Of a stretch of DNA of 64,000 nucleotides, positions 1 through 64,000 are shown in pieces. The stretch lies in contig NZ_BMPM01000001.1 in assembly GCF_014647595.1 (NCBI RefSeq), positions 496,001 to 560,000 on the forward strand, given 5' to 3'. Source of the DNA: Paenarthrobacter histidinolovorans. GTDB lineage: Bacteria > Actinomycetota > Actinomycetes > Actinomycetales > Micrococcaceae. Position 1 is the stretch's first letter. The number at the start of each line of letters is the position of its first letter. The notes beneath the pieces are model-generated. The model was given only the letters and a program-made list of their open reading frames with translations, did not search any database and was not told the DNA's origin. The position numbers were made by a program, and so were the translations under genes.

Positions 1-968
1 TGGTTCCGGTCCTTGGGAGCCGGGTGATCGGGATCTGTGATTCCGCGGGGGGCCTGGCCCAGCGGGCGGCCCGCGCGGCCGGTTTCCCGCTGGAGGAAGG
101 AAACCTCGACGGCGTGGGCTACTACGGGCTGAACCACCTCGGCTGGCTTTACCGGCTGGCACCAGGTGGCGAGGACCTGCTGCCCGGACTGCTGGCCGAT
201 CCAGCAGCGCTCGAGTCGATGGAAGAGGGGCGGCTGTTCGGGCAGCACACCCTGGAAAAGCTCGGCTGCCTGCCCAATGAGTACCTTTACTACTACTATC
301 GGACCTCGCAGGCCACCCAAGCCATCCGTGGTCAGCGCCAAACCCGTGGGGCGTCCATCCACCAGCAGCAGCATTCGCTCTACCCCGATCTGGTACGGGC
401 GGCCGATGCCTATGCCTTATGGGATGCGGCCCGGCGATCCCGCGAAGAAGGCTACCTCGCCGAAGCCCGCACCCACGGGGAACAGCGCGACGAGTCCGAT
501 CTCGCTGGTGGCGGCTACGAACGGGTGGCCCTGGCCGTGATGCGCGCTCTATCGGTCGGCTCGATCGGCTCGGTCGGCTCGGTCGGCGGGACCGCCCAGC
601 TGATCCTCAACGTGCCCAACGCTCCGGTGCTGCCCGCCGAAAGTCTTCACCTTGCGGAGGTGGCCGTGCCCGGGCTGCCGCCGGACGCCGTCGTCGAAGT
701 CCCCTCCCAAGTGACGCCCGACGGCGCGGTGGCAGTCGCGCAGGAACGGCCACCCGGCCCGTTCCTCACCTTGATGCAGCACGTCAAGGAGGTGGAGCGG
801 CTGACGATCCGCGCCGTCCGTGACCACGACCGCGAAGCGGCCGTACAGGCGTTTGCGGTTCATCCGTTGGTGGGTTCCGAGCCGCTGGGCAGGCAACTGC
901 TCGCAGGCTATGAGGAGGCATTCCCCGCGCTGGCCGGGCTCTGGGGGTCAGTGCCGGGACGGGACTAG
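1..968 (+). CDS. Family 4 glycoside hydrolase (6-phospho-beta-glucosidase type), 3' part
   Basis: This is the C-terminal part of a GH4 enzyme; the reading frame is open to the left window edge, so the true start lies outside. GH4 enzymes hydrolyse phosphorylated or free glycosides by an NAD+- and metal-dependent redox mechanism. Visible family marks are the VIGICDSAGG segment, where GH4 has its Cys-centred metal site, and GLNHLGW, which supplies the Asn/His ligands. The conserved C-terminal part follows with LILNVPN and LTLMQHVKEVERLTI. A Gly/Ser-Val/Ile stretch encoded by a 9-bp repeat precedes LILNVPN and looks inserted. Its stop codon shares a CTAG palindrome with the stop of the convergent acetyltransferase. 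Family assignment is firm; the substrate is inferred. Confidence 0.85.
   Translation, partial: VPVLGSRVIGICDSAGGLAQRAARAAGFPLEEGNLDGVGYYGLNHLGWLYRLAPGGEDLLPGLLADPAALESMEEGRLFGQHTLEKLGCLPNEYLYYYYRTSQATQAIRGQRQTRGASIHQQQHSLYPDLVRAADAYALWDAARRSREEGYLAEARTHGEQRDESDLAGGGYERVALAVMRALSVGSIGSVGSVGGTAQLILNVPNAPVLPAESLHLAEVAVPGLPPDAVVEVPSQVTPDGAVAVAQERPPGPFLTLMQHVKEVERLTIRAVRDHDREAAVQAFAVHPLVGSEPLGRQLLAGYEEAFPALAGLWGSVPGRD
556..587 (+). repeat. 9-bp tandem repeat inside the GH4 gene
   Basis: About three and a half copies of TCGGCTCGG/A lie in frame and encode a Gly-Ser-Ile/Val run. They sit at the point where family members usually pass straight from the helix to the LILNVPN strand. Confidence 0.7.
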
Positions 969-1483
969 AGTTTGCGGTACATCACGTGCAGGCCCACGTA
1001 GCCGATCTCGGGATGGTTGAAGGCCTCCGGCACGGTGGCAAGGATCCGGAATCCCATGGACTGCCACAACCACACGGCCCTAACGTTGCTTTCCACCACC
1101 GCATTGTACTGCATCGCGTAAAACCCTGCCGCTTTGGCTTCCTGAATTGAGTAGGCGCAGAGAGCACGGGCAATACCCTGGCCCGTGTGGTGGGCACCCA
1201 CCATGTAACCGGCGTTGGCGACATGACTGCCACCGCCGCCCTGGTTGGGGTGAAACTCGCCGGTACCGAGAATCCTGCCGGACTCCTTGTCGACGGCGAC
1301 AAAGGTCTGGCCTGGCGCTTCTTTGGTCCACTTCACCCTTGCCTCGTCCTCCGTTGTGCCGCGATCCCAGGTGAAGGTCTCACCCTCCCGGATCACGGGT
1401 TCCAGGATTGACCAGATTCCGGCCCAGTCGCCCGGTGTTGCGCTGCGGATGTCAAAGCTTTGTTCTTGGCTCACAGCCCACAC
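965..1483 (-). CDS. GNAT-family N-acetyltransferase
   Basis: A 172-residue single-domain GNAT acetyltransferase, which would transfer an acetyl group from acetyl-CoA to an amine. The acetyl-CoA loop is visible as VGAHHTGQGIARAL (the Q/RxxGxG/A motif), preceded by the strand GYMV. The C-terminal NVRAVWLWQSMGF is the usual GNAT helix and strand. A longer frame reaches 1690 but would overlap the start of mshA. I chose GTG at 1483 because AAGG lies 8 nt upstream; GTG at 1474 is an alternative. It is convergent with the GH4 gene and divergent from mshA. The substrate cannot be told from sequence. Confidence 0.8.
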   Translation of the reverse strand: MWAVSQEQSFDIRSATPGDWAGIWSILEPVIREGETFTWDRGTTEDEARVKWTKEAPGQTFVAVDKESGRILGTGEFHPNQGGGGSHVANAGYMVGAHHTGQGIARALCAYSIQEAKAAGFYAMQYNAVVESNVRAVWLWQSMGFRILATVPEAFNHPEIGYVGLHVMYRKL

Positions 1484-1595
1484 GCTAGCAGCCTTGTCCA
1501 CATAGCGGGGCCGCTTTATGGAGGCCGCTTTATAGAGGCACGGATGCGCAGGAGTAGTGTTTTCTGCAGGGCAAAAGCCACGTGCAATGAAAGCC

Positions 1596-1603
1596 AGGAG
1601 GAG
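1596..1603 (+). promoter_or_regulatory. Ribosome binding site deciding the mshA start
   Basis: AGGAGGAG lies six to seven bases before ATG 1608 and rules out the 17-codon longer reading frame. Confidence 0.75.
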
Positions 1604-1607
1604 TGCG

Positions 1608-2852
1608 ATGCCGATGGTCCGTCGAGTGGCGTTCTTGTCGTTGCACACCTCCCCCATGGAACAGCCAGGGGCCGGTGACGCCGGTGGCATGAACGTTTAC
1701 GTCCGGGCTTTGGCCATAGCCCTTGCCGAGTCGGGTGTGGAAGTGGAGATTTTCACGCGTGCCACCAAAGCCAACCAACCCGCCGTCGAGCATCCAGGTC
1801 CCGGCGTTTGCGTCCACAACGTCAAGGCCGGACCCCGCCGCAGGATACCCAAGGAAGAGCTGCCGGAGCTGCTGCACCAAATGGTGCTCGAAATCGACCA
1901 CATCCGGAATCAGCAAATGCATGGCCGCTACGACGCCATCCACTCCCACTACTGGGTATCCGGCGTTGCCGGGCTGGAGTTGTCTGCGTTATGGGGCGTT
2001 CCAATGGTGCACACCATGCACACCATGGCGAAGGTCAAAAACCTCGTACTGCAACCCGGCGAACACCCGGAGCCACGGCGTCGCGAGAACGGCGAGCAGC
2101 GGATCGTCGATGGTGCGGCCCGCCTAATAGCCAACACCCCTGCTGAAGCCGATGAACTTGTGTCCCACTACGGGGCCGACCGTGACAGGATCGACATCGC
2201 TCCACCCGGAGTGGACCTCAACGTCTTTACGCCCTCGTTCCGCAGGAAGTCCCGTGCCCGGCTGGAAGTGCGGCCGGAGAGCTTCCACATTCTGTTCGCC
2301 GGCCGGATCCAGCGGCTCAAAGGTCCCCAGATCTTCATCAAGGCCGCCGGCATCCTCCGCAAGCGCAGGCCGGACATCGACCTGGAGATGACCATCCTGG
2401 GCTCGTTGAGCGGGGCCAAGGACTTCAACCTCCAACAGATCATCCACGAAGCAGGACTCGACGACGTCGTCACCCACCGACCGCCGGTGGTCGCGCCCGA
2501 ACTGGCCGGGTGGTTCCGCTCGGCCGACGTCGTGGTGATGCCATCCTTCAGTGAATCCTTCGGGCTGGTGGCTTTGGAAGCACAGGCGTGCGGTACCCCG
2601 GTAGTCGCCACCAACGTTGGTGGACTGTCCCGGGCAATCTCGGATGGCCGCACCGGAATCCTGGTGGACGGGCACAACCCCACGGACTGGGCCGATGCCC
2701 TCGAGGATCTCTACGACGATGTCCAGACCCGCGAGGACATGGGCCGGCTCGCGGCCACCCACGCCGAGTCGTTCGGCTGGCAGCGCACGGCTGCGATCAC
2801 CCTGGAAAGCTACCGCGAAGCCGTCGCGGGCCTGCTGCTTCCGAGGACCTGA
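1608..2852 (+). CDS. mshA: D-inositol 3-phosphate glycosyltransferase MshA
   Basis: A 414-residue GT-B fold retaining glycosyltransferase of family 4. MshA transfers GlcNAc from UDP-GlcNAc to 1L-myo-inositol 1-phosphate, the first step of mycothiol synthesis. The N-terminal motif HTSPMEQPGAGDAGGMNVYV is characteristic of actinobacterial MshA. The sugar-nucleotide site is seen as GRIQRLKGPQ and the EX7E motif ESFGLVALE, followed by GTPVVATNVGG. The start at 1608 has a perfect AGGAGG six to seven bases upstream, and the frame upstream of it lacks family similarity. The ino1 gene, which makes the acceptor, lies 2 kb downstream on the other strand. Confidence 0.88.
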   Translation: MPMVRRVAFLSLHTSPMEQPGAGDAGGMNVYVRALAIALAESGVEVEIFTRATKANQPAVEHPGPGVCVHNVKAGPRRRIPKEELPELLHQMVLEIDHIRNQQMHGRYDAIHSHYWVSGVAGLELSALWGVPMVHTMHTMAKVKNLVLQPGEHPEPRRRENGEQRIVDGAARLIANTPAEADELVSHYGADRDRIDIAPPGVDLNVFTPSFRRKSRARLEVRPESFHILFAGRIQRLKGPQIFIKAAGILRKRRPDIDLEMTILGSLSGAKDFNLQQIIHEAGLDDVVTHRPPVVAPELAGWFRSADVVVMPSFSESFGLVALEAQACGTPVVATNVGGLSRAISDGRTGILVDGHNPTDWADALEDLYDDVQTREDMGRLAATHAESFGWQRTAAITLESYREAVAGLLLPRT

Positions 2853-2955
2853 GGTTCACCGGCGTCCGGCCCTGCGGCTGGTAGATTGTCGCGCACAGCG
2901 TTAGCGCGCCATAAGCGTCAGCCCTGATACGGGAACATCCAGCCGAAGGACAACG

Positions 2956-4644
2956 ATGTCTGAAGACAAGGTCATGAGTGATCTTGAAATTGCCCACAAT
3001 GCCGCAATGCTCCCCATCGAGGAGATCGCCCAGAAAGCGGGCATCAATGTGGAAGCCCTTGAGCTCTACGGGCGTTACAAAGCCAAGATCGACATAAGCA
3101 AGCTGGTGCTCCCAGCCGACAAGGCGCCGGGAAAAGTGGTGCTTGTTTCAGCCATGTCCCCCACGCCCGCCGGCGAAGGAAAATCAACCACCACGGTAGG
3201 ACTCGCCGATTCCCTGGCCCGCGCCGGAAACAATGTGATGATCGCCCTCCGGGAGCCTTCCTTGGGACCGATCCTCGGCATGAAGGGCGGGGCCACGGGA
3301 GGCGGTTACTCCCAGGTCCTGCCAATGGACGATATCAACCTGCATTTCACCGGGGACTTCCACGCCATCACCTCGGCCAACAACGCCCTCATGGCCCTGG
3401 TGGACAACCACATTTTCCAAGGTAACCAACTGGGAATCGACCCCCGCCGCATGACGTTCAAACGCGTCCTGGACATGAACGACCGTGCCTTGCGTGAAGT
3501 GGTGATCGGCCTCGGCGGTCCCGCGCAGGGCGTGCCCCGGCAGGACGGATTCGACATTACCGTGGCGTCCGAGATCATGGCCGTCTTCTGTTTGGCAACG
3601 GACCTGGACGATCTCCGGTGCCGGCTGGGCCGGATCACCTTCGGGTACACCTACGAGCGGGCACCGGTCACCGTGGCGGATCTCGGTGTTGAGGGCGCCC
3701 TCACGATGCTTTTGAAAGACGCCATCAAGCCAAACCTTGTCCAGACCATCGCCGGAACTCCGGCCCTGGTTCATGGGGGCCCGTTTGCGAACATCGCCCA
3801 CGGCTGCAACTCACTGATCGCTACCAGGACGGCCATGCAGCTTGCCGACGTGGTGGTCACCGAGGCAGGCTTCGGAGCGGACCTTGGCGCCGAAAAGTAC
3901 ATGGACATCAAGGCGAGGATCGCAGCGGTGGCACCATCCGCCGTCGTGGTTGTTGCCACCATCCGCGCGCTCAAGATGCAGGGCGGCGTTCCCAAGGAGC
4001 AGCTGGGCGAACCCAACATGGATGCCATGGCCGCCGGAGTTGAGAACCTCAAGAGGCACGTCCGGAACGTCGCCAAATTCGGCATCACCCCCGTTGTCTC
4101 CATCAACAAGTTCGCCACTGATACTCCGGAGGAACTCGACTGGCTCCTGGCCTGGTGTGCCGCGGAAGGGGTGGAGGCCGCCGTCGCCGACGTTTGGGGG
4201 CGCGGTGGGGGTGGGGACGGCGGGGACGAACTCGCCGCCAAGGTGGCAGCAGCATTGGACGCGCCGTCCAGTTTCCATCACCTCTACCCGCTCGAGCTGC
4301 CCGTGGAGGACAAGATCCGGACGATTGTGCTGGAGATCTACGGGGCCGATGGCGTGGAGTTCTCCGTGCCGGCCCTCAAACGCCTTGTGGAGATCGAGAA
4401 GAACGGCTGGTCCGGCATGCCTGTCTGCATGGCCAAGACACAATACTCCTTCACTGACGACGCCTCCCGGCTAGGAGCGCCCAAGGGTTTCAGGGTCCAT
4501 GTTCGAGACCTCATCCCGAAAACCGGTGCCGGTTTCATCGTCGCACTGACCGGGGCCGTCATGACCATGCCCGGACTCCCGAAGGAACCGGCTGCCATGC
4601 GCATGGATGTCGACGCCGACGGCAATCCCACGGGCCTCTTCTAA
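2956..4644 (+). CDS. fhs: Formate--tetrahydrofolate ligase
   Basis: A 562-residue formyl-THF synthetase, which joins formate to tetrahydrofolate with ATP to give 10-formyl-THF for purine and formyl-Met synthesis. The phosphate-binding loop appears near residue 75 as [14 protein letters not shown]. Further family blocks are [24 protein letters not shown] and the C-terminal [15 protein letters not shown]. The length matches the usual 550-560 residues. An AAGGA sits before ATG 2956. It is transcribed alone, with inverted repeats after its stop. The Gly/Asp run near residue 415 ([10 protein letters not shown]) is a lineage-type loop. Confidence 0.95.
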
Positions 4645-4711
4645 CCCTCCATCACATCCCACCGGATCGTGATGGAGCGTTGGCCCCAAACGACCGGAAC
4701 CTGATGGAGGG
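4645..4711. repeat. Palindromic intergenic element
   Basis: CTCCATCAC (4647-4655) pairs with GTGATGGAG (4669-4677). A third segment, TGATGGAGGG (4702-4711), is also complementary to CCCTCCATCA (4645-4654). Two mutually exclusive hairpins are therefore possible just after the fhs stop codon. It may be a REP-like element or a terminator for fhs. Confidence 0.5.
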
Positions 4712-4723
4712 TCCGGGAGACGA

Positions 4724-4756
4724 CTGACGCCCCCACACAGTGTGCAGGGGCGTCAG
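4724..4756. terminator. Bidirectional hairpin between fhs and ino1
   Basis: A perfect 10-bp stem, CTGACGCCCC (4724-4733) with GGGGCGTCAG (4747-4756), lies between the convergent fhs and ino1 genes. Neither strand has a strong T-tract. Confidence 0.6.
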
Positions 4757-4782
4757 ATAAAACCAGGGTTTGTTGCCGGTGT

Positions 4783-5868
4783 TTAGCGCTCGATGTCGCC
4801 GCGGATGAAGGCTTCGACCTTCTCGCGGGCGATGTCGTCGTTGAACTGCTCCGGCGGGGACTTCATGAAGTAGCTGGAAGCCGAGAGCAACGGACCGCCG
4901 ATGCCGCGGTCAAGGCCGATCTTGGCGGCACGGATGGCGTCGATGATCACGCCGGCAGAGTTCGGGGAATCCCATACCTCGAGCTTGTACTCAAGGGAGA
5001 CGGGGGCATCGCCGAAGTTGCGGCCTTCCAGGCGGACGAACGCCCACTTGCGGTCATCAAGCCAGGCGACGTAGTCGGACGGGCCAATGTGGACATCATC
5101 GGCGTGCAGCTCGGCCTCGACGTTGGAGGTCACGGCCTGGGTCTTGGAGATCTTCTTGGACTCCAGGCGGTCGCGCTCCAGCATGTTCTTGAAGTCCATG
5201 TTGCCGCCGACGTTCAGCTGGTACGTGCGGTCCAGGGTCACGCCGCGGTCTTCGAACAGCTTGGCCATCACACGGTGGGTGATGGTGGCACCGATCTGGC
5301 TCTTGATGTCGTCGCCAACAATCGGCACACCGCCTTCGGTGAACTTGTCAGCCCATTCCTTGGTGCCGGCGATGAAGACGGGGAGGGCGTTGACGAAAGC
5401 GACGCCGGCGTCGATGGCGCACTGGGCGTAGAACTTGGCAGCCTGCTCCGAACCAACCGGCAGGTAGCAGACCATGACGTCCGCTTTCGCCTCGCGCAGG
5501 GCAGCGACGATGTCCACGGCTTCTTCCGGAGCCTCAACGATGGTTTCGCGGTAGTACTTGCCCAGGCCGTCCAGGGTGTGGCCACGCTGAACGGTGACGC
5601 CCGTGGCGGGGACGTCGGCGATCTTGATGGTGTTGTTTTCGCTGGCGCCGATGGCATCTGCCAGGTCCAGTCCAACCTTCTTGCTGTCAACATCGAAAGC
5701 AGCAACGAAGTGGACATCGTTGACGTGGTACTGGCCGAACTCGACGTGCATCAGACCCGGGATCGTGGCCTTGGGGTCAGCGTCGCGGTAGTACTGAACA
5801 CCTTGGACCAGCGATGCGGCGCAGTTACCTACGCCGACAATGGCAACACGAATCGGATGTGAAGACAC
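4783..5868 (-). CDS. ino1: myo-Inositol-1-phosphate synthase
   Basis: A 361-residue enzyme that converts glucose 6-phosphate to inositol 3-phosphate using bound NAD+. Its product feeds phosphatidylinositol and mycothiol synthesis. The N-terminal Rossmann motif is [17 protein letters not shown]. The catalytic core shows [13 protein letters not shown] and [14 protein letters not shown], and the C-terminal [11 protein letters not shown] is typical of the short actinobacterial form. ATG 5868 follows an AAAGGAG. The gene appears monocistronic, with a hairpin beyond its stop and a possible TACAAT promoter element about 100 bp upstream. It is the likely supplier of the MshA acceptor. Confidence 0.93.
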
Positions 5869-5966
5869 GGAACTCCTTTTGAGAACTAAACCTCAGGTGC
5901 CAGGCATGCCGCTGACTGAGTTCAACGCACGACTGATTGGCACGGCGCCATTCGGCGCACACTTGC

Positions 5967-5972
5967 ATTGTA
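5967..5972 (-). promoter_or_regulatory. Possible -10 element for ino1
   Basis: TACAAT on the minus strand matches the -10 consensus at five of six positions and would give a leader of about 90 nt. I see no clear -35 partner; the upstream bases belong to a GC-rich hairpin. Confidence 0.35.
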
Positions 5973-5981
5973 TCCAACACC

Positions 5982-6015
5982 GGAGGGGCCGGCTTTGTTC
6001 CCGGCCGGCCCCTCC
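5982..6015. terminator. GC-rich hairpin downstream of the aldo/keto reductase gene
   Basis: A 12-bp perfect stem, GGAGGGGCCGGC (5982-5993) with GCCGGCCCCTCC (6004-6015), lies just past the reductase stop codon. No T-tract follows on the minus strand. Confidence 0.55.
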
Positions 6016-6038
6016 AGTTTCATGTCAGTCGTGAACGG

Positions 6039-7076
6039 CTACTTTTGAGCCCACAGGTTGATGTCGGATTCCACGGCGAATTCGTCAATCGCCGTCAACT
6101 CTTCCGTGCTGAACTCCAGGTTGTGGATGGCGCTGAGCGTGTCTTCCAGCTGCTTCACGCTGGAGGCACCAATCAGGGCCGACGTCACCGGTGAACCCTT
6201 CGGCTGATCACGGAGGATCCAGGCCACAGCCATTTGGGCTAGCGTTTGTCCCCTGCCCTGGGCAATGGCGTTGAGTCCGCGCACGCGGTCCAGCTTGTCC
6301 TCGGTCAGCTGCGACTCGGACAGGAAGCGTTCCTTCGCTGCGCGGGAATCGGCCGGCACACCGTTGAGGTACCGGTCGGTCAGCATTCCCTGGGCCAGCG
6401 GCGAGAAAGCAATGGAGCCTGCACCTACCTGGTCCAATGCCTCGTAAAGGTTGGGCGAGCCGTTCTCGGTCCACCGGTTGAGCATGGAATAGCTCGGCTG
6501 GTGGATCAGGAGCGGGGTACCGAGCTCCTTGAGGATCCGGGCCGCTTCCAGGGTTTGCTCCGGGGTGTAGGACGAGATGCCCGCGTACAGCGCCTTGCCT
6601 GAGCGGACCGCGTAGTCCAGGGCGCCCATGGTTTCTTCAAGCGGCGTCTCCGGGTCCGGTCGGTGGCTGTAGAAGATGTCCACGTACTCCAGGCCCATGC
6701 GTTCCAGGGACTGGTCGAGGCTGGAAATGAGGTACTTGCGGGAACCCCATTCTCCATACGGGCCGGGCCACATGTAGTAGCCGGCTTTCGTGGAGATGAC
6801 GAGTTCGTCGCGGTAGGGCTTGAAGTCGTCCTTCAAGTGGCGTCCGAAGTTCGTCTCGGCGGACCCGTCCGGCGGACCGTAGTTGTTGGCGAGGTCGAAG
6901 TGATTGACGCCGAGGTCGAAAGCACGCCGAAGGATGGCGCGCTGTTCGTCGAAGCGCTTGTCGTCGCCGAAGTTGTGCCAAAGGCCCAGCGAGATGGCGG
7001 GCAGCTTGAGTCCACTGCGTCCGACACGGCGATAGGGCATGGTTTCGTAGCGGTTTTCCGCAGCCGAATAAGTCAT
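6039..7076 (-). CDS. Aldo/keto reductase, YghZ (L-glyceraldehyde 3-phosphate reductase) type
   Basis: A 345-residue NADPH-dependent (beta/alpha)8 oxidoreductase. The catalytic tetrad is visible in HFDLANNYGP (Asp, Tyr), ISTKAGYYMW (Lys) and DIFYSHRPD (His). The GPYGEWGSRKYLISSLDQSL segment resembles E. coli YghZ, which reduces L-glyceraldehyde 3-phosphate and methylglyoxal. ATG 7076 is preferred over ATG 7085 because CAGGA lies 8 nt before it. It lies downstream of treZ but is separated by a long hairpin, so it is probably its own unit. The substrate is inferred from family resemblance. Confidence 0.85.
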   Translation of the reverse strand: MTYSAAENRYETMPYRRVGRSGLKLPAISLGLWHNFGDDKRFDEQRAILRRAFDLGVNHFDLANNYGPPDGSAETNFGRHLKDDFKPYRDELVISTKAGYYMWPGPYGEWGSRKYLISSLDQSLERMGLEYVDIFYSHRPDPETPLEETMGALDYAVRSGKALYAGISSYTPEQTLEAARILKELGTPLLIHQPSYSMLNRWTENGSPNLYEALDQVGAGSIAFSPLAQGMLTDRYLNGVPADSRAAKERFLSESQLTEDKLDRVRGLNAIAQGRGQTLAQMAVAWILRDQPKGSPVTSALIGASSVKQLEDTLSAIHNLEFSTEELTAIDEFAVESDINLWAQK

Positions 7077-7099
7077 ACGTACCATCCTGCCACTGCAGA

Positions 7100-7147
7100 A
7101 ACCGGGGCGACGGCGGTGTCCGCCATGTGGGCGCCGTCACCCCGGTT
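7100..7147 (-). terminator. Hairpin after treZ
   Basis: Arms AACCGGGGcGACGGCG (7100-7115) and CGCCGTCaCCCCGGTT (7132-7147) form a 15-bp stem with one C-A mismatch, between the treZ stop and the reductase start. There is no T-tract, so it could also act as an mRNA 3'-end stabiliser. Confidence 0.55.
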
Positions 7148-7158
7148 CATTGCTTGGG

Positions 7159-8931
7159 TCAGTAGACGCGCACGACGGCGGCGCTGGCGCCGGGGAGGGT
7201 CAGCGTCTCCTCGTCAAGGGCTGCTTCGGGGTCGGTAGCCAGCAACAGGGAACCCTTCAGGGGTGTGGCAAGTGCTTCATCCCCGAGGTTGCACACCACG
7301 CGGACGTTGCCGCGGGACATCTGCAGCCAGTGTTCCTCGTCGTCGAATTCCACGGAGGTATCTCCAAAGCCGCCGTCCACGAGCTCAGGCGTGTTCCGAC
7401 GCAGCTGTGCTAAATCCTTATACAGCTGGAGCAGTCGGGCGTGGTCTCCCTCGCTGGCCTCTTCCCACTTGAGCTTGGAGCGTTGGAAAGTCCCGGGATC
7501 CTGGGGGTCGGGGACAACGGCGGGGTCCCAACCCATCCGTTCGAACTCCTTGATCCGTCCCTCTGCGGTGGCCTTGCCCAGCTCCGGCTCCGGGTGGGAG
7601 GTGAAGAACTGCCACGGCGTTGAAGCACCGAACTCCTCCCCCATGAACAGCATGGGGGTGAAGGGCGAGGTCATGGTCAGCACGGCACCCACGGCCAGCT
7701 TGCCGTACGACAGCGTTGCCGTGAGCCGGTCACCAATGGCCCGGTTTCCAATTTGGTCGTGGTTTTGCAGGCAGACCACCAAAGCCGATGGGTGCGCGAG
7801 GTCGTGCCGGATTGACCGACCATGATGGCGACCCCGGAAGCTCGAGTAGCTGCCGTCGTGGAAGAAGCCGTGTTCCAGGACTTTGGCCAGCACGGACAGC
7901 GATTCGAAGTCCGAGTAATAGCCGGTAGTTTCTCCGCTGAGGTTGACATGAACGGCATGGTGGAAGTCGTCGCTCCACTGCCCTTCGAGCCCATAGCCGT
8001 TGTCCTTGCGGGGATAAATGAGGCGTGGGTTGTTCAGGTCCGATTCTGCGATCAGGGTTTTCGGTATCCCCGTCCCGGATTCGATCTGGTCAGCCAGCGC
8101 ACCAAAATCCTCAAGGATGTGCACGGCCCGTTCATCCCGGAGTGCGTGGACGGCATCGAGCCGGAGTCCGTCCACGTGGTAGTCACGGAGCCACATCGCC
8201 GCATTTTCCAGAATGTAGCGGCGCACGTCATCGGACCCCGGGCCGTCAAGGTTCACTGAGTCGCCCCAGGTGTTGCCCTCCCCCGATTTCAGGTAGGGAC
8301 CGAACTTTGGCAGGTAGTTTCCGCTCGGACCGAGGTGGTTGTAGACCACGTCCTGGATGACACCGAGCCCCGCAGCATGTGCGGCGTCCACGAACCGTTG
8401 GTAGGCCGCCGGCCCACCGTAGGGCTCATGCACGGCGTACCAAAGGACGCCGTCGTAGCCCCAGTTATGGACGCCGTTGAATCCGTTGACCGGCAGGAGC
8501 TCAATGAAATCAATGCCGAGGTCCACCAGATAGTCCAGTTTTCCAGCGGCGGCATCCAGTGTGCCCTCCGGAGTGAAGGTGCCCAGGTGCAGCTCGTAGA
8601 TGACAGAGCCTTTCAGGCTCCGTCCCTTCCAGCCGGCGTCCTTCCATTCGTGGACGGACGGGTCGAACGTGGAAGACAAGCCATGGACGCCTTCTGGTTG
8701 GCGCCGCGAACGCGGATCAGGGAATGGACCTTCTCCGTCCACGAGGTAGCCGTACGGCACGCCGTCGGCTTTCCCTGCCGTTGCGTCAGCCGGGGCGCGC
8801 CACCAACCTTGGGCAGCGGCGTCGTCATATTGCTCCATGACGTATTCGTGGCCTCCGGCCACCAGCCGAACGGTCTTTGCGTTCGGCGCCCAGACATCAA
8901 AGAGATTCTTTCCAGCAGCGTGCTTCAGCAT
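7159..8931 (-). CDS. treZ: Malto-oligosyltrehalose trehalohydrolase
   Basis: A 590-residue GH13 enzyme that releases free trehalose from the maltooligosyl-trehalose made by TreY. An N-terminal beta-sandwich ([14 protein letters not shown], residues 11-24) precedes the barrel. The catalytic residues are Asp259 in [10 protein letters not shown], Glu296 in LIAESDLN and Asp392 in [10 protein letters not shown]. The length is typical of TreZ. ATG 8931 follows AGGGGAAC. It is the last gene of the glgX-treY-treZ operon, 52 nt after treY, so the operon carries all steps from glycogen branch removal to trehalose. Confidence 0.93.
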
Positions 8932-8983
8932 AATGTTCCCCTGTACGTTCCTTAAGCGTGCGTTGCCGTGATGCGTGGTGGCC

Positions 8984-11296
8984 TCAGTCGGTGGGCACCA
9001 GCAGCGCCACGGGGTACCGCTCCAGCAAAGTGCTTAGCTGGACAGCACCGGGGGCGTAACTTGCCCCCGTGAGTTCGTCCTTGCAGTTCGCGGGGAGTTC
9101 GATGACGGTGTCCCGCCAACCGCCCTCCCGGGCCAGTCGTCGGGGAAGGCGCGTGGCGACGGTCAGCGCGCCACGACGACCAGCGCCGCGGTCAAAGGCC
9201 ACCACGTGTCCTGCTGCCGCTCCCTGCGCTGCGACGGGCAAGTACCCTTCGAACAGCCCGGGCCGGTCCCGACGCAACCTCAGCGCCCGCGAGAGCACCA
9301 GGAGTTTGGCCGATTCCTCCGTGAACGATGGCGTCGCCCCCTGGTCCAATGCCGCCAAAGCCGCTTTGCGTTCCGCGAAGTCCACGGGCCGCCGGTTATC
9401 CGGGTCGGTCAGTGAGCCATCCCGGAACTCCGTGCCTTGGTAAACGTCGGGGACGCCGGGCATGGTGAGTTGGATCAACTTGGCGGACAACGAGTTGGAG
9501 GTCCCGTAGGGTTCCAGTTCCGCCACGAAGTTGCTCAGGGCGGCCGCGACCTCGGGAACGTCAAACGCGGCGTCGACGGCGGCTGCGAGCTGCCGTTCGA
9601 ACTCCGGGTTCGGGTCGGTCCAGTTGGTGGAGTTGCCGGCCTCCCGCGCCGCTTTCAGGGCGTATGCCTGTAGCCGTCCGCGGTCTGCCGGCCAGGCACC
9701 CACGATCGACTGCCAGACCAGGGACGCCAACGGACCATCCGGGATCGGTGCGAGCTGCTGGACTGTTCCAAGGAAAAGTTCCCACTCCGGCACGGCCTCG
9801 GAAATGACCGATATCCGTGCCCTGGCGTCCTCGCTCCGCTTGGTGTCGTGCGTGCTCAGGGTGGTCATGGACAGTGGCAGGAGCTGCTGGCGCCGGGCCA
9901 TCCGTTCGTGGAAAACTCCGGTGGGCAGCGAGAACTCGGTAGGATCTGCGCCCACCTCGGTGAGTGAGCCCAGGCGGGTGTAGCGGAAGAACGCTGTGTC
10001 CTCCACGCCCTTGGCCATCACCATTCCGGACGTCTGTTGGAACCGCCGTGCCAAAGCACTTTCTGGATCCAACAGGAGCGGCTGCAATTTCCCAAGGACG
10101 GGTTCGAGTTCGGGACGGTGCCGGCCCGCCCGCTCGATTGCTTCCACGAGGGTCTTCCCGCCATAGGGCAAATATGTCCGGTAGATGGGGAACCAGCAGA
10201 TGACCTCGGCAAGGGAGTCGGCCACCTTGGCGAACGGCAGCTCCAGGGAGGCCGGCACCAAGCGTGCGAGCCGCAGGATCTCCGAGCGCAGGATACCGTC
10301 AGCAATCCGCCGCTTGGTCCCATGGATCATCTCGGCGTAATCGGCCGGCTTTTCCGTGTTCCGCAACCGTGCGTCCAGGGAATTGAGGTAATCCTCAGCG
10401 GTTGGATCCACGAACAAGCGGTCGATGTCCGCGAGGGCGTCATAACCGGTGGTGCCTTCGCAACTGAAAGTCTCCGGAAGCTGCTCACCTGGTTCGAGGA
10501 TCTTCTCCACGAGCAGGTAGGCGCCCCCGGTCACCTCCCGAAGCCTGGCAAGGTAGCCTTCCGGATCGGCCAGCCCATCCGGATGGTCGATCCTGAGTCC
10601 ATCCACCAGGCCTTCGCGGAACCAGCGGACAACCTCGGCATGCGACTCGTCGAACACCCAGGGAATTTCAACCCGAATGCCCGCCAGGGTGTTCACGGCG
10701 AAGAAGCGGCGATAATTCAGGTCTGCGTCTGCCCGCCGCCAGCCGATCAGTTCATAATGCTGGCGCGAGTGAACGTCTTTCGGGTTGTCTTCCGGTGCGA
10801 ACGTTCCCTCGGCCAGGGGGAACCGGTGGTCGTAGTAACGAAGTTCGCCGTCCATCAGTTTGAGCTGGTCGAGGTGGTCGTCGCTGCCCAGGACCGGGAT
10901 CCGGATCTTTCCGCCGCCGAATTCCCAGTCCACATCGAAGGCCTCGGCGTACTTGGAATCCCGCCCATCCTTCAAGAGGCTCCACCACCAGGCGTTCTGC
11001 TTGGGAGAGGCAACGCCCATGTGGTTGGGCACGATGTCGGCAAGAATCCCCATGCCGTTGTCCTTGGCGGCCCTGGACAGGGCAGCCAAGCCCTCGGAGC
11101 CTCCCCTGGCGGGATCCACTGTGGAGGGATCGGTCACGTCATAGCCGTGGTCCGAGCCCTGCTCCGCGGTCAGGATGGGCGAGACATACACCCAATCGAT
11201 GCCCAGCGAGTGGAGGTAACCTGTCAGTTCGGCGGCATCCTGCAAGGTGAAGCCGGGACGGATCTGCAGGCGGTAGGTGGAGACCGGCGTCCTCAT
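8984..11296 (-). CDS. treY: Malto-oligosyltrehalose synthase
   Basis: A 770-residue GH13 enzyme that isomerises the reducing-end alpha-1,4 bond of maltodextrins to an alpha,alpha-1,1 bond. The start [19 protein letters not shown] is the standard TreY N-terminus. Region I is ADIVPNHMG (residues 86-94), the nucleophile is Asp237 in [11 protein letters not shown], the acid Glu264 is in [11 protein letters not shown], and the third acid is in [14 protein letters not shown]. Its ATG overlaps the glgX stop as ATGA, which indicates translational coupling, and AAGGA lies upstream. TreY and TreZ act in series on chains debranched by GlgX. Confidence 0.94.
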
Positions 11297-13587
11297 GATT
11301 CGGATTCCTTCGCTTCGCCCGCTTCCGCGGCGTCGCCGGCGTCGTCCTCCGGGGCGGTGCCCTTGTAGTCATACGGCAGCGAGGTGACAGCGGGAGCCGT
11401 CATCGAGGCCGTTTCAGGGGTGCTCGTCTGCGTCAATGCTGCAAGCGAGGCAGCAACGGAGTGGTCAGGTTCAATCTCGGGTGTGCTGTGCGCACGCAGG
11501 ACAACCAGCGATTTGCCGCCCACGGAGAGGATCTGGTCGGGCTTGATGACACCCGCTTCAGCGCCCTCTCCCGCAGTATCGATCATGACATCCCAAGCCG
11601 GCGCATATTCGTCGGACGGAATCCTGAAGTCCACGTCTTCCTGGTCTGCGTTGAAGTACAGCAGGAAGTTGACGTCGGTGATGCGGCGGCCCTGGTTGTC
11701 GCGTCCATGGATGCCGTCACCGTTAAGGAACACGCCAACCGAGCGGCCAAGGGCTTCGTCCCAATCCGAAGGACTCATGGTGCTGGCATCGGCATCCAGC
11801 CATACGATGTCCGGAAGCCGCTCGCCCTCTCCGCGGAGCACGGGGCGCCCGTCGAAGAACCGGCTTCGCCGCAGACTGGGGTGCTTGGCGCGCAGGGCGC
11901 TGACCGCCGCGGTGAATTCGATGAGCGGCTGGTCCACATTGTCCCAGTTGATCCAGGTGAGCTCGGAATCCTGGCAGTAGCCGTTGTTGTTGCCGTTCTG
12001 CGTCCTGCCGAGTTCATCACCGTGGAGAAGCATGGGAACACCCTGGGACAGGAACAGTGAGGCAATGAAATTCCGCTGCTGGCGTGCCCGCAGGCCAAGG
12101 ACGATGGGGTCGTCCGTGGGCCCTTCTTCCCCGCAGTTCCATGAACGGTTGTGGGATTCGCCGTCGTTGTTGTCTTCGCCGTTGGCCTCGTTGTGTTTCT
12201 CGTTGTAGGAGACCAGGTCCGCCAGCGTGAAGCCATCGTGGGCGGTGACGAAGTTGATGGACGCAACCGGCCGCCGGCCTGAATGTTCGTAGAGATCGGC
12301 CGAGCCTGTGAGGCGTGATGCGAATTCGCCCAGCGTGGACGGTTCGCCGCGCCAGAAGTCCCTCACCGTGTCGCGGTACTGGCCGTTCCATTCGGTCCAC
12401 TGCGGGGGGAAGTTGCCAACCTGGTAGCCGCCGGGACCGACGTCCCACGGCTCAGCGATGAGCTTCACCTGGGAAACAACCGGATCCTGCTGGATGAGTT
12501 CAAAGAAGGTGGAGAGTTTGTCCACGTCGTAGAACTCGCGGGCAAGTGTGGAGGCGAGGTCGAAGCGGAAGCCGTCGACGTGCATTTCCGTGACCCAATA
12601 CCGGAGGGAGTCCATGAGCAGCTGCAGTGAGTGCGGGCTTCGGACATTCAGCGAGTTACCCGTACCCGTGTAGTCCATGTAGTACTTCTGGTCATCCTCC
12701 ACCAAGCGGTAGTACGCGGAGTTGTCGATGCCCTTGAAGGACAACGTGGGCCCCAGGTGGTTGCCTTCGGCAGTGTGGTTGTACACGACGTCCAGGATGA
12801 CTTCGATGCCCGCGGTGTGCAGCGCACGGACCATGGCTTTGAAGTCCTGAACCTGCTGGCCGGTGTCGCCCTTGGAGCTGTAGCTGTTGTGGGGCGCGAA
12901 GAAACCAATGGTGTTGTAGCCCCAGTAGTTGTTCAGGCCCTTGTCCTGCAGGATGCCGTCGTTGACGAACTGGTGCACCGGCATGAGTTCAATGGCGGTG
13001 ATCCCGAGCTTCTGCAGGTGCGAGATGACCGCAGGGTGTGCCACGCCGGCGTACGTGCCGCGCTGCTCTTCGGGTACTTCCGGGTGCAGCTGGGTGAGCC
13101 CCTTGACGTGGGCTTCATAGATGACCGACTTGTGGTACGGAATCCTCAGGAGCTTGTCGCCGTCCCAGTCGAAGAACGGGTTGATGACCACGCCCAGCAT
13201 CATGTGCGGCGCTGAATCCTCATCGTTCCGCGAATCCGGGTCTCCCAGATTGTAGGAGAACAGGGACGGATCCCAGTCGATCTGCCGGTGAATGGCTTTG
13301 GCGTACGGATCCAGCAGCAGCTTGTTGGGGTTGAAGCGCTGACCGGCATCGGGATCGTAGGGCCCATGAACCCGATAGCCGTACTTCTGTCCCGGCTGCA
13401 CCTGCGGCAGGTAGCAATGCCATACGTAACCATCTACTTCGGTAACTTCTACGCGGACTTCCCCGCCGTCGTCGTCGAAGAGACACAACTCCACTTTTTC
13501 GGCCTTCTCGCTGAACAGCGCGAAGTTGGTGCCGGTGCCGTCAAAGGTGGCACCCAGCGGATAAGCCGATCCAGGCCAGACTTCCAT
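11293..13587 (-). CDS. glgX: Glycogen debranching enzyme (isoamylase type)
   Basis: A 764-residue GH13 isoamylase-like protein, also named TreX in trehalose operons. It cleaves alpha-1,6 branches of glycogen to give linear maltodextrins for TreY. The N-terminal CBM48-like part contains [19 protein letters not shown]. Catalytic residues are Asp343 in [10 protein letters not shown], Glu379 in LIAEPWDVG and the Asp in [14 protein letters not shown] 13587 follows AAGAGGAG; the frame extends 12 codons further upstream without family similarity. The C-terminal 60 residues are low-complexity ([15 protein letters not shown], then [16 protein letters not shown]). It is the first gene of the trehalose operon. 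Confidence 0.93.
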
Positions 13588-13655
13588 GCGTTCTCCTCTT
13601 GATGATGCGAACAACTGTTGCAAGCCTACTCAGTACCCTGACAACGACAGTAACC

Positions 13656-15233
13656 TTACGGTATTGTTCGGTCGTATTCCGCGCTGAGCGAACCAATAAC
13701 GCCCGGTACAGCCTCAGCGATTGCCGAGGCTGTAAGGGGGCCACCGTTGCAAGCTGCCGATGCGACGGTCCCGGCCCGTCCGTGGACGCTGGCCGCGACG
13801 GCCGCCACAGCAGCCCAGCGGTCGGCGGGATCCAGGCCCAAGCCGGCATACGCGGCGTCGTCGTCGGCAATCCCGTCAGCAGCCTGCGCCACCAACGCTC
13901 CCAGCACTCCGGCCAGGACATCGCCGCTGCCGGCGGTCGCCATCCAGGGGGTGCCTTCGGACTGGCTGAAAACAATTCCCGACGGCGACGCCACAAGTGT
14001 CGTGGCACCCTTCAGGAGCACTGTGGCTCCGGTTTGCTGCGCAGCCTGGCGTACGAAGTGCAGGGGCCGGGATTCGACGTCGGCTCGGGTCACCGCCACT
14101 TCACCGGTGGAAGGAAGCGAGTCCAGCAACGACGCAAGTTCACCGGCATGCGGGGTGAGGATCCAGTGGGGCGGGCAGCGTTCCGGCAGCAGGCTCAGTG
14201 CCCCGGCGTCCACCACCACCGGAAGATCATTGCCAAGAGCCATCTCCACGGCAGCTCCTGCCCGGCCCAGCTGCTCCTCGCCGTCGACGCCCGGACCCAC
14301 CACCCAAGCCTGCACGCGGCCCGGATCCCCGCTCTCCCACAAAGCCTCCGGGGTTCGGGAAAGAACCATTCGTGCCGCTGGTTCGGGGCCGATGTAGCGC
14401 ACCATGCCTACCCCCGCGAGGGCCGCTGCGTGCACACCCAGGGCAGCGGCGCCGGCAAAACGGGACGAGCCCGCGACGACGCCCAGGACGCCACGGGAGT
14501 ATTTATGGGACCGCCGGCCGGGGTGGGGCAGCAACGCGCCCAGGTCCCGGCCAGTAAGGCGGCGCAGCTCCGGCGCTTGTTCCGGAAGTGCAGGTTCGAT
14601 GCCGATCCGCACCAGTTCCACCCGCCCCGCGCAGCCCTCGCCCGGATCGGTCAGGAGCCCTGCCTTGAAGCCACCAAAGGTGACCGTGACATCCGCATCC
14701 AGCACCGGCCAATGGACCTCTCCCGTGCCGGCATCCAGCCCACTGGGGACATCGCAGGCTACAACCAGCCGGGGGCCGAGTTCCTGCAGCGCGGCAATCA
14801 ATTCCGCAGGGGCGTCCCGCAATCCTCCGCGGGCACCAGTGCCCAGCAAAGCATCGATGATGACGTCCTCGCCGGCGCACAGAACGGCGAGTTCTTCGGC
14901 ATTGGAAGTCCCGAGTTGCAAGACCCGCCCGCCTGCGGCCCGGAAAGCGGCCAATGCCTCCGCGTGGACGGAATCGGCGGCGAGTACCGCCGTCGAGCGC
15001 ATTCCGCGTCGGGCGAGATGCGCGGCAGCATAGAGGCCGTCACCGCCGTTGTTGCCTTTGCCGGCAAGGACCGTGACGCTCGCTCCAGCCAACCGGCGCT
15101 TTTTCTTCAGTTCACGGATGACTGCCTGGGCAAGGCCGTAGGCTGCCCGTTGCATGAGAACAGCGCCCTCACCGGAGTCCAGGAGCGGTTGTTCCGCGTC
15201 CCTGATCTGTTGTCCGGTGAAGGCGCTGATCAT
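13656..15233 (-). CDS. nnr: Bifunctional NAD(P)H-hydrate epimerase and ADP-dependent dehydratase
   Basis: A 525-residue fusion that repairs hydrated NADH and NADPH. The N-terminal YjeF_N domain (residues 1-210) epimerises NAD(P)HX and shows LAGKGNNGGDGLYAAAHLARRG and ACDVPSGLDAGTG. The C-terminal ribokinase-like dehydratase domain (about 225-510) shows KYSRGVLGVVAG, LTPHAGEL and the nucleotide site WMATAGSGDVLAGVLGALVAQ. The fused length is normal. It lies 15 nt after acpS, in a likely glmS-acpS-nnr operon. The ATG at 15233 has only a weak ribosome binding site, consistent with coupling. Confidence 0.93.
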   Translation of the reverse strand: MISAFTGQQIRDAEQPLLDSGEGAVLMQRAAYGLAQAVIRELKKKRRLAGASVTVLAGKGNNGGDGLYAAAHLARRGMRSTAVLAADSVHAEALAAFRAAGGRVLQLGTSNAEELAVLCAGEDVIIDALLGTGARGGLRDAPAELIAALQELGPRLVVACDVPSGLDAGTGEVHWPVLDADVTVTFGGFKAGLLTDPGEGCAGRVELVRIGIEPALPEQAPELRRLTGRDLGALLPHPGRRSHKYSRGVLGVVAGSSRFAGAAALGVHAAALAGVGMVRYIGPEPAARMVLSRTPEALWESGDPGRVQAWVVGPGVDGEEQLGRAGAAVEMALGNDLPVVVDAGALSLLPERCPPHWILTPHAGELASLLDSLPSTGEVAVTRADVESRPLHFVRQAAQQTGATVLLKGATTLVASPSGIVFSQSEGTPWMATAGSGDVLAGVLGALVAQAADGIADDDAAYAGLGLDPADRWAAVAAVAASVHGRAGTVASAACNGGPLTASAIAEAVPGVIGSLSAEYDRTIP

Positions 15234-15248
15234 TGTTGAAGTGTCCGT

Positions 15249-15596
15249 CTAGCCCTCAGCGAGGACAGTTGCCGTGGCGATGCCGCCGTCGTGGCTCATT
15301 GACAGGTGCCAGCGCTTGACGCCCTTGGCCTCTGCGACGGCAAGCACAGTCCCCTTGACCTGGATGGTGGGACCATTCTGGTCCAGGCCGATCCAGCAGT
15401 CCTGCCAATTCATGCCTGCCGGTGCGCCCAGGACCTTGGCCACAGCTTCCTTCGCTGCGAAGCGGGCGGCCAGGGACCGTGTGTTGAGTTCACGCTCGGC
15501 AGGCACGAACAGGCGATCCCTCAACCCTGGAGTCCGTTCAAGCTGCCGGCCAAACCGCTCAATGTCTACGACGTCTACGCCAATGCCAACAATCAT
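15249..15596 (-). CDS. acpS: Holo-[acyl-carrier-protein] synthase
   Basis: A 115-residue phosphopantetheinyl transferase that moves 4'-phosphopantetheine from CoA to apo-ACP. The N-terminal [14 protein letters not shown] carries the Mg-binding Asp, and [18 protein letters not shown] carries the second motif with its Glu and Lys. The C-terminal [15 protein letters not shown] is the usual end. The length is normal for the AcpS type. It begins 4 nt after the glmS stop and is followed closely by nnr, so the three genes are probably co-transcribed. Confidence 0.94.
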
Positions 15597-15600
15597 GCGG

Positions 15601-17484
15601 TTATTCTACGGTCACGCTCTTGGCAAGGTTACGCGGCTGATCGACGTCGTAACCCTTCGCCCCGGCCAGTTCGGCAGCAAAGATCTGCAGCGGAACCGTG
15701 GTGAGCAGCGGCATGAGCAGAGTAGGCGTCTCCGGTACGTAGAAGACGTGCTCTGCGTAGTCCTTGACCGACTCGTCGCCCTCTTCGGCGATCACCAGGG
15801 TGCGTGCACCACGTGCGCGTACTTCCTGGATGTTGCTGACCACCTTGGAGTGCAGGGAGTCACGGCCACGCGGGGACGGCACGACGACGAAGACCGGCTG
15901 GCCGTCGTCGATCAGGGCGATCGGGCCGTGCTTGAGCTCGCCGGCGGCGAAGCCTTCAGCGTGGATGTAGGCGATTTCCTTGAGCTTCAGGGCGCCTTCG
16001 AGTGCTACGGGGTAGCCAACGTGGCGGCCCAGGAACAGCACCGACTTTTCGTCCTTCATGCTGCGGGCAAGCTCGCGAAGGGGTCCGGCGTTGTCCAGGA
16101 TTGACTGGATCTTGGCCGGGATCTTGTTAAGGTCCGCGAGGACATCCTTGATCTGGCCGGAGAAGATGTTGCCGCGCAGCTGGGCGAGGTAGAGGCCCAG
16201 GAGGTAGGCAGCCGTGATCTGCGCCAGGAAGGCCTTGGTGGAAGCAACCGCGATTTCCGGGCCGGCATGCGTGTACAGCACGGCATCGGATTCACGCGGA
16301 ATGGTGGATCCGTTGGTGTTGCAGATGGAAATCGTCTTGGCGCCCTGTTCCCGGGCGTAACGGACAGCCATGAGGGTGTCCATGGTTTCGCCGGACTGGC
16401 TGATGGAAACCACCAGGGTGTTGGAGTCAACGATCGGGTCCCGGTAGCGGAACTCGTGGGCAAGCTCCACCTCGGTGGGGATACGGCACCAGTTCTCGAT
16501 TGCGTACTTGGCCACCAGGCCCGCGTAGGCTGCGGTACCGCAGGCGAGGACGATGATCTTGTCCACCTGCTTGAGGAGCTCGGGATCGATACGGAGCTCG
16601 TCCAGCGTCAGCTTGCCGTTGAGGTCGGAGCGGCCCAGGAGGGTCTGTGCCACGGCGTCAGGCTGGTCGTTGATTTCCTTCTCCATGAAGGAACTGAAGC
16701 CGCCCTTTTCAGCCGAAGCCGGGTCCCAGTCAACGTGGTATTCCTTGCCTTCGGCCGGTGCGCCGAAGAAATCGGTGATCTCAACGGTGTCCGCGGTGAT
16801 GGTGACGATCTGGTCCTGGCCAAGTTCCACAGCGCGGCGCGTGTAGTCAATGAAGCCTGAGACGTCGGAGCCGAGGAAGTTCTCGCCATCGCCCAGGCCC
16901 ACCACCAGGGGGGAGTTGCGGCGGGCCGCAACTACGAGGTCAGGCTGGTCGGCGTGCACGGCCAGGAGCGTGAAAGCACCCTCAAGGCGCTGGCAGGCGA
17001 GGCGCATCGCTTCGGTGAGGTTGCCGCCGTCGCCGTTGAGCTGGTTCCGGAAGATGTCTCCCAGAAGTGCCGCAGCGACTTCGGTGTCCGTTTCGGATTC
17101 GAACGTGACACCCTTGGCGAGCAGTTCCTGGCGGAGCTCAGCGAAGTTCTCGATGATGCCGTTGTGAATGACAGCCAACCGTCCACCGTCGGAAAGGTGC
17201 GGGTGGGCGTTACGGTCGGTGGGTCCGCCGTGCGTGGCCCACCGGGTGTGGCCAATGCCTGTCAGGGACTTGGGAACGGGATGCGCTTCCAGTTCCTCGA
17301 TCAAGTTGCTCAGCTTGCCGGACTTTTTACGGGATGAGATGGCCCCATCAGCCACTACTGCGACGCCGGCGGAGTCATAGCCGCGGTACTCCAGACGGCG
17401 CAGCCCTTCCACCACGACGTCAAGGGCGCTGTAACCAGCTGCCTCGCGAGACGAATTGCCAACATAGCCTACGATTCCACACAT
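15601..17484 (-). CDS. glmS: Glutamine--fructose-6-phosphate aminotransferase (isomerizing)
   Basis: A 627-residue enzyme that makes glucosamine 6-phosphate from fructose 6-phosphate and glutamine, the entry to peptidoglycan amino sugars and UDP-GlcNAc. Met 17484 is followed at once by Cys (MCGIVGYVG), the N-terminal nucleophile after Met removal. The frame upstream of it has no family similarity. The glutaminase domain shows GHTRWATHG and DGGNLTEAM. Two SIS domains follow, with [14 protein letters not shown] and [22 protein letters not shown], ending in NLAKSVTVE. It heads the glmS-acpS-nnr operon; glmM, which uses its product, lies 2 kb away. Confidence 0.96.
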
Positions 17485-17623
17485 GGGTACAAGCCTAACG
17501 GCTAGCGCAAACAACTGATGTGGGACATCCCATTTCCTGCTGCCGCTCACGACCCCCACAGCGCCCATAATTCATCCAACAGCCACCGCGCATTTCCTGT
17601 TCAGCCGCGCGGAGGGCAGAATC

Positions 17624-18595
17624 ATGATCGTGACTTTGCAACGCACCGAAGCTAATGGCGACGGCGCTTCCCCGTTTGTTGAGCTGGACCGCCAGACCTG
17701 GTCCCGGCTCGCAGCACAGATGGAGCAGCCCCTCAACGAAGAGGACATTTTCCGTCTGCGCGGGCTCGGTGACCCCCTGGACATGAAGGAAGTCCGGGAG
17801 GTTTACCTTCCCTTGTCCAGGCTTCTCCACCTGTACGTCCAGGCATCACACCAGCTTCACGCCGCAACCACCACCTTTTTGGGTGAGCAAACCCAGCGCA
17901 CGCCCTTCGTGATCGGAGTGGCCGGTTCCGTGGCAGTAGGCAAGTCCACCATCGCCCGTGTGCTCCGCGAAATGCTGCGCCGCTGGCCCGGTACGCCAAA
18001 TGTGGAACTCATCACGACCGATGGTTTCCTCTACCCCCTGGCAGAGCTCAAGCGCCGGCACCTCCTTGAGCGCAAGGGCTTCCCGGAGTCCTACGACCGG
18101 CGCGGACTCCTTCGCTTCGTTTCGGAGGTCAAGGGCGGAGCCGAGGAAGTCCGGGCGCCCTGGTACTCGCACGTTACCTACGACATCGTGCCCGGCAAGG
18201 AAGTCGTTGTGCGCCGCCCCGACGTCCTGATCGTCGAGGGCTTGAACGTGCTTGCACCGGCACGGCCCCGCATGGACGGCAAGCAGGGCCTGGCCGTCAG
18301 CGACTTCTTCGATTTCTCCATTTATGTCGACGCCAAGACCTCGTACATCGAGGAATGGTACGTGGACCGTTTCCGGAAGCTGCGCAGTACGGCTTTCGCC
18401 CAGCCGGAGTCCTACTTCCACCGGTACGCCACGTTGTCGGACGAGGACGCCGAGTCCACCGCCCGCGGTATTTGGAAGCGCATCAACGAGCCCAACCTCA
18501 AGGAAAACGTCTTGCCTACACGGGGTCGGGCACAGCTGGTGCTCACCAAGGACGCAGACCACTCCATCAGGCGCATGCTGCTGAGGAAGGTCTAG
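17624..18595 (+). CDS. coaA: Type I pantothenate kinase
   Basis: A 323-residue kinase that phosphorylates pantothenate in the first committed step of coenzyme A synthesis. The P-loop is [17 protein letters not shown] (about residues 97-113). Other family blocks are [28 protein letters not shown] and the C-terminal [21 protein letters not shown]. The size fits bacterial CoaA. ATG 17624 follows GGAGG. It is divergent from glmS, and its TAG stop directly abuts the ATG of the next gene, so the two are likely co-translated. Confidence 0.95.
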
Positions 18596-19462
18596 ATGCC
18601 AAACGACAACACGCCGATGCCCAGCCGCCGGGCTTTCGCCGGGCTGCTCACGGCCAGCGCCGGCCTCGCCGCCCTGACAGCGTGCACTCCGAAGGACGGG
18701 GTACCCTCCCCTGCTGCCGCCAGCATGCCGGCCCAGGGCGACGTAACGTCCGCTGCGCCCGCCTCAAGCTCCCCTGCCGCAACCGCGACGCCGTCGGCCA
18801 CCACAGAGCCCACCATCGCCGCTACGCCCGCTCCGGCTCCTTCCAGCACCATCAAGCCCCAGCACTCCCTGACGGATCCCACCAGTCCTTGGGTGATCGT
18901 CAACAAGCACAGGCCCTTGAACCCGCAAGACTTTGTGCCGGCCGATTTGGTGCAGCCGGCCATCAGGCTCGCCGTCAGCGGCGAAGCGGCCCTCTTGAAC
19001 AGCACGACGGCGGCTGCCGCAGAGAAGATGTTCGGGGCGGCGGCCTCGGAGGGCGTCATCATGACACTGGCCTCGGGTTACCGTTCCTACACAACCCAGG
19101 TATCCACATACAACGGATATGTTGCCAGCACGGGCCAGGCCGCAGCCGACCGTGCCTCGGCCCGGCCAGGGCACTCCGAACACCAGACGGGCTGGTCATT
19201 CGACATCGGCGACGGAGGCGGAGCGTGCAGCTTCCAGCCATGCTTCGCCGAGCAGCCGGCAGCGATCTGGGCCAAAGCCAATGCGCACAAGTTCGGATTC
19301 GTCGTCAGGTACCCCTGGATGTTCCACGACACCACAGGCTACTTCTACGAATCCTGGCACCTCCGGTACATCGGAGTGGATGCCGCGGTGGACATGGCCA
19401 CACGCGGCATCACGACTCTCGAAGAGTACTTCGGGCTGGAAGCCGCTCCGGACTACCTCTAG
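18596..19462 (+). CDS. VanY/D-alanyl-D-alanine carboxypeptidase family lipoprotein
   Basis: A 288-residue exported zinc peptidase that would trim the terminal D-Ala of peptidoglycan stems. The N-terminus SRRAFAGLLTASAGLAALTAC combines a twin-arginine-like pair with a lipobox (LTAC), so it is probably a Tat-dependent membrane lipoprotein. A Ser/Thr/Pro/Ala linker runs to about residue 85. The VanY core then shows LASGYRSYTTQ, the zinc motif SEHQTGWSFDIGD and ESWHLRYIG with its catalytic Glu and His. GAGGAAGG precedes ATG 18596, which directly follows the coaA stop. Activity is inferred from the family. Confidence 0.88.
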   Translation: MPNDNTPMPSRRAFAGLLTASAGLAALTACTPKDGVPSPAAASMPAQGDVTSAAPASSSPAATATPSATTEPTIAATPAPAPSSTIKPQHSLTDPTSPWVIVNKHRPLNPQDFVPADLVQPAIRLAVSGEAALLNSTTAAAAEKMFGAAASEGVIMTLASGYRSYTTQVSTYNGYVASTGQAAADRASARPGHSEHQTGWSFDIGDGGGACSFQPCFAEQPAAIWAKANAHKFGFVVRYPWMFHDTTGYFYESWHLRYIGVDAAVDMATRGITTLEEYFGLEAAPDYL

Positions 19463-19471
19463 CTCCGGTTC

Positions 19472-20836
19472 CTAGACGGCCATTTCGCTGGAGGCCCCCA
19501 GGCGCTCCTTGACCACGGCAGCGAGCTCGGTGCAGATGCGCTCGGCCGTTTCCATGTCTGCCGCTTCCACCATCACGCGGACCAGCGCCTCAGTGCCGGA
19601 AGGACGCAGCAGCACCCTGCCGGTCTCGCCGAGTTCAAGCTCGGCTGCGGCCACAGCCGCAGCCACGCCTTCGTCAGTCGCGGCACGGGCCTTGTCGACA
19701 CCCTTGACGTTGATCATGAGCTGCGGAAGCTTGGTCATCGCACCGGCAAGGTCCTGGAGGGTGCGGCCAGTGAGGGCCACCTGCGCGGCAAGCTGCAGTC
19801 CGGTCAGGACGCCATCGCCTGTGGTTGCGTAATCGGAGAAGATCACATGGCCCGACTGTTCGCCGCCGAGGTTGTAACCGCCGTCGCGCATTTCTTCCAG
19901 CACGTAACGGTCACCAACACCGGTTTCGCGGATGGTGATGCCGGCATCGCGCAGGGCGATCTTCAGCCCGAGGTTGCTCATGACCGTGGCGACCAGGATG
20001 TCGTCCTTGAGCTTGCCGGCCTTCTTGAGCGCCAGTGCCAGGATCGCCATGATCTGGTCACCATCCACTTCGTTGCCTTCGTGGTCAACGGCGAGGCAGC
20101 GGTCGGCGTCGCCGTCGTGCGCTACGCCGAGGTCCGCGCGGTGCTTGACCACGGCTTCCTTCAACGGACCCAGGTGGGTTGAACCAACGCCTTCGTTAAT
20201 GTTCAGGCCGTCAGGCTCTGCTCCGATGACCACCACATCCGCGCCGGCGTCCTTGAACACCTGGGGCGAGCAGCCACTTGCGGCACCGTGGGCGCAGTCA
20301 AGCACTACTTTGAGGCCGTCCAGGCGCTTCGGGAGCGTGCCGAGCAAGTGCACGATGTACCGGTCCTCGGCGTCCGAGAAGCGCTGGATGCGTCCGACGT
20401 CGGCGCCTACCGGCCGCTGCGGCTCTTTGCCAAGCTGCGCTTCGATGGCGTCCTCGACGTCGTCGGGAAGCTTCTGGCCGCCCCGGGCGAAGAACTTGAT
20501 TCCGTTGTCCGGTGCAGGGTTGTGGGAGGCGGACAGCATGACACCGAAATCGGCGTCGAGATCTGCCACCAGGTAAGCCGCAGCCGGGGTGGGGAGGACA
20601 CCGGCGTCGTAAACGTCGATTCCGGAGCTCGAAAGCCCTGCCTCCACGGCGGCGGCGAGGAATTCACCGCTGGCCCGGGGGTCCCGGGCGACCACGGCGC
20701 GGGGCCGCTTTCCGTCCGTCGCGCGGTCATGGCCGAGTACGACGGCGGCCGCCTGCGCGAGCTGCATAGCCAGTTCGGCGGTGAGTAATCCGTTCGCGAG
20801 ACCGCGCACGCCATCTGTTCCAAATAATCTAGACAT
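19472..20836 (-). CDS. glmM: Phosphoglucosamine mutase
   Basis: A 454-residue enzyme that converts glucosamine 6-phosphate to glucosamine 1-phosphate, the step after Glm[15 protein letters not shown] is the standard N-terminus. The active phosphoserine loop is [17 protein letters not shown], the metal loop is [11 protein letters not shown], and the sugar loop is [10 protein letters not shown]; the phosphate-binding [13 protein letters not shown] is at the C-terminus. ATG 20836 has no visible ribosome binding site, but a TAAACT lies 7 nt upstream and leaderless transcription is possible. A hairpin separates it from the upstream rplM-rpsI operon. It is convergent with the VanY gene, 9 nt apart. 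Confidence 0.95.
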
Positions 20837-20938
20837 CGGGTCAAGTTTAGACGACGCCACGGCACCACCCGTTCACCGGGCCACCGGAGCGTCTTGTCGC
20901 GGCCTGTCCCGGCCCGCGGCGCCGCACGGTTTAAACGA

Positions 20939-20977
20939 CGGAAGTCCGCCCCACCGAAACGGCGGAACGGACTTCCG
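20939..20977 (-). terminator. Terminator of the rplM-rpsI operon
   Basis: A 10-bp stem, CGGAAGTCCG (20939-20948) with CGGACTTCCG (20968-20977), with further inner pairing, follows the rpsI stop. The minus strand then reads TCGTTT. Confidence 0.7.
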
Positions 20978-21003
20978 ATACCCCTGTAATGGGGTGAAGC
21001 GAA

Positions 21004-21513
21004 TTAACGCTTGGAGTACTGCTGAGCCTTGCGTGCCTTCTTGAGACCGGCCTTCTTACGCTCGATGACGCGGGCGTCACGAGTCAGGAAGCCTGCCTTC
21101 TTGAGGGTGGCGCGGTTGTTGTCGACGTCGATCTCGTTCAGTGAACGGGCGATGCCGAGGCGCAGTGCACCAGCCTGGCCGGAGGGGCCACCGCCGTGGA
21201 TGCGGGCGATGACGTCGTATGCACCTTCGAGGTCAAGAACGCGGAACGGTTCGTTGACATCCTGCTGGTGCAGCTTGTTCGGGAAGTAGTTGGCCAGCTC
21301 GCGGCCGTTGATGATCCACTTGCCGGAACCCGGAACAACGCGAACGCGTGCAACGGCTTCCTTGCGGCGGCCAACAGCTGCGCCGGCAACGGTCAGTGCC
21401 GGGCGCTCCTTCTTGGGAGCATCTTCAGCAGCTGCGCTGCTTTCAGAGGTGTAGCTGGTGAGGGTTTCCTCAGCCTCGACGGCTTCGGCGGTCAGTTCTT
21501 CGTTCTGAGCCAC
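21004..21513 (-). CDS. rpsI: 30S ribosomal protein S9
   Basis: A 169-residue S9. The C-terminal tail [18 protein letters not shown] is the invariant element that reaches the P-site tRNA in the 30S subunit. Core blocks are [15 protein letters not shown] and [20 protein letters not shown]. About 45 N-terminal residues are acidic and Ala/Ser/Thr-rich and exceed the roughly 130-residue canonical protein, a common actinobacterial extension. The GTG start follows AAGGAG. It is 38 nt downstream of rplM and forms the usual rplM-rpsI pair. Confidence 0.96.
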
Positions 21514-21551
21514 GGTTCTCCTTGTAATGAAAAGTTGGTTGGTGGCCAGGA

Positions 21552-21995
21552 CTACTGGGCGACCTGGGTGATTTCGAAAGTCTTAGGCTGCTGTGCCGCG
21601 TGGGGGTGCTCCGGGCCTGCGTAGACCTTGAGCTTGCCCAGCTGCTGAGCTGCCAGGGAGTTCTTGGGGAGCATGCCCTTGATGGCCTTCTCAACAGCGC
21701 GAACCGGGTTGGATTCCAACAGTTCGGCGTAGTTGACGGAGGTCAGGCCGCCCGGGTAACCGGAGTGGCGGTATGCGCGCTTCTGCTCCAGCTTGGCGCC
21801 GGTGAGGGCAACCTTTTCAGCGTTGATGATGATGACGAAGTCGCCCATGTCCATGTGGGACGCAAAGGTCGGCTTGTGCTTTCCGCGCAGCAGTGTTGCG
21901 GTCTGGCTGGCAAGACGACCAAGGACAACGTCGGTGGCGTCAATGACGTGCCACTGGCGGTTGATATCGCCGGGCTTCGGGGTGTACGTACGCAC
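21552..21995 (-). CDS. rplM: 50S ribosomal protein L13
   Basis: A 147-residue L13, an early-assembly large-subunit protein that binds 23S rRNA. It shows the family blocks [40 protein letters not shown] and [11 protein letters not shown]-like [11 protein letters not shown], then [14 protein letters not shown]. It starts with GTG 21995 after a short CGAGG. It is the first gene of the rplM-rpsI operon; in many actinobacteria truA is directly upstream, but here the Tad pilus locus lies between them. Confidence 0.96.
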
Positions 21996-22282
21996 GGTTT
22001 TGCCTCGTTCTTGTTCTGGCGTTCATGTTTTAGGCGACACGCAGTGAGGCGTGTACCTACTATGTATGCGCTACCGGAGCAGAGGTGAGGGCTCTATGTA
22101 CCAGTTATCCCAGGATCTCGAAATGCCCATGGAGTTAGCGATCCTGCAACTGGATCCCCCTGTAGGCATGTGTCATCGAGATAGGACACGCACAACGACT
22201 CTAAACAATACCTTCAACGGGGCGCCCGGGTCAAAATGGGGTGAGCACACATGGGTGAACCTGTGTTAATGAGGGAGTGCAC
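21996..22282. promoter_or_regulatory. Divergent intergenic region between rplM and the Tad locus
   Basis: This 287-nt stretch has no convincing gene. It must hold the promoter of rplM-rpsI (minus) and probably that of the prepilin peptidase gene (plus). I could not place either promoter with confidence. The short plus-strand frame at 22051-22269 lacks coding features. Confidence 0.5.
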
Positions 22283-22927
22283 GTGACTGACGGACTTGCC
22301 ATGCCGCTTCTGCTGGCTCTCGCTGGCCTCCTCCTGAGTCCCGCCGCGGAGTTCCTGATCGCCCGCGCCCTGCCGCGGCTCGGCGGACTCCCCTCCTCAG
22401 GGGTAAGGATCACGACGGCGGCAGTCACCGCCTTGCTTTTTGCACTCCTTGGGTGGCGGTTTGGGATGGGGGCAGAATTGCCGGCCTTTCTGTTACTGGC
22501 TCTTTTGGGCGTGCAACTTTCACGTATTGATTTCATGCTGCATTTGCTCCCGAACCGCCTGGTTTTGACCCTTCTTAGCGGTGGCCTGGCACTCCTGGCC
22601 CTGTCTTCCTCGCTGGAACCGGGCTGGACAGAGCTGCTCCGGGCACTCGCCGGCGGCTTCATCCTCTTCGCTGGCTACCTGATTCTGGGACTTATTTCGC
22701 CCGGAAGCCTCGGAATGGGCGATGTGAAGCTCGCGGCACCACTTGGAATGTACTTGGGCTACTTGGGTTGGCAGCAAGTACTGTTCGGCGGCCTGCTGGG
22801 ATTCGTGGTGGGCGGAGTGCTGACGCTCGCGATGTTGCGCCTGCGTTCCGCCGGGAAACCAGCCGAAACGGCACATGGCCCGGCAATGGTTCTTGCGGTT
22901 TTTGCGGTAATTCTCGCCCTGCACTGA
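22283..22927 (+). CDS. Prepilin peptidase, A24 family (TadV/CpaA type)
   Basis: A 214-residue polytopic aspartic peptidase that would process Flp prepilin at the membrane. The second catalytic motif is clear as GMGDVKLAAPLGMYLG (GxGDxK), and the first Asp is in SRIDFMLHLLPNRLVL. About six hydrophobic segments surround them. It lacks the N-terminal methylation domain of PilD, as is usual for the CpaA type. GTG 22283 is chosen because GAGGGA lies 6 nt upstream; GTG 22277 would sit on top of that site. It is the first gene of the Tad locus, 321 nt before the pilin gene. Confidence 0.85.
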   Translation: MTDGLAMPLLLALAGLLLSPAAEFLIARALPRLGGLPSSGVRITTAAVTALLFALLGWRFGMGAELPAFLLLALLGVQLSRIDFMLHLLPNRLVLTLLSGGLALLALSSSLEPGWTELLRALAGGFILFAGYLILGLISPGSLGMGDVKLAAPLGMYLGYLGWQQVLFGGLLGFVVGGVLTLAMLRLRSAGKPAETAHGPAMVLAVFAVILALH

Positions 22928-23248
22928 CCCGGACCAAGTACGTCCTTACCCCCACTGAAGGGCGTCCTCTAACTAATAAGGCTCCTGCTGGAACCAAGTA
23001 GTTTCGCCCTGCACGGGAACCGGAACTGAGTACTTCGCGCCCACTCCCCCCTCGGGCAGGTAATGCACGCCCGAATAATTCGAGTACGGCTACGCATTGT
23101 GGCTTGTTGTGCGATGGGTCAATTCTTATGTCATCGAATTCGAACGGCTGGAAGCAACAAGAGCCTTTCAAATCTCGAACTGCTTTATACATCAGCTTTA
23201 CTCACTCGTTTTCTTCTAATCAAATTCATTTCTGGGAAGGATTTTCCA
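22928..23248 (+). promoter_or_regulatory. Long leader of the flp pilin gene with a repeated motif
   Basis: This 321-nt gap is relatively AT-rich towards its 3' end. Three imperfect copies of a GGA(A)C-N2-AGTA motif occur at about 22931-22945 (GGACCAAGTACGTCC), 22990-23006 (GGAACCAAGTAGTTTCG) and 23022-23037 (GGAACTGAGTACTTCG). They could be operator sites for pilus regulation. I recognise no riboswitch fold. Confidence 0.45.
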
Positions 23249-23434
23249 ATGTCTGCTTTCATGATCAACACCATCGCTTTCATCGCCGGCGTCAAGGACC
23301 GCTTCACCAAGGAAGAGAAGGGAGCAACGATGGTTGAATACGGCCTGATCATCGCCGCCATCGCCGTCGTCGTGGGGGTTGCCGCCGTAGCTCTCGGCCT
23401 GCGGGTCACCGCCCTGTTCGACGGCGTCCTTTAG
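23249..23434 (+). CDS. flp: Flp-family type IVb pilin
   Basis: A 61-residue pilin precursor, the structural subunit of the Tad pilus. A 25-residue charged leader ends in KEEKG, followed by ATMVEYGLIIAAIAVVVGVAAVALG. The prepilin peptidase should cut between Gly25 and Ala26, leaving the Glu at mature position +5 and the Glu-Tyr pair typical of Flp. A single hydrophobic helix makes up most of the mature protein. ATG 23249 follows GGAAGGA; the longer frame upstream is not coding. It lies between the peptidase and tadE genes. Confidence 0.93.
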   Translation: MSAFMINTIAFIAGVKDRFTKEEKGATMVEYGLIIAAIAVVVGVAAVALGLRVTALFDGVL

Positions 23435-23537
23435 GCCTGATCCGTGACGCGGTTGGTCGCGGCTGCCCACTGGCAAGCCCGGCCAACCCGTTGCTTTAAG
23501 AGCACCTACTGTTGGGATCTGGGACCGGGAGATGGAC

Positions 23538-23930
23538 GTGAAATCCACAACGAATGAGCGTGGCGCTGCGGCCGTGGAATTGGCCATCATACTGCCACTC
23601 TTGCTGCTCATCCTTTTCGGCATCATCGAGTTTGGACGCGCCTACAATGTCCAGGTTTCGCTGACCGAGGCTGCCCGCGAAGGGGCCCGCTACGCGGCGG
23701 TGCACTATCAGGACGGCAGTCTGAATGTCTCCGGAGCAGCTTTGACCGCCGCGCCGGCTCTGGACGGCTTAGGCGTTACGGTCACAAACAATGCTTCGAG
23801 CTGCGCTCCGGGCTCCAACGTCAAGGTAACCACAAGCGTTTCGCTGCCTTCCATGACCGGCTTTCTGGATGGCATCGGCATCTTCCCCCTCAATCTTTCC
23901 GGAGTAGGGGTGATGAGATGCGGTGGCTGA
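23538..23930 (+). CDS. TadE-family minor pseudopilin
   Basis: A 130-residue TadE-like protein needed for Tad pilus assembly. The N-terminus ERGAAAVELAIILPLLLLILFGIIEFGRAY is the TadE signature: a short charged leader, a pilin-like cleavage site RG-AAAVE with Glu at +5, and one membrane helix. The rest is extracytoplasmic. GTG 23538 is preferred because GGGAG lies 6 nt upstream; ATG 23532 would leave no spacing. It overlaps the next gene by 13 nt, so both are co-translated. Confidence 0.85.
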   Translation: MKSTTNERGAAAVELAIILPLLLLILFGIIEFGRAYNVQVSLTEAAREGARYAAVHYQDGSLNVSGAALTAAPALDGLGVTVTNNASSCAPGSNVKVTTSVSLPSMTGFLDGIGIFPLNLSGVGVMRCGG

Positions 23931-24955
23931 CAAAAGTCCGGCAGCACGTTCGAGAGGATGCGGGCGACTATTCCAAGGAACGGGGCGCATCCACCGTCAT
24001 CGTCGCAGTCCTCATGGTGGTTCTTTTGGGATTTGCTGCCTTGGCAGTGGACGTCGGGGCGATCTATGCGGAAAAGGCGCAACTGCAGAACGGTGCCGAT
24101 GCTGCGGCACTGGCCATCGCAACCGACTGTGCTGGAGGCAGCTGTGGAAGCAGCACTTCCACAGGAAATCAGTTCGCCAACAGCAATGCCAACGACAACA
24201 CCAGCGGCGCTGTCGTCACCTTTCCCGCTGCCACCACCGTGCGGGTCGTGACCAATGCCAGGGACACAGCCGGGCAAAACAGCCTCTCGCTGTTCTTCGC
24301 ACAGTCCATGGGCTTCGACACCGCGTCGGTTGACGCTTCTGCCGAAGCCTCGTGGGGAGCTCCGTCGTCAGCGACGACCCTGCCCTGGACCATCAGCGAG
24401 TGCGTGTTCAAGAAGTACTTATCGCCTGCCCAACTTGCCTCGCTGAACTCAACCGGCACGTTCTCAGGCGATCCTGTTCCCACCCACGTCACCCTTCGCT
24501 ACGACACCAACGCACCCGCTGTGGGTGGGTGCGTAGCGCAAAATGGCTACCAGCCTGGCGGTTTTGGCTGGCTGGAAACCACTTCCGCATGTTCCACAGA
24601 CATCAACATCGGCGCGGTGGTGCAGGGCCAGCCCGGCAACCATTTTCCCAATGCCGCCACCTGTAACACCGTGCTTGCGCACATCATGGATGAACCCGCA
24701 CTAATCCCGCTTTTCAAGACGGCAGCGCAAAACGGCAACAAGACCAAATACACCCTCATTGGTTTCGCCGCGTTCCAGGTGACCGGGTACAAGTTCGACG
24801 GCGGCCAGCAGCTGGACCCCGCAGCGCCCAGCTGCACCAACAACTGCAGGGCCCTACAGGGATTTTTCTCCCGTTTCGTGTCACTCGAAGAAGGTTCACA
24901 AGTCTCCGGTGGCATTCCCAACTATGGAGCGTCGGTGGTCACGCTCACCAAATAG
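23918..24955 (+). CDS. TadG-like pilus assembly protein
   Basis: A 345-residue protein with a TadE/TadG-type N-terminal helix: ERGASTVIVAVLMVVLLGFA, followed by LAVDVGAIYAEKAQLQNGADAAALA, the Flp-associated TadG_N motif. The remaining 290 residues are extracytoplasmic and contain repeated Cys residues (ATDCAGGSC, SECVFK, GGCVAQNG, SACSTD, ATCNTV, PSCTNNC), suggesting disulfides. It overlaps the tadE-like gene by 13 nt and precedes the cpaB-like gene. The role is inferred from locus position and the N-terminal domain. Confidence 0.82.
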   Translation: MRWLTKVRQHVREDAGDYSKERGASTVIVAVLMVVLLGFAALAVDVGAIYAEKAQLQNGADAAALAIATDCAGGSCGSSTSTGNQFANSNANDNTSGAVVTFPAATTVRVVTNARDTAGQNSLSLFFAQSMGFDTASVDASAEASWGAPSSATTLPWTISECVFKKYLSPAQLASLNSTGTFSGDPVPTHVTLRYDTNAPAVGGCVAQNGYQPGGFGWLETTSACSTDINIGAVVQGQPGNHFPNAATCNTVLAHIMDEPALIPLFKTAAQNGNKTKYTLIGFAAFQVTGYKFDGGQQLDPAAPSCTNNCRALQGFFSRFVSLEEGSQVSGGIPNYGASVVTLTK

Positions 24956-25010
24956 GCACTCGATGAGCGCCCCGCCACCAATCTCACGAGAACTCGAAGG
25001 GAGTTACAAA

Positions 25011-25778
25011 GTGAAAACACGCCTACTGGGAGGCATTGCTGCATTGCTGTTGGCAGTCACAGGCATCGTTCTACTGGTCACCTACGTACAGGGAGCAGAC
25101 AAACGGGCACAGCAAGGGCTTGATCCCGTCAGTGTACTTGTCGTCAAGGAACGCATTCCTGCCGGCACCAAGGCAGAGGACATCCAGTCCAAGCTCAAAA
25201 CCGAAACTTTGCCTCAGTCCGCGGTGGCACCGGGAACCATCAACACCCTCACCGATCAAAAAGGAAAGGTGACCTCGGCTGACCTTCAGCCGGGTGAACA
25301 GCTTCTGGGGGTAAAGCTGGTCAGCCCCAAAGAGCTGGTCCCGGGAACTGTTCCCGTACCGGAGGGTTTGCAGGAAGCCACTTTTGTCCTTGCTCCTGAG
25401 CGCATGCTGGGGGGCCGGGTAGAGGCCGGGGATACCGTGACTGTCTTCGCTTCCTTCAAACTCGATGAGGCGATCCAGGCAGGAGCCAACGTGCCGGCCG
25501 GGTTAAGTGGCTGGAAGGACTTCACTGAGCTCCTGTACCACGACGTTCTGGTCACAGCGGTCCAGCAGGCTGCCCCCGAAGCGGAAAAATCCGCCGGAAC
25601 TGAAAAGGCAGTCGCACTTCCCAATGGGTCCGCGTATGTCACCGTGGCATTGAGCGACGCGAACGCAGCCAAGATGGTCTTTGGCGCAGAATTTGGCACC
25701 CTCTGGCTCTCCAAGCAGACAGAGAAGACCGTCAAAACCGATCCACCAACAACCACGTTCGGAGGGCTGGTCCAATGA
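25011..25778 (+). CDS. CpaB/RcpC-like SAF-domain pilus assembly protein
   Basis: A 255-residue protein with one N-terminal membrane helix (LLGGIAALLLAVTGIVLLVTYV) and a SAF domain of the CpaB/RcpC type: VLVVKERIPAGTKAEDI, then DLQPGEQLLGVKLV and the domain near GRVEAGDTVTVFASF. In Gram-negative Tad systems this protein assists the outer-membrane secretin; Gram-positive homologues act at the envelope in an unclear way. GTG 25011 is chosen because AAGGGAG lies 7 nt upstream. The stop overlaps the next start as ATGA. Confidence 0.83.
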   Translation: MKTRLLGGIAALLLAVTGIVLLVTYVQGADKRAQQGLDPVSVLVVKERIPAGTKAEDIQSKLKTETLPQSAVAPGTINTLTDQKGKVTSADLQPGEQLLGVKLVSPKELVPGTVPVPEGLQEATFVLAPERMLGGRVEAGDTVTVFASFKLDEAIQAGANVPAGLSGWKDFTELLYHDVLVTAVQQAAPEAEKSAGTEKAVALPNGSAYVTVALSDANAAKMVFGAEFGTLWLSKQTEKTVKTDPPTTTFGGLVQ

Positions 25779-26974
25779 GCCGCTTCGTAGCCATCACTGC
25801 AGTACGTGATTTCGAGACCCGCGTACGCCAAGCAATCACTGGAGCCCTGCATGGCGACCTTCAAACTTTGTCGCCCACAGTCCTTCAAGCCGGCACCGAC
25901 GAAATCTTCAAGCAACTCACTGGGGCGCCTCCTGAGGTCATGATTCTCGGCCCGGGAGTGAATCCCGACGATGCCTTCAAGCTGGCCACTGTGCTCGACC
26001 TCCAATACCCGGAAATAAGCCTTCTCATGGTCGCCGATCCGACAGCCGACGTTGTGCTCAAAGCCATGCATGCCGGGGTCAGGGATGTTGTGGCGCCTGA
26101 AGCAGAGGTGAACGAGCTTCGGGTGCTTCTGGAGCGCGCCTGCTTGGCCGCAGCGAGCCGCCGACGCGGAATGCAGCCTGCCGCCGAATCCGGGCAGGAG
26201 CGGGGACGCATCATTGCGGTGATGTCACCCAAAGGCGGAGTGGGCAAGACCACCGTCGCCACAAATTTGGCCATCGGGCTGGGAAACATCGCACCGATGA
26301 GCGTGGTGATCGTGGATCTGGACCTGCAGTTCGGGGACGTCGCTTCAGGTCTGCTGCTGGAACCGGAGCACTCCATCACCGAGGCAGTGCATGGGGCCGC
26401 GGCGCAGGACGCCATGGTCCTCAAGGCGTTTTTGACCGTCCACCCGGCAGGAATTTATGCACTCTGCGCACCTCAGAGGCCCTCTGACTCGGACTACATT
26501 ACTGCCGAACACGTCACCCGCCTCCTCAACCAGTTGGCTACGGAGTTCAAGTACGTAGTAGTGGATACTGCACCAGGTCTAGGCGAACACTGCCTGGCCA
26601 CCCTGGAGTTGGCTACCGACGGCGTGTGGGTCTGCGGCATGGATGTGCCGAGCATCAGGGGTCTGCGGAAGTGTTTTAGCGTTCTGAAGGAACTCCAGCT
26701 TTTGCCACAGGGCCGGCACACAGTGCTGAACTTTGCGGACCGAAAAAGCGGGCTCTCTGTCCAGGATGTCGAAGCCACCATCGGAGTGCCTGTCGACACG
26801 GTGATACCGCGATCCAGGACGTTGCCGTATTCAACCAATCGCGGCATTCCTGTACTTCAAGGGACGGCCAGGGACTCGGCCCTCAAGGGCCTGAAGAAGC
26901 TGGTCCAGCGCTTCGACCCCCGCTTGGAATCGGCTCCCCAGAACAAGCTGCACCGGAGGGTGGTGGTGTCATGA
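25775..26974 (+). CDS. CpaE/TadZ-like pilus assembly ATPase
   Basis: A 399-residue MinD/ParA-family protein that positions the Tad machine. Residues 1-130 resemble a receiver-like domain (VMILGPGVNPDDAFKLATVL, ISLLMVADPTADVVLKAM). The ATPase domain starts near 147 with the deviant Walker A SPKGGVGKTTVATNLA (about 151-166), followed by VVIVDLDLQFGDVASGL and YVVVDTAPG. It overlaps the preceding gene by 4 nt and the following ATPase gene by 4 nt, so translation is coupled across all three. Confidence 0.88.
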   Translation: MSRFVAITAVRDFETRVRQAITGALHGDLQTLSPTVLQAGTDEIFKQLTGAPPEVMILGPGVNPDDAFKLATVLDLQYPEISLLMVADPTADVVLKAMHAGVRDVVAPEAEVNELRVLLERACLAAASRRRGMQPAAESGQERGRIIAVMSPKGGVGKTTVATNLAIGLGNIAPMSVVIVDLDLQFGDVASGLLLEPEHSITEAVHGAAAQDAMVLKAFLTVHPAGIYALCAPQRPSDSDYITAEHVTRLLNQLATEFKYVVVDTAPGLGEHCLATLELATDGVWVCGMDVPSIRGLRKCFSVLKELQLLPQGRHTVLNFADRKSGLSVQDVEATIGVPVDTVIPRSRTLPYSTNRGIPVLQGTARDSALKGLKKLVQRFDPRLESAPQNKLHRRVVVS

Positions 26975-28413
26975 AGCTCTCCGAGAGGCTTTCGAAAAAC
27001 AATCCGCTGTCCGCCATTGCCCCAAGTGATTCACAACCAATGGCAGTGGTTGCCGGGGGCGAATGGGCCGCGCTCCCTTCGGCATCAACCCCAATGTTGG
27101 GCGGTGCGCCGACGGCACCGGCAGTAGATGCTCTGGCCGGTCTCAAAAAACGTGCTGCAGCTTCCCTCTTTGAACGCATAGGAAGCCGCTTGGGGGACAC
27201 TTCTTCATCTGAAGAGGATCTCCGCTCCTTCGCAGTGGAGGAACTTTCAGCGGTTATCGATGACGAGCAAGTACCTCTTACACCAGAGGAACGGCGCCGG
27301 CTTATCCGCGAAATATCCGACGAAGTGATGGGCTACGGTCCCCTTCAGAGGCTATTGGAGGACCCCTCCGTCACGGAAGTCATGGTGAACAGATTCGACC
27401 AGATCTATGTGGAGCGCCACGGTCATCTGGCTCTCACTGAACTCCAGTTCAGCTCGGATGATCACCTGCGGAAGGTGATCGAACGAATCGTTTCCAAGGT
27501 TGGGCGTCGCATCGATGAATCTTCTCCGTTGGTGGACGCCAGGCTGGAAGACGGCTCCCGTGTCAACGCGATCATCCCTCCTTTGGCGATCAACGGTCCC
27601 TCACTTACCATCAGGAAATTTAGTCATGTTCCACTGACTGTTCGAAACCTCATCGAATGGGGATCGATGAGCCAGGAGATGGCCGAACTGTTGAGCGCGT
27701 GCGTTCGGGCCCGACTCAATATCATCGTTTCTGGTGGCACAGGCACCGGCAAGACGACCATGCTCAATGTGTTGTCATCCTTCATCCCCGAATCCGACCG
27801 GATCGTCACCATCGAGGATGCGGTCGAACTGCAGTTGCAGCAGCGTCATGTGGTCAGGTTGGAGAGCCGGCCACCCAATATCGAAGGCAAGGGCGCCATC
27901 ACCATCCGCGACTTGGTTCGGAACTCTCTTCGTATGCGTCCGGACCGGATCATCGTGGGCGAGGTACGCGGGGGTGAATCACTGGACATGCTTCAGGCCA
28001 TGAACACCGGCCACGATGGATCGTTGTCCACCGTGCATGCCAACTCCCCCCGCGATGCGGTCGCCCGCCTGGAGACCTTGGTGCTCATGGCTGGAATGGA
28101 TCTTCCACTCCGGGCGATCCGCGAACAGGCCTCTTCGGCAGTTGACCTCATTGTTCAGGTCACCCGGTTACGCGATGGGAGCCGCCGTGTTACCCACGTT
28201 ACTGAGGTTCAGGGGATGGAAGGTGACGTCGTGACCTTGCAGGATGTCTTCCTTTTCGACTATTCGGCAGGCTTGGATGTCCAAGGCCGGTTCTTGGGCA
28301 AGGTCATCCCGACGGGCATTCGTCCCCGTTTCCTGGACCGGTTCGCCGAACTTGGGATCCAGGTATCGCCGGCTATCTTTGGTGTCGCCCCCATCAATGC
28401 AGGGAGGCGGTAG
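26971..28413 (+). CDS. tadA: CpaF/TadA pilus assembly secretion ATPase
   Basis: A 480-residue GspE/VirB11-type hexameric ATPase that powers Flp pilus assembly. The N-terminal domain carries [21 protein letters not shown] and the arginine-rich strand LTIRKFS. Walker A is [13 protein letters not shown] (about residues 253-265), the Asp box is [13 protein letters not shown], Walker B is [16 protein letters not shown] and the His box is [12 protein letters not shown]. All expected catalytic elements are present. It overlaps the CpaE-like gene by 4 nt and is followed by tadB after 2 nt. Confidence 0.94.
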
Positions 28414-28415
28414 CC

Positions 28416-29357
28416 GTGGAATCCCCAGGGGTTTTCATCCTTGCCGTCACACTGTGCATGGTTGCTCTCTCCATTCTGGTCGCGATTGTCCTTAAACCGC
28501 GACGCGACAGTATTCCCATCGAGCGGCGTCGTTTGGAAACTTCTAGCGATACGTCCGCCGTAGGCCTGGTCTCCGATACCGCCGTTCGCTTCATGGACAA
28601 CGTACTGGGACGTTCGGGGGGACCCTTCAATCGGGAAGTTCTTTACCAAGCCGGAGTCAAACAGGCCCCTGCCGACTTCATGGTTCTGGTTGTCGCCGGC
28701 GCCGTAGTCACGGCAGTCGTTGGCGCACTTGTCTTCAACCTCTTCGTCGGTATCTTCTTGGCGCTTTCGGTGCCGTTTCTGGCGAAATTGGTATTGGTTT
28801 CCAAAACACAGAAACGACGCGCCAAATTCGAGGGACAACTGACGGACACTATCCAGATGCTGATCGGCGGGCTTCGGGTCGGGCACGGCATTATGAGGTC
28901 CCTGCAAGCCGCAGCCCAGGAGTCCCAGGCTCCGACATCAGAAGAGTTAAGCCGGATCGTCAACGAAGTAAGGGTCGGCAAAGACGCACGTCAGGCGATA
29001 GAAGACTGCGCTGCGCGGATGGACAGCGAAGATTTCCGTTGGATTGGCCAAGCCATCCAGATCAACCGTGAAGTGGGCGGTGACCTAGCCGAGGTTCTGG
29101 AGCAGGTTGAAGGAACCATCCGTGAACGCAGCGAGATCAAGGGGCACGTGCGTGCTTTGAGCGCTGAAGGAAAGATGTCAGCCGTGGTTCTGATGATTCT
29201 TCCCGTGGCAGTGGGGATCTTCATGTCAGCACTAAACCCCGGGTACCTGAAACTCTTCACCGGCCACCCCCTTGGGATTGCCTTGATAGTTGTCAGTGTG
29301 ATCCTGTTCGCCGTCGGAGGCTTCTGGATGAGCCGCACAGTGAAGATCAAGTTCTAG
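28416..29357 (+). CDS. tadB: Tad platform protein TadB
   Basis: A 313-residue inner-membrane protein of the GspF family that forms part of the pilus assembly platform. A first membrane helix at residues 5-25 and a pair near 88-120 are followed by the cytoplasmic GspF domain: QLTDTIQMLIGGLRVGHGIMRSLQAAAQE and FRWIGQAIQINREVGGDLAEVLEQVEGTIRER. Two more helices end the protein. GTG 28416 follows GGGAGG. It is 2 nt after the ATPase gene and 12 nt before tadC. Confidence 0.9.
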   Translation: MESPGVFILAVTLCMVALSILVAIVLKPRRDSIPIERRRLETSSDTSAVGLVSDTAVRFMDNVLGRSGGPFNREVLYQAGVKQAPADFMVLVVAGAVVTAVVGALVFNLFVGIFLALSVPFLAKLVLVSKTQKRRAKFEGQLTDTIQMLIGGLRVGHGIMRSLQAAAQESQAPTSEELSRIVNEVRVGKDARQAIEDCAARMDSEDFRWIGQAIQINREVGGDLAEVLEQVEGTIRERSEIKGHVRALSAEGKMSAVVLMILPVAVGIFMSALNPGYLKLFTGHPLGIALIVVSVILFAVGGFWMSRTVKIKF

Positions 29358-29369
29358 GAGACAATGATC

Positions 29370-30248
29370 ATGACTCCCATCGCATGGCTGATTATCGCCC
29401 TCATCGTTCTTCCTCTGGCCTATTTTGCCTGGTCATTGCTCAGCATTGACCGGAAGGGCATTGTTGCCATTCAGAGCAACCTCGGTTCCGGCTTCACGCA
29501 AAGTGGCGGTGCGAATCTTCGGCGCCCACCGCTCCTTCTGGGTGTTGCCAGGAAGCTGACTCCTGGAAGCTACGAGGCCAAGCTGGATCACTGGCTTGCC
29601 CTGGCTGGGCGCCCGATGTCGATGCCCCTGCCTAAGCTCATGTCTCTGAAGCCGGCCCTGGCACTGGCCGGAGCAGTCGGCGGCGTCTTCCTGTTTCTTC
29701 TCAGCCCCGGTCCAGGAATGGTCGGTCTTGGCCTCTTCCTGACCATATTTCTGTACTTCCTACCCGATCTCTTGATTTACAACACAGGGATCAAACGGCA
29801 AGAGTCCATCAAACTTGAGTTTCCGAATACTCTCGATCAAATGCTGATTTCGGTCGAGGCCGGCCTCGGGTTCGAGTCGGCCATGGAAAGGGCAGCAGTA
29901 CAGGGATCGGGGCACCTGCCGGACGAACTGTTGCGAACTTTGCAAGACATCCAAGTGGGACGTCCCCGGCAAGAGTCCTATGAGGCCTTGGCCGAGCGAT
30001 GCGCGGTCCCGGACATTCGAAGCTTTGTCCTGGCTGTCATCCAAGCCGACAAATACGGAATCGGCATTGCAAACGTGCTTCGGGCCCAGGCTAAGAAGGC
30101 ACGCGTCAGGCGCAGACAGAACGCAGAAGAGCGAGCGATGAAACTCCCGGTAAAGGTGCTGTTTCCACTGCTGTTCTGCATCTTTCCGGTGCTGTTCATA
30201 GTCCTTCTGGGTCCCGCGGCAATCAGGATCATTCAGGCCTTCAGCTGA
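29370..30248 (+). CDS. tadC: Tad platform protein TadC
   Basis: A 292-residue GspF-family membrane protein, the usual partner of TadB. Helices lie at the N-terminus and near residues 90-135, followed by the GspF domain with SIKLEFPNTLDQMLISVEAG, GLGFESAMERAA and VRRRQNAEERAMKLPVKVLF, and a last helix pair. ATG 29370 is preferred because AGGAG is 9 nt upstream; ATG 29364 would be only 3 nt from it. It is the last gene of the Tad locus and is convergent with truA. Confidence 0.9.
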   Translation: MTPIAWLIIALIVLPLAYFAWSLLSIDRKGIVAIQSNLGSGFTQSGGANLRRPPLLLGVARKLTPGSYEAKLDHWLALAGRPMSMPLPKLMSLKPALALAGAVGGVFLFLLSPGPGMVGLGLFLTIFLYFLPDLLIYNTGIKRQESIKLEFPNTLDQMLISVEAGLGFESAMERAAVQGSGHLPDELLRTLQDIQVGRPRQESYEALAERCAVPDIRSFVLAVIQADKYGIGIANVLRAQAKKARVRRRQNAEERAMKLPVKVLFPLLFCIFPVLFIVLLGPAAIRIIQAFS

Positions 30249-30309
30249 TCCTGCCCGCGGGGAATAGACCGGCACTTCGCGGATCCCAGACCACGGAGTG
30301 CCACAACGG

Positions 30310-30340
30310 CCCCCTTCCGGTACCCAGAGCCGGGAGGGGG
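30310..30340. terminator. Hairpin between tadC and truA
   Basis: CCCCCTTCCGG (30310-30320) pairs with CCGGGAGGGGG (30330-30340), an 11-bp stem with one G-U, between two convergent genes. There is no strong T-tract on either side. Confidence 0.55.
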
Positions 30341-30385
30341 TCCTCCAACGTCCGGGCTAACGACATCCGGGCAAGGACAGAAAAG

Positions 30386-31276
30386 CTACTCCCGCCGCGC
30401 CCGCGTCAGTTCAGCCCTGGCCAGCAGCTCGCTGTCGGAGGGATACGCCACCTCTTCCAGGACCAACGGATGAGGCGCTGCCAACACTGACTTTGCATCG
30501 CGTCTGCGCTCCAAGAGCCGCGAGTGTAGCCACTCAGGAGATTCCAGCCCCTCCCCTACCCGCAGGGCCGAACCAACCAACGAGCGCACCATGTTGTGGC
30601 AGAAAGCGTCAGCCTGAACGGTCGCAACAATGACGCCATCGCTCCCACGTTCAAAGACGAACTTCTGCAGCTCACGGACGGTGGTGGCACCTTCCCTGGG
30701 CTTGCAGTACGAGCGGAAATCCTGGAGCCCCAACAAGGACTGAGCGCCGTCGTTCATCAACGAAACATCCAAGGGCGCTTTGTGCCAAAGCGTTATCCCG
30801 CGGAGCACGGGGTCCCACCTTTCGGGACCGTCGGCAATCCGGTAACTGTACCTGCGCCACAGCGCGGAAAAGCGGGCGTCGAAACCTTCGGGCGCCAGGC
30901 CGGCGTCGTGCACTTCCACCGCACCGGTGAGGTCACCGAGGATGCGGCTCAAAGCGCCTCGGAGCCGACGCAATAGCGCGACGGCGGGATCAAGTTCGTG
31001 CCCGCGCGGCAGTGACAGCCACTCAGCTTCGGTGACGTCGAGATGGACCACTTGGCCGCGGGCGTGGACTCCGGCGTCGGTCCTGCCGGCCACCGTGACC
31101 CGGACCGGTCGCTGCAAAAGGAGCGCCAAAGCCTCCTCGAGGGAGCCTTGTACGGTCCGCAATCCCGGCTGCAATGCCCACCCGCTGAACGGGCCGCCGT
31201 CGTACGAGAGATCCAGCCGGACACGCAAAAACCCGCCGCCCCCCAAAACGGGGGCAGCGGGTTTTCGTTCGTTCAT
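30386..31276 (-). CDS. truA: tRNA pseudouridine(38-40) synthase
   Basis: A 296-residue TruA that isomerises uridines 38-40 in the tRNA anticodon arm. The catalytic Asp lies in VAGRTDAGVHARGQVVHLD. Other blocks are LSYDGGPFSGWALQPGLRTVQGSLEEAL, the RRYSYRI strand and ADAFCHNMVRSLVGSALRVGEG. The length is slightly above the E. coli enzyme. It lies 32 nt after rplQ on the same strand, in the conserved rplQ-truA order, and ends the RNA-polymerase-alpha cluster next to the convergent Tad locus. Confidence 0.95.
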   Translation of the reverse strand: MNERKPAAPVLGGGGFLRVRLDLSYDGGPFSGWALQPGLRTVQGSLEEALALLLQRPVRVTVAGRTDAGVHARGQVVHLDVTEAEWLSLPRGHELDPAVALLRRLRGALSRILGDLTGAVEVHDAGLAPEGFDARFSALWRRYSYRIADGPERWDPVLRGITLWHKAPLDVSLMNDGAQSLLGLQDFRSYCKPREGATTVRELQKFVFERGSDGVIVATVQADAFCHNMVRSLVGSALRVGEGLESPEWLHSRLLERRRDAKSVLAAPHPLVLEEVAYPSDSELLARAELTRARRE

Positions 31277-31308
31277 AGACTTAAGTCTACTGTGAAGAAT
31301 TCAGTGAA

Positions 31309-31854
31309 TTACTTCTTGTCCTCAGCGGCCGGAGCCTCTTCGGTCTCAGCAGCTTCTGCCTCAGCGGCCGGAGCCTCTTCGGTTTCAGCGGTCTCAGCTT
31401 CAGCGGCTTCGGTCTCTACGACCTCTTCCTCGGCAGCCGGAGCAGCCTTGGCAGCAGCAGCAGTTGCTTCAGCAACAACGGCCTGCTTCGGGGAAACCGG
31501 CTCGAGGACGAGCTCGATGACAGCCATGGGAGCGTTGTCGCCCTTGCGGTTGCCGATCTTGGTGATGCGGGTGTAGCCACCATCGCGGTTGGCAACGGCG
31601 CCGGCGATGTCGGTGAACAGCTCGTGGACAACGCCCTTGTCGCTGATCAGGCCGAGAACGCGGCGGCGGGAAGCGAGGTCGCCACGCTTGGCGAAGGTGA
31701 CCAGACGCTCTGCGTACGGCTTGAGGCGCTTGGCCTTGGTGACCGTGGTGGTGATGCGCTTGTGCTCAAACAGAGCAGCTGCCAGGTTCGCGAGCATCAG
31801 ACGCTCGTGAGCCGGGCCGCCTCCGAGGCGCGGACCCTTAGTGGGGGTAGGCAT
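31309..31854 (-). CDS. rplQ: 50S ribosomal protein L17
   Basis: A 181-residue L17 of the large subunit. The first 120 residues are the conserved core: [38 protein letters not shown], then [24 protein letters not shown]. The last 60 residues are an Ala/Glu-rich tail ([23 protein letters not shown]) partly built from a 39-bp direct repeat. The ATG follows an AGGAG-like site. It lies 66 nt downstream of rpoA. Confidence 0.96.
31321..31383 (-). repeat. Direct repeat encoding the L17 acidic tail
   Basis: A 24-nt segment that begins CTCAGCGGCCGG is present at 31321-31344 and again at 31360-31383, giving a 39-bp period. It encodes the repeated TEEAPAAE units of the L17 C-terminus. Confidence 0.7.
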
Positions 31855-31920
31855 AGTTATTTCTCCTGTTATGTAAGCCGGTCAGGTCCATTGCTGGACC
31901 CGGCGGCCAAGATCTGCTGT

Positions 31921-32931
31921 TTAGAGCTCGTCGTCGCTGAACGCGGCGTCGTCCTCTTCGATGGCTGCGGCGCGGGCTGCGAGATCGAAACCGGGAGGGG
32001 AGTCCTTGAGGGACAGACCCAGTTCCACGAGCTTTGCCTTGACCTCGTCGATGGACTTCGCACCGAAGTTACGGATGTCCATCAGGTCAGCCTCGGAGCG
32101 GGCAACGAGTTCACCCACGGTGTGGATGCCCTCACGCTTGAGGCAGTTGTAGGAACGGACCGTAAGGTCCAGATCCTCGATCGGCAGAGCCATGTCCGCT
32201 GCCAGGGCAGCGTCCGTCGGCGACGGGCCAATCTCGATACCTTCAGCTGCGGTGTTCAGCTCACGAGCCAGACCGAACAGTTCCACCAAGGTGGTGCCTG
32301 CGGAAGCGACAGCATCGCGGGGAGCGATTGCCTGCTTGGTCTCGACGTCGACAATGAGCTTGTCGAAGTCGGTGCGCTGCTCAACACGGGTAGCTTCCAC
32401 GCGGAAAGTTACCTTCATGACCGGCGAGTAGATCGAGTCAACCGGAATACGGCCGATCTCGGAGTCGCCGGACTTGTTCTGAGCTGCCGAAACGTAGCCA
32501 CGGCCGCGCTCGATGGTCAGTTCGAGTTCGAACTTGCCCTTCGAGTTCAGAGTGGCAATGTGCAGATCCGGGTTGTGGAATTCGACGCCGGCCGGCGGAG
32601 CGATGTCCGCGGCGGTGACGACTCCGGGGCCCTGCTTGCGCAGGTAAGCAACAACCGGCTCATCGTGCTCGGAGGAAACCGAAAGGTTCTTGATGTTCAG
32701 GATGATCTCAGTGACATCTTCCTTGACACCGGGAACCGTGGTGAACTCGTGCAGCACGCCATCGATCCGGATGCTGGTTACAGCGGCACCGGGGATGGAG
32801 GAGAGCAGGGTACGGCGGAGGGAGTTTCCGAGGGTGTAGCCGAAGCCCGGCTCCAGCGGTTCAATGATGAAACGGGAGCGGTTCTCGGATACAACTTCTT
32901 CAGACAGGGTGGGGCGCTGTGCAATGAGCAC
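31921..32931 (-). CDS. rpoA: DNA-directed RNA polymerase subunit alpha
   Basis: A 336-residue alpha subunit. The N-terminal dimerisation domain shows [35 protein letters not shown] flexible linker follows, and the C-terminal domain, which contacts UP elements and activators, shows [25 protein letters not shown] and [15 protein letters not shown]. The tail is acidic. GTG 32931 follows AAAGGAAA. It lies 146 nt downstream of rpsK; rpsD, found in this gap in mycobacteria and streptomycetes, is absent. Confidence 0.97.
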
Positions 32932-33002
32932 TTAGGTTTCCTTTCGGCGAGCATCCGCTATATGACGCAACACAGGTGGTGGAAATCGGCTTCGGTTTCC
33001 AG

Positions 33003-33063
33003 CCTGACCAGCCGGGCCATGCTGATGGAAGGAAAACCTCCATAGCAGGCCCGGCCGGTCAGG
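33003..33063 (-). other. Large inverted repeat in the rpsK-rpoA gap
   Basis: CCTGACCaGCCGGGCC (33003-33018) pairs with GGCCCGGCcGGTCAGG (33048-33063), a 15-bp stem with one mismatch and a loop of about 29 nt that can itself fold. A smaller hairpin, GGAAA (32981-32985) with TTTCC (32996-33000), follows towards rpoA. With no T-tract it looks more like an RNA processing or attenuation structure than a simple terminator. Confidence 0.55.
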
Positions 33064-33077
33064 CAGGGAAGACCTAA

Positions 33078-33479
33078 TTAGACGCGGCGGCGCTTCGGGG
33101 GGCGGCAACCGTTGTGGGCGCTGGGGGTGACATCCTGGATGGAGCCAACCTCGAGGCCAGCGGCCTGAAGTGAACGGATTGCGGTTTCGCGTCCGGAGCC
33201 CGGACCCTTGACAAAGACGTCAACCTTGCGCAGACCGTGCTCCTGGGCGCGCTTTGCAGCAGCTTCGGCAGCCATCTGGGCAGCGAACGGGGTGGACTTA
33301 CGGGAGCCCTTGAAGCCAACCTCACCGGCGGAAGCCCATGAGATAACAGCACCGTTCGGGTCCGTGATGGACACGATGGTGTTGTTAAAGGTGCTCTTGA
33401 TGTGCGCCTGGCCAAGCGCAATATTCTTCTTATCCTTGCGACGCGGCTTACGAACCGCTCCACGAGTCTTCGGGGGCAT
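33078..33479 (-). CDS. rpsK: 30S ribosomal protein S11
   Basis: A 133-residue S11 of the small-subunit platform. Family blocks are [50 protein letters not shown] and the C-terminal [18 protein letters not shown]. The length is normal. ATG 33479 follows AGGAG. It lies 51 nt after rpsM in the conserved infA-rpmJ-rpsM-rpsK order. Confidence 0.97.
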
Positions 33480-33530
33480 TGTTTCTCCTACAGAAAGTTA
33501 TCGGGGGAAAACCAGGTCAATCCCGAGGGA

Positions 33531-33908
33531 TTAACGTCCGGCCTTCTTCTTGCCGGCGACGGTGCGCTTCGGGCCCTTGCGGGTACGAGCGTTGGTCTTC
33601 GTACGCTGTCCGCGTACGGGCAGGCCCTTGCGGTGGCGCAGGCCTTCGTAGCTGCCGATCTCAACCTTGCGGCGGATGTCAGCGGCTACCTCGCGGCGAA
33701 GGTCACCCTCAACCTTGTAGTTGCCTTCAATGTAGTCACGCAGCTGAACCAGTTCGGCGTCAGTCAGGTCCTTGACGCGAACGTCAGCGCTGATGCCGGT
33801 GGCAGCCAGGGTTTCGTGTGCACGGGTCTTGCCCACGCCGTAGATGTAAGTAAGCGCAATTTCCAACCGCTTTTCGCGGGGAATGTCTACGCCAGCGAGA
33901 CGAGCCAT
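33531..33908 (-). CDS. rpsM: 30S ribosomal protein S13
   Basis: A 125-residue S13 of the small-subunit head, which touches the P-site tRNA and L5. It shows [30 protein letters not shown] and the C-terminal [25 protein letters not shown] 33908 is the family start; the frame continues 39 codons upstream without similarity. AAGGAG lies upstream. It is followed by rpsK and preceded by a 196-nt gap after rpmJ. Confidence 0.97.
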
Positions 33909-34104
33909 AGTGGCAGTACTCCTTGAATAAACCGGAGGTCGTAGGCAGTACACCCGCACGTTCAGTGCGGCCCCAGCCTCCGACCGGGGGTTCGCTGACC
34001 AGGCTCTGTAAAGCAGTCCTGGCACAGCTTGTGCTGCCTTTATTTACTTGCGTGGGCTAGCAACCCAGGTTTGCCCTTGCGGGCGCTGATTCCCTTAAGG
34101 GGAA

Positions 34105-34218
34105 TTAGCCCTGGCGCTGCTTGTGGCGCGGGTTCTCGCAGATCACCATGACCCGGCCGTTACGGCGGATCACTTTGCACTTGTCGCAGATCTGCTTGAC
34201 GCTCGGCTTGACCTTCAT
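34105..34218 (-). CDS. rpmJ: 50S ribosomal protein L36
   Basis: A 37-residue L36, reading [19 protein letters not shown] and then [18 protein letters not shown]. It has the zinc-ribbon set Cys-x2-Cys-x12-Cys-x4-His, so it is the zinc-binding form. It is too short for ordinary ORF calling but is unmistakable. It lies between infA and rpsM, as in most bacteria, with AAAGGAACGCC before the ATG. Confidence 0.97.
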
Positions 34219-34288
34219 GGCGTTCCTTTGCGTGTTTTGCAGTTGATCTGCTGGAGCGGCTTGGCACTATTGCCTGCCGCCCAGCAAT

Positions 34289-34510
34289 TTACTTGTAGCG
34301 GTAGACGATACGACCACGTGTGAGGTCGTATGGGCTCAGCTCAACCACTACCCGGTCCTCGGGGAGGATTCGAATGTAGTGCTGTCGCATCTTCCCAGAG
34401 ATGTGTGCGAGAACGACGTGCTTGTTGGTGAGCTCAACACGAAACATCGCATTGGGCAGCGCCTCAGTCACAACGCCCTCGATCTCAATGACCCCGTCCT
34501 TCTTGGCCAT
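34289..34510 (-). CDS. infA: Translation initiation factor IF-1
   Basis: A 73-residue OB-fold factor that occupies the ribosomal A site during initiation. The sequence [20 protein letters not shown], followed by [20 protein letters not shown] and the end RGRIVYRYK, is the standard IF-1. It heads the infA-rpmJ-rpsM-rpsK-rpoA-rplQ-truA unit. A promoter-like pair, TTAACT and TAGAGT, lies about 135 bp upstream. In many relatives map is directly upstream; here a peptidase and an ABC operon intervene. Confidence 0.97.
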
Positions 34511-34643
34511 ATCCTCCGCTAACTGTTGTTTGCCACCGTCCTCCGGTTAGGCACCGAAGATCCAGCGGACGTTTTTTGTTTGCTTGACCGCCTTGGAACC
34601 ACGACACCAAAAAGGGCGCGGCTGCACAGACAACCAACAAATA

Positions 34644-34672
34644 ACTCTACGCCAATCAGGCTGGAAAGTTAA
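34644..34672 (-). promoter_or_regulatory. Candidate promoter of the infA operon
   Basis: On the minus strand TTAACT (34672-34667) and TAGAGT (34649-34644) are separated by 17 bp, close to the housekeeping consensus. It lies between the peptidase gene and infA and would give a leader of about 130 nt. Confidence 0.5.
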
Positions 34673-34705
34673 ATCCGACCATGGTAGCGCACGTGTCCCT
34701 TGCCG

Positions 34706-35656
34706 TCACTCCCCCTGCTGGCGATAGGCCGGGAAGTGACCGGCCGCCGTCGTGACGCTTTCGGCCGCCAAAACGCCGTCCAGAATGGCCAGCCGGACTG
34801 CCTCTGCCGCCGCGCTTTGGAGGGTGATCAGCGATACTTGCCGCGCCTGTTCGGTGCTGCGGTCCAGAGCGACGGCGCCTGTCGCCAGAGCGAAAACGGT
34901 GTCACCGTCCGCGAGGGTATGGGAAGGGTCCAGGGCCCTGGCCAAACCGGAATGCCCGGCAGAGGCAGTCCGTTTGCACTCAGCCACATCGAGCACAGCA
35001 TTCGTCGCGATCACCACGAGCGTCGTGTTCAGGCCCTGCGGCTCGGACTTCCCACCCGCGGAGGGTCGCGGCTCCGCAGGACCAAACACCGGCGCCCCCA
35101 ACGCGTTCACCACGGCAATGGCCCCAACAATGACTCCTCCGTCAAGAGTGATGGACGACGTACCAATCCCACCCTTGAACTGTCCGCGGGCAACAACGGC
35201 ACCGGTTCCCGCGCCAATGTTTCCACGCTCGACGGCGGCACGGTCGCCTGAGGCGAACGCTGCGGCGGCTGCCTGGTAACCCATGTCCGCGTTTGGCCGC
35301 GCTGTGACGTCACCGCCCCGTCCGAGGTCGAAGATGGCTGCGGCCGGAACAATCGGCACCACAGTTCCCGGAACGGCGAAGCCGCGCCCCTGTTCCTCAC
35401 ACCAGAGTTGGGCACCCGTAGCCGAAGCCAATCCAAAAGCACTGCCGCCGGTCAAGACCACGGCATCAACCGTGGACACCAGAGTGGTTGGATCCAGGGC
35501 GTCGGTCTCGTGCGTGCCCGGGCCCCCGCCGCGCACGTCCACGGAGCCCACGGCGCCCACGGGCGGAAGGACCACAGTCACGCCACTCAGCCAGCCGGCG
35601 TCGTTCTTCTGCGCATGCCCAACACGGATCCCCGGCACGTCTGTGATTGCGTTCAT
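34706..35656 (-). CDS. P1-family (S58, DmpA-like) peptidase
   Basis: A 316-residue Ntn-type hydrolase of the P1/S58 family, which includes L-aminopeptidase D-Ala-esterase/amidase DmpA. These proteins self-cleave to expose the nucleophile. Family blocks are ITDVPGIRVGHAQ, VVLTGGSAFGLASATGAQLWCEEQGRGF and GNIGAGTGAVVARGQFKGGIGTSSITL, where the GTSS segment carries the cleavage and nucleophile region. ATG 35656 has GGAG 9 nt upstream; the longer frame to 35977 crosses the divergent ABC gene. The substrate is unknown. It is divergent from the ABC importer operon. Confidence 0.85.
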   Translation of the reverse strand: MNAITDVPGIRVGHAQKNDAGWLSGVTVVLPPVGAVGSVDVRGGGPGTHETDALDPTTLVSTVDAVVLTGGSAFGLASATGAQLWCEEQGRGFAVPGTVVPIVPAAAIFDLGRGGDVTARPNADMGYQAAAAAFASGDRAAVERGNIGAGTGAVVARGQFKGGIGTSSITLDGGVIVGAIAVVNALGAPVFGPAEPRPSAGGKSEPQGLNTTLVVIATNAVLDVAECKRTASAGHSGLARALDPSHTLADGDTVFALATGAVALDRSTEQARQVSLITLQSAAAEAVRLAILDGVLAAESVTTAAGHFPAYRQQGE

Positions 35657-35879
35657 GGATCCATTCTCCACCCCGCCAGCGCGAGGAAGTGGGAGCCGCG
35701 CCTCAAATACGAACTTGCGCGTAACGCACGGTAAACGGGTCCGGAAGTGTAAGACAACTCTCGCTACAGAGGCCCGTTTTGGCCGGGGCGAGTAGCGCCA
35801 ATGTGGTGAGCTAAGCCTGTCTTCGCCGCCCCTGGCAGGGAGCAGGCGCCCCGCAATCCGCCGAAACCGTGAGTAATAC
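35657..35879. promoter_or_regulatory. Divergent promoter region, peptidase/ABC importer
   Basis: This 223-nt gap separates two divergent transcription units and must carry both promoters. I could not fix either promoter or a clear operator palindrome. Confidence 0.45.
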
Positions 35880-36878
35880 ATGACTGCCCCATTGATGCAC
35901 AACAGCAGCGCCACGCCCGCTGACCGGTCAGCCCGGCCGGACGCCGCCCCGCCCGGCGGACCCGCTGCGAAAACCAATCCCGCTCAGGCCAGACGCCGCT
36001 GGTCAGGCCGCAGCCGCAAGGATTTCGTGGTGTTCCTGGCCATGGCGTTGCCCAACCTCGTGTTGATCGGCACCTTCACTTATTGGCCGCTGATCAACAA
36101 CATCTATTACTCCACACTGGACTGGACCCTTGGCTCGGCATCAGCCACCGTGGTCGGGCTGCAGAACTATGTCACGTTCTTCACCAGTGAGGACGCGTCC
36201 AAGGTGCTGGGAACCACGGCAATCTTCACAGTGTTGACCGTTGGCGGCTCCATGGTCCTTGGCTTGCTGGTCGCCCTGGCCCTGAATTCCAAGGTCCGGG
36301 GTACCACATTCGCCCGGTCCGCGGTGTTCGCACCCTACGTGCTGTCCGGCGTCGGCGTCGGCCTGGTGTGGCTGTTCATCTTCGATCCCGGATACGGGGT
36401 GCTGGCCTGGATCCTCCGCGGGCTTGGCCAACAAAGCCCCCAGTGGATCAACGATCCACAGCTCTCCCTGGTGATGGTCATCATCGTTTACGTGTGGAAG
36501 AACCTGGGCTACTGCGCGGTCGTGTTCCTGGCCGGACTGCAGTCCCTGCCCCGCGATGTGATGGAAGCCGCGGCACTGGACGGGGCCAACAGTTTCCGAA
36601 GGTTCTTCAACATCTCCTTGCCGCTGCTCTCGCCCACCACGTTCTTCCTGCTCATCACCACCATGCTCAGCTCCCTGCAGGCGTTCGACCTCATCCGCAT
36701 CATGACCCCTCTGGGCAACGGCACCAGCACGCTGATCTATGAGGCGTATCTGCAGGCCTTCGGCGCATACAACAGGGCGGGCTACTCGGCCGCAATCTCG
36801 GTGATCCTCTTCGCCATCCTGCTGGTCATCACGGTCCTCCAACTCCGGTTCGTTGAGCGAAAGGTCCACTATTCATGA
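35880..36878 (+). CDS. Sugar-type ABC transporter permease (MalF/UgpA type)
   Basis: A 332-residue inner-membrane permease of the carbohydrate-uptake-1 class. After a charged 40-residue N-terminus there are six membrane segments, with the first near FVVFLAMALPNLVLIGTFTYWPL. The cytoplasmic EAA loop, which docks the ATPase, is visible as DVMEAAALDGANSFRRFFNISLPLL. It overlaps the next permease gene by 4 nt. The substrate is unknown; the binding protein of this operon resembles UgpB. No ATPase gene is present nearby. Confidence 0.9.
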   Translation: MTAPLMHNSSATPADRSARPDAAPPGGPAAKTNPAQARRRWSGRSRKDFVVFLAMALPNLVLIGTFTYWPLINNIYYSTLDWTLGSASATVVGLQNYVTFFTSEDASKVLGTTAIFTVLTVGGSMVLGLLVALALNSKVRGTTFARSAVFAPYVLSGVGVGLVWLFIFDPGYGVLAWILRGLGQQSPQWINDPQLSLVMVIIVYVWKNLGYCAVVFLAGLQSLPRDVMEAAALDGANSFRRFFNISLPLLSPTTFFLLITTMLSSLQAFDLIRIMTPLGNGTSTLIYEAYLQAFGAYNRAGYSAAISVILFAILLVITVLQLRFVERKVHYS

Positions 36879-37777
36879 GCGCCCCAGCACCCGTCGTCGA
36901 GCGTGAAGAGCCGCAACAAAACGCTCCACTGGAGCGTCCTCTGTCCAAATCCAATCTTGTCCAGACAGTGGCAACAGGGTACGTCCCGCTGATCATTGCC
37001 ACGCTGGTGGTTTTCCTGCCGCTGCTGTGGATGCTCCTGAGTTCCTTCAAGCAACCCGGCGAGATCGTCACCATGGATCTCAAGATTCTTCCCGAGTCAC
37101 TGAACCTGCAGAACTACGTCACGGCCATGACTACCGTCCCGTTCGCGCAGTTCTTCGCCAACAGTCTGATCGTCACCATGGTGGGCTCCTCAGTGAAAGT
37201 GGTCCTTGCGATCCTCACCGCCTACGCGCTGGTCTTCGTACGCTTTCCGTTCAAGAACGTGATCTTCGTGCTGATCCTTGTGGCCCTCATGGTCCCGGCG
37301 CAGGTGTCGATACTGCCCAACTACATCCTGATTGCCGGCATGGGCGGCAAGAACACCCTGTGGGGCATCATCCTTCCCGGACTCGGTACGGCGTTCGGCA
37401 CGTTCCTCTTGCGCCAACACTTCCTGACCCTGCCGCCGTCGATCCTTGAAGCGGCCGAAATTGATGGCGCCGGCCACTGGCGCAGGCTGTGGCAGATCAT
37501 CGTTCCCGTGTCCGTCCCGTCGATCGCCACCGTGGCGCTGGTGACCGTGGTCAGCGAATGGAACGACTACATTTGGCCCCTCATCATCACGGACCGGCCC
37601 GAAACCATGACGCTTCCGGTAGGACTGACCCTCCTCCAGAACTCCGAAAGCAACGGAGCCGGCTGGGGAATCCTCATGGCCGGCGCGGTACTGGTGATCG
37701 TGCCAATCCTGCTGGTGTTTGCCGCGCTCCAGCGCTACATCGTTGCCGGACTGACCCAAGGCAGTGTCACCGGTTGA
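36875..37777 (+). CDS. Sugar-type ABC transporter permease (MalG/UgpE type)
   Basis: A 300-residue second permease of the same importer. Six membrane segments are seen, beginning with YVPLIIATLVVFLPLLWMLLSSF. The EAA loop is SILEAAEIDGAGHWRRLWQIIVPV. The start overlaps the upstream permease stop by 4 nt. The binding-protein gene follows after 49 nt. Together they form a heterodimeric channel that would need a shared ATPase, such as an MsiK-type protein encoded elsewhere. Confidence 0.9.
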   Translation: MSAPAPVVEREEPQQNAPLERPLSKSNLVQTVATGYVPLIIATLVVFLPLLWMLLSSFKQPGEIVTMDLKILPESLNLQNYVTAMTTVPFAQFFANSLIVTMVGSSVKVVLAILTAYALVFVRFPFKNVIFVLILVALMVPAQVSILPNYILIAGMGGKNTLWGIILPGLGTAFGTFLLRQHFLTLPPSILEAAEIDGAGHWRRLWQIIVPVSVPSIATVALVTVVSEWNDYIWPLIITDRPETMTLPVGLTLLQNSESNGAGWGILMAGAVLVIVPILLVFAALQRYIVAGLTQGSVTG

Positions 37778-37826
37778 TTCTCCACCACACCATTCGCATC
37801 AAAGTCAGTTATTGAGAGGAAGCATC

Positions 37827-39173
37827 ATGCGTACCAACCTTGACCGCCGCCATTTCCTGGGATTGGCGGGCCTCGGAGCCGGAGCAGCGGCCCTCGCCGC
37901 ATGCGGCGGGCCGTCGACGGCGGGCACGGCAGACGCCGTCGACACCGCAACGATCGACTTCAGCGGCGTCAAGCCGGCCGCATCCATCGACTTCTGGACG
38001 AACCACCCCGGGAAGTCCCAGGACGTGGAAAAGGCGATCATCGAGAAGTTCCAGGCCAAGTTCCCGGACATCAAGGTGAACCTGGTGACCGCGGGCGCCA
38101 ACTATGAGGAGATCGCGCAAAAGTTCCAGACGTCCCAGGCAGCCAAGACCGGACTGCCCGGGCTGGTTGTGCTCTCCGACGTTTGGTGGTTCCGCTACTT
38201 CTCCAACGGCAGCATCATCCCTATCGACCCCCTGGTAAAGCAGCTGGACATCAAGATCGACGACTTCCAGAAATCACTGGTGGACGACTACAAGTACGAC
38301 GACAAGCAGTGGGCCCTTCCGTACGGCCGCTCCACCCCGTTGTTCTACTACAACAAGGACCACTTCAAGGCAGCAGGCCTGCCGGACCGCGCACCGGCCA
38401 CATGGCAGGAGTTCGCGGAGTGGGCTCCCAAGCTCAAAGCCACCTCCGGCGCGCAGTACGCCTACATCTACCCGGCGCTGGCCGGCTACGCCGGGTGGAC
38501 TCTGCAGAACAACCTGTGGGGTTGGGGCGGCGCCTGGTCCAAGGGCTGGGACATCACCTGCGACTCCAAGGAATCCGTGGCCGCCCTTCAGTGGGCCCAG
38601 GACTCCATCTACAAGGACGGCTGGGCCGGTGTTTCCTCCAAGGAAGCCGCCGACGACTTTGCCGCCGGAATCACCTCGTCCACCATCTCTTCCACGGGTT
38701 CGCTCCTGGGGGTCCTGAAGGCAGCCAAATTCAACGTGGGCGTCGGGTTCCTTCCCGGCGGCCCCGAAGTCCCCAGCAGCGTCTGCCCCACCGGCGGTGC
38801 GGGTCTGGGCATTCCCAGCGGCATCACAAAGGAAGAGCAACTGGCCGCGGCAACCTTCCTCAAGTTCATGACAGAGCCAGAGAACACTGCCGCCTTTTCC
38901 GCCGCCACCGGCTATATGCCAACCCGGCTCTCGGCAGACATATCCTCTGTCCTCGCGGCCACTCCGCAGATCAAGACAGCCATGGACCAGCTCGCTGCCA
39001 CCAAGGTCCAGGACAACGCCCGCGTGTTCCTGCCGGGCGCAGACCAGGAAATGGCCAAGTCCGCAGCCAAAATCCTCACGCAGCAAGGCGACGTGCAGGC
39101 GACCATGACCGAGCTGAAGAAGACGCTCGAGGGCATCTACACCAAGGACGTCAAGCCGAAGCTGAAGTCCTGA
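37827..39173 (+). CDS. UgpB-like extracellular solute-binding lipoprotein
   Basis: A 448-residue family 1 binding protein that captures substrate for the importer. The N-terminus RTNLDRRHFLGLAGLGAGAA has a twin-arginine-type motif, and LAAC is a lipobox, so it is a Tat-exported lipoprotein. The body shows LPYGRSTPLFYYNKDHFKAAG, SSTISSTGSLLGVLKAAKF and MTEPENTAAFSAATGYMPT, resembling E. coli UgpB (sn-glycerol 3-phosphate). ATG 37827 follows GAGAGGAAG; the longer frame is not coding. Substrate identity is inferred weakly and could equally be a sugar. Confidence 0.85.
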   Translation: MRTNLDRRHFLGLAGLGAGAAALAACGGPSTAGTADAVDTATIDFSGVKPAASIDFWTNHPGKSQDVEKAIIEKFQAKFPDIKVNLVTAGANYEEIAQKFQTSQAAKTGLPGLVVLSDVWWFRYFSNGSIIPIDPLVKQLDIKIDDFQKSLVDDYKYDDKQWALPYGRSTPLFYYNKDHFKAAGLPDRAPATWQEFAEWAPKLKATSGAQYAYIYPALAGYAGWTLQNNLWGWGGAWSKGWDITCDSKESVAALQWAQDSIYKDGWAGVSSKEAADDFAAGITSSTISSTGSLLGVLKAAKFNVGVGFLPGGPEVPSSVCPTGGAGLGIPSGITKEEQLAAATFLKFMTEPENTAAFSAATGYMPTRLSADISSVLAATPQIKTAMDQLAATKVQDNARVFLPGADQEMAKSAAKILTQQGDVQATMTELKKTLEGIYTKDVKPKLKS

Positions 39174-39190
39174 CCCACTTCCTGGCAAAG

Positions 39191-39229
39191 GAAGAGCGCG
39201 GCTACTTCGGTAGCCGCGCTCTTCTTTTT
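39191..39229 (+). terminator. Rho-independent terminator of the ABC operon
   Basis: A perfect 15-bp stem (39191-39205 with 39210-39224) capped by a TTCG tetraloop is followed by TTTTT at 39225-39229. It lies 17 nt past the binding-protein stop and just before the convergent map stop. Confidence 0.92.
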
Positions 39230-39236
39230 GGAGGTG

Positions 39237-40064
39237 TTACGGGATGGGGACAGGCACGACGCCGAGCGGCGCCAATTGCTCCGCGCCTCCATCGGGGGCG
39301 GACAGGACCCAGATGCCCTTTTCGTGCACTGCTACCGAATGCTCCCACTGGCAGGAACGCTTTCCGTCAGTGGTGACTACTGTCCAGTCGTCGTCGAGGG
39401 TGGCAGTTTCGATGTCGCCGCGAACCAGCATGGGCTCGATGGCAAGGCACAGCCCCGGGCGGATCTTGGGACCGCGGTGGCTGGTCCGGTAGTTCAGGAC
39501 ATCCGGGGCCATGTGCATTTCGGAACCGATGCCGTGGCCGACGTAGTCCTCCAGGATGCCCAGGGGCTTGCCGGGGACCGAGGAAACGTAGTCATCGATT
39601 GCGTTACCGATGTCACCCACGAACTTGCCCTTGGCCAAGGCGGCGATGCCCCTCCACATGGCGGCCTCGGTGACATCCGAAAGCCGCTGGTCCTCCGGGT
39701 CCGCGGTGCCCACGATCACTGTCCGCGCCGAGTCGGAGTGCCAGCCATCCACAATGCAGCCGCCGTCGATGGAGATGATGTCTCCGTCTTGCAGGACACG
39801 GCCACCGGGTATGCCATGGACTACTTCCTCGTTGACGGAGGCGCAGATGGTCGCGGGGAATCCGTGGTATCCGAGGAAGTTGGACTTGGCTCCTGCGTCA
39901 TTGAGGACCGCGGCAAAGACGTCGTCCAGGTCCTTGGTAGTGACACCGGGCCTGGCAGCCGCAACGGCAGCATCGAGTGCCCTGCTCAGGACAAGCCCGG
40001 CCTGGCGCATCGTACGCATCTGCTCGTTGTTCTTATATTCAATGCGGGGCTGACCGAACGCCAT
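39237..40064 (-). CDS. map: Methionine aminopeptidase, type I
   Basis: A 275-residue metallopeptidase that removes the initiator Met from nascent proteins. Metal ligands are visible in SIDGGCIVDGWHSDSA (two Asp regions), GHGIGSEMHMAP (His), LAIEPMLV (Glu) and WEHSVAV (Glu). ATG 40064 follows AGAGGAG; the frame extends 18 codons further without similarity. It lies only 32 nt after the OleD-like gene and on the same strand, so it is probably transcribed from the biosynthetic operon or a promoter inside it. Confidence 0.96.
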   Translation of the reverse strand: MAFGQPRIEYKNNEQMRTMRQAGLVLSRALDAAVAAARPGVTTKDLDDVFAAVLNDAGAKSNFLGYHGFPATICASVNEEVVHGIPGGRVLQDGDIISIDGGCIVDGWHSDSARTVIVGTADPEDQRLSDVTEAAMWRGIAALAKGKFVGDIGNAIDDYVSSVPGKPLGILEDYVGHGIGSEMHMAPDVLNYRTSHRGPKIRPGLCLAIEPMLVRGDIETATLDDDWTVVTTDGKRSCQWEHSVAVHEKGIWVLSAPDGGAEQLAPLGVVPVPIP

Positions 40065-40096
40065 GTTCTCCTCTGGAAGGTTGCTGTTGGGACCGA

Positions 40097-41008
40097 TCAG
40101 GCCCCGTGCTCCAACCATTTTCCCGCATCCGCGACTGTGGTCGAAATTGGCTCGATTCCCAGCTCTCCGCGCAGCCGGTCCAAACAGTACGTCCGCTGCT
40201 TCCCCACCTGGCTGACGGCGTAGCGGGTAATCTTCGGAACACGGCCGGTAACCCGTGAGGCTGCCTCCGAAACGGCCGCGAGCGCCATGGCTGCAGGCTC
40301 CGGAAGATAGGTGACAGGGACGTCGCTGTGGCCTGAAACGTCAAGCACCTGCCGCAGCACTGCCCCCAACTCCACAGGCCGGGCATCGCCCACGTTCACG
40401 GCACCGCGCACCGTCGACTGGCAGGCGGCCAGTATGGCACGCGTCAGGTTGTCCACGTGCGTCAGTTGATGCTTCACCCCGGCGTGTCCGATGCTCAGCA
40501 GCCGCCCTCCACGAATGTTGCCGACGAGACGGGGCAACAGTGTCCGATCTCCCGGCCCGTAAACGGCGTGGGGGCGCAGTGCCAGGGCATTACCGTGTCT
40601 CCTCGCTTCGACGTCGGCGAGCGCCTTGCTGCGTCCGTAGGCGTTCAGGTGCCTCGCAGCCACCTCTTCCTCAGCACGGTCCACGCACGGTTCCCACCAG
40701 GGATAGACGCTGGAGCTTGAGATGTACACCAGGCGTGTCCCTGCGAATGCTTCAGCAACGGCCCTGGTCCCTTCGACGTTTGCCCGGTGAAAGACGGCAG
40801 TGTCTCCCCAGTCGGCCACATGGGCGCCGGCGTGGACAACCGCATCCACGTGCGGAATACGAGCGGGTGGCAGACCGGCCAGGTCCCAGTAACTCAAGCC
40901 CTTCCCCTGACGTCGGGCATACCGGACGACCTCCCAGCCCCGGGCTTCGGCAGCGTTGGCCACGGCCCCACCGATGAACCCCGTGGCGCCGGTTACAGCG
41001 ATTCTCAT
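40097..41008 (-). CDS. OleD-like NAD(P)-dependent epimerase/reductase
   Basis: A 303-residue short-chain dehydrogenase of the extended, 3-beta-HSD-like type. The Rossmann motif is VTGATGFIGGAV (residues 5-16), and the catalytic Tyr124-x3-Lys128 lies in AYGRSKAL with Ser residues at 97-100. VVHAGAHVADWGDTAVFHRANVEGT and LRPHAVYGPGDRTLLPRL match OleD of olefin clusters, as I recall it from Xanthomonas, where OleD reduces the 2-alkyl-3-ketoacid made by OleA to the 3-hydroxyacid. Its ATG overlaps the OleC-like stop as ATGA. It is the last gene of the five-gene operon. Function is inferred from homology and context. Confidence 0.75.
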   Translation of the reverse strand: MRIAVTGATGFIGGAVANAAEARGWEVVRYARRQGKGLSYWDLAGLPPARIPHVDAVVHAGAHVADWGDTAVFHRANVEGTRAVAEAFAGTRLVYISSSSVYPWWEPCVDRAEEEVAARHLNAYGRSKALADVEARRHGNALALRPHAVYGPGDRTLLPRLVGNIRGGRLLSIGHAGVKHQLTHVDNLTRAILAACQSTVRGAVNVGDARPVELGAVLRQVLDVSGHSDVPVTYLPEPAAMALAAVSEAASRVTGRVPKITRYAVSQVGKQRTYCLDRLRGELGIEPISTTVADAGKWLEHGA

Positions 41009-42726
41009 GCGTCCGCCCCTGGGTCCCGCCGCGCGGCAAACATCCCACGCAGGGCCACCCGGTCAGGCTTCCGGTGCCTGCCGGAGGAAGGGATGGATTC
41101 CAGGATTTCGATGTGGTCCGGAAGGGCGGACTCATCGATGATCATCGGCAATTCCCTGGCCAACCGGGACTTCAGCGCAGCAGCGGGCCCGCCGGGTTCA
41201 GGGACCACCGCCAGCCATACCGCTTCATCTCCGATGCTGTCCGGTACGCCCACCATGACGGCATTCCGGACCCCTTGCACAGCTGCGATGACCGGCTCAT
41301 ACAACGCCGGGTAGATGTTTGTCTTACCCCGGATGATCATGTCCTTCTTTCGTCCGATCATGACCAGCCTGGGCGCACCGGTTCCTCCGTGGTCCAGCCG
41401 TACCAGATCACCAGTGGCGTGCTCCACCATCGGGTCCTCGCCCAAGTAGCCGAGGCACATGTTCGGCCCGCGGGCGAACAGCTCATGGTCGACTGCTACG
41501 CGGATCCCGACGGCGGGCAGCGGCTCTCCGAGGAAGTCGCCTTCACCGCTGCCATCGGGCCCGGTGAACTCTGCTTCGGCCCCGGATGCGAAGGCCAGTT
41601 TCTCCCGGCCATCGGCAATGGCGATGGGCAGTACCTCGGTCATGCCGTAGATGAGCTTGAACCCGACTCCGGGCATGAGCCTCATTGCCCGTTCAAGGAA
41701 GGGTGCCAGGATGGGCGCGGCCCCCAGCATCACCGTCCTCAGCGTCGCGGGCAGGGTGACGGAACCGTCTTCGATGGCATCCAGGATGGGTGCCAGTTGT
41801 GAGGGCACCAGGAAAAGGTGGGTGGCGGCGTCGTACGACGCTTCCTTCCCGGCAACGGCGCCCAACTCGCCTGCCAGGCGTAGCGGGTCAATGTGTGCCG
41901 AGAAACCATAACCGGGCATGGTCCAGTGGGCACCGGCGATCAAGGCGGGAAGGCCCATCATGAGCTGCTCGGAGTGGATCCGGTCGCCCTCACCGAAGCT
42001 GCATCGCGTCGATAACTGCCCGAAGCCTGCGGCCAGGGATCCCCTCGTATGAATGACCCCTTTGGGTGCGCCCGTGGTGCCGGAGGTGAAGATGATCACC
42101 GCCTCCTGTTCGGTCACTGTTTCCGTGGGTCCGGCGGAGTCCTGCCCCTGGGGAAGCGGTGCCGCAAGCCCTTTGACCGGTGAGGCACCGCGGGGTACGC
42201 CCGGGAGCCACGGCCCGGAGTAGTAGTGGCGGACGTCCATTGCCCCGTAGTCCGGGAGGAGCAGGCCGCGGCCGCGTGCGATGGGGCGAAGCGGGCTCTT
42301 GGCACTGATGGCATACAGAAGTGATTCCGATGCGGCCCAGCGCGGGGCAGCGAGTTCTGCCCGGTCGCGGAAAAGCGCAGGCCCTATGCCGGGATCGATG
42401 AACACCACGGAGCCACCCGCCCTCACGGCTCCGAGTGCCAGAATAAACGCTTCGGGGCTGGGCCGGACCGAGAAGAGCATCCGCTCCCCTGTCCCGAATC
42501 CGTCATCCTGTAAACGCCGGGCCGTGGCCTCAATGCCGTCCACCAACGCGCGGTACGTGATGGTACGGCCGGGCCGGACGCAGTCGTTTCCCCATCGCGC
42601 CCACGGAGGCTGTCTTTTGCCCGGCGCCGTGATGGCGGGACGGTCGGGAACGCGATCCGCCGAGGCATAGACTGCAGTGATCAAATCCCGGGTCACCAAG
42701 GATTGCCCAGGTGTTTCATCAGGCAT
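41005..42726 (-). CDS. OleC-like AMP-forming synthetase (ANL superfamily)
   Basis: A 573-residue adenylate-forming enzyme. Core motifs are FTSGTTGAPKG (213-223), YGMTE (360-364), TGD (438-440) and the C-terminal catalytic Lys553 in RHRKPDRVAL. In olefin and beta-lactone pathways OleC activates a 3-hydroxyacid as its adenylate and closes it to a beta-lactone. Those enzymes look like acyl-CoA ligases, so a plain ligase role remains possible. No hydrolase domain is fused, unlike the OleBC fusion of Micrococcus. GGAG lies 7 nt before the ATG, which overlaps the P450 stop by 8 nt. Confidence 0.75.
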   Translation of the reverse strand: MPDETPGQSLVTRDLITAVYASADRVPDRPAITAPGKRQPPWARWGNDCVRPGRTITYRALVDGIEATARRLQDDGFGTGERMLFSVRPSPEAFILALGAVRAGGSVVFIDPGIGPALFRDRAELAAPRWAASESLLYAISAKSPLRPIARGRGLLLPDYGAMDVRHYYSGPWLPGVPRGASPVKGLAAPLPQGQDSAGPTETVTEQEAVIIFTSGTTGAPKGVIHTRGSLAAGFGQLSTRCSFGEGDRIHSEQLMMGLPALIAGAHWTMPGYGFSAHIDPLRLAGELGAVAGKEASYDAATHLFLVPSQLAPILDAIEDGSVTLPATLRTVMLGAAPILAPFLERAMRLMPGVGFKLIYGMTEVLPIAIADGREKLAFASGAEAEFTGPDGSGEGDFLGEPLPAVGIRVAVDHELFARGPNMCLGYLGEDPMVEHATGDLVRLDHGGTGAPRLVMIGRKKDMIIRGKTNIYPALYEPVIAAVQGVRNAVMVGVPDSIGDEAVWLAVVPEPGGPAAALKSRLARELPMIIDESALPDHIEILESIPSSGRHRKPDRVALRGMFAARRDPGADA

Positions 42727-43969
42727 GGGCCAGCTCCAACTTCCGGTACCCGGGAATCAGCACTCCCCTGCTGACCTGGCGGGCAGCAATGTGCCAGGGC
42801 CGCTGTGCATACAGGTCCAGCAGCAGCTCCAGCGTCGTATTGATTTCTGCCATGGCAAGCGGCATGCCAATACAGAAATGCGGTCCGGCACCGAACCACA
42901 GCTGACGTGCCTGCTGTGGTGTTGCCTGCGCCGGATCAAAGCCACCCAGGCTCTTGGCGGCATGGATGGTTGAGAGCAGGATCCTGTCCCCGGCGAGGAC
43001 CTTCGTGCCGCCTAGTGATCCATCAACCACTGCGTCCCGCAGCATCATCGGTGAGGGAACCGTGAAGCGCAAGGCCTCGTTGACTGCGGCCGGAACAGCG
43101 GACCGGTCCGCGGCCAGTTCACCGAGCCGTCCACTGTCGGCAAGCAACGCCACCAGCCTTGGCACGAACGACACCAGGGTTTCTGTGCCCACCATCACGA
43201 AAGCACTGATGATGCCCATGGCCTCGTCCTCGGACATGCCGAGTTCGCGGAGCCTGCCGGGGAAGGTATCGGGGTCGCTTTCCCTGTAGGCCGCCCGGAC
43301 TGGTCCGGCCAGCACGTCGACGGCGGATCGCCCCTTGGCCACTTGCCTTGCGGTGAGCGTCGGTCGGCCCAGGCGGACAAGCGACGAAATGGAGGACCCC
43401 AGGTCGAAGAGCTCCCTGTCTGCCAGCCTTCCCGGGGCATGTTCGGGAACCCCCAGCAGGCGCGAAATGACGCCGCCGGCCAGTTCTTTCACGCAGTCCA
43501 CCAGGTCCACGCGGCCGCGCGCTTCCAGTTCTTCGTGCACGCGCGACTTCAGCGCGGCCGCTGCCGGTTCCACGATGCCTTCCACGGAGCGGGGCGTGAA
43601 GAGGTCACCCAAACGGCGTCGCAGTAGCCGGTGTTCCTCACCGTCCATGTTCACCAGCGCCTTGGGCCCTACAACGGGAGTCCACAATGCACCCGAGCCT
43701 GATGGGCCGTTCTTGACGTAGGCGTCGTGACTCATCAGGACCTCGCGTACCAGTCCCGCTTCGCTGACCAGTACACCCAGCCCGGGGATGCGAAGCACCG
43801 GACGGAGTCCGCCCAGTCCGCGGATGATGGGATACAACACCGGGTGGGCTCCGAGATGGACACGGCGCTCCCAGCGTTCCGCAGTGTTCTGTTGGCGGTT
43901 TGCCGCCGGGTTCGCCGGAATCTTGCGCGCCGCGGCCCGCGCGCTGGTCTCCTGGAATCCGCGCGTCAC
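42719..43969 (-). CDS. Cytochrome P450
   Basis: A 416-residue soluble bacterial-type P450. The haem ligand is Cys366 in WFGAGPHFCIGMPLA, the ExxR pair is Glu298/Arg301 in NEALRF, and the I-helix has VGTETLVSFV. Between ExxR and the Cys there are only 67 residues, and the usual NRDP...FDPxRF part is shortened to AAKSLGGFDPAQ. GTG 43969 is chosen because it overlaps the glycosyltransferase stop as GTGA; an upstream start would run deep into that gene. A hydroxylation or other oxidation of the cluster product is likely. No ferredoxin gene is nearby. Confidence 0.88.
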   Translation of the reverse strand: MTRGFQETSARAAARKIPANPAANRQQNTAERWERRVHLGAHPVLYPIIRGLGGLRPVLRIPGLGVLVSEAGLVREVLMSHDAYVKNGPSGSGALWTPVVGPKALVNMDGEEHRLLRRRLGDLFTPRSVEGIVEPAAAALKSRVHEELEARGRVDLVDCVKELAGGVISRLLGVPEHAPGRLADRELFDLGSSISSLVRLGRPTLTARQVAKGRSAVDVLAGPVRAAYRESDPDTFPGRLRELGMSEDEAMGIISAFVMVGTETLVSFVPRLVALLADSGRLGELAADRSAVPAAVNEALRFTVPSPMMLRDAVVDGSLGGTKVLAGDRILLSTIHAAKSLGGFDPAQATPQQARQLWFGAGPHFCIGMPLAMAEINTTLELLLDLYAQRPWHIAARQVSRGVLIPGYRKLELAHA

Positions 43970-44760
43970 CGGATATCCACGTGTTCGGGCCGGTAGCGGT
44001 GGTCCGCATACCAGGCCAGCGTGTTCTTCAGCCCCCACGCCTTCACCCGGCGGGAGGAACCAAACACCACAACATCGCGTCTGAGGGCGTAGTTCCGCGT
44101 CAGCTTCCGTACCCGGTTGGACAAGGCCCGGTCTTCATGGAGGTCCTCGATTTTGCTTCTGGGGAAACCGCCTGAGCGCTGGTACATGTCGGCAGTGATG
44201 GCCATGTTGCAACCGGGGAGCATCTGATATGGACCCAAGTACCCCTCACCCTTGTTGCCGGGCCGGATCCGGCCGAAGAACGAAGCTACCTCGACGGCCA
44301 ACAGCATCATGAGCCGTTCACGGGAGGTAATGCCCTCGTCCTCGCGGGGATTCAGTTGTCCGGCGATGAGCTCCAGGCCGTCTTTAAATGCAGCCATGAT
44401 CCGCGCGGTCCAGTCAGGCGCGGCCAGGCAGTCGGTGTCGGTGCGGGCCAGCCACCGCGCACCGTGTTCCACGCCAAAGCGCATACCGGAATCAGCTGCC
44501 GCACCCGTGCCCTTCTGGCTTTCGTGAACCAACCTGATGTCCATGCGCGGATGTTCCGCCGCAAAGCCGGCCACGATGTCGCAGCTGCGGTCCGTGGAGC
44601 CGTTATCCACTACTACCACGGTGAAGTCCGGAAAAGATTGTGCTGCCAAGGAGTCCAGTGCCTGCCGTACCAGCTTCTCTTCATTGAGCATCGGCATGGC
44701 CACGCACAAGGACCGGGTGGGTGCCGTGCTTGATAGCCTGTCATGCAACTCCGCGTTCAT
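43966..44760 (-). CDS. Family 2 glycosyltransferase
   Basis: A 264-residue GT-A fold glycosyltransferase. The nucleotide-binding strand is VVVVDNGSTDRSC (48-60), the DxD motif is Asp108-Thr-Asp110 in RTDTDC, and the catalytic acidic pair lies in HEDRALSNRVRK (Glu209-Asp210). I see no membrane helix. The acceptor cannot be told; its place between an OleA-like and a P450 gene suggests a lipid-derived intermediate. It overlaps the upstream OleA-like gene by 4 nt (ATGA) and the P450 gene by 4 nt (GTGA). Confidence 0.82.
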   Translation of the reverse strand: MNAELHDRLSSTAPTRSLCVAMPMLNEEKLVRQALDSLAAQSFPDFTVVVVDNGSTDRSCDIVAGFAAEHPRMDIRLVHESQKGTGAAADSGMRFGVEHGARWLARTDTDCLAAPDWTARIMAAFKDGLELIAGQLNPREDEGITSRERLMMLLAVEVASFFGRIRPGNKGEGYLGPYQMLPGCNMAITADMYQRSGGFPRSKIEDLHEDRALSNRVRKLTRNYALRRDVVVFGSSRRVKAWGLKNTLAWYADHRYRPEHVDIR

Positions 44761-45800
44761 AGCCGCACCACCGCCATGCCCAGGCTCACGCCGCCACCCA
44801 AACCGACCAACGCCACAAGGTCACCGGGACCAGCCCTGCCACTGTCCACGGCAAGCTTCAATTGCAGGGGAAGGCTGACAGAGGCGAGGTTGCCAAAGTC
44901 CTCAACGGAATGAACCAGCAGTTCCGGAGGAACGCCGGCTCCTTCGGCGAAAATCTGCCGGTAGGGTGCGCTGACCTGATGCACGCAGACCACGGCAAAA
45001 TCCGTCCATGCGAGGTGCATTTCCGCGAGCGTTTCATCAAGGATGTCCGAACCGAGGTCCAGGAACGCGTCCTTGAGCTTTTCCCCGTCCATGCTGAAAT
45101 AGCTGGCCTCGGGATCACGCGGGAACGCCGAACCTCCCGCCGCCAAGGTACCTACTGACCAATGGCTGCTTCGCGCCGTAAAGCCCATGGCCAGGATTCC
45201 GGCCGCCCCGCCCCCAGCTGAGCCAGGCTCAACCGCGGCTTCCAGCAACACTGCTGCCCCGCCGTCGCTCATGGTGTACCCGGGAAAGCTGGAGGCGAAC
45301 GTGGGGAAGTCCGGTACCGACCACCGCACCGCCCGGGAGGGCGACTCCCCCGTGACCACCAGAACCCTCGCGTAACGCCCTCCGGCGATCAACGCATCGG
45401 CAACCTCCATACCGTTGAGGAAACTGTTACAGGCGTTCTTGACGTCCATCACCGGGCACGAAAGTCCCAGTTTCGCCGCCACCATGTGTCCTGTGGCCGG
45501 TTCAACCATGTCCTGGCTGGCAGAGGCGAAGACCAGCAGATCCACGTCAGGTGCCTGCAGTCCACATTCGGCCAGGACTTTGGCAGCAGCGTTGGCCGCC
45601 AGATCGGAGGCCTGCTCCGTCGCGGACATGACACTCCGGGAACGGATCCCCGTGACCCGGCCGATGAGGCCTTTCGGGACCCGGAACCCGGGACTGGAAT
45701 CAGCGATGCGGCGTTCGACGGCGGCAGTGTCCAGCCGCGTGGGCGGCAGGTAAACCTCAAGCCCCGAAATCCGGCTACGTCCCGACAGAGCTGTCTGCAT
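44757..45800 (-). CDS. OleA-like thiolase-fold condensing enzyme (3-oxoacyl-ACP synthase III family)
   Basis: A 347-residue thiolase-superfamily enzyme. The catalytic set is Cys124 in DVKNACNSFLNGM, His274 in VHQVSAPY and Asn304 in FGNLASVSLP. Glu100 in DMVEPATG aligns with Glu117 of Xanthomonas OleA, the base for head-to-head condensation of two acyl-CoAs; FabH lacks it. VTGIRSRS and the ASDLAANAA stretch also follow OleA. ATG 45800 has only a GGGGGA before it. It heads a five-gene coupled operon, 31 nt after the adk terminator. A FabH-like role in making a single chain is the main alternative. Confidence 0.82.
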   Translation of the reverse strand: MQTALSGRSRISGLEVYLPPTRLDTAAVERRIADSSPGFRVPKGLIGRVTGIRSRSVMSATEQASDLAANAAAKVLAECGLQAPDVDLLVFASASQDMVEPATGHMVAAKLGLSCPVMDVKNACNSFLNGMEVADALIAGGRYARVLVVTGESPSRAVRWSVPDFPTFASSFPGYTMSDGGAAVLLEAAVEPGSAGGGAAGILAMGFTARSSHWSVGTLAAGGSAFPRDPEASYFSMDGEKLKDAFLDLGSDILDETLAEMHLAWTDFAVVCVHQVSAPYRQIFAEGAGVPPELLVHSVEDFGNLASVSLPLQLKLAVDSGRAGPGDLVALVGLGGGVSLGMAVVRL

Positions 45801-45831
45801 GCGATTCCCCCAAGGATGTGCCGCGTCAACG

Positions 45832-45871
45832 AAAAAGGGTGTGTCCCGCACCTATGGTACGGGACACACCC
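45832..45871 (-). terminator. Rho-independent terminator between adk and the biosynthetic operon
   Basis: A perfect 12-bp stem, GGGTGTGTCCCG with CGGGACACACCC (45837-45848 and 45860-45871), is followed on the minus strand by TTTTT. It ends 31 nt before the OleA-like start codon. Confidence 0.9.
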
Positions 45872-45909
45872 TTCACTCAAGTTCCGGTTGCCCGGCTATG
45901 TGGAAAACC

Positions 45910-46488
45910 CTAGACAGCCTTGGCCGACTCGATAGCGGTCAGCACGCGGTCGGTAACTTCATCGATACCGCCGATGCCATCCACCTTGGTGAGGATGCCG
46001 CGTTCGGCGTACTTCGCCACAACGGCTTCGGTCTGCTCGTGGTAGAGGTCGAGACGGTGACGAATCACGGTCTCGTTGTCGTCCGAGCGGCCGGTCTCCT
46101 TGGCACGGCCCAAAAGCCGGGCAACCAGTTCTTCATCGTCCGCAGTCAGCTGGAGCACGACGTCGAGCTCCTGCTCACCTTCAGCGAGGATCTGGTCCAG
46201 GTAGTCAACCTGCGCAGTGGTGCGCGGGTAACCGTCCAGGAGGAAGCCGTTCTCGACGTCGCTCTGGCTCAGGCGGTCACGAACCATGTTGTTCGTAACG
46301 CTGTCCGGAACGAAATCGCCGGCATCCATGTACTTCTTGGCTTCGATGCCCAAGGGGGTTTCGCCCTTGACGTTGGCACGGAAGATGTCGCCGGTGGAGA
46401 TGGCGACTACGCCGAGGCGCTCGGAAATCCGCTCAGCCTGTGTACCCTTGCCCGAACCGGGAGGTCCAATGATCAGCATTCTCGTCAT
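45910..46488 (-). CDS. adk: Adenylate kinase
   Basis: A 192-residue kinase that interconverts ATP + AMP and 2 ADP. The P-loop is IIGPPGSGKGTQAERI, the AMP site shows GFLLDGYPRTTAQVDYL, and the LID is short, as in actinobacterial enzymes without the zinc insert. The start overlaps the secY stop as ATGA, so it is coupled to secY. A strong terminator follows the stop, closing the secY-adk unit. In most relatives map would come next. Confidence 0.96.
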   Translation of the reverse strand: MTRMLIIGPPGSGKGTQAERISERLGVVAISTGDIFRANVKGETPLGIEAKKYMDAGDFVPDSVTNNMVRDRLSQSDVENGFLLDGYPRTTAQVDYLDQILAEGEQELDVVLQLTADDEELVARLLGRAKETGRSDDNETVIRHRLDLYHEQTEAVVAKYAERGILTKVDGIGGIDEVTDRVLTAIESAKAV

Positions 46489-47795
46489 CGCAAAAGCCCT
46501 TCGTAGTGACGTTGTTGTAGCTGCGCATCAATCTGCTTGACGGTCTCCAGGCCAACACCCACCATGATCAGGATTGACGTGCCACCGAACGGGAAGTTCT
46601 GGTTGGCATTGATCAGGACGAGTGCAACCAGCGGAATCAACGCCACGAAGCCCAGGTAGAGGGCTCCAGGCAAAGTAATCCTGGAGAGCACGTACTGCAG
46701 GTAGTCCGCGGTCGGTTTACCCGCCCGGATGCCCGGAATGAACCCGCCGTACTTCTTCATGTTGTCCGACACTTCTTCAGGGTTGAAGGTGATGGCTACG
46801 TAGAAGTAGGTGAAGAACACGATCATGGCGAAGTAAAGCGCCATGTAGATGGGATGGTCGCCACGGGTGAGGTTGTTGTTGATCCACTCAACCCACGGGG
46901 CCATCTGCTCCCCTGGCTTCGGCTGGTTGAACTGCGAAATCAAGCCGGGCAGGTACAGCATGGAGGAAGCGAAGATGACAGGCACGACGCCGGCCATGTT
47001 CACCTTGATGGGAATGTAGGTGCTGGTGCCGCCCACGGTGCGGCGACCGATCATGCGCTTGGCATACTGCACCGGGACACGGCGCTGCGACTGCTCAACG
47101 AAGACCACGAGGGCCACGGTAAGCAGGCCGATGGCAAGAACGATGAAGAACGTTCCCGGGCCCTTGGTCTCCCAGATGGAACCAAGTGAGCGGGGGAAGC
47201 CGGCAGCGATGGAGGTGAAGATCAGCAGCGACATGCCGTTGCCGACGCCGCGCTCGGTGACGAGCTCGCCCATCCACATGATCAAGCCCGTGCCCGCTGT
47301 CAACGTGATGATGATCAGGAGGGTGGTGATGATGCTTTCATCGGGGATGATCGGCAGGTTGCAGCCAGGAAGCAACTGACCGGAACGGGCCAAGGACACC
47401 AGGGTGGTGGCGTTCAACAGGCCCAGTGCGATGGTGAGGTACCGGGTGTACTGCGTCAGCTTGGACTGGCCCGATGAGCCCTCCTCGTACAACTGCTGGA
47501 ACCGGGGAATAACCACCCGGAGCAACTGCACGATGATGCTCGCCGTGATGTAGGGCATGATGCCCAGGGCAAAGATCGAGACCTGCAGCAACGCGCCGCC
47601 GCTGAACAAGTTCACCAGCTGGTAGATGCCCTGCGAGGTGTCACCGTTGTTCAAGCATTGCTGGACATTCTGGTAGTTCACACCAGGCGAGGGGATGAAA
47701 GCTCCCAAGCGGAAGATTGTGATGATTCCCAGCGTGAACAACAACTTGCGTCGCAAATCAGGCGTCCGAAACGCCCGGCCGAATGCGCTTAGCAA
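46485..47795 (-). CDS. secY: Protein translocase subunit SecY
   Basis: A 436-residue, ten-helix channel subunit of the Sec translocon. It begins LSAFGRAFRTPDLRRKLLFTLGII and shows the plug region PGVNYQNV, INVNMAGVVPVIFA-like KVNMAGVVPVIFASSML, and the cytoplasmic loop PEEVSDNMKKYGGFIPGIRAG. The start is the rare codon TTG (47795), supported by AGGAGG 4 nt upstream. A terminator after rplO and a promoter-like pair upstream indicate that secY-adk is a separate unit from the spc operon. Confidence 0.96.
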   Translation of the reverse strand: MLSAFGRAFRTPDLRRKLLFTLGIITIFRLGAFIPSPGVNYQNVQQCLNNGDTSQGIYQLVNLFSGGALLQVSIFALGIMPYITASIIVQLLRVVIPRFQQLYEEGSSGQSKLTQYTRYLTIALGLLNATTLVSLARSGQLLPGCNLPIIPDESIITTLLIIITLTAGTGLIMWMGELVTERGVGNGMSLLIFTSIAAGFPRSLGSIWETKGPGTFFIVLAIGLLTVALVVFVEQSQRRVPVQYAKRMIGRRTVGGTSTYIPIKVNMAGVVPVIFASSMLYLPGLISQFNQPKPGEQMAPWVEWINNNLTRGDHPIYMALYFAMIVFFTYFYVAITFNPEEVSDNMKKYGGFIPGIRAGKPTADYLQYVLSRITLPGALYLGFVALIPLVALVLINANQNFPFGGTSILIMVGVGLETVKQIDAQLQQRHYEGLLR

Positions 47796-47854
47796 GCGTC
47801 CTCCTGAGTAGAAAGTACAAGGATGTGGTCGGGCTCAATGAAACCCAACAACCG

Positions 47855-47882
47855 AGTCTAACTGCTTGTGACGCCGTCGTAA
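47855..47882 (-). promoter_or_regulatory. Candidate promoter of secY-adk
   Basis: On the minus strand TTACGA (47882-47877) and TAGACT (47860-47855) are separated by 16 bp, between the rplO terminator and the secY TTG start. Confidence 0.5.
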
Positions 47883-47903
47883 TAATCGAGAGTCCACAAC
47901 CAC

Positions 47904-47949
47904 GAAAAAAATCCCGGTATCCGGGGCCGAAGCCCCGCATACCGGGATT
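47904..47949 (-). terminator. Rho-independent terminator after rplO
   Basis: A two-part hairpin has an outer 11-bp stem (AATCCCGGTAT with ATACCGGGATT) and an inner CGGGGC/GCCCCG stem capped on the minus strand by TTCG. It is followed by a run of T residues. Confidence 0.92.
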
Positions 47950-47982
47950 CTTTGTTACAGCGGGCTGATGCCCCACAAACCC

Positions 47983-48465
47983 TTAGAGGGCAGTGGTGGA
48001 TCCGCCTGCTGCGGCAATCTTTTCCGCAGCGCTGGAAGAGAATGCGTGCACGGTGACGTCAACCTTGACGGTGATGTCGCCGGTGCCGAGCACCTTTACG
48101 GGCTGGTTCTTGCGAACGGCACCCTTCTCAACCAGGGACTCAACGGTGACAGTGCCACCTTCCGGGAACAGCTCGTTGAGCTTCTCCAGGTTTACAACCT
48201 GGAATTCAACCCGGAACGGGTTCTTGAAGCCGCGCAGCTTCGGCAGGCGCATGTGCAGCGGCAGCTGGCCGCCGGCAAAGCCAGCCTTTACCTGGTAGCG
48301 GGCCTTCGTACCCTTGGTACCGCGACCAGCGGTCTTACCCTTGGAGCCTTCACCACGACCAACACGGGTCTTGGCTGTCTTGGCACCCGGGGCGGGACGC
48401 AGGTGGTGGACCTTCAGAGTGTTCTGCTTCTCAGCAGCCTCTGCGGCGGTCTTGTTCTCTGCCAT
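47983..48465 (-). CDS. rplO: 50S ribosomal protein L15
   Basis: A 160-residue L15 of the large subunit. It shows [36 protein letters not shown]-type N-terminal basic/Gly sequence, then [21 protein letters not shown] and the C-terminal [19 protein letters not shown]. The length is normal. Its ATG overlaps the rpmD stop by one base. It is the last gene of the spc operon here and is followed by a strong terminator. Confidence 0.96.
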
Positions 48466-48671
48466 TACTTCGCCTCCTCTACATTCACGAGGTGCGGAAC
48501 CGTGTTCAGCATGCCAACGGTTACGGCGTCAGCGGTACGGACAACAGTGTGTCCGATGCGCTTCAGGCCGAGGGACCGAAGGGTAGCGATCTGGTTCTGC
48601 TTGGCGCCGATGACGCCCTTGATCTGGGTGATCTCCAACTGGGCGTCGGAGGGAGTCAGGTTCTTAGCCAT
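48465..48671 (-). CDS. rpmD: 50S ribosomal protein L30
   Basis: A 68-residue L30, a small large-subunit protein. The sequence [20 protein letters not shown] followed by [19 protein letters not shown] is the standard fold, and the C-terminus is VNVEEAK. ATG 48671 is the family start; the frame continues upstream inside rpsE without similarity. It begins 2 nt after the rpsE stop and overlaps the rplO start by one base. Confidence 0.96.
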
Positions 48672-48673
48672 GA

Positions 48674-49369
48674 CTAAACACCTGCCTTCTGGTTCTGGAG
48701 CGCGCGCACCAGAGCAGCAGGAGCAACCTCGTCCAGCGGCAGGCCACGGCGGGCAGCCACGGAAGCGGGCTCTTCGAGCTGCTTCAGAGCGGCAACGGTC
48801 GCGTGAACGATGTTGATCGCGTTGGAAGAACCGAGCGACTTGGAGAGGATGTCGTGGATACCCACGCACTCCAATACCGCGCGGACCGGACCACCGGCGA
48901 TAACACCGGTACCGGCGGAAGCCGGACGCAGCAGGACAACGCCTGCAGCAGCCTCACCCTGGACACGGTGCGGGATGGTGTTGCCAACGCGGGGAACGCG
49001 GAAGAAGGACTTCTTGGCCTCTTCTACGCCCTTTGCGATAGCAGCGGGAACTTCCTTGGCCTTGCCGTAGCCGACGCCGACCATGCCGTTGCCGTCACCG
49101 ACGACCACCAGGGCGGTGAAGCTGAAGCGACGACCACCCTTGACGACCTTGGCAACGCGGTTGATGGTGACAACGCGCTCTACGAACTGGCTCTTCTCGG
49201 CTTCACGACCGCCGTCGCGGCCACCACGGCCACCACGGTCGCCGCGGCCCTGGCCACGGTCGCCACGACGTCCGCCGCGGCGGTCATCGGTAGCGGGTGC
49301 GGTCTCAGTTGCTTCAGCAGCTACAGCTTCAGTCACCTGAATGTCCTTTTCGTTATTTTCAACGGTCAC
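48674..49369 (-). CDS. rpsE: 30S ribosomal protein S5
   Basis: A 231-residue S5, involved in decoding accuracy. The core begins [36 protein letters not shown] and includes [22 protein letters not shown]. About 58 N-terminal residues are an extension with an acidic part and an RGG-like run ([19 protein letters not shown]), longer than the roughly 165-residue E. coli protein. GTG 49369 overlaps the rplR stop as GTGA. Confidence 0.96.
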
Positions 49370-49749
49370 AGTGCCAGCCCACCTTCGCGAGCACCGTCAG
49401 CGACGGCGGCGATGCGGCCGTGGTACTTGTTACCGCCACGGTCGAAGACAACAGCCTCGACGCCTGCAGCCTTTGCACGCTTGGCAACGAGCTCGCCGAC
49501 GCGCTTGGCCTTGGCAGTCTTGTCTCCGTCAAGTGCACGAAGGTCAGCTTCCAGAGTGGAAGCGTAAGCCACGGTTACACCCTTGCTGTCATCGACAACC
49601 TGGACGAACATGTGGCGTGCCGAGCGGTTGACGACCAGACGAGGACGTGCAGCCGTACCGGTGATGCGCTTGCGGATACGAAGCTGGCGACGGTTGCGTG
49701 CAGCCGACTTGCTCTTGTTCGTACGCTTCTTGTTAATTGCGATGGCCAT
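49366..49749 (-). CDS. rplR: 50S ribosomal protein L18
   Basis: A 127-residue L18 that binds 5S rRNA. Family blocks are [35 protein letters not shown], then [39 protein letters not shown]. The N-terminus is Lys/Arg-rich and the length normal. It begins 3 nt after rplF and overlaps rpsE by 4 nt. Confidence 0.97.
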
Positions 49750-49752
49750 GGT

Positions 49753-50289
49753 TTACTTACCAGCCTTTCCGACCTTGCGGCGGATGACTTCGCCGGCGTA
49801 ACGGACACCCTTGCCCTTGTAGGGGTCGGGCTTGCGCAGCTTGCGAATGTTGGCAGCAACCTCGCCGACCTGCTGCTTGTTGATACCCGCAACAGAGAGC
49901 TTGGTCGGACCCTCTACTACGAAGGTGATGCCTTCGGGTGCAGAGACGTTAACCGGGTGGCTGTAGCCCAGAGCGAACTCCAGGTCAGAACCCTTTGCCT
50001 GAACGCGGTAACCGGTACCAACGATTTCAAGCTTCTTCTCGTAGCCCTCGGTAACGCCCTGGATCATGTTGGCGATCAGGGTGCGGGTCAGGCCGTGCAG
50101 CGAACGCGAGTTGCGCTCGTCGTTCGGGCGGGTGACCGTGAGAGTGTTCTCTTCCAGGGAGACCTCGATCGGGCTGGCCACAGTGTGGCTCAGCTCGCCT
50201 TTGGAACCCTTGACGCTGATGACGGAGCCATCGAGCTTGACCTCAACTCCGGCAGGAACGGTGATGGGGAGACGTCCAATACGTGACAT
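49753..50289 (-). CDS. rplF: 50S ribosomal protein L6
   Basis: A 178-residue L6 of the GTPase-centre region. It begins [21 protein letters not shown] and shows the duplicated fold, with [26 protein letters not shown] in the middle and the conserved end [29 protein letters not shown]. The length is normal. ATG 50289 follows AGGAAGAG. It lies 18 nt after rpsH. Confidence 0.97.
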
Positions 50290-50307
50290 TATTCTCTTCC
50301 TTTCCCG

Positions 50308-50706
50308 TTACCAGACGTACGCGAGGACTTCGCCGCCCACGCCCTTCTTGCCGGCCTGCTTGTCAGTCAGGAGGCCGGAAGAGGTGGACAGGATTGCGAT
50401 ACCCAGGCCACCCAGCACGTGAGGCAGGTTGGTGGACTTCGCGTAAACGCGGAGGCCCGGCTTGGAGATGCGGCGGACGCCAGCGATGGAACGCTCGCGG
50501 TTCGGACCGAACTTCAGGTCGATGGTCAGCTTCTTGCCAACCTCGGCGTCCTCTTCCTTCCAGCCGGCAATGTAGCCTTCTGCCTTCAGGATGTCAGCAA
50601 CGCGTGCCTTCAGTTTGCTGTACGGCATGGACACGGTGTCGTGGTATGCCGAGTTTGCATTGCGCAGACGCGTGAGCATGTCTGCGACAGGATCTGTCAT
50701 AGTCAT
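50308..50706 (-). CDS. rpsH: 30S ribosomal protein S8
   Basis: A 132-residue S8 that binds the central domain of 16S rRNA. It begins [25 protein letters not shown] and ends [22 protein letters not shown], both typical. AGGAAGG lies about 12 nt before ATG 50706. The 78-nt gap to rplE is too short for rpsN, which lies here in many bacteria. Confidence 0.97.
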
Positions 50707-50784
50707 TTGGGCTATAGCCCTTCCTCGTACCGGTTTCCGCTGTGCTTGCTCTTAGGAGCCTGCGCAGTCGGACCTGTCACGTAG

Positions 50785-51372
50785 TTAGTTTTCGGTCTTG
50801 AACGGGAAACCAAGCGCCTTGAGCAGCGCGCGGCCTTCGTCGTCGGTCTTGGCGGTGGTGACAACCGTGATGTCCATGCCGCGTACGCGGTCAATGGAGT
50901 CCTGGTCGATTTCGTGGAACATAACCTGCTCGGTCAGACCGAAGGTGTAGTTGCCGTTACCGTCGAACTGCTTGCCGTTGAGGCCGCGGAAGTCACGGAT
51001 GCGGGGCAGAGCCAGCGAAACCAGACGATCCACGAATTCCCACATGCGGTCTCCACGCAGAGTTGCGTGTGCACCGATGGGCATGCCTTCGCGCAGCTTG
51101 AACTGGGCGATCGACTTGCGGGCCTTGGTTACCTGCGGCTTCTGGCCGGTGATCAGGGTGAGGTCGCGGACAGCGCCGTCGATCAGCTTGGAGTCCTTGG
51201 CGGCATCTCCAACACCCATGTTCACTACAACCTTCACCAGGCGGGGAACCTGGTTCACGTTCGCGTAGTTGAATTCGTCCTGCAGCGACTTCTTGATGGT
51301 CTCTGCGTACTTCGTCTTCAGACGCGGAACGATCTTGTTTGCGACAGTGGTCTCAGACAGTGTTTCACTCAT
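50785..51372 (-). CDS. rplE: 50S ribosomal protein L5
   Basis: A 195-residue L5 that binds 5S rRNA and contacts S13. Family blocks are [57 protein letters not shown] and [23 protein letters not shown]. The N-terminus is about ten residues longer than in E. coli. The start overlaps the rplX stop by one base (TGATG). Confidence 0.97.
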
Positions 51373-51731
51373 CAGATGTCCTTCCCGGTGGCCTTGGACA
51401 CGCGGATACGGACGGTCTTGGTGCGGCCATCCTTCTCAACGGTGTCGAGACGGAAACCAACACGGGTCGGCTTCTTGGTCGACGGGTCTACCAGAGCAAC
51501 GTTGGAAACGTGGATCGGGGCCTCAACGACCTCGATGCCACCGGTCTTGGTGCCGCGCTGCGACTGACCGACCTTGGTGTGCTTGGTGACGCGGTTGATT
51601 CCCTCTACCAGCACGCGGTTGGTGTCCGGGAATACGCGCAGAACCTTGCCCTGCTTGCCGCGGTCTCCGCCGCGTTCCTGCTTGGCGCCGGTGATGACCT
51701 GAACGAGGTCACCCTTCTTGATCTTAGCCAT
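51372..51731 (-). CDS. rplX: 50S ribosomal protein L24
   Basis: A 119-residue L24, an assembly-initiating large-subunit protein with a KOW motif. It begins [40 protein letters not shown] and shows [25 protein letters not shown]. The length is normal. The ATG is 3 nt after the rplN stop, and its stop overlaps the rplE start. Confidence 0.97.
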
Positions 51732-51734
51732 GGA

Positions 51735-52103
51735 CTAAAGCACCTCCGGGGCCAGCGAAACGATCTTCATGAACTTCTTGTCGCGAAGTTCACGACCAAC
51801 CGGGCCGAAGATACGGGTACCGCGGGGGTCACCGTCGTTCTTCAGAATCACAGCTGCGTTTTCGTCAAACTTGATGTAGGAACCATCCGCACGGCGGCGT
51901 TCCTTCTTGGTACGAACGATGACAGCCTTGACGACGTCACCCTTCTTTACGTTGCCGCCAGGGATAGCGTCCTTGACGGTGGCGACGATGACGTCGCCGA
52001 TGCCTGCGTAGCGACGACCGGATCCACCGAGAACGCGAATGGTAAGGATTTCCTTAGCACCCGTGTTGTCGGCGACCTTGAGTCGCGACTCCTGCTGAAT
52101 CAA
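51735..52103 (-). CDS. rplN: 50S ribosomal protein L14
   Basis: A 122-residue L14. It begins [20 protein letters not shown] and shows [30 protein letters not shown] and the C-terminal [19 protein letters not shown]. The start codon is TTG (52103), fixed by the family N-terminus and by AAGGAG 6 nt upstream. It is the first gene of the spc operon here, after a 353-nt gap and a terminator that follow rpsQ. Confidence 0.97.
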
Positions 52104-52384
52104 TTTCTACTCCTTGCGTCGCGCCGGTTCTCAGACCGAAATCATGCATACGGAATGAGCCTTGCGGAACGGTTGATCGGGGTGTCTCTTGACCTGCCTG
52201 GATTTTGCCAGAACAGGCCTAAACGCCCGTGCCACAAGCATCAGCTTCCCTTGCAGAAAACTCTGCGCGGGGCAGTATGCAGCGGCACGATTGTTTACGA
52301 GGTAGTGGACGACGCACAAGTGGCGCCATACAAACTCAATATCCTAGCACGTTTAAGGCCAGCAGCCGAAACGGGCCGGAAAGC
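52104..52384 (-). promoter_or_regulatory. Leader and promoter region of the spc operon
   Basis: This is most of the 353-nt gap between rpsQ and rplN; I see no gene in it. On the minus strand TAGGAT at 52346-52341 is a plausible -10, giving a leader of about 230 nt before the rplN TTG start. No clean -35 is visible. A 62-codon frame inside it lacks coding features. A long leader could allow feedback control. Confidence 0.45.
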
Positions 52385-52422
52385 GGAAAGGCCCGCATTC
52401 CGTAGGGAATGCGGACCTTTCC
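52385..52422 (-). terminator. Terminator of the S10 operon, after rpsQ
   Basis: Arms GGAAAGGcCCGCATTCC (52385-52401) and GGAATGCGGaCCTTTCC (52406-52422) form a 16-bp stem with one mismatch and a 4-nt loop, just past the rpsQ stop. The minus strand continues GCTTTCC, without a long T-tract. Confidence 0.8.
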
Positions 52423-52456
52423 AGTGAATCACGGCCAGGCGTGCCTGGCGTTGGAT

Positions 52457-52753
52457 TTACTTGGCCTTTTCGAGGATCTCCACCAGACGCCACCGCTTGG
52501 TAGCGGACAGCGGGCGGGTCTCAGAGATGAGAACGAGGTCGCCGATGCCGGCGGTGTTCTCTTCGTCGTGAGCCTTGATCTTCGAGGTGCGGCGAATAAC
52601 CTTGCCGTACAGAGCGTGCTTTACGCGGTCTTCAACCTGAACAACGATGGTCTTTTCCATCTTGTCAGAGACAACGTAGCCGCGACGCGTCTTACGGTAA
52701 CCGCGCTGTTCAGCGCTGGCTGCTGCTTCCGTCACAGTTTCCTTCTCGCTCAC
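52457..52753 (-). CDS. rpsQ: 30S ribosomal protein S17
   Basis: A 98-residue S17. The core [48 protein letters not shown] is typical, as is the end [17 protein letters not shown]. About 18 N-terminal residues are a Glu/Ala-rich extension. GTG 52753 overlaps the rpmC stop as GTGA. It is the last gene of the S10 operon and is followed by a hairpin terminator. Confidence 0.97.
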
Positions 52754-53070
52754 TTGGCGTCCTCTCCAGCTTCAACCTCGGCCTTTTCAGCCTTGGCAGC
52801 CTTCTTGGACTTCTTTTCTTCCTTGGCTTCCACAACCGGTGCGGCAACCTCGGCACGAATGCCCAGCTCGCGCTCACGGAGAACGGTGTAGATGCGTGCG
52901 ATGTCCTTCTTTACCGCGCGCAGGCGACCGTGGTTCTCCAGCTGTCCGGTGGCGGACTGGAAACGCAGGTTGAACAGCTCTTCCTTGGACTTGCGGAGTT
53001 CTTCAACGAGACGCTCGTTGTCGAAACCGTCCAGCTGTGCGGGTGCGAGATCCTTCGACCCTACTGCCAT
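52750..53070 (-). CDS. rpmC: 50S ribosomal protein L29
   Basis: A 106-residue L29, at the peptide exit site of the large subunit. The core is [60 protein letters not shown]-terminal Lys/Ala/Glu tail ([23 protein letters not shown]) adds about 30 residues to the usual 65-75. ATG 53070 is 2 nt after the rplP stop, and it overlaps rpsQ by 4 nt. Confidence 0.97.
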
Positions 53071-53072
53071 TT

Positions 53073-53489
53073 CTATTCACCACCTTCGCGACGCACAATG
53101 CGTGCCTTCAACGGCAGCTTGTGGATTGCCAGGCGCAGGGCCTCGCGAGCTACCTCTTCATTGACACCGGAGAGTTCGAAGAGAACCCGGCCCGGCTTGA
53201 CGTTTGCGACCCACCATTCCGGAGAACCCTTACCGGAACCCATACGGGTTTCAGCAGGCTTCTTCGTCAGCGGACGGTCCGGGTAGATGTTGATCCAGAC
53301 CTTACCGCCACGCTTGATGTGGCGGGTCATCGCGATACGAGCGGACTCGATCTGACGGTTGGTAACGTATGCCGGGCTCAGGGCCTGGATACCGTACTCA
53401 CCGAAGCTGACCTTGGTGCCGCCCGTAGCAGCGCCGGAACGACCCGGGTGGTGCTGCTTACGGTGCTTGACTCGACGTGGGATAAGCAT
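53073..53489 (-). CDS. rplP: 50S ribosomal protein L16
   Basis: A 138-residue L16 near the A-site tRNA. It begins [37 protein letters not shown] and includes [45 protein letters not shown]. The length is normal. The ATG abuts the rpsC stop. The Arg of [11 protein letters not shown], a known hydroxylation position in some bacteria, is present. Confidence 0.97.
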
Positions 53490-54311
53490 TTAAGCCTGTC
53501 CTCCTTCTGCTGCCGGAGCAGCAGCTTCAGCGGCCGGTGCTTCAACGGCAGCAGGTGCTGCCTCAGCTGCCGGACGGTCGTTACGACGACGGCGGTCGCC
53601 ACCCGGGCGGCCCGGACGGTCTCCTGCACGGCCACGGGACGGAGCAGCAGCTGCCTGCTGAGCCAGTTCCTTGGCGGTTACGTCACCCTTGTAGATCCAA
53701 ACCTTCACACCGATGCGGCCGAAGGTGGTCTTGGCTTCGTAGAAGCCGTAGTCGATGTTCGCGCGGAGGGTGTGCAGGGGCACACGGCCTTCGCGGTAGA
53801 ACTCCGAGCGGGACATTTCTGCGCCACCCAGACGACCCGAGCAAGCAACACGGATGCCCTTGGCACCCGCACGCTGTGCGGACTGCATTGCCTTCTTCAT
53901 CGCACGGCGGAAAGCCACGCGGGAAGTCAGCTGCTCAGCGATGCCCTGGGCAACAAGCTGTGCTTCCATCTCGGGGTTCTTGACCTCGAGGATGTTCAGC
54001 TGAACCTGCTTGCCGGTGAGCTTTTCGAGCTCGCCGCGGATGCGGTCTGCTTCGGCGCCGCGGCGACCGATGACGATGCCCGGGCGTGCCGTGTGGATAT
54101 CCACGCGGACACGGTCACGGGTGCGCTCGATCTCGACCTTGGCGATGCCGGCGCGCTCCATGCCGGTGGACATGAGCTGACGGATCTTGATGTCCTCGCG
54201 GACGAAGTCCTTGTAGCGCTGTCCCGGCTTGGTGCTGTCAGCGAACCAGTGCGAAACGTGGTCGGTGGTGATGCCGAGTCGGAACCCGTGCGGGTTTACT
54301 TTCTGTCCCAC
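53490..54311 (-). CDS. rpsC: 30S ribosomal protein S3
   Basis: A 273-residue S3 at the mRNA entry tunnel. It begins [24 protein letters not shown]; the KH domain shows [20 protein letters not shown], and [31 protein letters not shown] follows. The last 50 residues are an Arg/Gly and then Ala/Pro/Glu-rich tail absent from E. coli S3. GTG 54311 abuts the rplV stop. Confidence 0.97.
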
Positions 54312-54677
54312 TTAGCGAGCCTCCTCTTTCTCGGGGGTTGCCACGACCAACGTGATGTGGCTGGTCCGCTTCCTGATGCGGTAGGCGCGGCCTTGGGCAC
54401 GCGGCTGGAACCGCTTCATGGTCGGGCCTTCATCAACGAATGCTTCGCTGATGAACAGGTCGCTGTCGTCGAATGCAACGCCGTCACGGTCCGCGAGGAC
54501 ACGTGCGTTGGCCATTGCCGACTGAAGTACCTTGAATACCGGCTCCGAAGCTGCCTGGGGGGCAAACTTCAGAATTGCCAGAGCCTCATTCGCTTGCTTA
54601 CCACGAACAAGGTTGACGACGCGCCGGGCCTTCATAGGCGTTACGCGGATGTGACGCGCAATAGCCTTGGCTTCCAT
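54312..54677 (-). CDS. rplV: 50S ribosomal protein L22
   Basis: A 121-residue L22 that lines the peptide exit tunnel. Family blocks are [27 protein letters not shown] and [32 protein letters not shown], the latter containing the tunnel beta-hairpin. The length is normal. ATG 54677 follows AGAGAAGGAAAGC. It lies 39 nt after rpsS and abuts rpsC. Confidence 0.97.
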
Positions 54678-54716
54678 TGCTTTCCTTCTCTCGTCTAAGA
54701 CGTAAGGTCAGGCGCC

Positions 54717-54998
54717 TTAGCGGCGCTTGCCCTTACGGTCGTCCTTAACATGGCCGCGGAATGTCCGCGTGGGAGCGAATTCGCCGAGCTTGTGCCCGAC
54801 CATCGACTCAGTGACAAACACCGGGATGTGCTTGCGTCCGTCGTGTACGGCGATCGTGTGCCCGAGCATGTCGGGGATGATCATCGAACGACGGGACCAG
54901 GTCTTGATGACGTTCTTGGTGCCCTTATCGTTTTCCCGTGCGACCTTCACAAAGAGGTGCTGGTCAACGAAAGGACCTTTTTTCAGGCTGCGTGGCAT
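54717..54998 (-). CDS. rpsS: 30S ribosomal protein S19
   Basis: A 93-residue S19 of the 30S head. It reads [19 protein letters not shown] and contains [51 protein letters not shown]. The length is normal. It begins 12 nt after the rplB stop, in the standard S10-operon order. Confidence 0.97.
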
Positions 54999-55010
54999 GT
55001 GTCCAGGCTC

Positions 55011-55850
55011 CTATCGCTTGTTCTTGCCAGTACGGCGGCGACGAACAATAAGCTTGTCGCTCTCTTTGTTCGGACGGCGGGTACGGCCCTCAGGCTTGCC
55101 GTTCGGGTTAACCGGGTGACGTCCACCGGAAGTCTTACCTTCACCACCACCGTGCGGGTGGTCAACCGGGTTCATGGCTACACCACGGACAGTCGGGCGA
55201 ACGCCCTTCCAGCGCATGCGGCCGGCCTTGCCCCAGTTGATGTTCGACTGCTCGGCGTTGCCGACCTCGCCGACGGTTGCGCGGCAGCGCACGTCAACGT
55301 TGCGGATTTCACCGGAGGGCAGACGCAGCTGGGCGAAACGGCCTTCCTTGGCAACGAGCTGTACCGAAGCACCTGCGGAACGTGCCATCTTGGCGCCGCC
55401 ACCCGGACGCAGTTCAACTGCGTGGATTACGGTACCAACCGGGATGTTGCGCAGCGGCAGGTTGTTGCCCGGCTTGATGTCAGCGTCGGGGCCAGCCTCG
55501 ACGAAGTCACCCTGGGACAGCTTGTTGGGGGCGATGATGTAACGCTTGGTGCCATCAACGTAGTGCAGGAGTGCGATGCGAGCCGTGCGGTTCGGGTCGT
55601 ACTCGATTTCGGCAACGCGGGCGTTGATGCCGTCCTTGTCGTGACGACGGAAGTCGATCAGACGGTACTGGCGCTTGTGCCCACCACCCTTGTGACGGGT
55701 GGTGATCTTACCGGAGTTGTTACGGCCGCCAGTCTTGTGCAGCGGACGCAGCAACGACTTTTCCGGAGTCGATCGCGTGATTTCAGCAAAGTCGGCTACG
55801 CTCGAGCCACGACGGCCCGGGGTAGTCGGCTTGTATTTACGGATTCCCAT
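55011..55850 (-). CDS. rplB: 50S ribosomal protein L2
   Basis: A 279-residue L2, essential for subunit joining and peptidyl transfer. It begins [24 protein letters not shown] and includes [28 protein letters not shown]. The peptidyl-transferase-linked His lies in the segment [22 protein letters not shown]. The length is normal. ATG 55850 follows GAGGAAATAA. It lies 29 nt after rplW. Confidence 0.97.
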
Positions 55851-55879
55851 AATTTATTTCCTCGTTAAAGTGGTCTCCG

Positions 55880-56185
55880 CTACGCGAGCGGACCGCCGAA
55901 GATGTCGATTGTGCCTTCTTTGAGGGTGACAATTGCACGCTTGGTGCTCTTGCGCTGTCCCCAGCCGAATTTGGTGCGCTTGCGCTTACCGGCACGGTTG
56001 ATGGTGTTGATCGAGTCAACTTTGACCGAGAAGATCTTCTCAACGGCCAGCTTGATCTCGGTCTTGTTCGAGCGAGGGTCCACCAGGAAGGTGTACTTGC
56101 CTTCGTCGATCAGACCGTAGCTCTTTTCCGAAACGACGGGTGCAAGCACGACGTCGCGCGGATCCTTGATGGTGGTTACGCTCAC
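55880..56185 (-). CDS. rplW: 50S ribosomal protein L23
   Basis: A 101-residue L23 at the exit of the peptide tunnel, where trigger factor and SRP dock. It shows [42 protein letters not shown] and [22 protein letters not shown]. The length is normal. GTG 56185 overlaps the rplD stop as GTGA, so the two are coupled. Confidence 0.97.
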
Positions 56186-56799
56186 TTGGAGGCCTCCTCG
56201 TTCTTTGCCTTGTCAGCGACGAACGCCTCGAAAGCAGCCTTTGTGAAGACCACGTCGTCGGAGATGAGCACGTCGTAGGTGTTCAGCTGGTCTGCGTACA
56301 GAACGTGAACATCCTGGAGGTTGCGCACGGAAAGTGCAGCAACATCGTTGGCGCGCTCGATAACGACGAGCAGGTTCTTGCGCTCAGTGACAGAGCGCAG
56401 CGAAGCCAGTGCGTCCTTGGCGGACGGCTTGGTGCCGGCTACCAGTTCAGCGATGACGTGGATGCGACCGTTGCGGGCGCGGTCAGACAGGGCGCCGCGG
56501 AGTGCAGCAGCCTTCATCTTCTTGGGGGTGCGCTGGCTGTAGTCACGAGGTGTCGGACCGTGGACAACGCCACCGCCGGTCATGTGAGGAGCACGGATGG
56601 AACCCTGACGGGCGCGGCCGGTGCCCTTCTGCTTGAACGGCTTGCGACCTGCACCGGAAACCTCGGCGCGGGTCTTCGTCTTGTGAGTACCCTGGCGTGC
56701 AGCAGCGAGCTGTGCGACGACGACCTGGTGCAGCAGCGGCACGTTGGTCTGGACGTCGAAGATCTCTGCAGGCAGGTCTACCTTGACAGTGCTAGTCAT
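56182..56799 (-). CDS. rplD: 50S ribosomal protein L4
   Basis: A 205-residue L4. The exit-tunnel loop is visible as [45 protein letters not shown]. The C-terminal globular part shows [18 protein letters not shown]. The length is normal. ATG 56799 lies 4 nt after the rplC stop. In E. coli L4 represses its own operon; whether that holds here is unknown. Confidence 0.97.
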
Positions 56800-56803
56800 T
56801 GAA

Positions 56804-57454
56804 CTAGGCTCCCTTCACGGCGGTGCGTACGAGTACGACCTGGCCGCGGGCACCGGGGACGGCACCCTTGATAAGGAGCAGCGACTTCTCAACGTCAACA
56901 GCGTGAACCGTGAGGTTCAGCGTGGTGTGACGCTCGGCGCCCATGCGGCCGGCCATTTTCAGGCCCTTGAAGACGCGGCTCGGGGTGGATGCGCCACCGA
57001 TGGAGCCAGGCTTACGGTGGTTCTTGTGGGCACCGTGGGAAGCGCCAACGCCGTGGAAGCCGTGACGCTTCATAACACCGGCGAAGCCCTTACCCTTGGA
57101 GGTGCCGACGACGTCGATCTTCTGGCCGGCTTCGAAGATCTCAACAGAGAGCTCCTGGCCCAGCTCGTAGGATGCGGCGTCTGCGGTACGCAGTTCGACG
57201 ACGTGGCGGCGAGGGGTAACGCCAGCCTTTTCAAAGTGACCAGCCAGCGGCTTGGTGACCTTGCGGGGGTCGATCTGGCCGTAGCCGATCTGGACGGCGA
57301 CATAGCCATCGACATCTGCGTTGCGCAGCTGCGTGATGACGTTGGAGTCAGCCTGGACGACAGTTACCGGGATGAGCTTGTTGTTCTCGTCCCAGACCTG
57401 GGTCATGCCGAGCTTCGTGCCCAGCAGGCCCTTTACGTTACGGGTTGCGGTCAT
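56804..57454 (-). CDS. rplC: 50S ribosomal protein L3
   Basis: A 216-residue L3. It begins with [29 protein letters not shown] and includes [56 protein letters not shown], the loop that reaches the peptidyl transferase centre. The length is normal. It lies 17 nt after rpsJ and 4 nt before rplD. Confidence 0.97.
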
Positions 57455-57471
57455 AGTCTCTCAGCACCTCC

Positions 57472-57780
57472 CTAGAGCTTGATTTCGATGTTCACGTCTG
57501 CAGGCAGGTCGAGACGCATAAGCGAGTCAACGGCCTTCGGCGTGGGGTCGATGATGTCGATCAGACGCTTGTGAGTACGCATTTCAAAGTGCTCACGGCT
57601 GTCCTTGTACTTGTGAGGAGAGCGAATAACGCAGTAAACGTTCTTCTCCGTGGGCAGCGGCACCGGGCCGACTACCGTTGCGCCTGCGCGCGTGACCGTC
57701 TCAACGATCTTCCGCGCTGAAACATCAATGACCTCGTGGTCATATGACTTCAGCCGGATGCGGATTTTTTGTCCCGCCAT
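57472..57780 (-). CDS. rpsJ: 30S ribosomal protein S10
   Basis: A 102-residue S10, also the NusE partner of NusB in antitermination. It shows [40 protein letters not shown] and [40 protein letters not shown]. The length is normal. It is the first gene of the S10 operon; the tuf gene that often lies upstream is not in this window. Confidence 0.97.
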
Positions 57781-58162
57781 GTCGCCTGACTCTCTTTCAG
57801 CTAGTGCTGCTCTAGTTAGGGCTGCTCTGTTTACTTACCTGTTGATGTGGCCGCCGAGGCGTTTGAGGTTTTACCACCACACGCCGCACAAGCTGAATCC
57901 GGATATTCCGGGTTCCTCAACCTGCCGGCGCACCGACCCCCGCGGTCGGGCGTGTCGCGATTTCCACGCAGACTCGACCGCATTCCATGGGGTTCAGGGT
58001 TATGTTTGGGCTTCAACCTGGACCCTGACACCCGGCATTATCCGGATCGGGACACGAAGAAGCGCTTGAACAACTCATCCAGTATGGCGGAAATCCGGAG
58101 CAAAGGCCAATCGGCCCGCATTGGGCATTGCCCGGCCTTCGCCAACTGGGGATGATGGTGGC
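57781..58162. promoter_or_regulatory. Divergent intergenic region, S10 operon/beta-glucosidase
   Basis: This 382-nt stretch has no convincing gene. It must contain the S10-operon promoter (minus strand); GATAAT near 58042 is a possible -10 without a good -35. For the plus-strand gene, TTGCCC and GATGAT spaced by 17 bp end 6 nt before ATG 58163, which might drive a leaderless mRNA. Confidence 0.4.
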
Positions 58163-59596
58163 ATGTCCGTCCAGGATTCAGGCTCAGTGGAAGATCTCGC
58201 TGCACGCCTGCGGCCTGGTTTCACGTTGGGGGTGGCAGCTGCCGCCTTCCAGATCGAGGGTTCCCTCACGGCCGATGGCCGCGGGCCGTCCGGGTGGGAT
58301 GCGTTCGCGGAAAAGCCAGGAGCAATCGTCGACGGCGGCTCCCCCACCGTGGCCTGCGACCACTACAACCGCGCGGACGAGGACATAGCCCTCATGCAGG
58401 AGCTTGGCGTCGATTCCTACCGGTTGTCGTTGTCGTGGCCAAGGATCCAACCCGACGGCCGGGGGGCGGTCAACCAGCGGGGACTGGACTTCTACGATCG
58501 CTTGTTGGACAAGCTCCTGGCCGCTGGCATCTCCCCCATGGTCACCCTCTATCACTGGGATACCCCGCTGGCCCTTGAGCATGCAGGCGGCTGGATGAAC
58601 AGGGACACGGCGCGGCGGCTGGCAGACTATGCCGCTGTGGCCGCACGCCGGTTCGGCGACCGCGTGGACCACTGGGTCACAGTGAACGAACCCGTGTCCG
58701 TCACCCTGCAGGGCTACGCGTTGGGGGCGCACGCCCCGGGCCGCCAGCTCCTGTTCGACAGCCTGCCCGCCGCCCATCATCAGCTGCTGGGCCACGGGCT
58801 GGCAGTCAAAGCACTCAGGGCAGAGGGTGTTAAAGGCAAGATCGGCCTGTCCAATATGCACTCCCCCGTCCGGCCGGCAAGCAACCGGCTCTCGGACCGC
58901 CTTATGGCTGAGGCCCTGGACCTGATGTTGAACCGCATCTACGCCGACGCAGTCCTCTTGGGCAAGTACCCCAAGCCATCACTTCCCCTGTGGCCATGGT
59001 TCCGTTCCCTGGGCCCTGTGCTCGACGGCGACCTCGAGACAATCAGCCAGCCCCTGGATTTCTATGGCTTGAACTACTACTACCCCATCAAGGTGGCTTC
59101 GGGGCGGGGCCCGGCTGAAATTCCTACCGGGCAGGCGGAGGAGATGGCAAACATCCCGTTCCACCTGGCCGCCTATCAGGAGTACCAGACCACGGGCTTC
59201 GGCTGGCCCGAAGCACCGGAGCAACTCGCCACGGTGCTCCAGGAGATGAAGCAGCGCTACGGGGATGCGTTGCCCCCTGTGTTCATCACTGAGGGCGGAG
59301 CCAGCTTTCCGGAGCCCGCCCATGTGGACGGCCCTGTCCAGGACACCAACCGGATCGCGTACCTGGCTGAGCATCTGGGCCACGCCGTCAGCGCGACCGG
59401 CCCGGGTGGCGTGGCGGAGGGCGTGGATCTGCGCGGATACTACGTGTGGACGCTGCTGGACAATTTCGAGTGGGCAGCCGGCTACTCGCAACGCTTCGGC
59501 CTGGTCCATGTGGACTTCGAGACGTTGGAACGGACGCCGAAGGAATCGTTCTACTGGCTCAGGGCCTTGGCGCGGGCGCGCGTCCGGGACCAGTAG
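58163..59596 (+). CDS. Family 1 glycoside hydrolase (beta-glucosidase)
   Basis: A 477-residue (beta/alpha)8 GH1 enzyme that would release glucose or another sugar from beta-glycosides. The acid/base is Glu176 in WVTVNEPVSV and the nucleophile is Glu377 in VFITEGGASFPEP, where most members have ITENG. Other blocks are LGVAAAAFQIEGS at the N-terminus, YRLSLSWPRIQPDG and YYVWTLLDNFEWAAGYSQRFGLVHVDFET at the C-terminus. ATG 58163 is the family start; no clear ribosome binding site precedes it. No sugar transporter or phosphotransferase gene is adjacent, so a non-phosphorylated substrate is likely. Confidence 0.9.
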   Translation: MSVQDSGSVEDLAARLRPGFTLGVAAAAFQIEGSLTADGRGPSGWDAFAEKPGAIVDGGSPTVACDHYNRADEDIALMQELGVDSYRLSLSWPRIQPDGRGAVNQRGLDFYDRLLDKLLAAGISPMVTLYHWDTPLALEHAGGWMNRDTARRLADYAAVAARRFGDRVDHWVTVNEPVSVTLQGYALGAHAPGRQLLFDSLPAAHHQLLGHGLAVKALRAEGVKGKIGLSNMHSPVRPASNRLSDRLMAEALDLMLNRIYADAVLLGKYPKPSLPLWPWFRSLGPVLDGDLETISQPLDFYGLNYYYPIKVASGRGPAEIPTGQAEEMANIPFHLAAYQEYQTTGFGWPEAPEQLATVLQEMKQRYGDALPPVFITEGGASFPEPAHVDGPVQDTNRIAYLAEHLGHAVSATGPGGVAEGVDLRGYYVWTLLDNFEWAAGYSQRFGLVHVDFETLERTPKESFYWLRALARARVRDQ

Positions 59597-59739
59597 CGCG
59601 TCCGGGAGCAGCACAGTCGGGAGGAGCAGGGCAGCCAGGCTGAGTAGCGCAAGCGGGTTAAATCGCTGCCGGGTCGGTGCTGGGATCAATTGGCGGCGCT
59701 GGCCCGGTAGGCGGGTAGCCCGGCCCTCGCCGCCCGATG

Positions 59740-59865
59740 CTACTGGTTCTTGTTGGCCCGCCTGATGCGCTTGGCCCTGTCGATCTCTTGCCGGAAGTTC
59801 TTGCGTCCCCACACAACCGCACCAGCAATGGCAGCTATGACTACCAGGAAAATCAGGAATTCCAC
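59740..59865 (-). CDS. Small 41-residue membrane protein
   Basis: I do not recognise this protein. It reads MEFLIFLVVIAAIAGAVVWG, a single membrane helix from residue 3 to about 19, followed by a basic cytoplasmic tail RKNFRQEIDRAKRIRRANKNQ. GTG 59865 has AGGAG 6 nt upstream, which supports it over the longer frame from 59943. It lies 28 nt after the giant membrane-protein gene on the same strand and may be co-transcribed with it. A helper role for that protein is only a guess. Confidence 0.6.
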   Translation of the reverse strand: MEFLIFLVVIAAIAGAVVWGRKNFRQEIDRAKRIRRANKNQ

Positions 59866-59893
59866 ACCGTGCTCCTCTTCGTAGAATCCAACC

Positions 59894-62800
59894 CTATCGG
59901 ACGCCGCCGTAGCCCCGCGAGGACTCTGTGTTATTCGAGCCATCGCTGACGGCCGCGTCGTCGGGGCCGGTGGGCGGTTTACGGTTCAAGCGCCACACCG
60001 CGAGCACAATGAGGCCCACGGCCACAAGCGCCAGCATCGCGAACGCGTAGGTGCGGAGCGCCCACATGATGCTCAGCACCACGCCGACGGCACCCCAGGC
60101 AACCAGCAGGCGCTCGGCCACGATGAGTCCCACCGCGAGCAGCACCACGTGTGCCACAAGAACATACAGTTGCTGCCCCGCGGTTCCACCAAAAATGGTG
60201 CCCACTGAGGTCACAGACAGGATCCCGGCCCCGATGCACAGGCGCAGCAGGCCCGCCCGGCTCTGATCCTGGTTGAAGCGCCGCCCCTTGATGTAGCGCA
60301 GTCCTGCCAAAACAGCAGCTGCCACGACGTACCACTGCACAGTCCAGAACCAGTCGGGGCGGGCATCACCAACGAACAACACTGCCCGCTGCAGGGCGGC
60401 GAGGGAGATCACGCTTGCCGCTTCGCCGGCGAGCCACTTCCCCCGGGGAGCTTCGGCCACCACCACCGCACCTGTGGCTGACACCAGCACGAAGGCCACC
60501 AAGGCAGTCTCATCGTGGATCATGCCAGCTACGGCCGCCGCCGCCAGTCCGAGCACCGCGGTGCCGGCCAGGGATCGCTCGCGCCACAGCTCACCGCGGA
60601 TGGCCGCCGGCCCCATGATCCTCACTGCGTACAGGCCCGCAGCCGCACCGCCGGCACCCAGGAGCCAGACGGCGTAATGCGACCAGACGTCAAAGGGCAG
60701 GTTGCGGAGCAAACCCTCGACGGCGGGCACCGCACCGAGCAGCACCGCCGGCGCGGCCGCAGCATAAAGACGAGGCAGTCCTTCCACATGGGAGGCAGCG
60801 AACAGGACGCCAGCCAGTGTCAGCACCGACAACCCGGTAAGGGCGTAGTCCACAGGCAAGGTCAACAGGCAGCCGAGGCCCACGAAAGCCATGGAGGTCG
60901 CCAACCAGAACCAGCGCTCCACGGCGACCAGGGTGGTGGAACCGGGCTTTTGGGTCCGCGGCGGGAAGGCAATCCGGAAAACAACCAGGCAGGCAGCGAG
61001 CCCCAACAGCGTTACGGGCACCTGGGACTCATTCAACAGTGGCAGCGACAGCCACGTGGAAGAAGGGAATCGAAGCGCCGGCCCCGAAACCATCACCAGC
61101 GCCCCGAGAGCAGCGGCACCCAGGTATTGGGCTCCACGCACACCCAGGAAACGCCAGGCGATGGCCACCGCTGCCGGGACGACGACCAAGCCGGCCATGA
61201 CCACCCAACGACCACCGCCGTCGTAAGCCCCGGACGCCAAGTAGCCGAAAGGAAGCAAGAGCTGGGCACCCAAGGCGGCCCACGTGGTTGGCTGTTGGAA
61301 GGCAACGGCCACGTGGCGCTGACGCAGGAACAGGGTCAGAACATGCTGGAGCAGCAGAAGCAAAGCCAGCACGATGACCACAGCAGCCGGGGAATCTGTA
61401 GCATCCGCCACCACTACGGTGATGAAGGACGCCCCGAGAATCCGAAGCCCCGCAAGGTACGCGCCGCGTACACGGGAATTGCGGGCGAGGGCCATCATGA
61501 CGGCGCTGCAGCCAGCGAAAATGGCAAGGAGGACCTCGACGTCGTGGATGTGCCCGAGCCGAAGTGGCAGAAGCAGCACCAACGCTGCCGGAGCGAAAAC
61601 CCAGGCGCCCGGGCCACCACGCAGGACCACGGTGCATGCGACCGCAGCGACGGCCGTGGCGATGGCGACCACCCCCGGTTGCCAACTGTCCCTGGGCAAC
61701 CAGCCTCCCGCCGTCGCACCAAATGACAACGTGATGGTGGCTCCCGCCATCACCGCGACCGTAACCGCCGCATCGACAACGGAAGCCCGCGGGAACCGGG
61801 GCCGGAACCGGCTGGACAAGGGGAACACCAACTGCAATGCTGCAACAGTTGCTACGACGAGCGGAACACCGGGAGTCTCCCCCGCGATCTGCAGAGTCCA
61901 GCCACTACGCAACGCGTCAACAGTGACAGAGGCCGTCAGCAAGGTTCCAGCAGCGCGTGCAAACCACCAGTAGCCTTGGCGGGGGTACGGACCCCTGAAC
62001 CGTAACGCAGTGGCGCCGAAGTAGATGGTAATTGCCAGAAGCACCAGGTTCGCCAACGTCAGCGATACGGCAGCAGCAGCGACGGCGCCGGCAACGATGG
62101 CAGTGACGGGAGCGAGCACCTCCCCGCTTGTCGGAGTCCACGTCCCCACGCCACCTTGCGTGCCCTTCACGGAGCGCAAGAGCAGCATTCCGGAGGCCAG
62201 TCCCGTGGCCAGGACCAGGAGAACCGCCAACGAAACACTCGGACGACCCGCGACATGGTCAACGACCGGCAGCAGCAGAAGCGCAGCCATCGCGACGCCC
62301 CCGGCCACGGCTGCAGTTGCCTGCGGCGCCACGAGCTGGACGCCGCGCCGCCACAGTACCGCACTGCCAAGTTCCTGAAGGCCCGCCGCGGCAACGAGCG
62401 CCACCAAGGTATGGGCAAACCTGTCCGGGCTGTGTTCGAAGATGGCCGCCACGGTGGCCGGGACAGCCGCCGTCAGTGCTATCCGGCCGGCGAGAACCAA
62501 GTGCTGCCGGTTGGCCGTCTGCCTAAGCAACGCCGCCACCGGCCAGTAGAAGCCCGCCGTTGCCAAGAGCAGGGCAACCGGCCAAGCACCCACGAGGACT
62601 GCCAGGGCGAGGCCGGTCCCGGCAACAGCAGCTGGCGCAAACAGGACAGCGGCGGCTGCGGGCGCCGGCTCCCGTGCAAGCCTCCAGCCCAACACCATGG
62701 ACGTCAGCATGGTCACGTACAGGGGTACATGGACGGGAAGGTCGAAGCTGCCGAAGCCCAGAACCGCCGTCAGAACAGCGGCGGCCACGAGTTGCAGGCC

Positions 62801-64000
62801 CCAGCACAATACCGCGTCAGTCCATCGCAGGCGGGGAGCCAGCTTGGCACCACCGAACGCAACCCCCAGTGACTGGACGCCGAGGCAGAGCACAGTAACC
62901 AGAAGCACTGCGCTGACATCCGAAGAGACGTCCCACACCAGCCCCAGGAGGGACAGAGTCAGCGCGGCCCTGGCCGCATGGAAGTGTTGCAGCCTGTACC
63001 GGGCGCGAGGCACCATGACCATCACTGTGAAGTAGCAGCCACACATCAGCATCACCAGGGCATACTCACCGTACGACAAAAGGTGCGGAGTGAAAGTCAC
63101 GGCCAAGGCCACCAGGGGAACAACATAGGGGTGCAGCAGCATCAGTGGGCGCACATACAGCGGAGGAATCCACCGCGGACGAAGCAACGCCCCCAATGTC
63201 AGGAGGATGGCAACGCCGATCAGGGCAGTGAAGTACCACACCAGCGCACCGCCAAGCATGGAGACTCCAGACCACGCCGTGGAGACAACGAAACTGATCG
63301 ACAAGTAGGCCAGGACCTTGTTGTCCAGCTTCACCGCCGTATACGCATACACGACGGTCCCCAGCAATGAAGTAACCAGCCAGGCAGCGGGCCCATTGTG
63401 CAGAACGAAGTTGTACATGGCCAAGCCGGTAACGGGAATCAGTGCCAATCCGGTCCCGACGAAGGCCGTCGCTGCCGGCCTAAGCCGCGGGATCTTCGCA
63501 TGGATGATCAATCCTGAGATGTAGAACAACGCCGTGATGAACCAGATCCCCGCGAATCGGAACAATTCCGGGAGGCTGGTCCCTACAAACAAGGCCCCCG
63601 CGGCCACCAGCAGCAAGCTGGCGACGTAGAGGGTGATGTTGATGTTCTGCTGATCGCGCCGCGCCTTACGGGCCGCCACCTCCGCCGGGGATTCCCGAAC
63701 GGGAGACGGCCCCTGCACAGGAGACTGCCCCTGCACAGGAGGTGGACCCTGCACAGGAGACTGCCCCTGCACAGGACGTGGACCCTGCGCAGGGAGTGGT
63801 ACCTGCACAGGCGCTGACCGTGCACTGGCAGGATGCGCGGGCGGGAACGGCACTGGGATGGGCCGCGGTGAAGCAGACTGTTGAACTGTGGGGCGGACAG
63901 CCGCAGGCGACCGTTGCGCCGGGGACTGTGTGCTGCTCCCCTGGCGTTTGGCCTCGGCATCGCGCCAACCCGCCACATGTCCGGCCAGGTAGCCTGCCTG
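59894..64000 (-). CDS. Giant polytopic membrane protein, 5' end beyond the window
   Basis: At least 1368 residues; the frame stays open to the right edge (QAGYLAGHVAGWRDAEAKRQG), so the start lies outside. A Pro/Gln/Val-rich linker of about 80 residues, built from an 18-bp repeat, leads to an RRDQQNINITLYVASLLLVAAGALFVG helix. The remaining 1250 residues are almost continuous membrane helices (several dozen), with few charged loops. It resembles the large actinobacterial membrane proteins annotated by the SCO7613 C-terminal domain, of unknown function. The C-terminus is hydrophilic (NRKPPTGPDDAAVSDGSNN). I see no catalytic motif. Confidence 0.75.
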   Translation of the reverse strand, partial: QAGYLAGHVAGWRDAEAKRQGSSTQSPAQRSPAAVRPTVQQSASPRPIPVPFPPAHPASARSAPVQVPLPAQGPRPVQGQSPVQGPPPVQGQSPVQGPSPVRESPAEVAARKARRDQQNINITLYVASLLLVAAGALFVGTSLPELFRFAGIWFITALFYISGLIIHAKIPRLRPAATAFVGTGLALIPVTGLAMYNFVLHNGPAAWLVTSLLGTVVYAYTAVKLDNKVLAYLSISFVVSTAWSGVSMLGGALVWYFTALIGVAILLTLGALLRPRWIPPLYVRPLMLLHPYVVPLVALAVTFTPHLLSYGEYALVMLMCGCYFTVMVMVPRARYRLQHFHAARAALTLSLLGLVWDVSSDVSAVLLVTVLCLGVQSLGVAFGGAKLAPRLRWTDAVLCWGLQLVAAAVLTAVLGFGSFDLPVHVPLYVTMLTSMVLGWRLAREPAPAAAAVLFAPAAVAGTGLALAVLVGAWPVALLLATAGFYWPVAALLRQTANRQHLVLAGRIALTAAVPATVAAIFEHSPDRFAHTLVALVAAAGLQELGSAVLWRRGVQLVAPQATAAVAGGVAMAALLLLPVVDHVAGRPSVSLAVLLVLATGLASGMLLLRSVKGTQGGVGTWTPTSGEVLAPVTAIVAGAVAAAAVSLTLANLVLLAITIYFGATALRFRGPYPRQGYWWFARAAGTLLTASVTVDALRSGWTLQIAGETPGVPLVVATVAALQLVFPLSSRFRPRFPRASVVDAAVTVAVMAGATITLSFGATAGGWLPRDSWQPGVVAIATAVAAVACTVVLRGGPGAWVFAPAALVLLLPLRLGHIHDVEVLLAIFAGCSAVMMALARNSRVRGAYLAGLRILGASFITVVVADATDSPAAVVIVLALLLLLQHVLTLFLRQRHVAVAFQQPTTWAALGAQLLLPFGYLASGAYDGGGRWVVMAGLVVVPAAVAIAWRFLGVRGAQYLGAAALGALVMVSGPALRFPSSTWLSLPLLNESQVPVTLLGLAACLVVFRIAFPPRTQKPGSTTLVAVERWFWLATSMAFVGLGCLLTLPVDYALTGLSVLTLAGVLFAASHVEGLPRLYAAAAPAVLLGAVPAVEGLLRNLPFDVWSHYAVWLLGAGGAAAGLYAVRIMGPAAIRGELWRERSLAGTAVLGLAAAAVAGMIHDETALVAFVLVSATGAVVVAEAPRGKWLAGEAASVISLAALQRAVLFVGDARPDWFWTVQWYVVAAAVLAGLRYIKGRRFNQDQSRAGLLRLCIGAGILSVTSVGTIFGGTAGQQLYVLVAHVVLLAVGLIVAERLLVAWGAVGVVLSIMWALRTYAFAMLALVAVGLIVLAVWRLNRKPPTGPDDAAVSDGSNNTESSRGYGGVR
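63703..63810. repeat. 18-bp tandem repeat array
   Basis: Six consecutive 18-bp units share the core CCTGCACAG (one unit has CCTGCGCAG). On the minus strand they encode the repeated hexapeptide PVQGxx of the Pro/Gln linker. Period and copy number are clear by eye. Confidence 0.85.

Follow-up and report, generated by a model that had tools for sequence, protein, structure and literature searches.

For Actinoplanes atraurantiacus, a cluster holding OleA, a glycosyltransferase, OleC, a cytochrome P450 and OleD has been described, with a glycosylated beta-lactone as the predicted product (PMC7064751, mBio 2020); the same paper reports that no Claisen activity was seen with the purified OleA of this organism, of which little was available. 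The window analysed here, a stretch of 64,000 nucleotides from Paenarthrobacter histidinolovorans, carries an operon of the same five protein kinds, designated A, GT, P450, C and D (Table 1). Going by the text description in that source, the two are also alike in lacking oleB and in having OleA and the glycosyltransferase first and OleD last, whereas P450 and C are swapped. The initial annotation knew of no characterised pathway with this gene set, a statement that is weakened by the A. atraurantiacus set, described there with a predicted product; full novelty of the gene set is ruled out by that paper. The gene order of the A. atraurantiacus type was found in seven genomes, six with D and one in which no D was found, and their C belongs to the clade of the window's C.

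Table 1. Features of the operon and its flanks (positions within the window).
Feature	Position	Strand	Basis
secY, upstream flank	46485..47795	-	TIGR00967, 438 bits vs cut-off 253.6
adk, upstream flank	45910..46488	-	ADK (Pfam) and adenylate kinase models (NCBIfam), above cut-off
Hairpin of 19 pairs with T-tract in the adk/A gap (terminator- or operator-like)	45834..45874	-	sequence, fold
A, OleA-type condensing enzyme (thiolase fold), 347 aa	44757..45800	-	ACP_syn_III, residues, predicted fold
GT, family 2 glycosyltransferase, 264 aa	43966..44760	-	PF00535 72.3 bits, motifs, GT-A fold
P450, cytochrome P450, start probably GTG 43969	42719..43969	-	PF00067 50.5 bits, motifs
C, ANL-superfamily adenylating enzyme, 573 aa	41005..42726	-	PF00501 111.8 bits, trees, motifs
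D, OleD-like SDR reductase, 303 aa	40097..41008	-	best NCBIfam match oxyalk_red_OleD (NF042422) 109.5 bits
map, methionine aminopeptidase, downstream flank	39237..40064	-	TIGR00500 259.9 bits

In regard to the layout, the five minus-strand genes with overlapping junctions were recovered as open reading frames where they had initially been annotated, with overlaps of 4 nt between A and GT (44757-44760), 4 nt between GT and P450 (43966-43969), 8 nt between P450 and C (42719-42726) and 4 nt between C and D (41005-41008). The second of these takes GTG 43969 as the start of P450, which sits within a longer frame opening at 44038. The upper end of the operon, 45800, is likely the ATG of A, as annotated; the longer alternative, GTG 45851, falls inside the perfect hairpin. 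From such overlaps, translation of the five genes as one unit can fairly be assumed. All five proteins keep their catalytic residues and exceed the curated cut-offs of their Pfam families (ACP_syn_III, Glycos_transf_2, p450, AMP-binding and Epimerase), and dN/dS values of 0.05-0.15 for all five genes, calculated between the window and five relatives, indicate purifying selection. No oleB was found within the operon, either in the list of open reading frames or by Pfam. The position of the operon between secY-adk and map was absent from the initial annotation.

The same position, between adk and map, is occupied in 33/206 genomes of the same genus (Arthrobacter/Paenarthrobacter), and every one of the 33 same-genus genomes with GT has all five genes in an identical order, which argues that the arrangement is not due to chance. 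In the 32 other same-genus operon loci, with gene starts chosen by script, C and D overlap by 4 nt in 31, P450 and C by 8 or 11 nt in 28, A and GT by 4 nt in 20, and GT and P450 by 4 nt in 14. Beyond the family, the best 80 loci of a GTDB scan included 63 from outside Micrococcaceae, and 34 of these showed the order A-GT-P450-C-D, with carriers including Streptomyces, Lentzea, Actinomadura and Pseudonocardia. The conservation of gene order in actinobacterial genomes, proposed initially as a check, thus holds across Micrococcaceae and other actinomycetes. Two of the 80 loci (L192 and L196), incomplete and on short contigs, were set aside from the motif counts. We refer to window-like loci with a single A as type I, and to the GT-C loci of Nocardia and Segniliparus as type II. 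The window's operon has one condensing gene, and no second conserved one was found in type I loci. Comparison of six reference loci revealed upstream reading frames common to up to 15/36 type I loci, the closest of which are lineage-bound (Actinomadura, Streptomyces), while a frame of one locus (L194) to which 32 loci have a counterpart at 30% is a C paralogue.

The hairpin between adk and A folds at -46.1 kcal/mol (z -5.2), and a stem with a T-rich tail occurs at the same place in 31/32 other same-genus operon loci. With one match in the genome, it is not a genome-wide repeat. A promoter scan found none, and the terminator scan run alongside missed the hairpin. At the other end of the operon, the 3' codons of D overlap a promoter-like stretch that is present upstream of map in operon-free genomes. 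In one of these (G023, locus L093), a stretch between adk and map matches the end of D and the map leader over 91 bp with 83.5% identity, and the ribosome-binding site and start of map are common to this locus and the window, where ATG 40064 is a more likely start than 40118. A weaker match was found in L095 (73% over 74 bp), and none at E 1e-3 in the other 18 operon-free loci. The L093 stretch could be what is left of D, or simply the map promoter, overlaid in operon loci by the end of D; we therefore do not claim a loss of the operon there.

The label OleA-like given to A is borne out by its residues and not by its placement in the tree. Glu-Pro is present in 43/43 type I A proteins and in 9/9 canonical OleA, while Glu was found in 0/18 FabH; Cys and His are kept in 43/43 and Asn in 42/43 type I A. 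In OleA, this Glu (Glu117) is the catalytic base, according to PMC7064751; in the window's A it is E100, counted from ATG 45800. The tree, built with 19/43 type I and 7/20 type II proteins (a duplicate match, L235_nlt_A3, was dropped from it and from the residue counts), places A in its own clade together with L236 (100/99) and canonical OleA in another (100/99). Clustering of A with FabH, named initially as evidence against an OleA-like enzyme, was strictly speaking not found, since a 100/100 branch sets the 18 FabH rows apart from A, yet the position of A is on the FabH side of the tree (95/89), with a long-branch warning. An A of the same clade in Actinomadura meyerae (L201/L236) has as neighbours an oleC-like gene, an oleD-like gene and a partial match of the oleB kind. 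In the structure comparison, rows 1-11 for the predicted A were Xanthomonas campestris OleA (Z 39.7-40.3) and the first FabH-annotated chains followed at 38.9 and 38.4, which weakly favours OleA by about 1-2 Z in this model-based ranking. Profile scores are ambiguous: the window's A scored 169.9 bits with the OleA-type vs 157.5 with the FabH-type model, with the reverse in two relatives (156.1 vs 164.4 and 154.4 vs 164.0 bits). The window's A also stays below the cut-off of NCBIfam PRK09258 (169.9 vs 285 bits; canonical OleA of the same genome, 460.2). Likewise, it departs from EPxx[AS]x(14,18)DxxNACL, the OleA pattern used in PMC7158056, by reading EPATG...DVKNACN, with Gly for Ala/Ser and Asn for Leu; the latter Asn is found in 43/43 type I A.

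The initial label of C as OleC-like is weakened by trees and motifs. In three trees, C and OleC/NltC form separate clades (100/99 each; 100/100 and 99/98; 99 and 98). With nine further ANL enzymes from the window's genome included, C is sister to OleC/NltC at 99/98, a grouping that did not resolve until three very long branches (L293, L300 and L302) were removed; the same split against CoA ligases received 90/61 and 18 in two other trees. The first of the three trees comprises 19/43 type I and 8/22 type II proteins; L295 and L301 were left out of the own-genome trees for length, and the tree with A-GT-C arrangements has nine rows added, L312 left out since a different gene was picked there, and three 'fad' rows as a subset of ten. 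C lies outside the OleC/NltC clade and is probably its sister. Furthermore, Asp, Asn, Tyr and Pro of the CoA-ligase hinge (KD..N.YP) are kept in 43/43 type I and 22/22 type II C proteins, as in 10/10 CoA-ligase rows, vs 0/4 NltC-type rows; one of two OleC rows keeps Pro alone. KDM..R..NIYPGL is present in 9/9 C proteins of A-GT-C arrangements. Among the rows listed, the P-loop of C reads SGTTG vs the GSTGP type in OleC/NltC, and the C-terminus of the window's C, RHRKPDR, is one residue shorter than the RH..KI of six OleC/NltC reference rows (10 of 65 type I and II rows listed). Clade and motifs together rule out filing C as an OleC, and its sisterhood to OleC/NltC is retained.

GT presents the GT-A fold, DxD and catalytic base of the GT2 family, with DxD and HED motifs in 51/51 loci; its structural matches are those of a general GT-A fold, headed by the carbohydrate-acceptor GT2 enzymes WrtF, chondroitin polymerase and TarS. 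P450 has the haem Cys, ExxR and acid-alcohol pair, and in 53 other loci the haem Cys is kept in 53, the ExxR Glu in 52, its Arg in 53 and Gly-Thr-Glu-Thr in 53. In D, YxxxK and GxxGxxG are each present in 50/51 loci, and its score falls below the NF042422 cut-off (109.5 vs 580 bits), a cut-off that the genome's canonical OleD likewise misses (288.5).

Type II loci make up 27 of the best 80. They resemble the window in GT (59-63% identity) and C (43-50%), but NltA/NltB-like condensing genes replace the type I A, and P450, where found, lies on the opposite strand with 29-32% identity to that of the window. The GT-C pair is accompanied by an NltA-like gene in 23/27, an NltB-like gene in 25/27 and a PapA-type acyltransferase homologue in 22/27, a neighbourhood that fits what one might expect of an acylated sugar lipid. 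Type II loci are not the nocardiolactone cluster itself, as a further locus, whose C and D are of the OleC/OleD kind, is present in 4/4 Nocardia genomes (10 genomes examined). Two OleA-like genes were found in 4/4 such separate regions of three Nocardia genomes (L233, L234, L235 and L237), which we take to be nlt by their gene set.

In agreement with the initial annotation, the operon likely produces a condensed lipid that is oxidised and glycosylated, and we are fairly confident of an OleA-started glycosylated lipid pathway, be its product a lactone or not. A would join two fatty acyl-CoAs into a 2-alkyl-3-keto acid by an OleA-type non-decarboxylative Claisen condensation, D would reduce it to the 2-alkyl-3-hydroxy acid, P450 would hydroxylate a chain, GT would place a sugar onto a hydroxyl, and C would adenylate a carboxylate, the acyl group then being handed to an acceptor such as CoA or a sugar. 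All reactions and their order are inferred, as are the end product, its sugar and its chain lengths; to our knowledge, none of the type I enzymes has been assayed. Because C retains the thioester-type hinge, it most likely transfers the acyl group and closes no four-membered lactone; that all five enzymes serve a glycolipid pathway in which C makes no beta-lactone is a reading that falls just short of an even chance. Set against it are the position of C as the nearest sampled relative of beta-lactone synthetases, the lack of Claisen activity in the purified A. atraurantiacus OleA and the ambiguous profile scores of A. According to the published prediction, C could instead be such a synthetase, with a hydroxylated, glycosylated beta-lactone as the product. 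For the A. atraurantiacus set, PMC7064751 argued from the absence of oleB in that genome, and the window's operon lacks oleB as well; the oleBC fusion elsewhere in the window's genome (L088) makes this weaker evidence here. The 99/98 sisterhood speaks for a synthetase, the separate clade, the CoA-ligase hinge and the P-loop of the rows listed speak against it, and we consider it a doubtful, if serious, possibility.

The same hinge is also compatible with C acting upstream, where it would convert a (hydroxy) fatty acid into the CoA thioester used by A; the keto acid would then decarboxylate to a long-chain ketone, from which D would form a secondary alcohol for GT to glycosylate. OleA products can give ketones, and the adjacency of GT and C in Nocardia and in A-GT-C arrangements fits such a route, but D finds its best family match in a 2-alkyl-3-oxoalkanoate reductase, which acts on the acid, and we regard the route as unlikely. 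Slightly less credit still can be given to A being a ketosynthase of the FabH type, elongating one chain towards an ordinary modified fatty acid, which is the least probable of these readings: the 95/89 join and the nearly equal scores on FabH models would suit it, against which stand the long-branch warning on that join, the separate FabH clade, the distribution of Glu-Pro and the A-clade member adjoining ole genes. Returning to C as a transferring ligase, we tentatively suggest a third OleA-started branch beside olefins and beta-lactones, in which GT and C would be a portable finishing module turning 2-alkyl-3-hydroxy acids (mycolate-like) into sugar lipids. As part of the same tentative suggestion, the module would work with one OleA-type enzyme across many actinomycetes, and in Nocardia with NltA/NltB-type condensing pairs.

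No report of the operon's product was found in searches of an open-licence library. Should the non-lactone pathway hold, a lipid pathway of at least four actinomycete orders would make a compound class without a found report, the sole published product prediction would need revising, and the Nocardia variant would link nocardiolactone-type condensing enzymes to glycolipids. The Paenarthrobacter form offers a clean test case, with five genes, no extra conserved neighbours, a benign soil genus and close relatives that naturally lack the operon; P. nitroguajacolicus LG01 is one strain that carries it.

Compared with the canonical oleA-oleBC-oleD organization, of which the window's genome holds a second copy (L088), the operon shares a condensing enzyme, an adenylating enzyme and an SDR reductase, whereas the canonical set has OleB and is devoid of GT and P450; over the aligned part, the two copies are 27% (A), 25% (C) and 31% (D) identical, and A and C fall into separate clades. 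The nocardiolactone/lipstatin type resembles the operon in its OleA-type condensation and in having C and D without oleB, but differs from it in a pair of condensing genes (A1 and a degenerate A2) and in a C that belongs to the OleC clade.

The five overlapping minus-strand genes proposed in the initial annotation were borne out as an operon, with successive overlaps of 4, 4, 8 and 4 nt, encoding an OleA-type condensing enzyme (A), a GT2 glycosyltransferase (GT), a cytochrome P450 (P450), an ANL adenylating enzyme (C) and an OleD-like SDR reductase (D). Comparison of the window with five same-genus relatives gave dN/dS values of 0.05-0.07 for A, 0.05-0.08 for GT, 0.07-0.12 for P450, 0.06-0.10 for C and 0.09-0.15 for D, and such low values indicate that all five genes are maintained by selection. 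The operon represents a well-conserved, uncharacterised actinomycete pathway, its product most likely being an OleA-started glycolipid.

Features of the operon in the window
Feature	Position	Strand and place	Pfam
Hairpin with T-tract	45834-45874		
Operon	45800-40097	minus	
A		minus, first of five	ketosynthase III
GT		minus, second of five	GT2
P450		minus, third of five	P450
C		minus, fourth of five	AMP-binding
D		minus, fifth of five	SDR/epimerase

In a 62-row tree, the A proteins of loci with a single A of this kind (type I) formed their own clade (100/99), apart from canonical OleA (100/99), from NltA together with the A of the Nocardia/Segniliparus GT-C loci (type II; 100/100) and from FabH (100/100), and joined the FabH side at 95/89, a placement that carries a long-branch warning. 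The OleA base Glu and the following Pro were present in all 43 type I A, this Glu being found in 0 of 18 FabH, while Cys and His were present in 43/43 and Asn in 42/43. The Glu is described as essential in X. campestris OleA, and Glu followed by Pro as present in all but two of the OleA proteins treated in PMC7064751. The best structural matches of the predicted A model (pLDDT 88.7) were OleA chains (Z 40.3, 2.5 Å over 326), with FabH-annotated chains ranking next (Z 38.9 and 38.4). The A of an ole-gene locus of Actinomadura meyerae (L236) also fell inside the type I clade. Besides its type I-like A, this locus (L201/L236) has genes of the OleC and OleD types as well as a partial match to oleB, a mixed lineage that may link the ole pathway and the window-type pathway.

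The description of C as OleC-like was weakened: the scores behind it were low, with 128.7 bits for PRK09274 (cut-off 478) and 113.3 bits for a long-chain CoA ligase model. The corresponding scores of the canonical OleBC encoded in this genome were 360.5 and 152.8 bits, and for the type I C of L141 the CoA ligase model was ahead (148.4 vs 119.2). Type I and type II C formed one clade (100/99) and OleC with NltC-type C a separate one (100/99), a split kept after the addition of A-GT-C arrangements (99 and 98, SH-aLRT only). Adding nine more ANL enzymes encoded in the genome placed the two clades as sisters at 99/98, whereas the tree that also included three further divergent ANL rows did not resolve this relationship. 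The CoA-ligase hinge residues Asp, Asn, Tyr and Pro were present in 43/43 type I and 22/22 type II C, with none in 4 NltC-type rows and only one Pro among 2 OleC rows. From this motif and the clade, we infer that C could be a ligase still performing the second half-reaction. That C passes the acyl group on is a tentative reading, falling a little short of even; that it closes a beta-lactone, glycosylated beta-lactone being the product predicted for the Actinoplanes atraurantiacus cluster (PMC7064751), appears less probable. The choice between beta-lactone closure and acyl hand-on by C is the testable point of the pathway.

A GTDB scan with the GT alignment gave 271 relatives, and of the best 80 retained, 51 showed the order A-GT-P450-C-D (Micrococcaceae 17, Thermomonosporaceae 13, Streptomycetaceae 10, Pseudonocardiaceae 9, Microbacteriaceae 1, unplaced 1), 27 the Nocardia/Segniliparus arrangement, and 2 were incomplete on short contigs. 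When an extra conserved gene was sought from six reference loci, none was shared by over 15 of the remaining 36 type I loci, barring a C paralogue in L194. In the 27 Nocardia/Segniliparus loci the same GT and C adjoin; a condensing gene resembling the one in L140 was present in 23, the seven placed in the tree grouping with NltA-type proteins, and a homologue of the next gene of L140 in 25. In the two loci compared, this gene type showed 42-51% identity to the degenerate partner of the condensing-gene pair in putative nocardiolactone-type (nlt) loci. PapA-type acyltransferases were recognised by Pfam in the two loci scanned, with homologues in 22/27, L140 included, and a separate A1-A2-C-D locus can occur in the same Nocardia genomes. 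Since the GT-C pair accompanies either type I A or NltA-type genes, GT and C move as a pair and serve condensing enzymes of two different kinds.

GT was present in 23 of 394 genomes drawn evenly from the class. Among ten longer regions surrounding these GT genes, six had the order A-GT-C-P450-D. One region showed A-GT-C-P450 with no D found, another A-GT-C-GT-P450-D, and the remaining two just A-GT-C (G471 and G581); both of these genomes have a further GT at another site, next to P450 and D. In some genomes, A-GT-C and GT-P450-D therefore each contain a GT copy, in one cluster (L307) or in two places (L211 and L230 of G471; L209 and L231 of G581), so the five-gene module can split with GT doubled. 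In another family of the order, L029 (G043, about 7530-8298) has A-GT-P450-C with no D found; its flanks, judged by eye, resemble ilvD and ilvB, and the GT coding sequence is divided between two reading frames, owing to a frameshift or an assembly error.

The operon sits between secY-adk and map, as do the Arthrobacter/Paenarthrobacter loci making up 17 of the 51 A-GT-P450-C-D loci. In the same genera, delimited by named matches, GT was present in 33/206 genomes, all 33 with the five genes between adk and map (alignments partial for A and C in L079, P450 in L084 and adk in L083); map directly followed adk in 20 of 25 genomes whose best adk match was inspected. Five-gene protein distances correlated with those of secY+adk+map (Spearman 0.73-0.82; 528 non-independent pairs, so no probability is given), matching the expectation that the operon would mostly move together with this locus. 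Many same-genus genomes have additional adk copies, the number of strong matches reaching five in G016 and G020, and some of the copies are 84-97% identical to the adk of the window.

A perfect hairpin with a T-tract, its palindrome present once in the genome, bounds the operon on the adk side, only 33 nt from the ATG of A. Certain operon-free genomes also carry a similar hairpin at this site (L093 and L111, with L095 showing a close form). The sequence GTCCCGTACCAT, with matching stem changes, was seen again in most same-genus operon loci, L087 excepted. Transcription may proceed by read-through past the hairpin, or from a promoter/operator overlapping the palindrome. At the other end, map probably starts at ATG 40064 rather than 40118. 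In the region 40064-40160 the end of the D coding sequence overlaps a stretch of GCGGGAAAAT type that is also found upstream of map in operon-free L093, L095 and L096; the promoter of map may therefore be located within D.

PMC7158056 treats the canonical ole clusters of Micrococcaceae, and the genome of the window also has one at a separate place (oleA, oleBC fusion and oleD; L088 7284-12054, G000:C3). Canonical oleA was not found at E 1e-40 in 3 of the 5 operon-bearing genomes among 37 same-genus genomes, a sample too small for interpretation. The initial annotation had regarded the five-gene set as having no characterised counterpart. PMC7064751, however, describes a cluster of OleA, glycosyltransferase, OleC, P450 and OleD in A. 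atraurantiacus, whose OleA was active on a p-nitrophenyl ester and, with little purified protein, gave no Claisen activity. The gene set is therefore not new, and the window operon is a variant of something described once.
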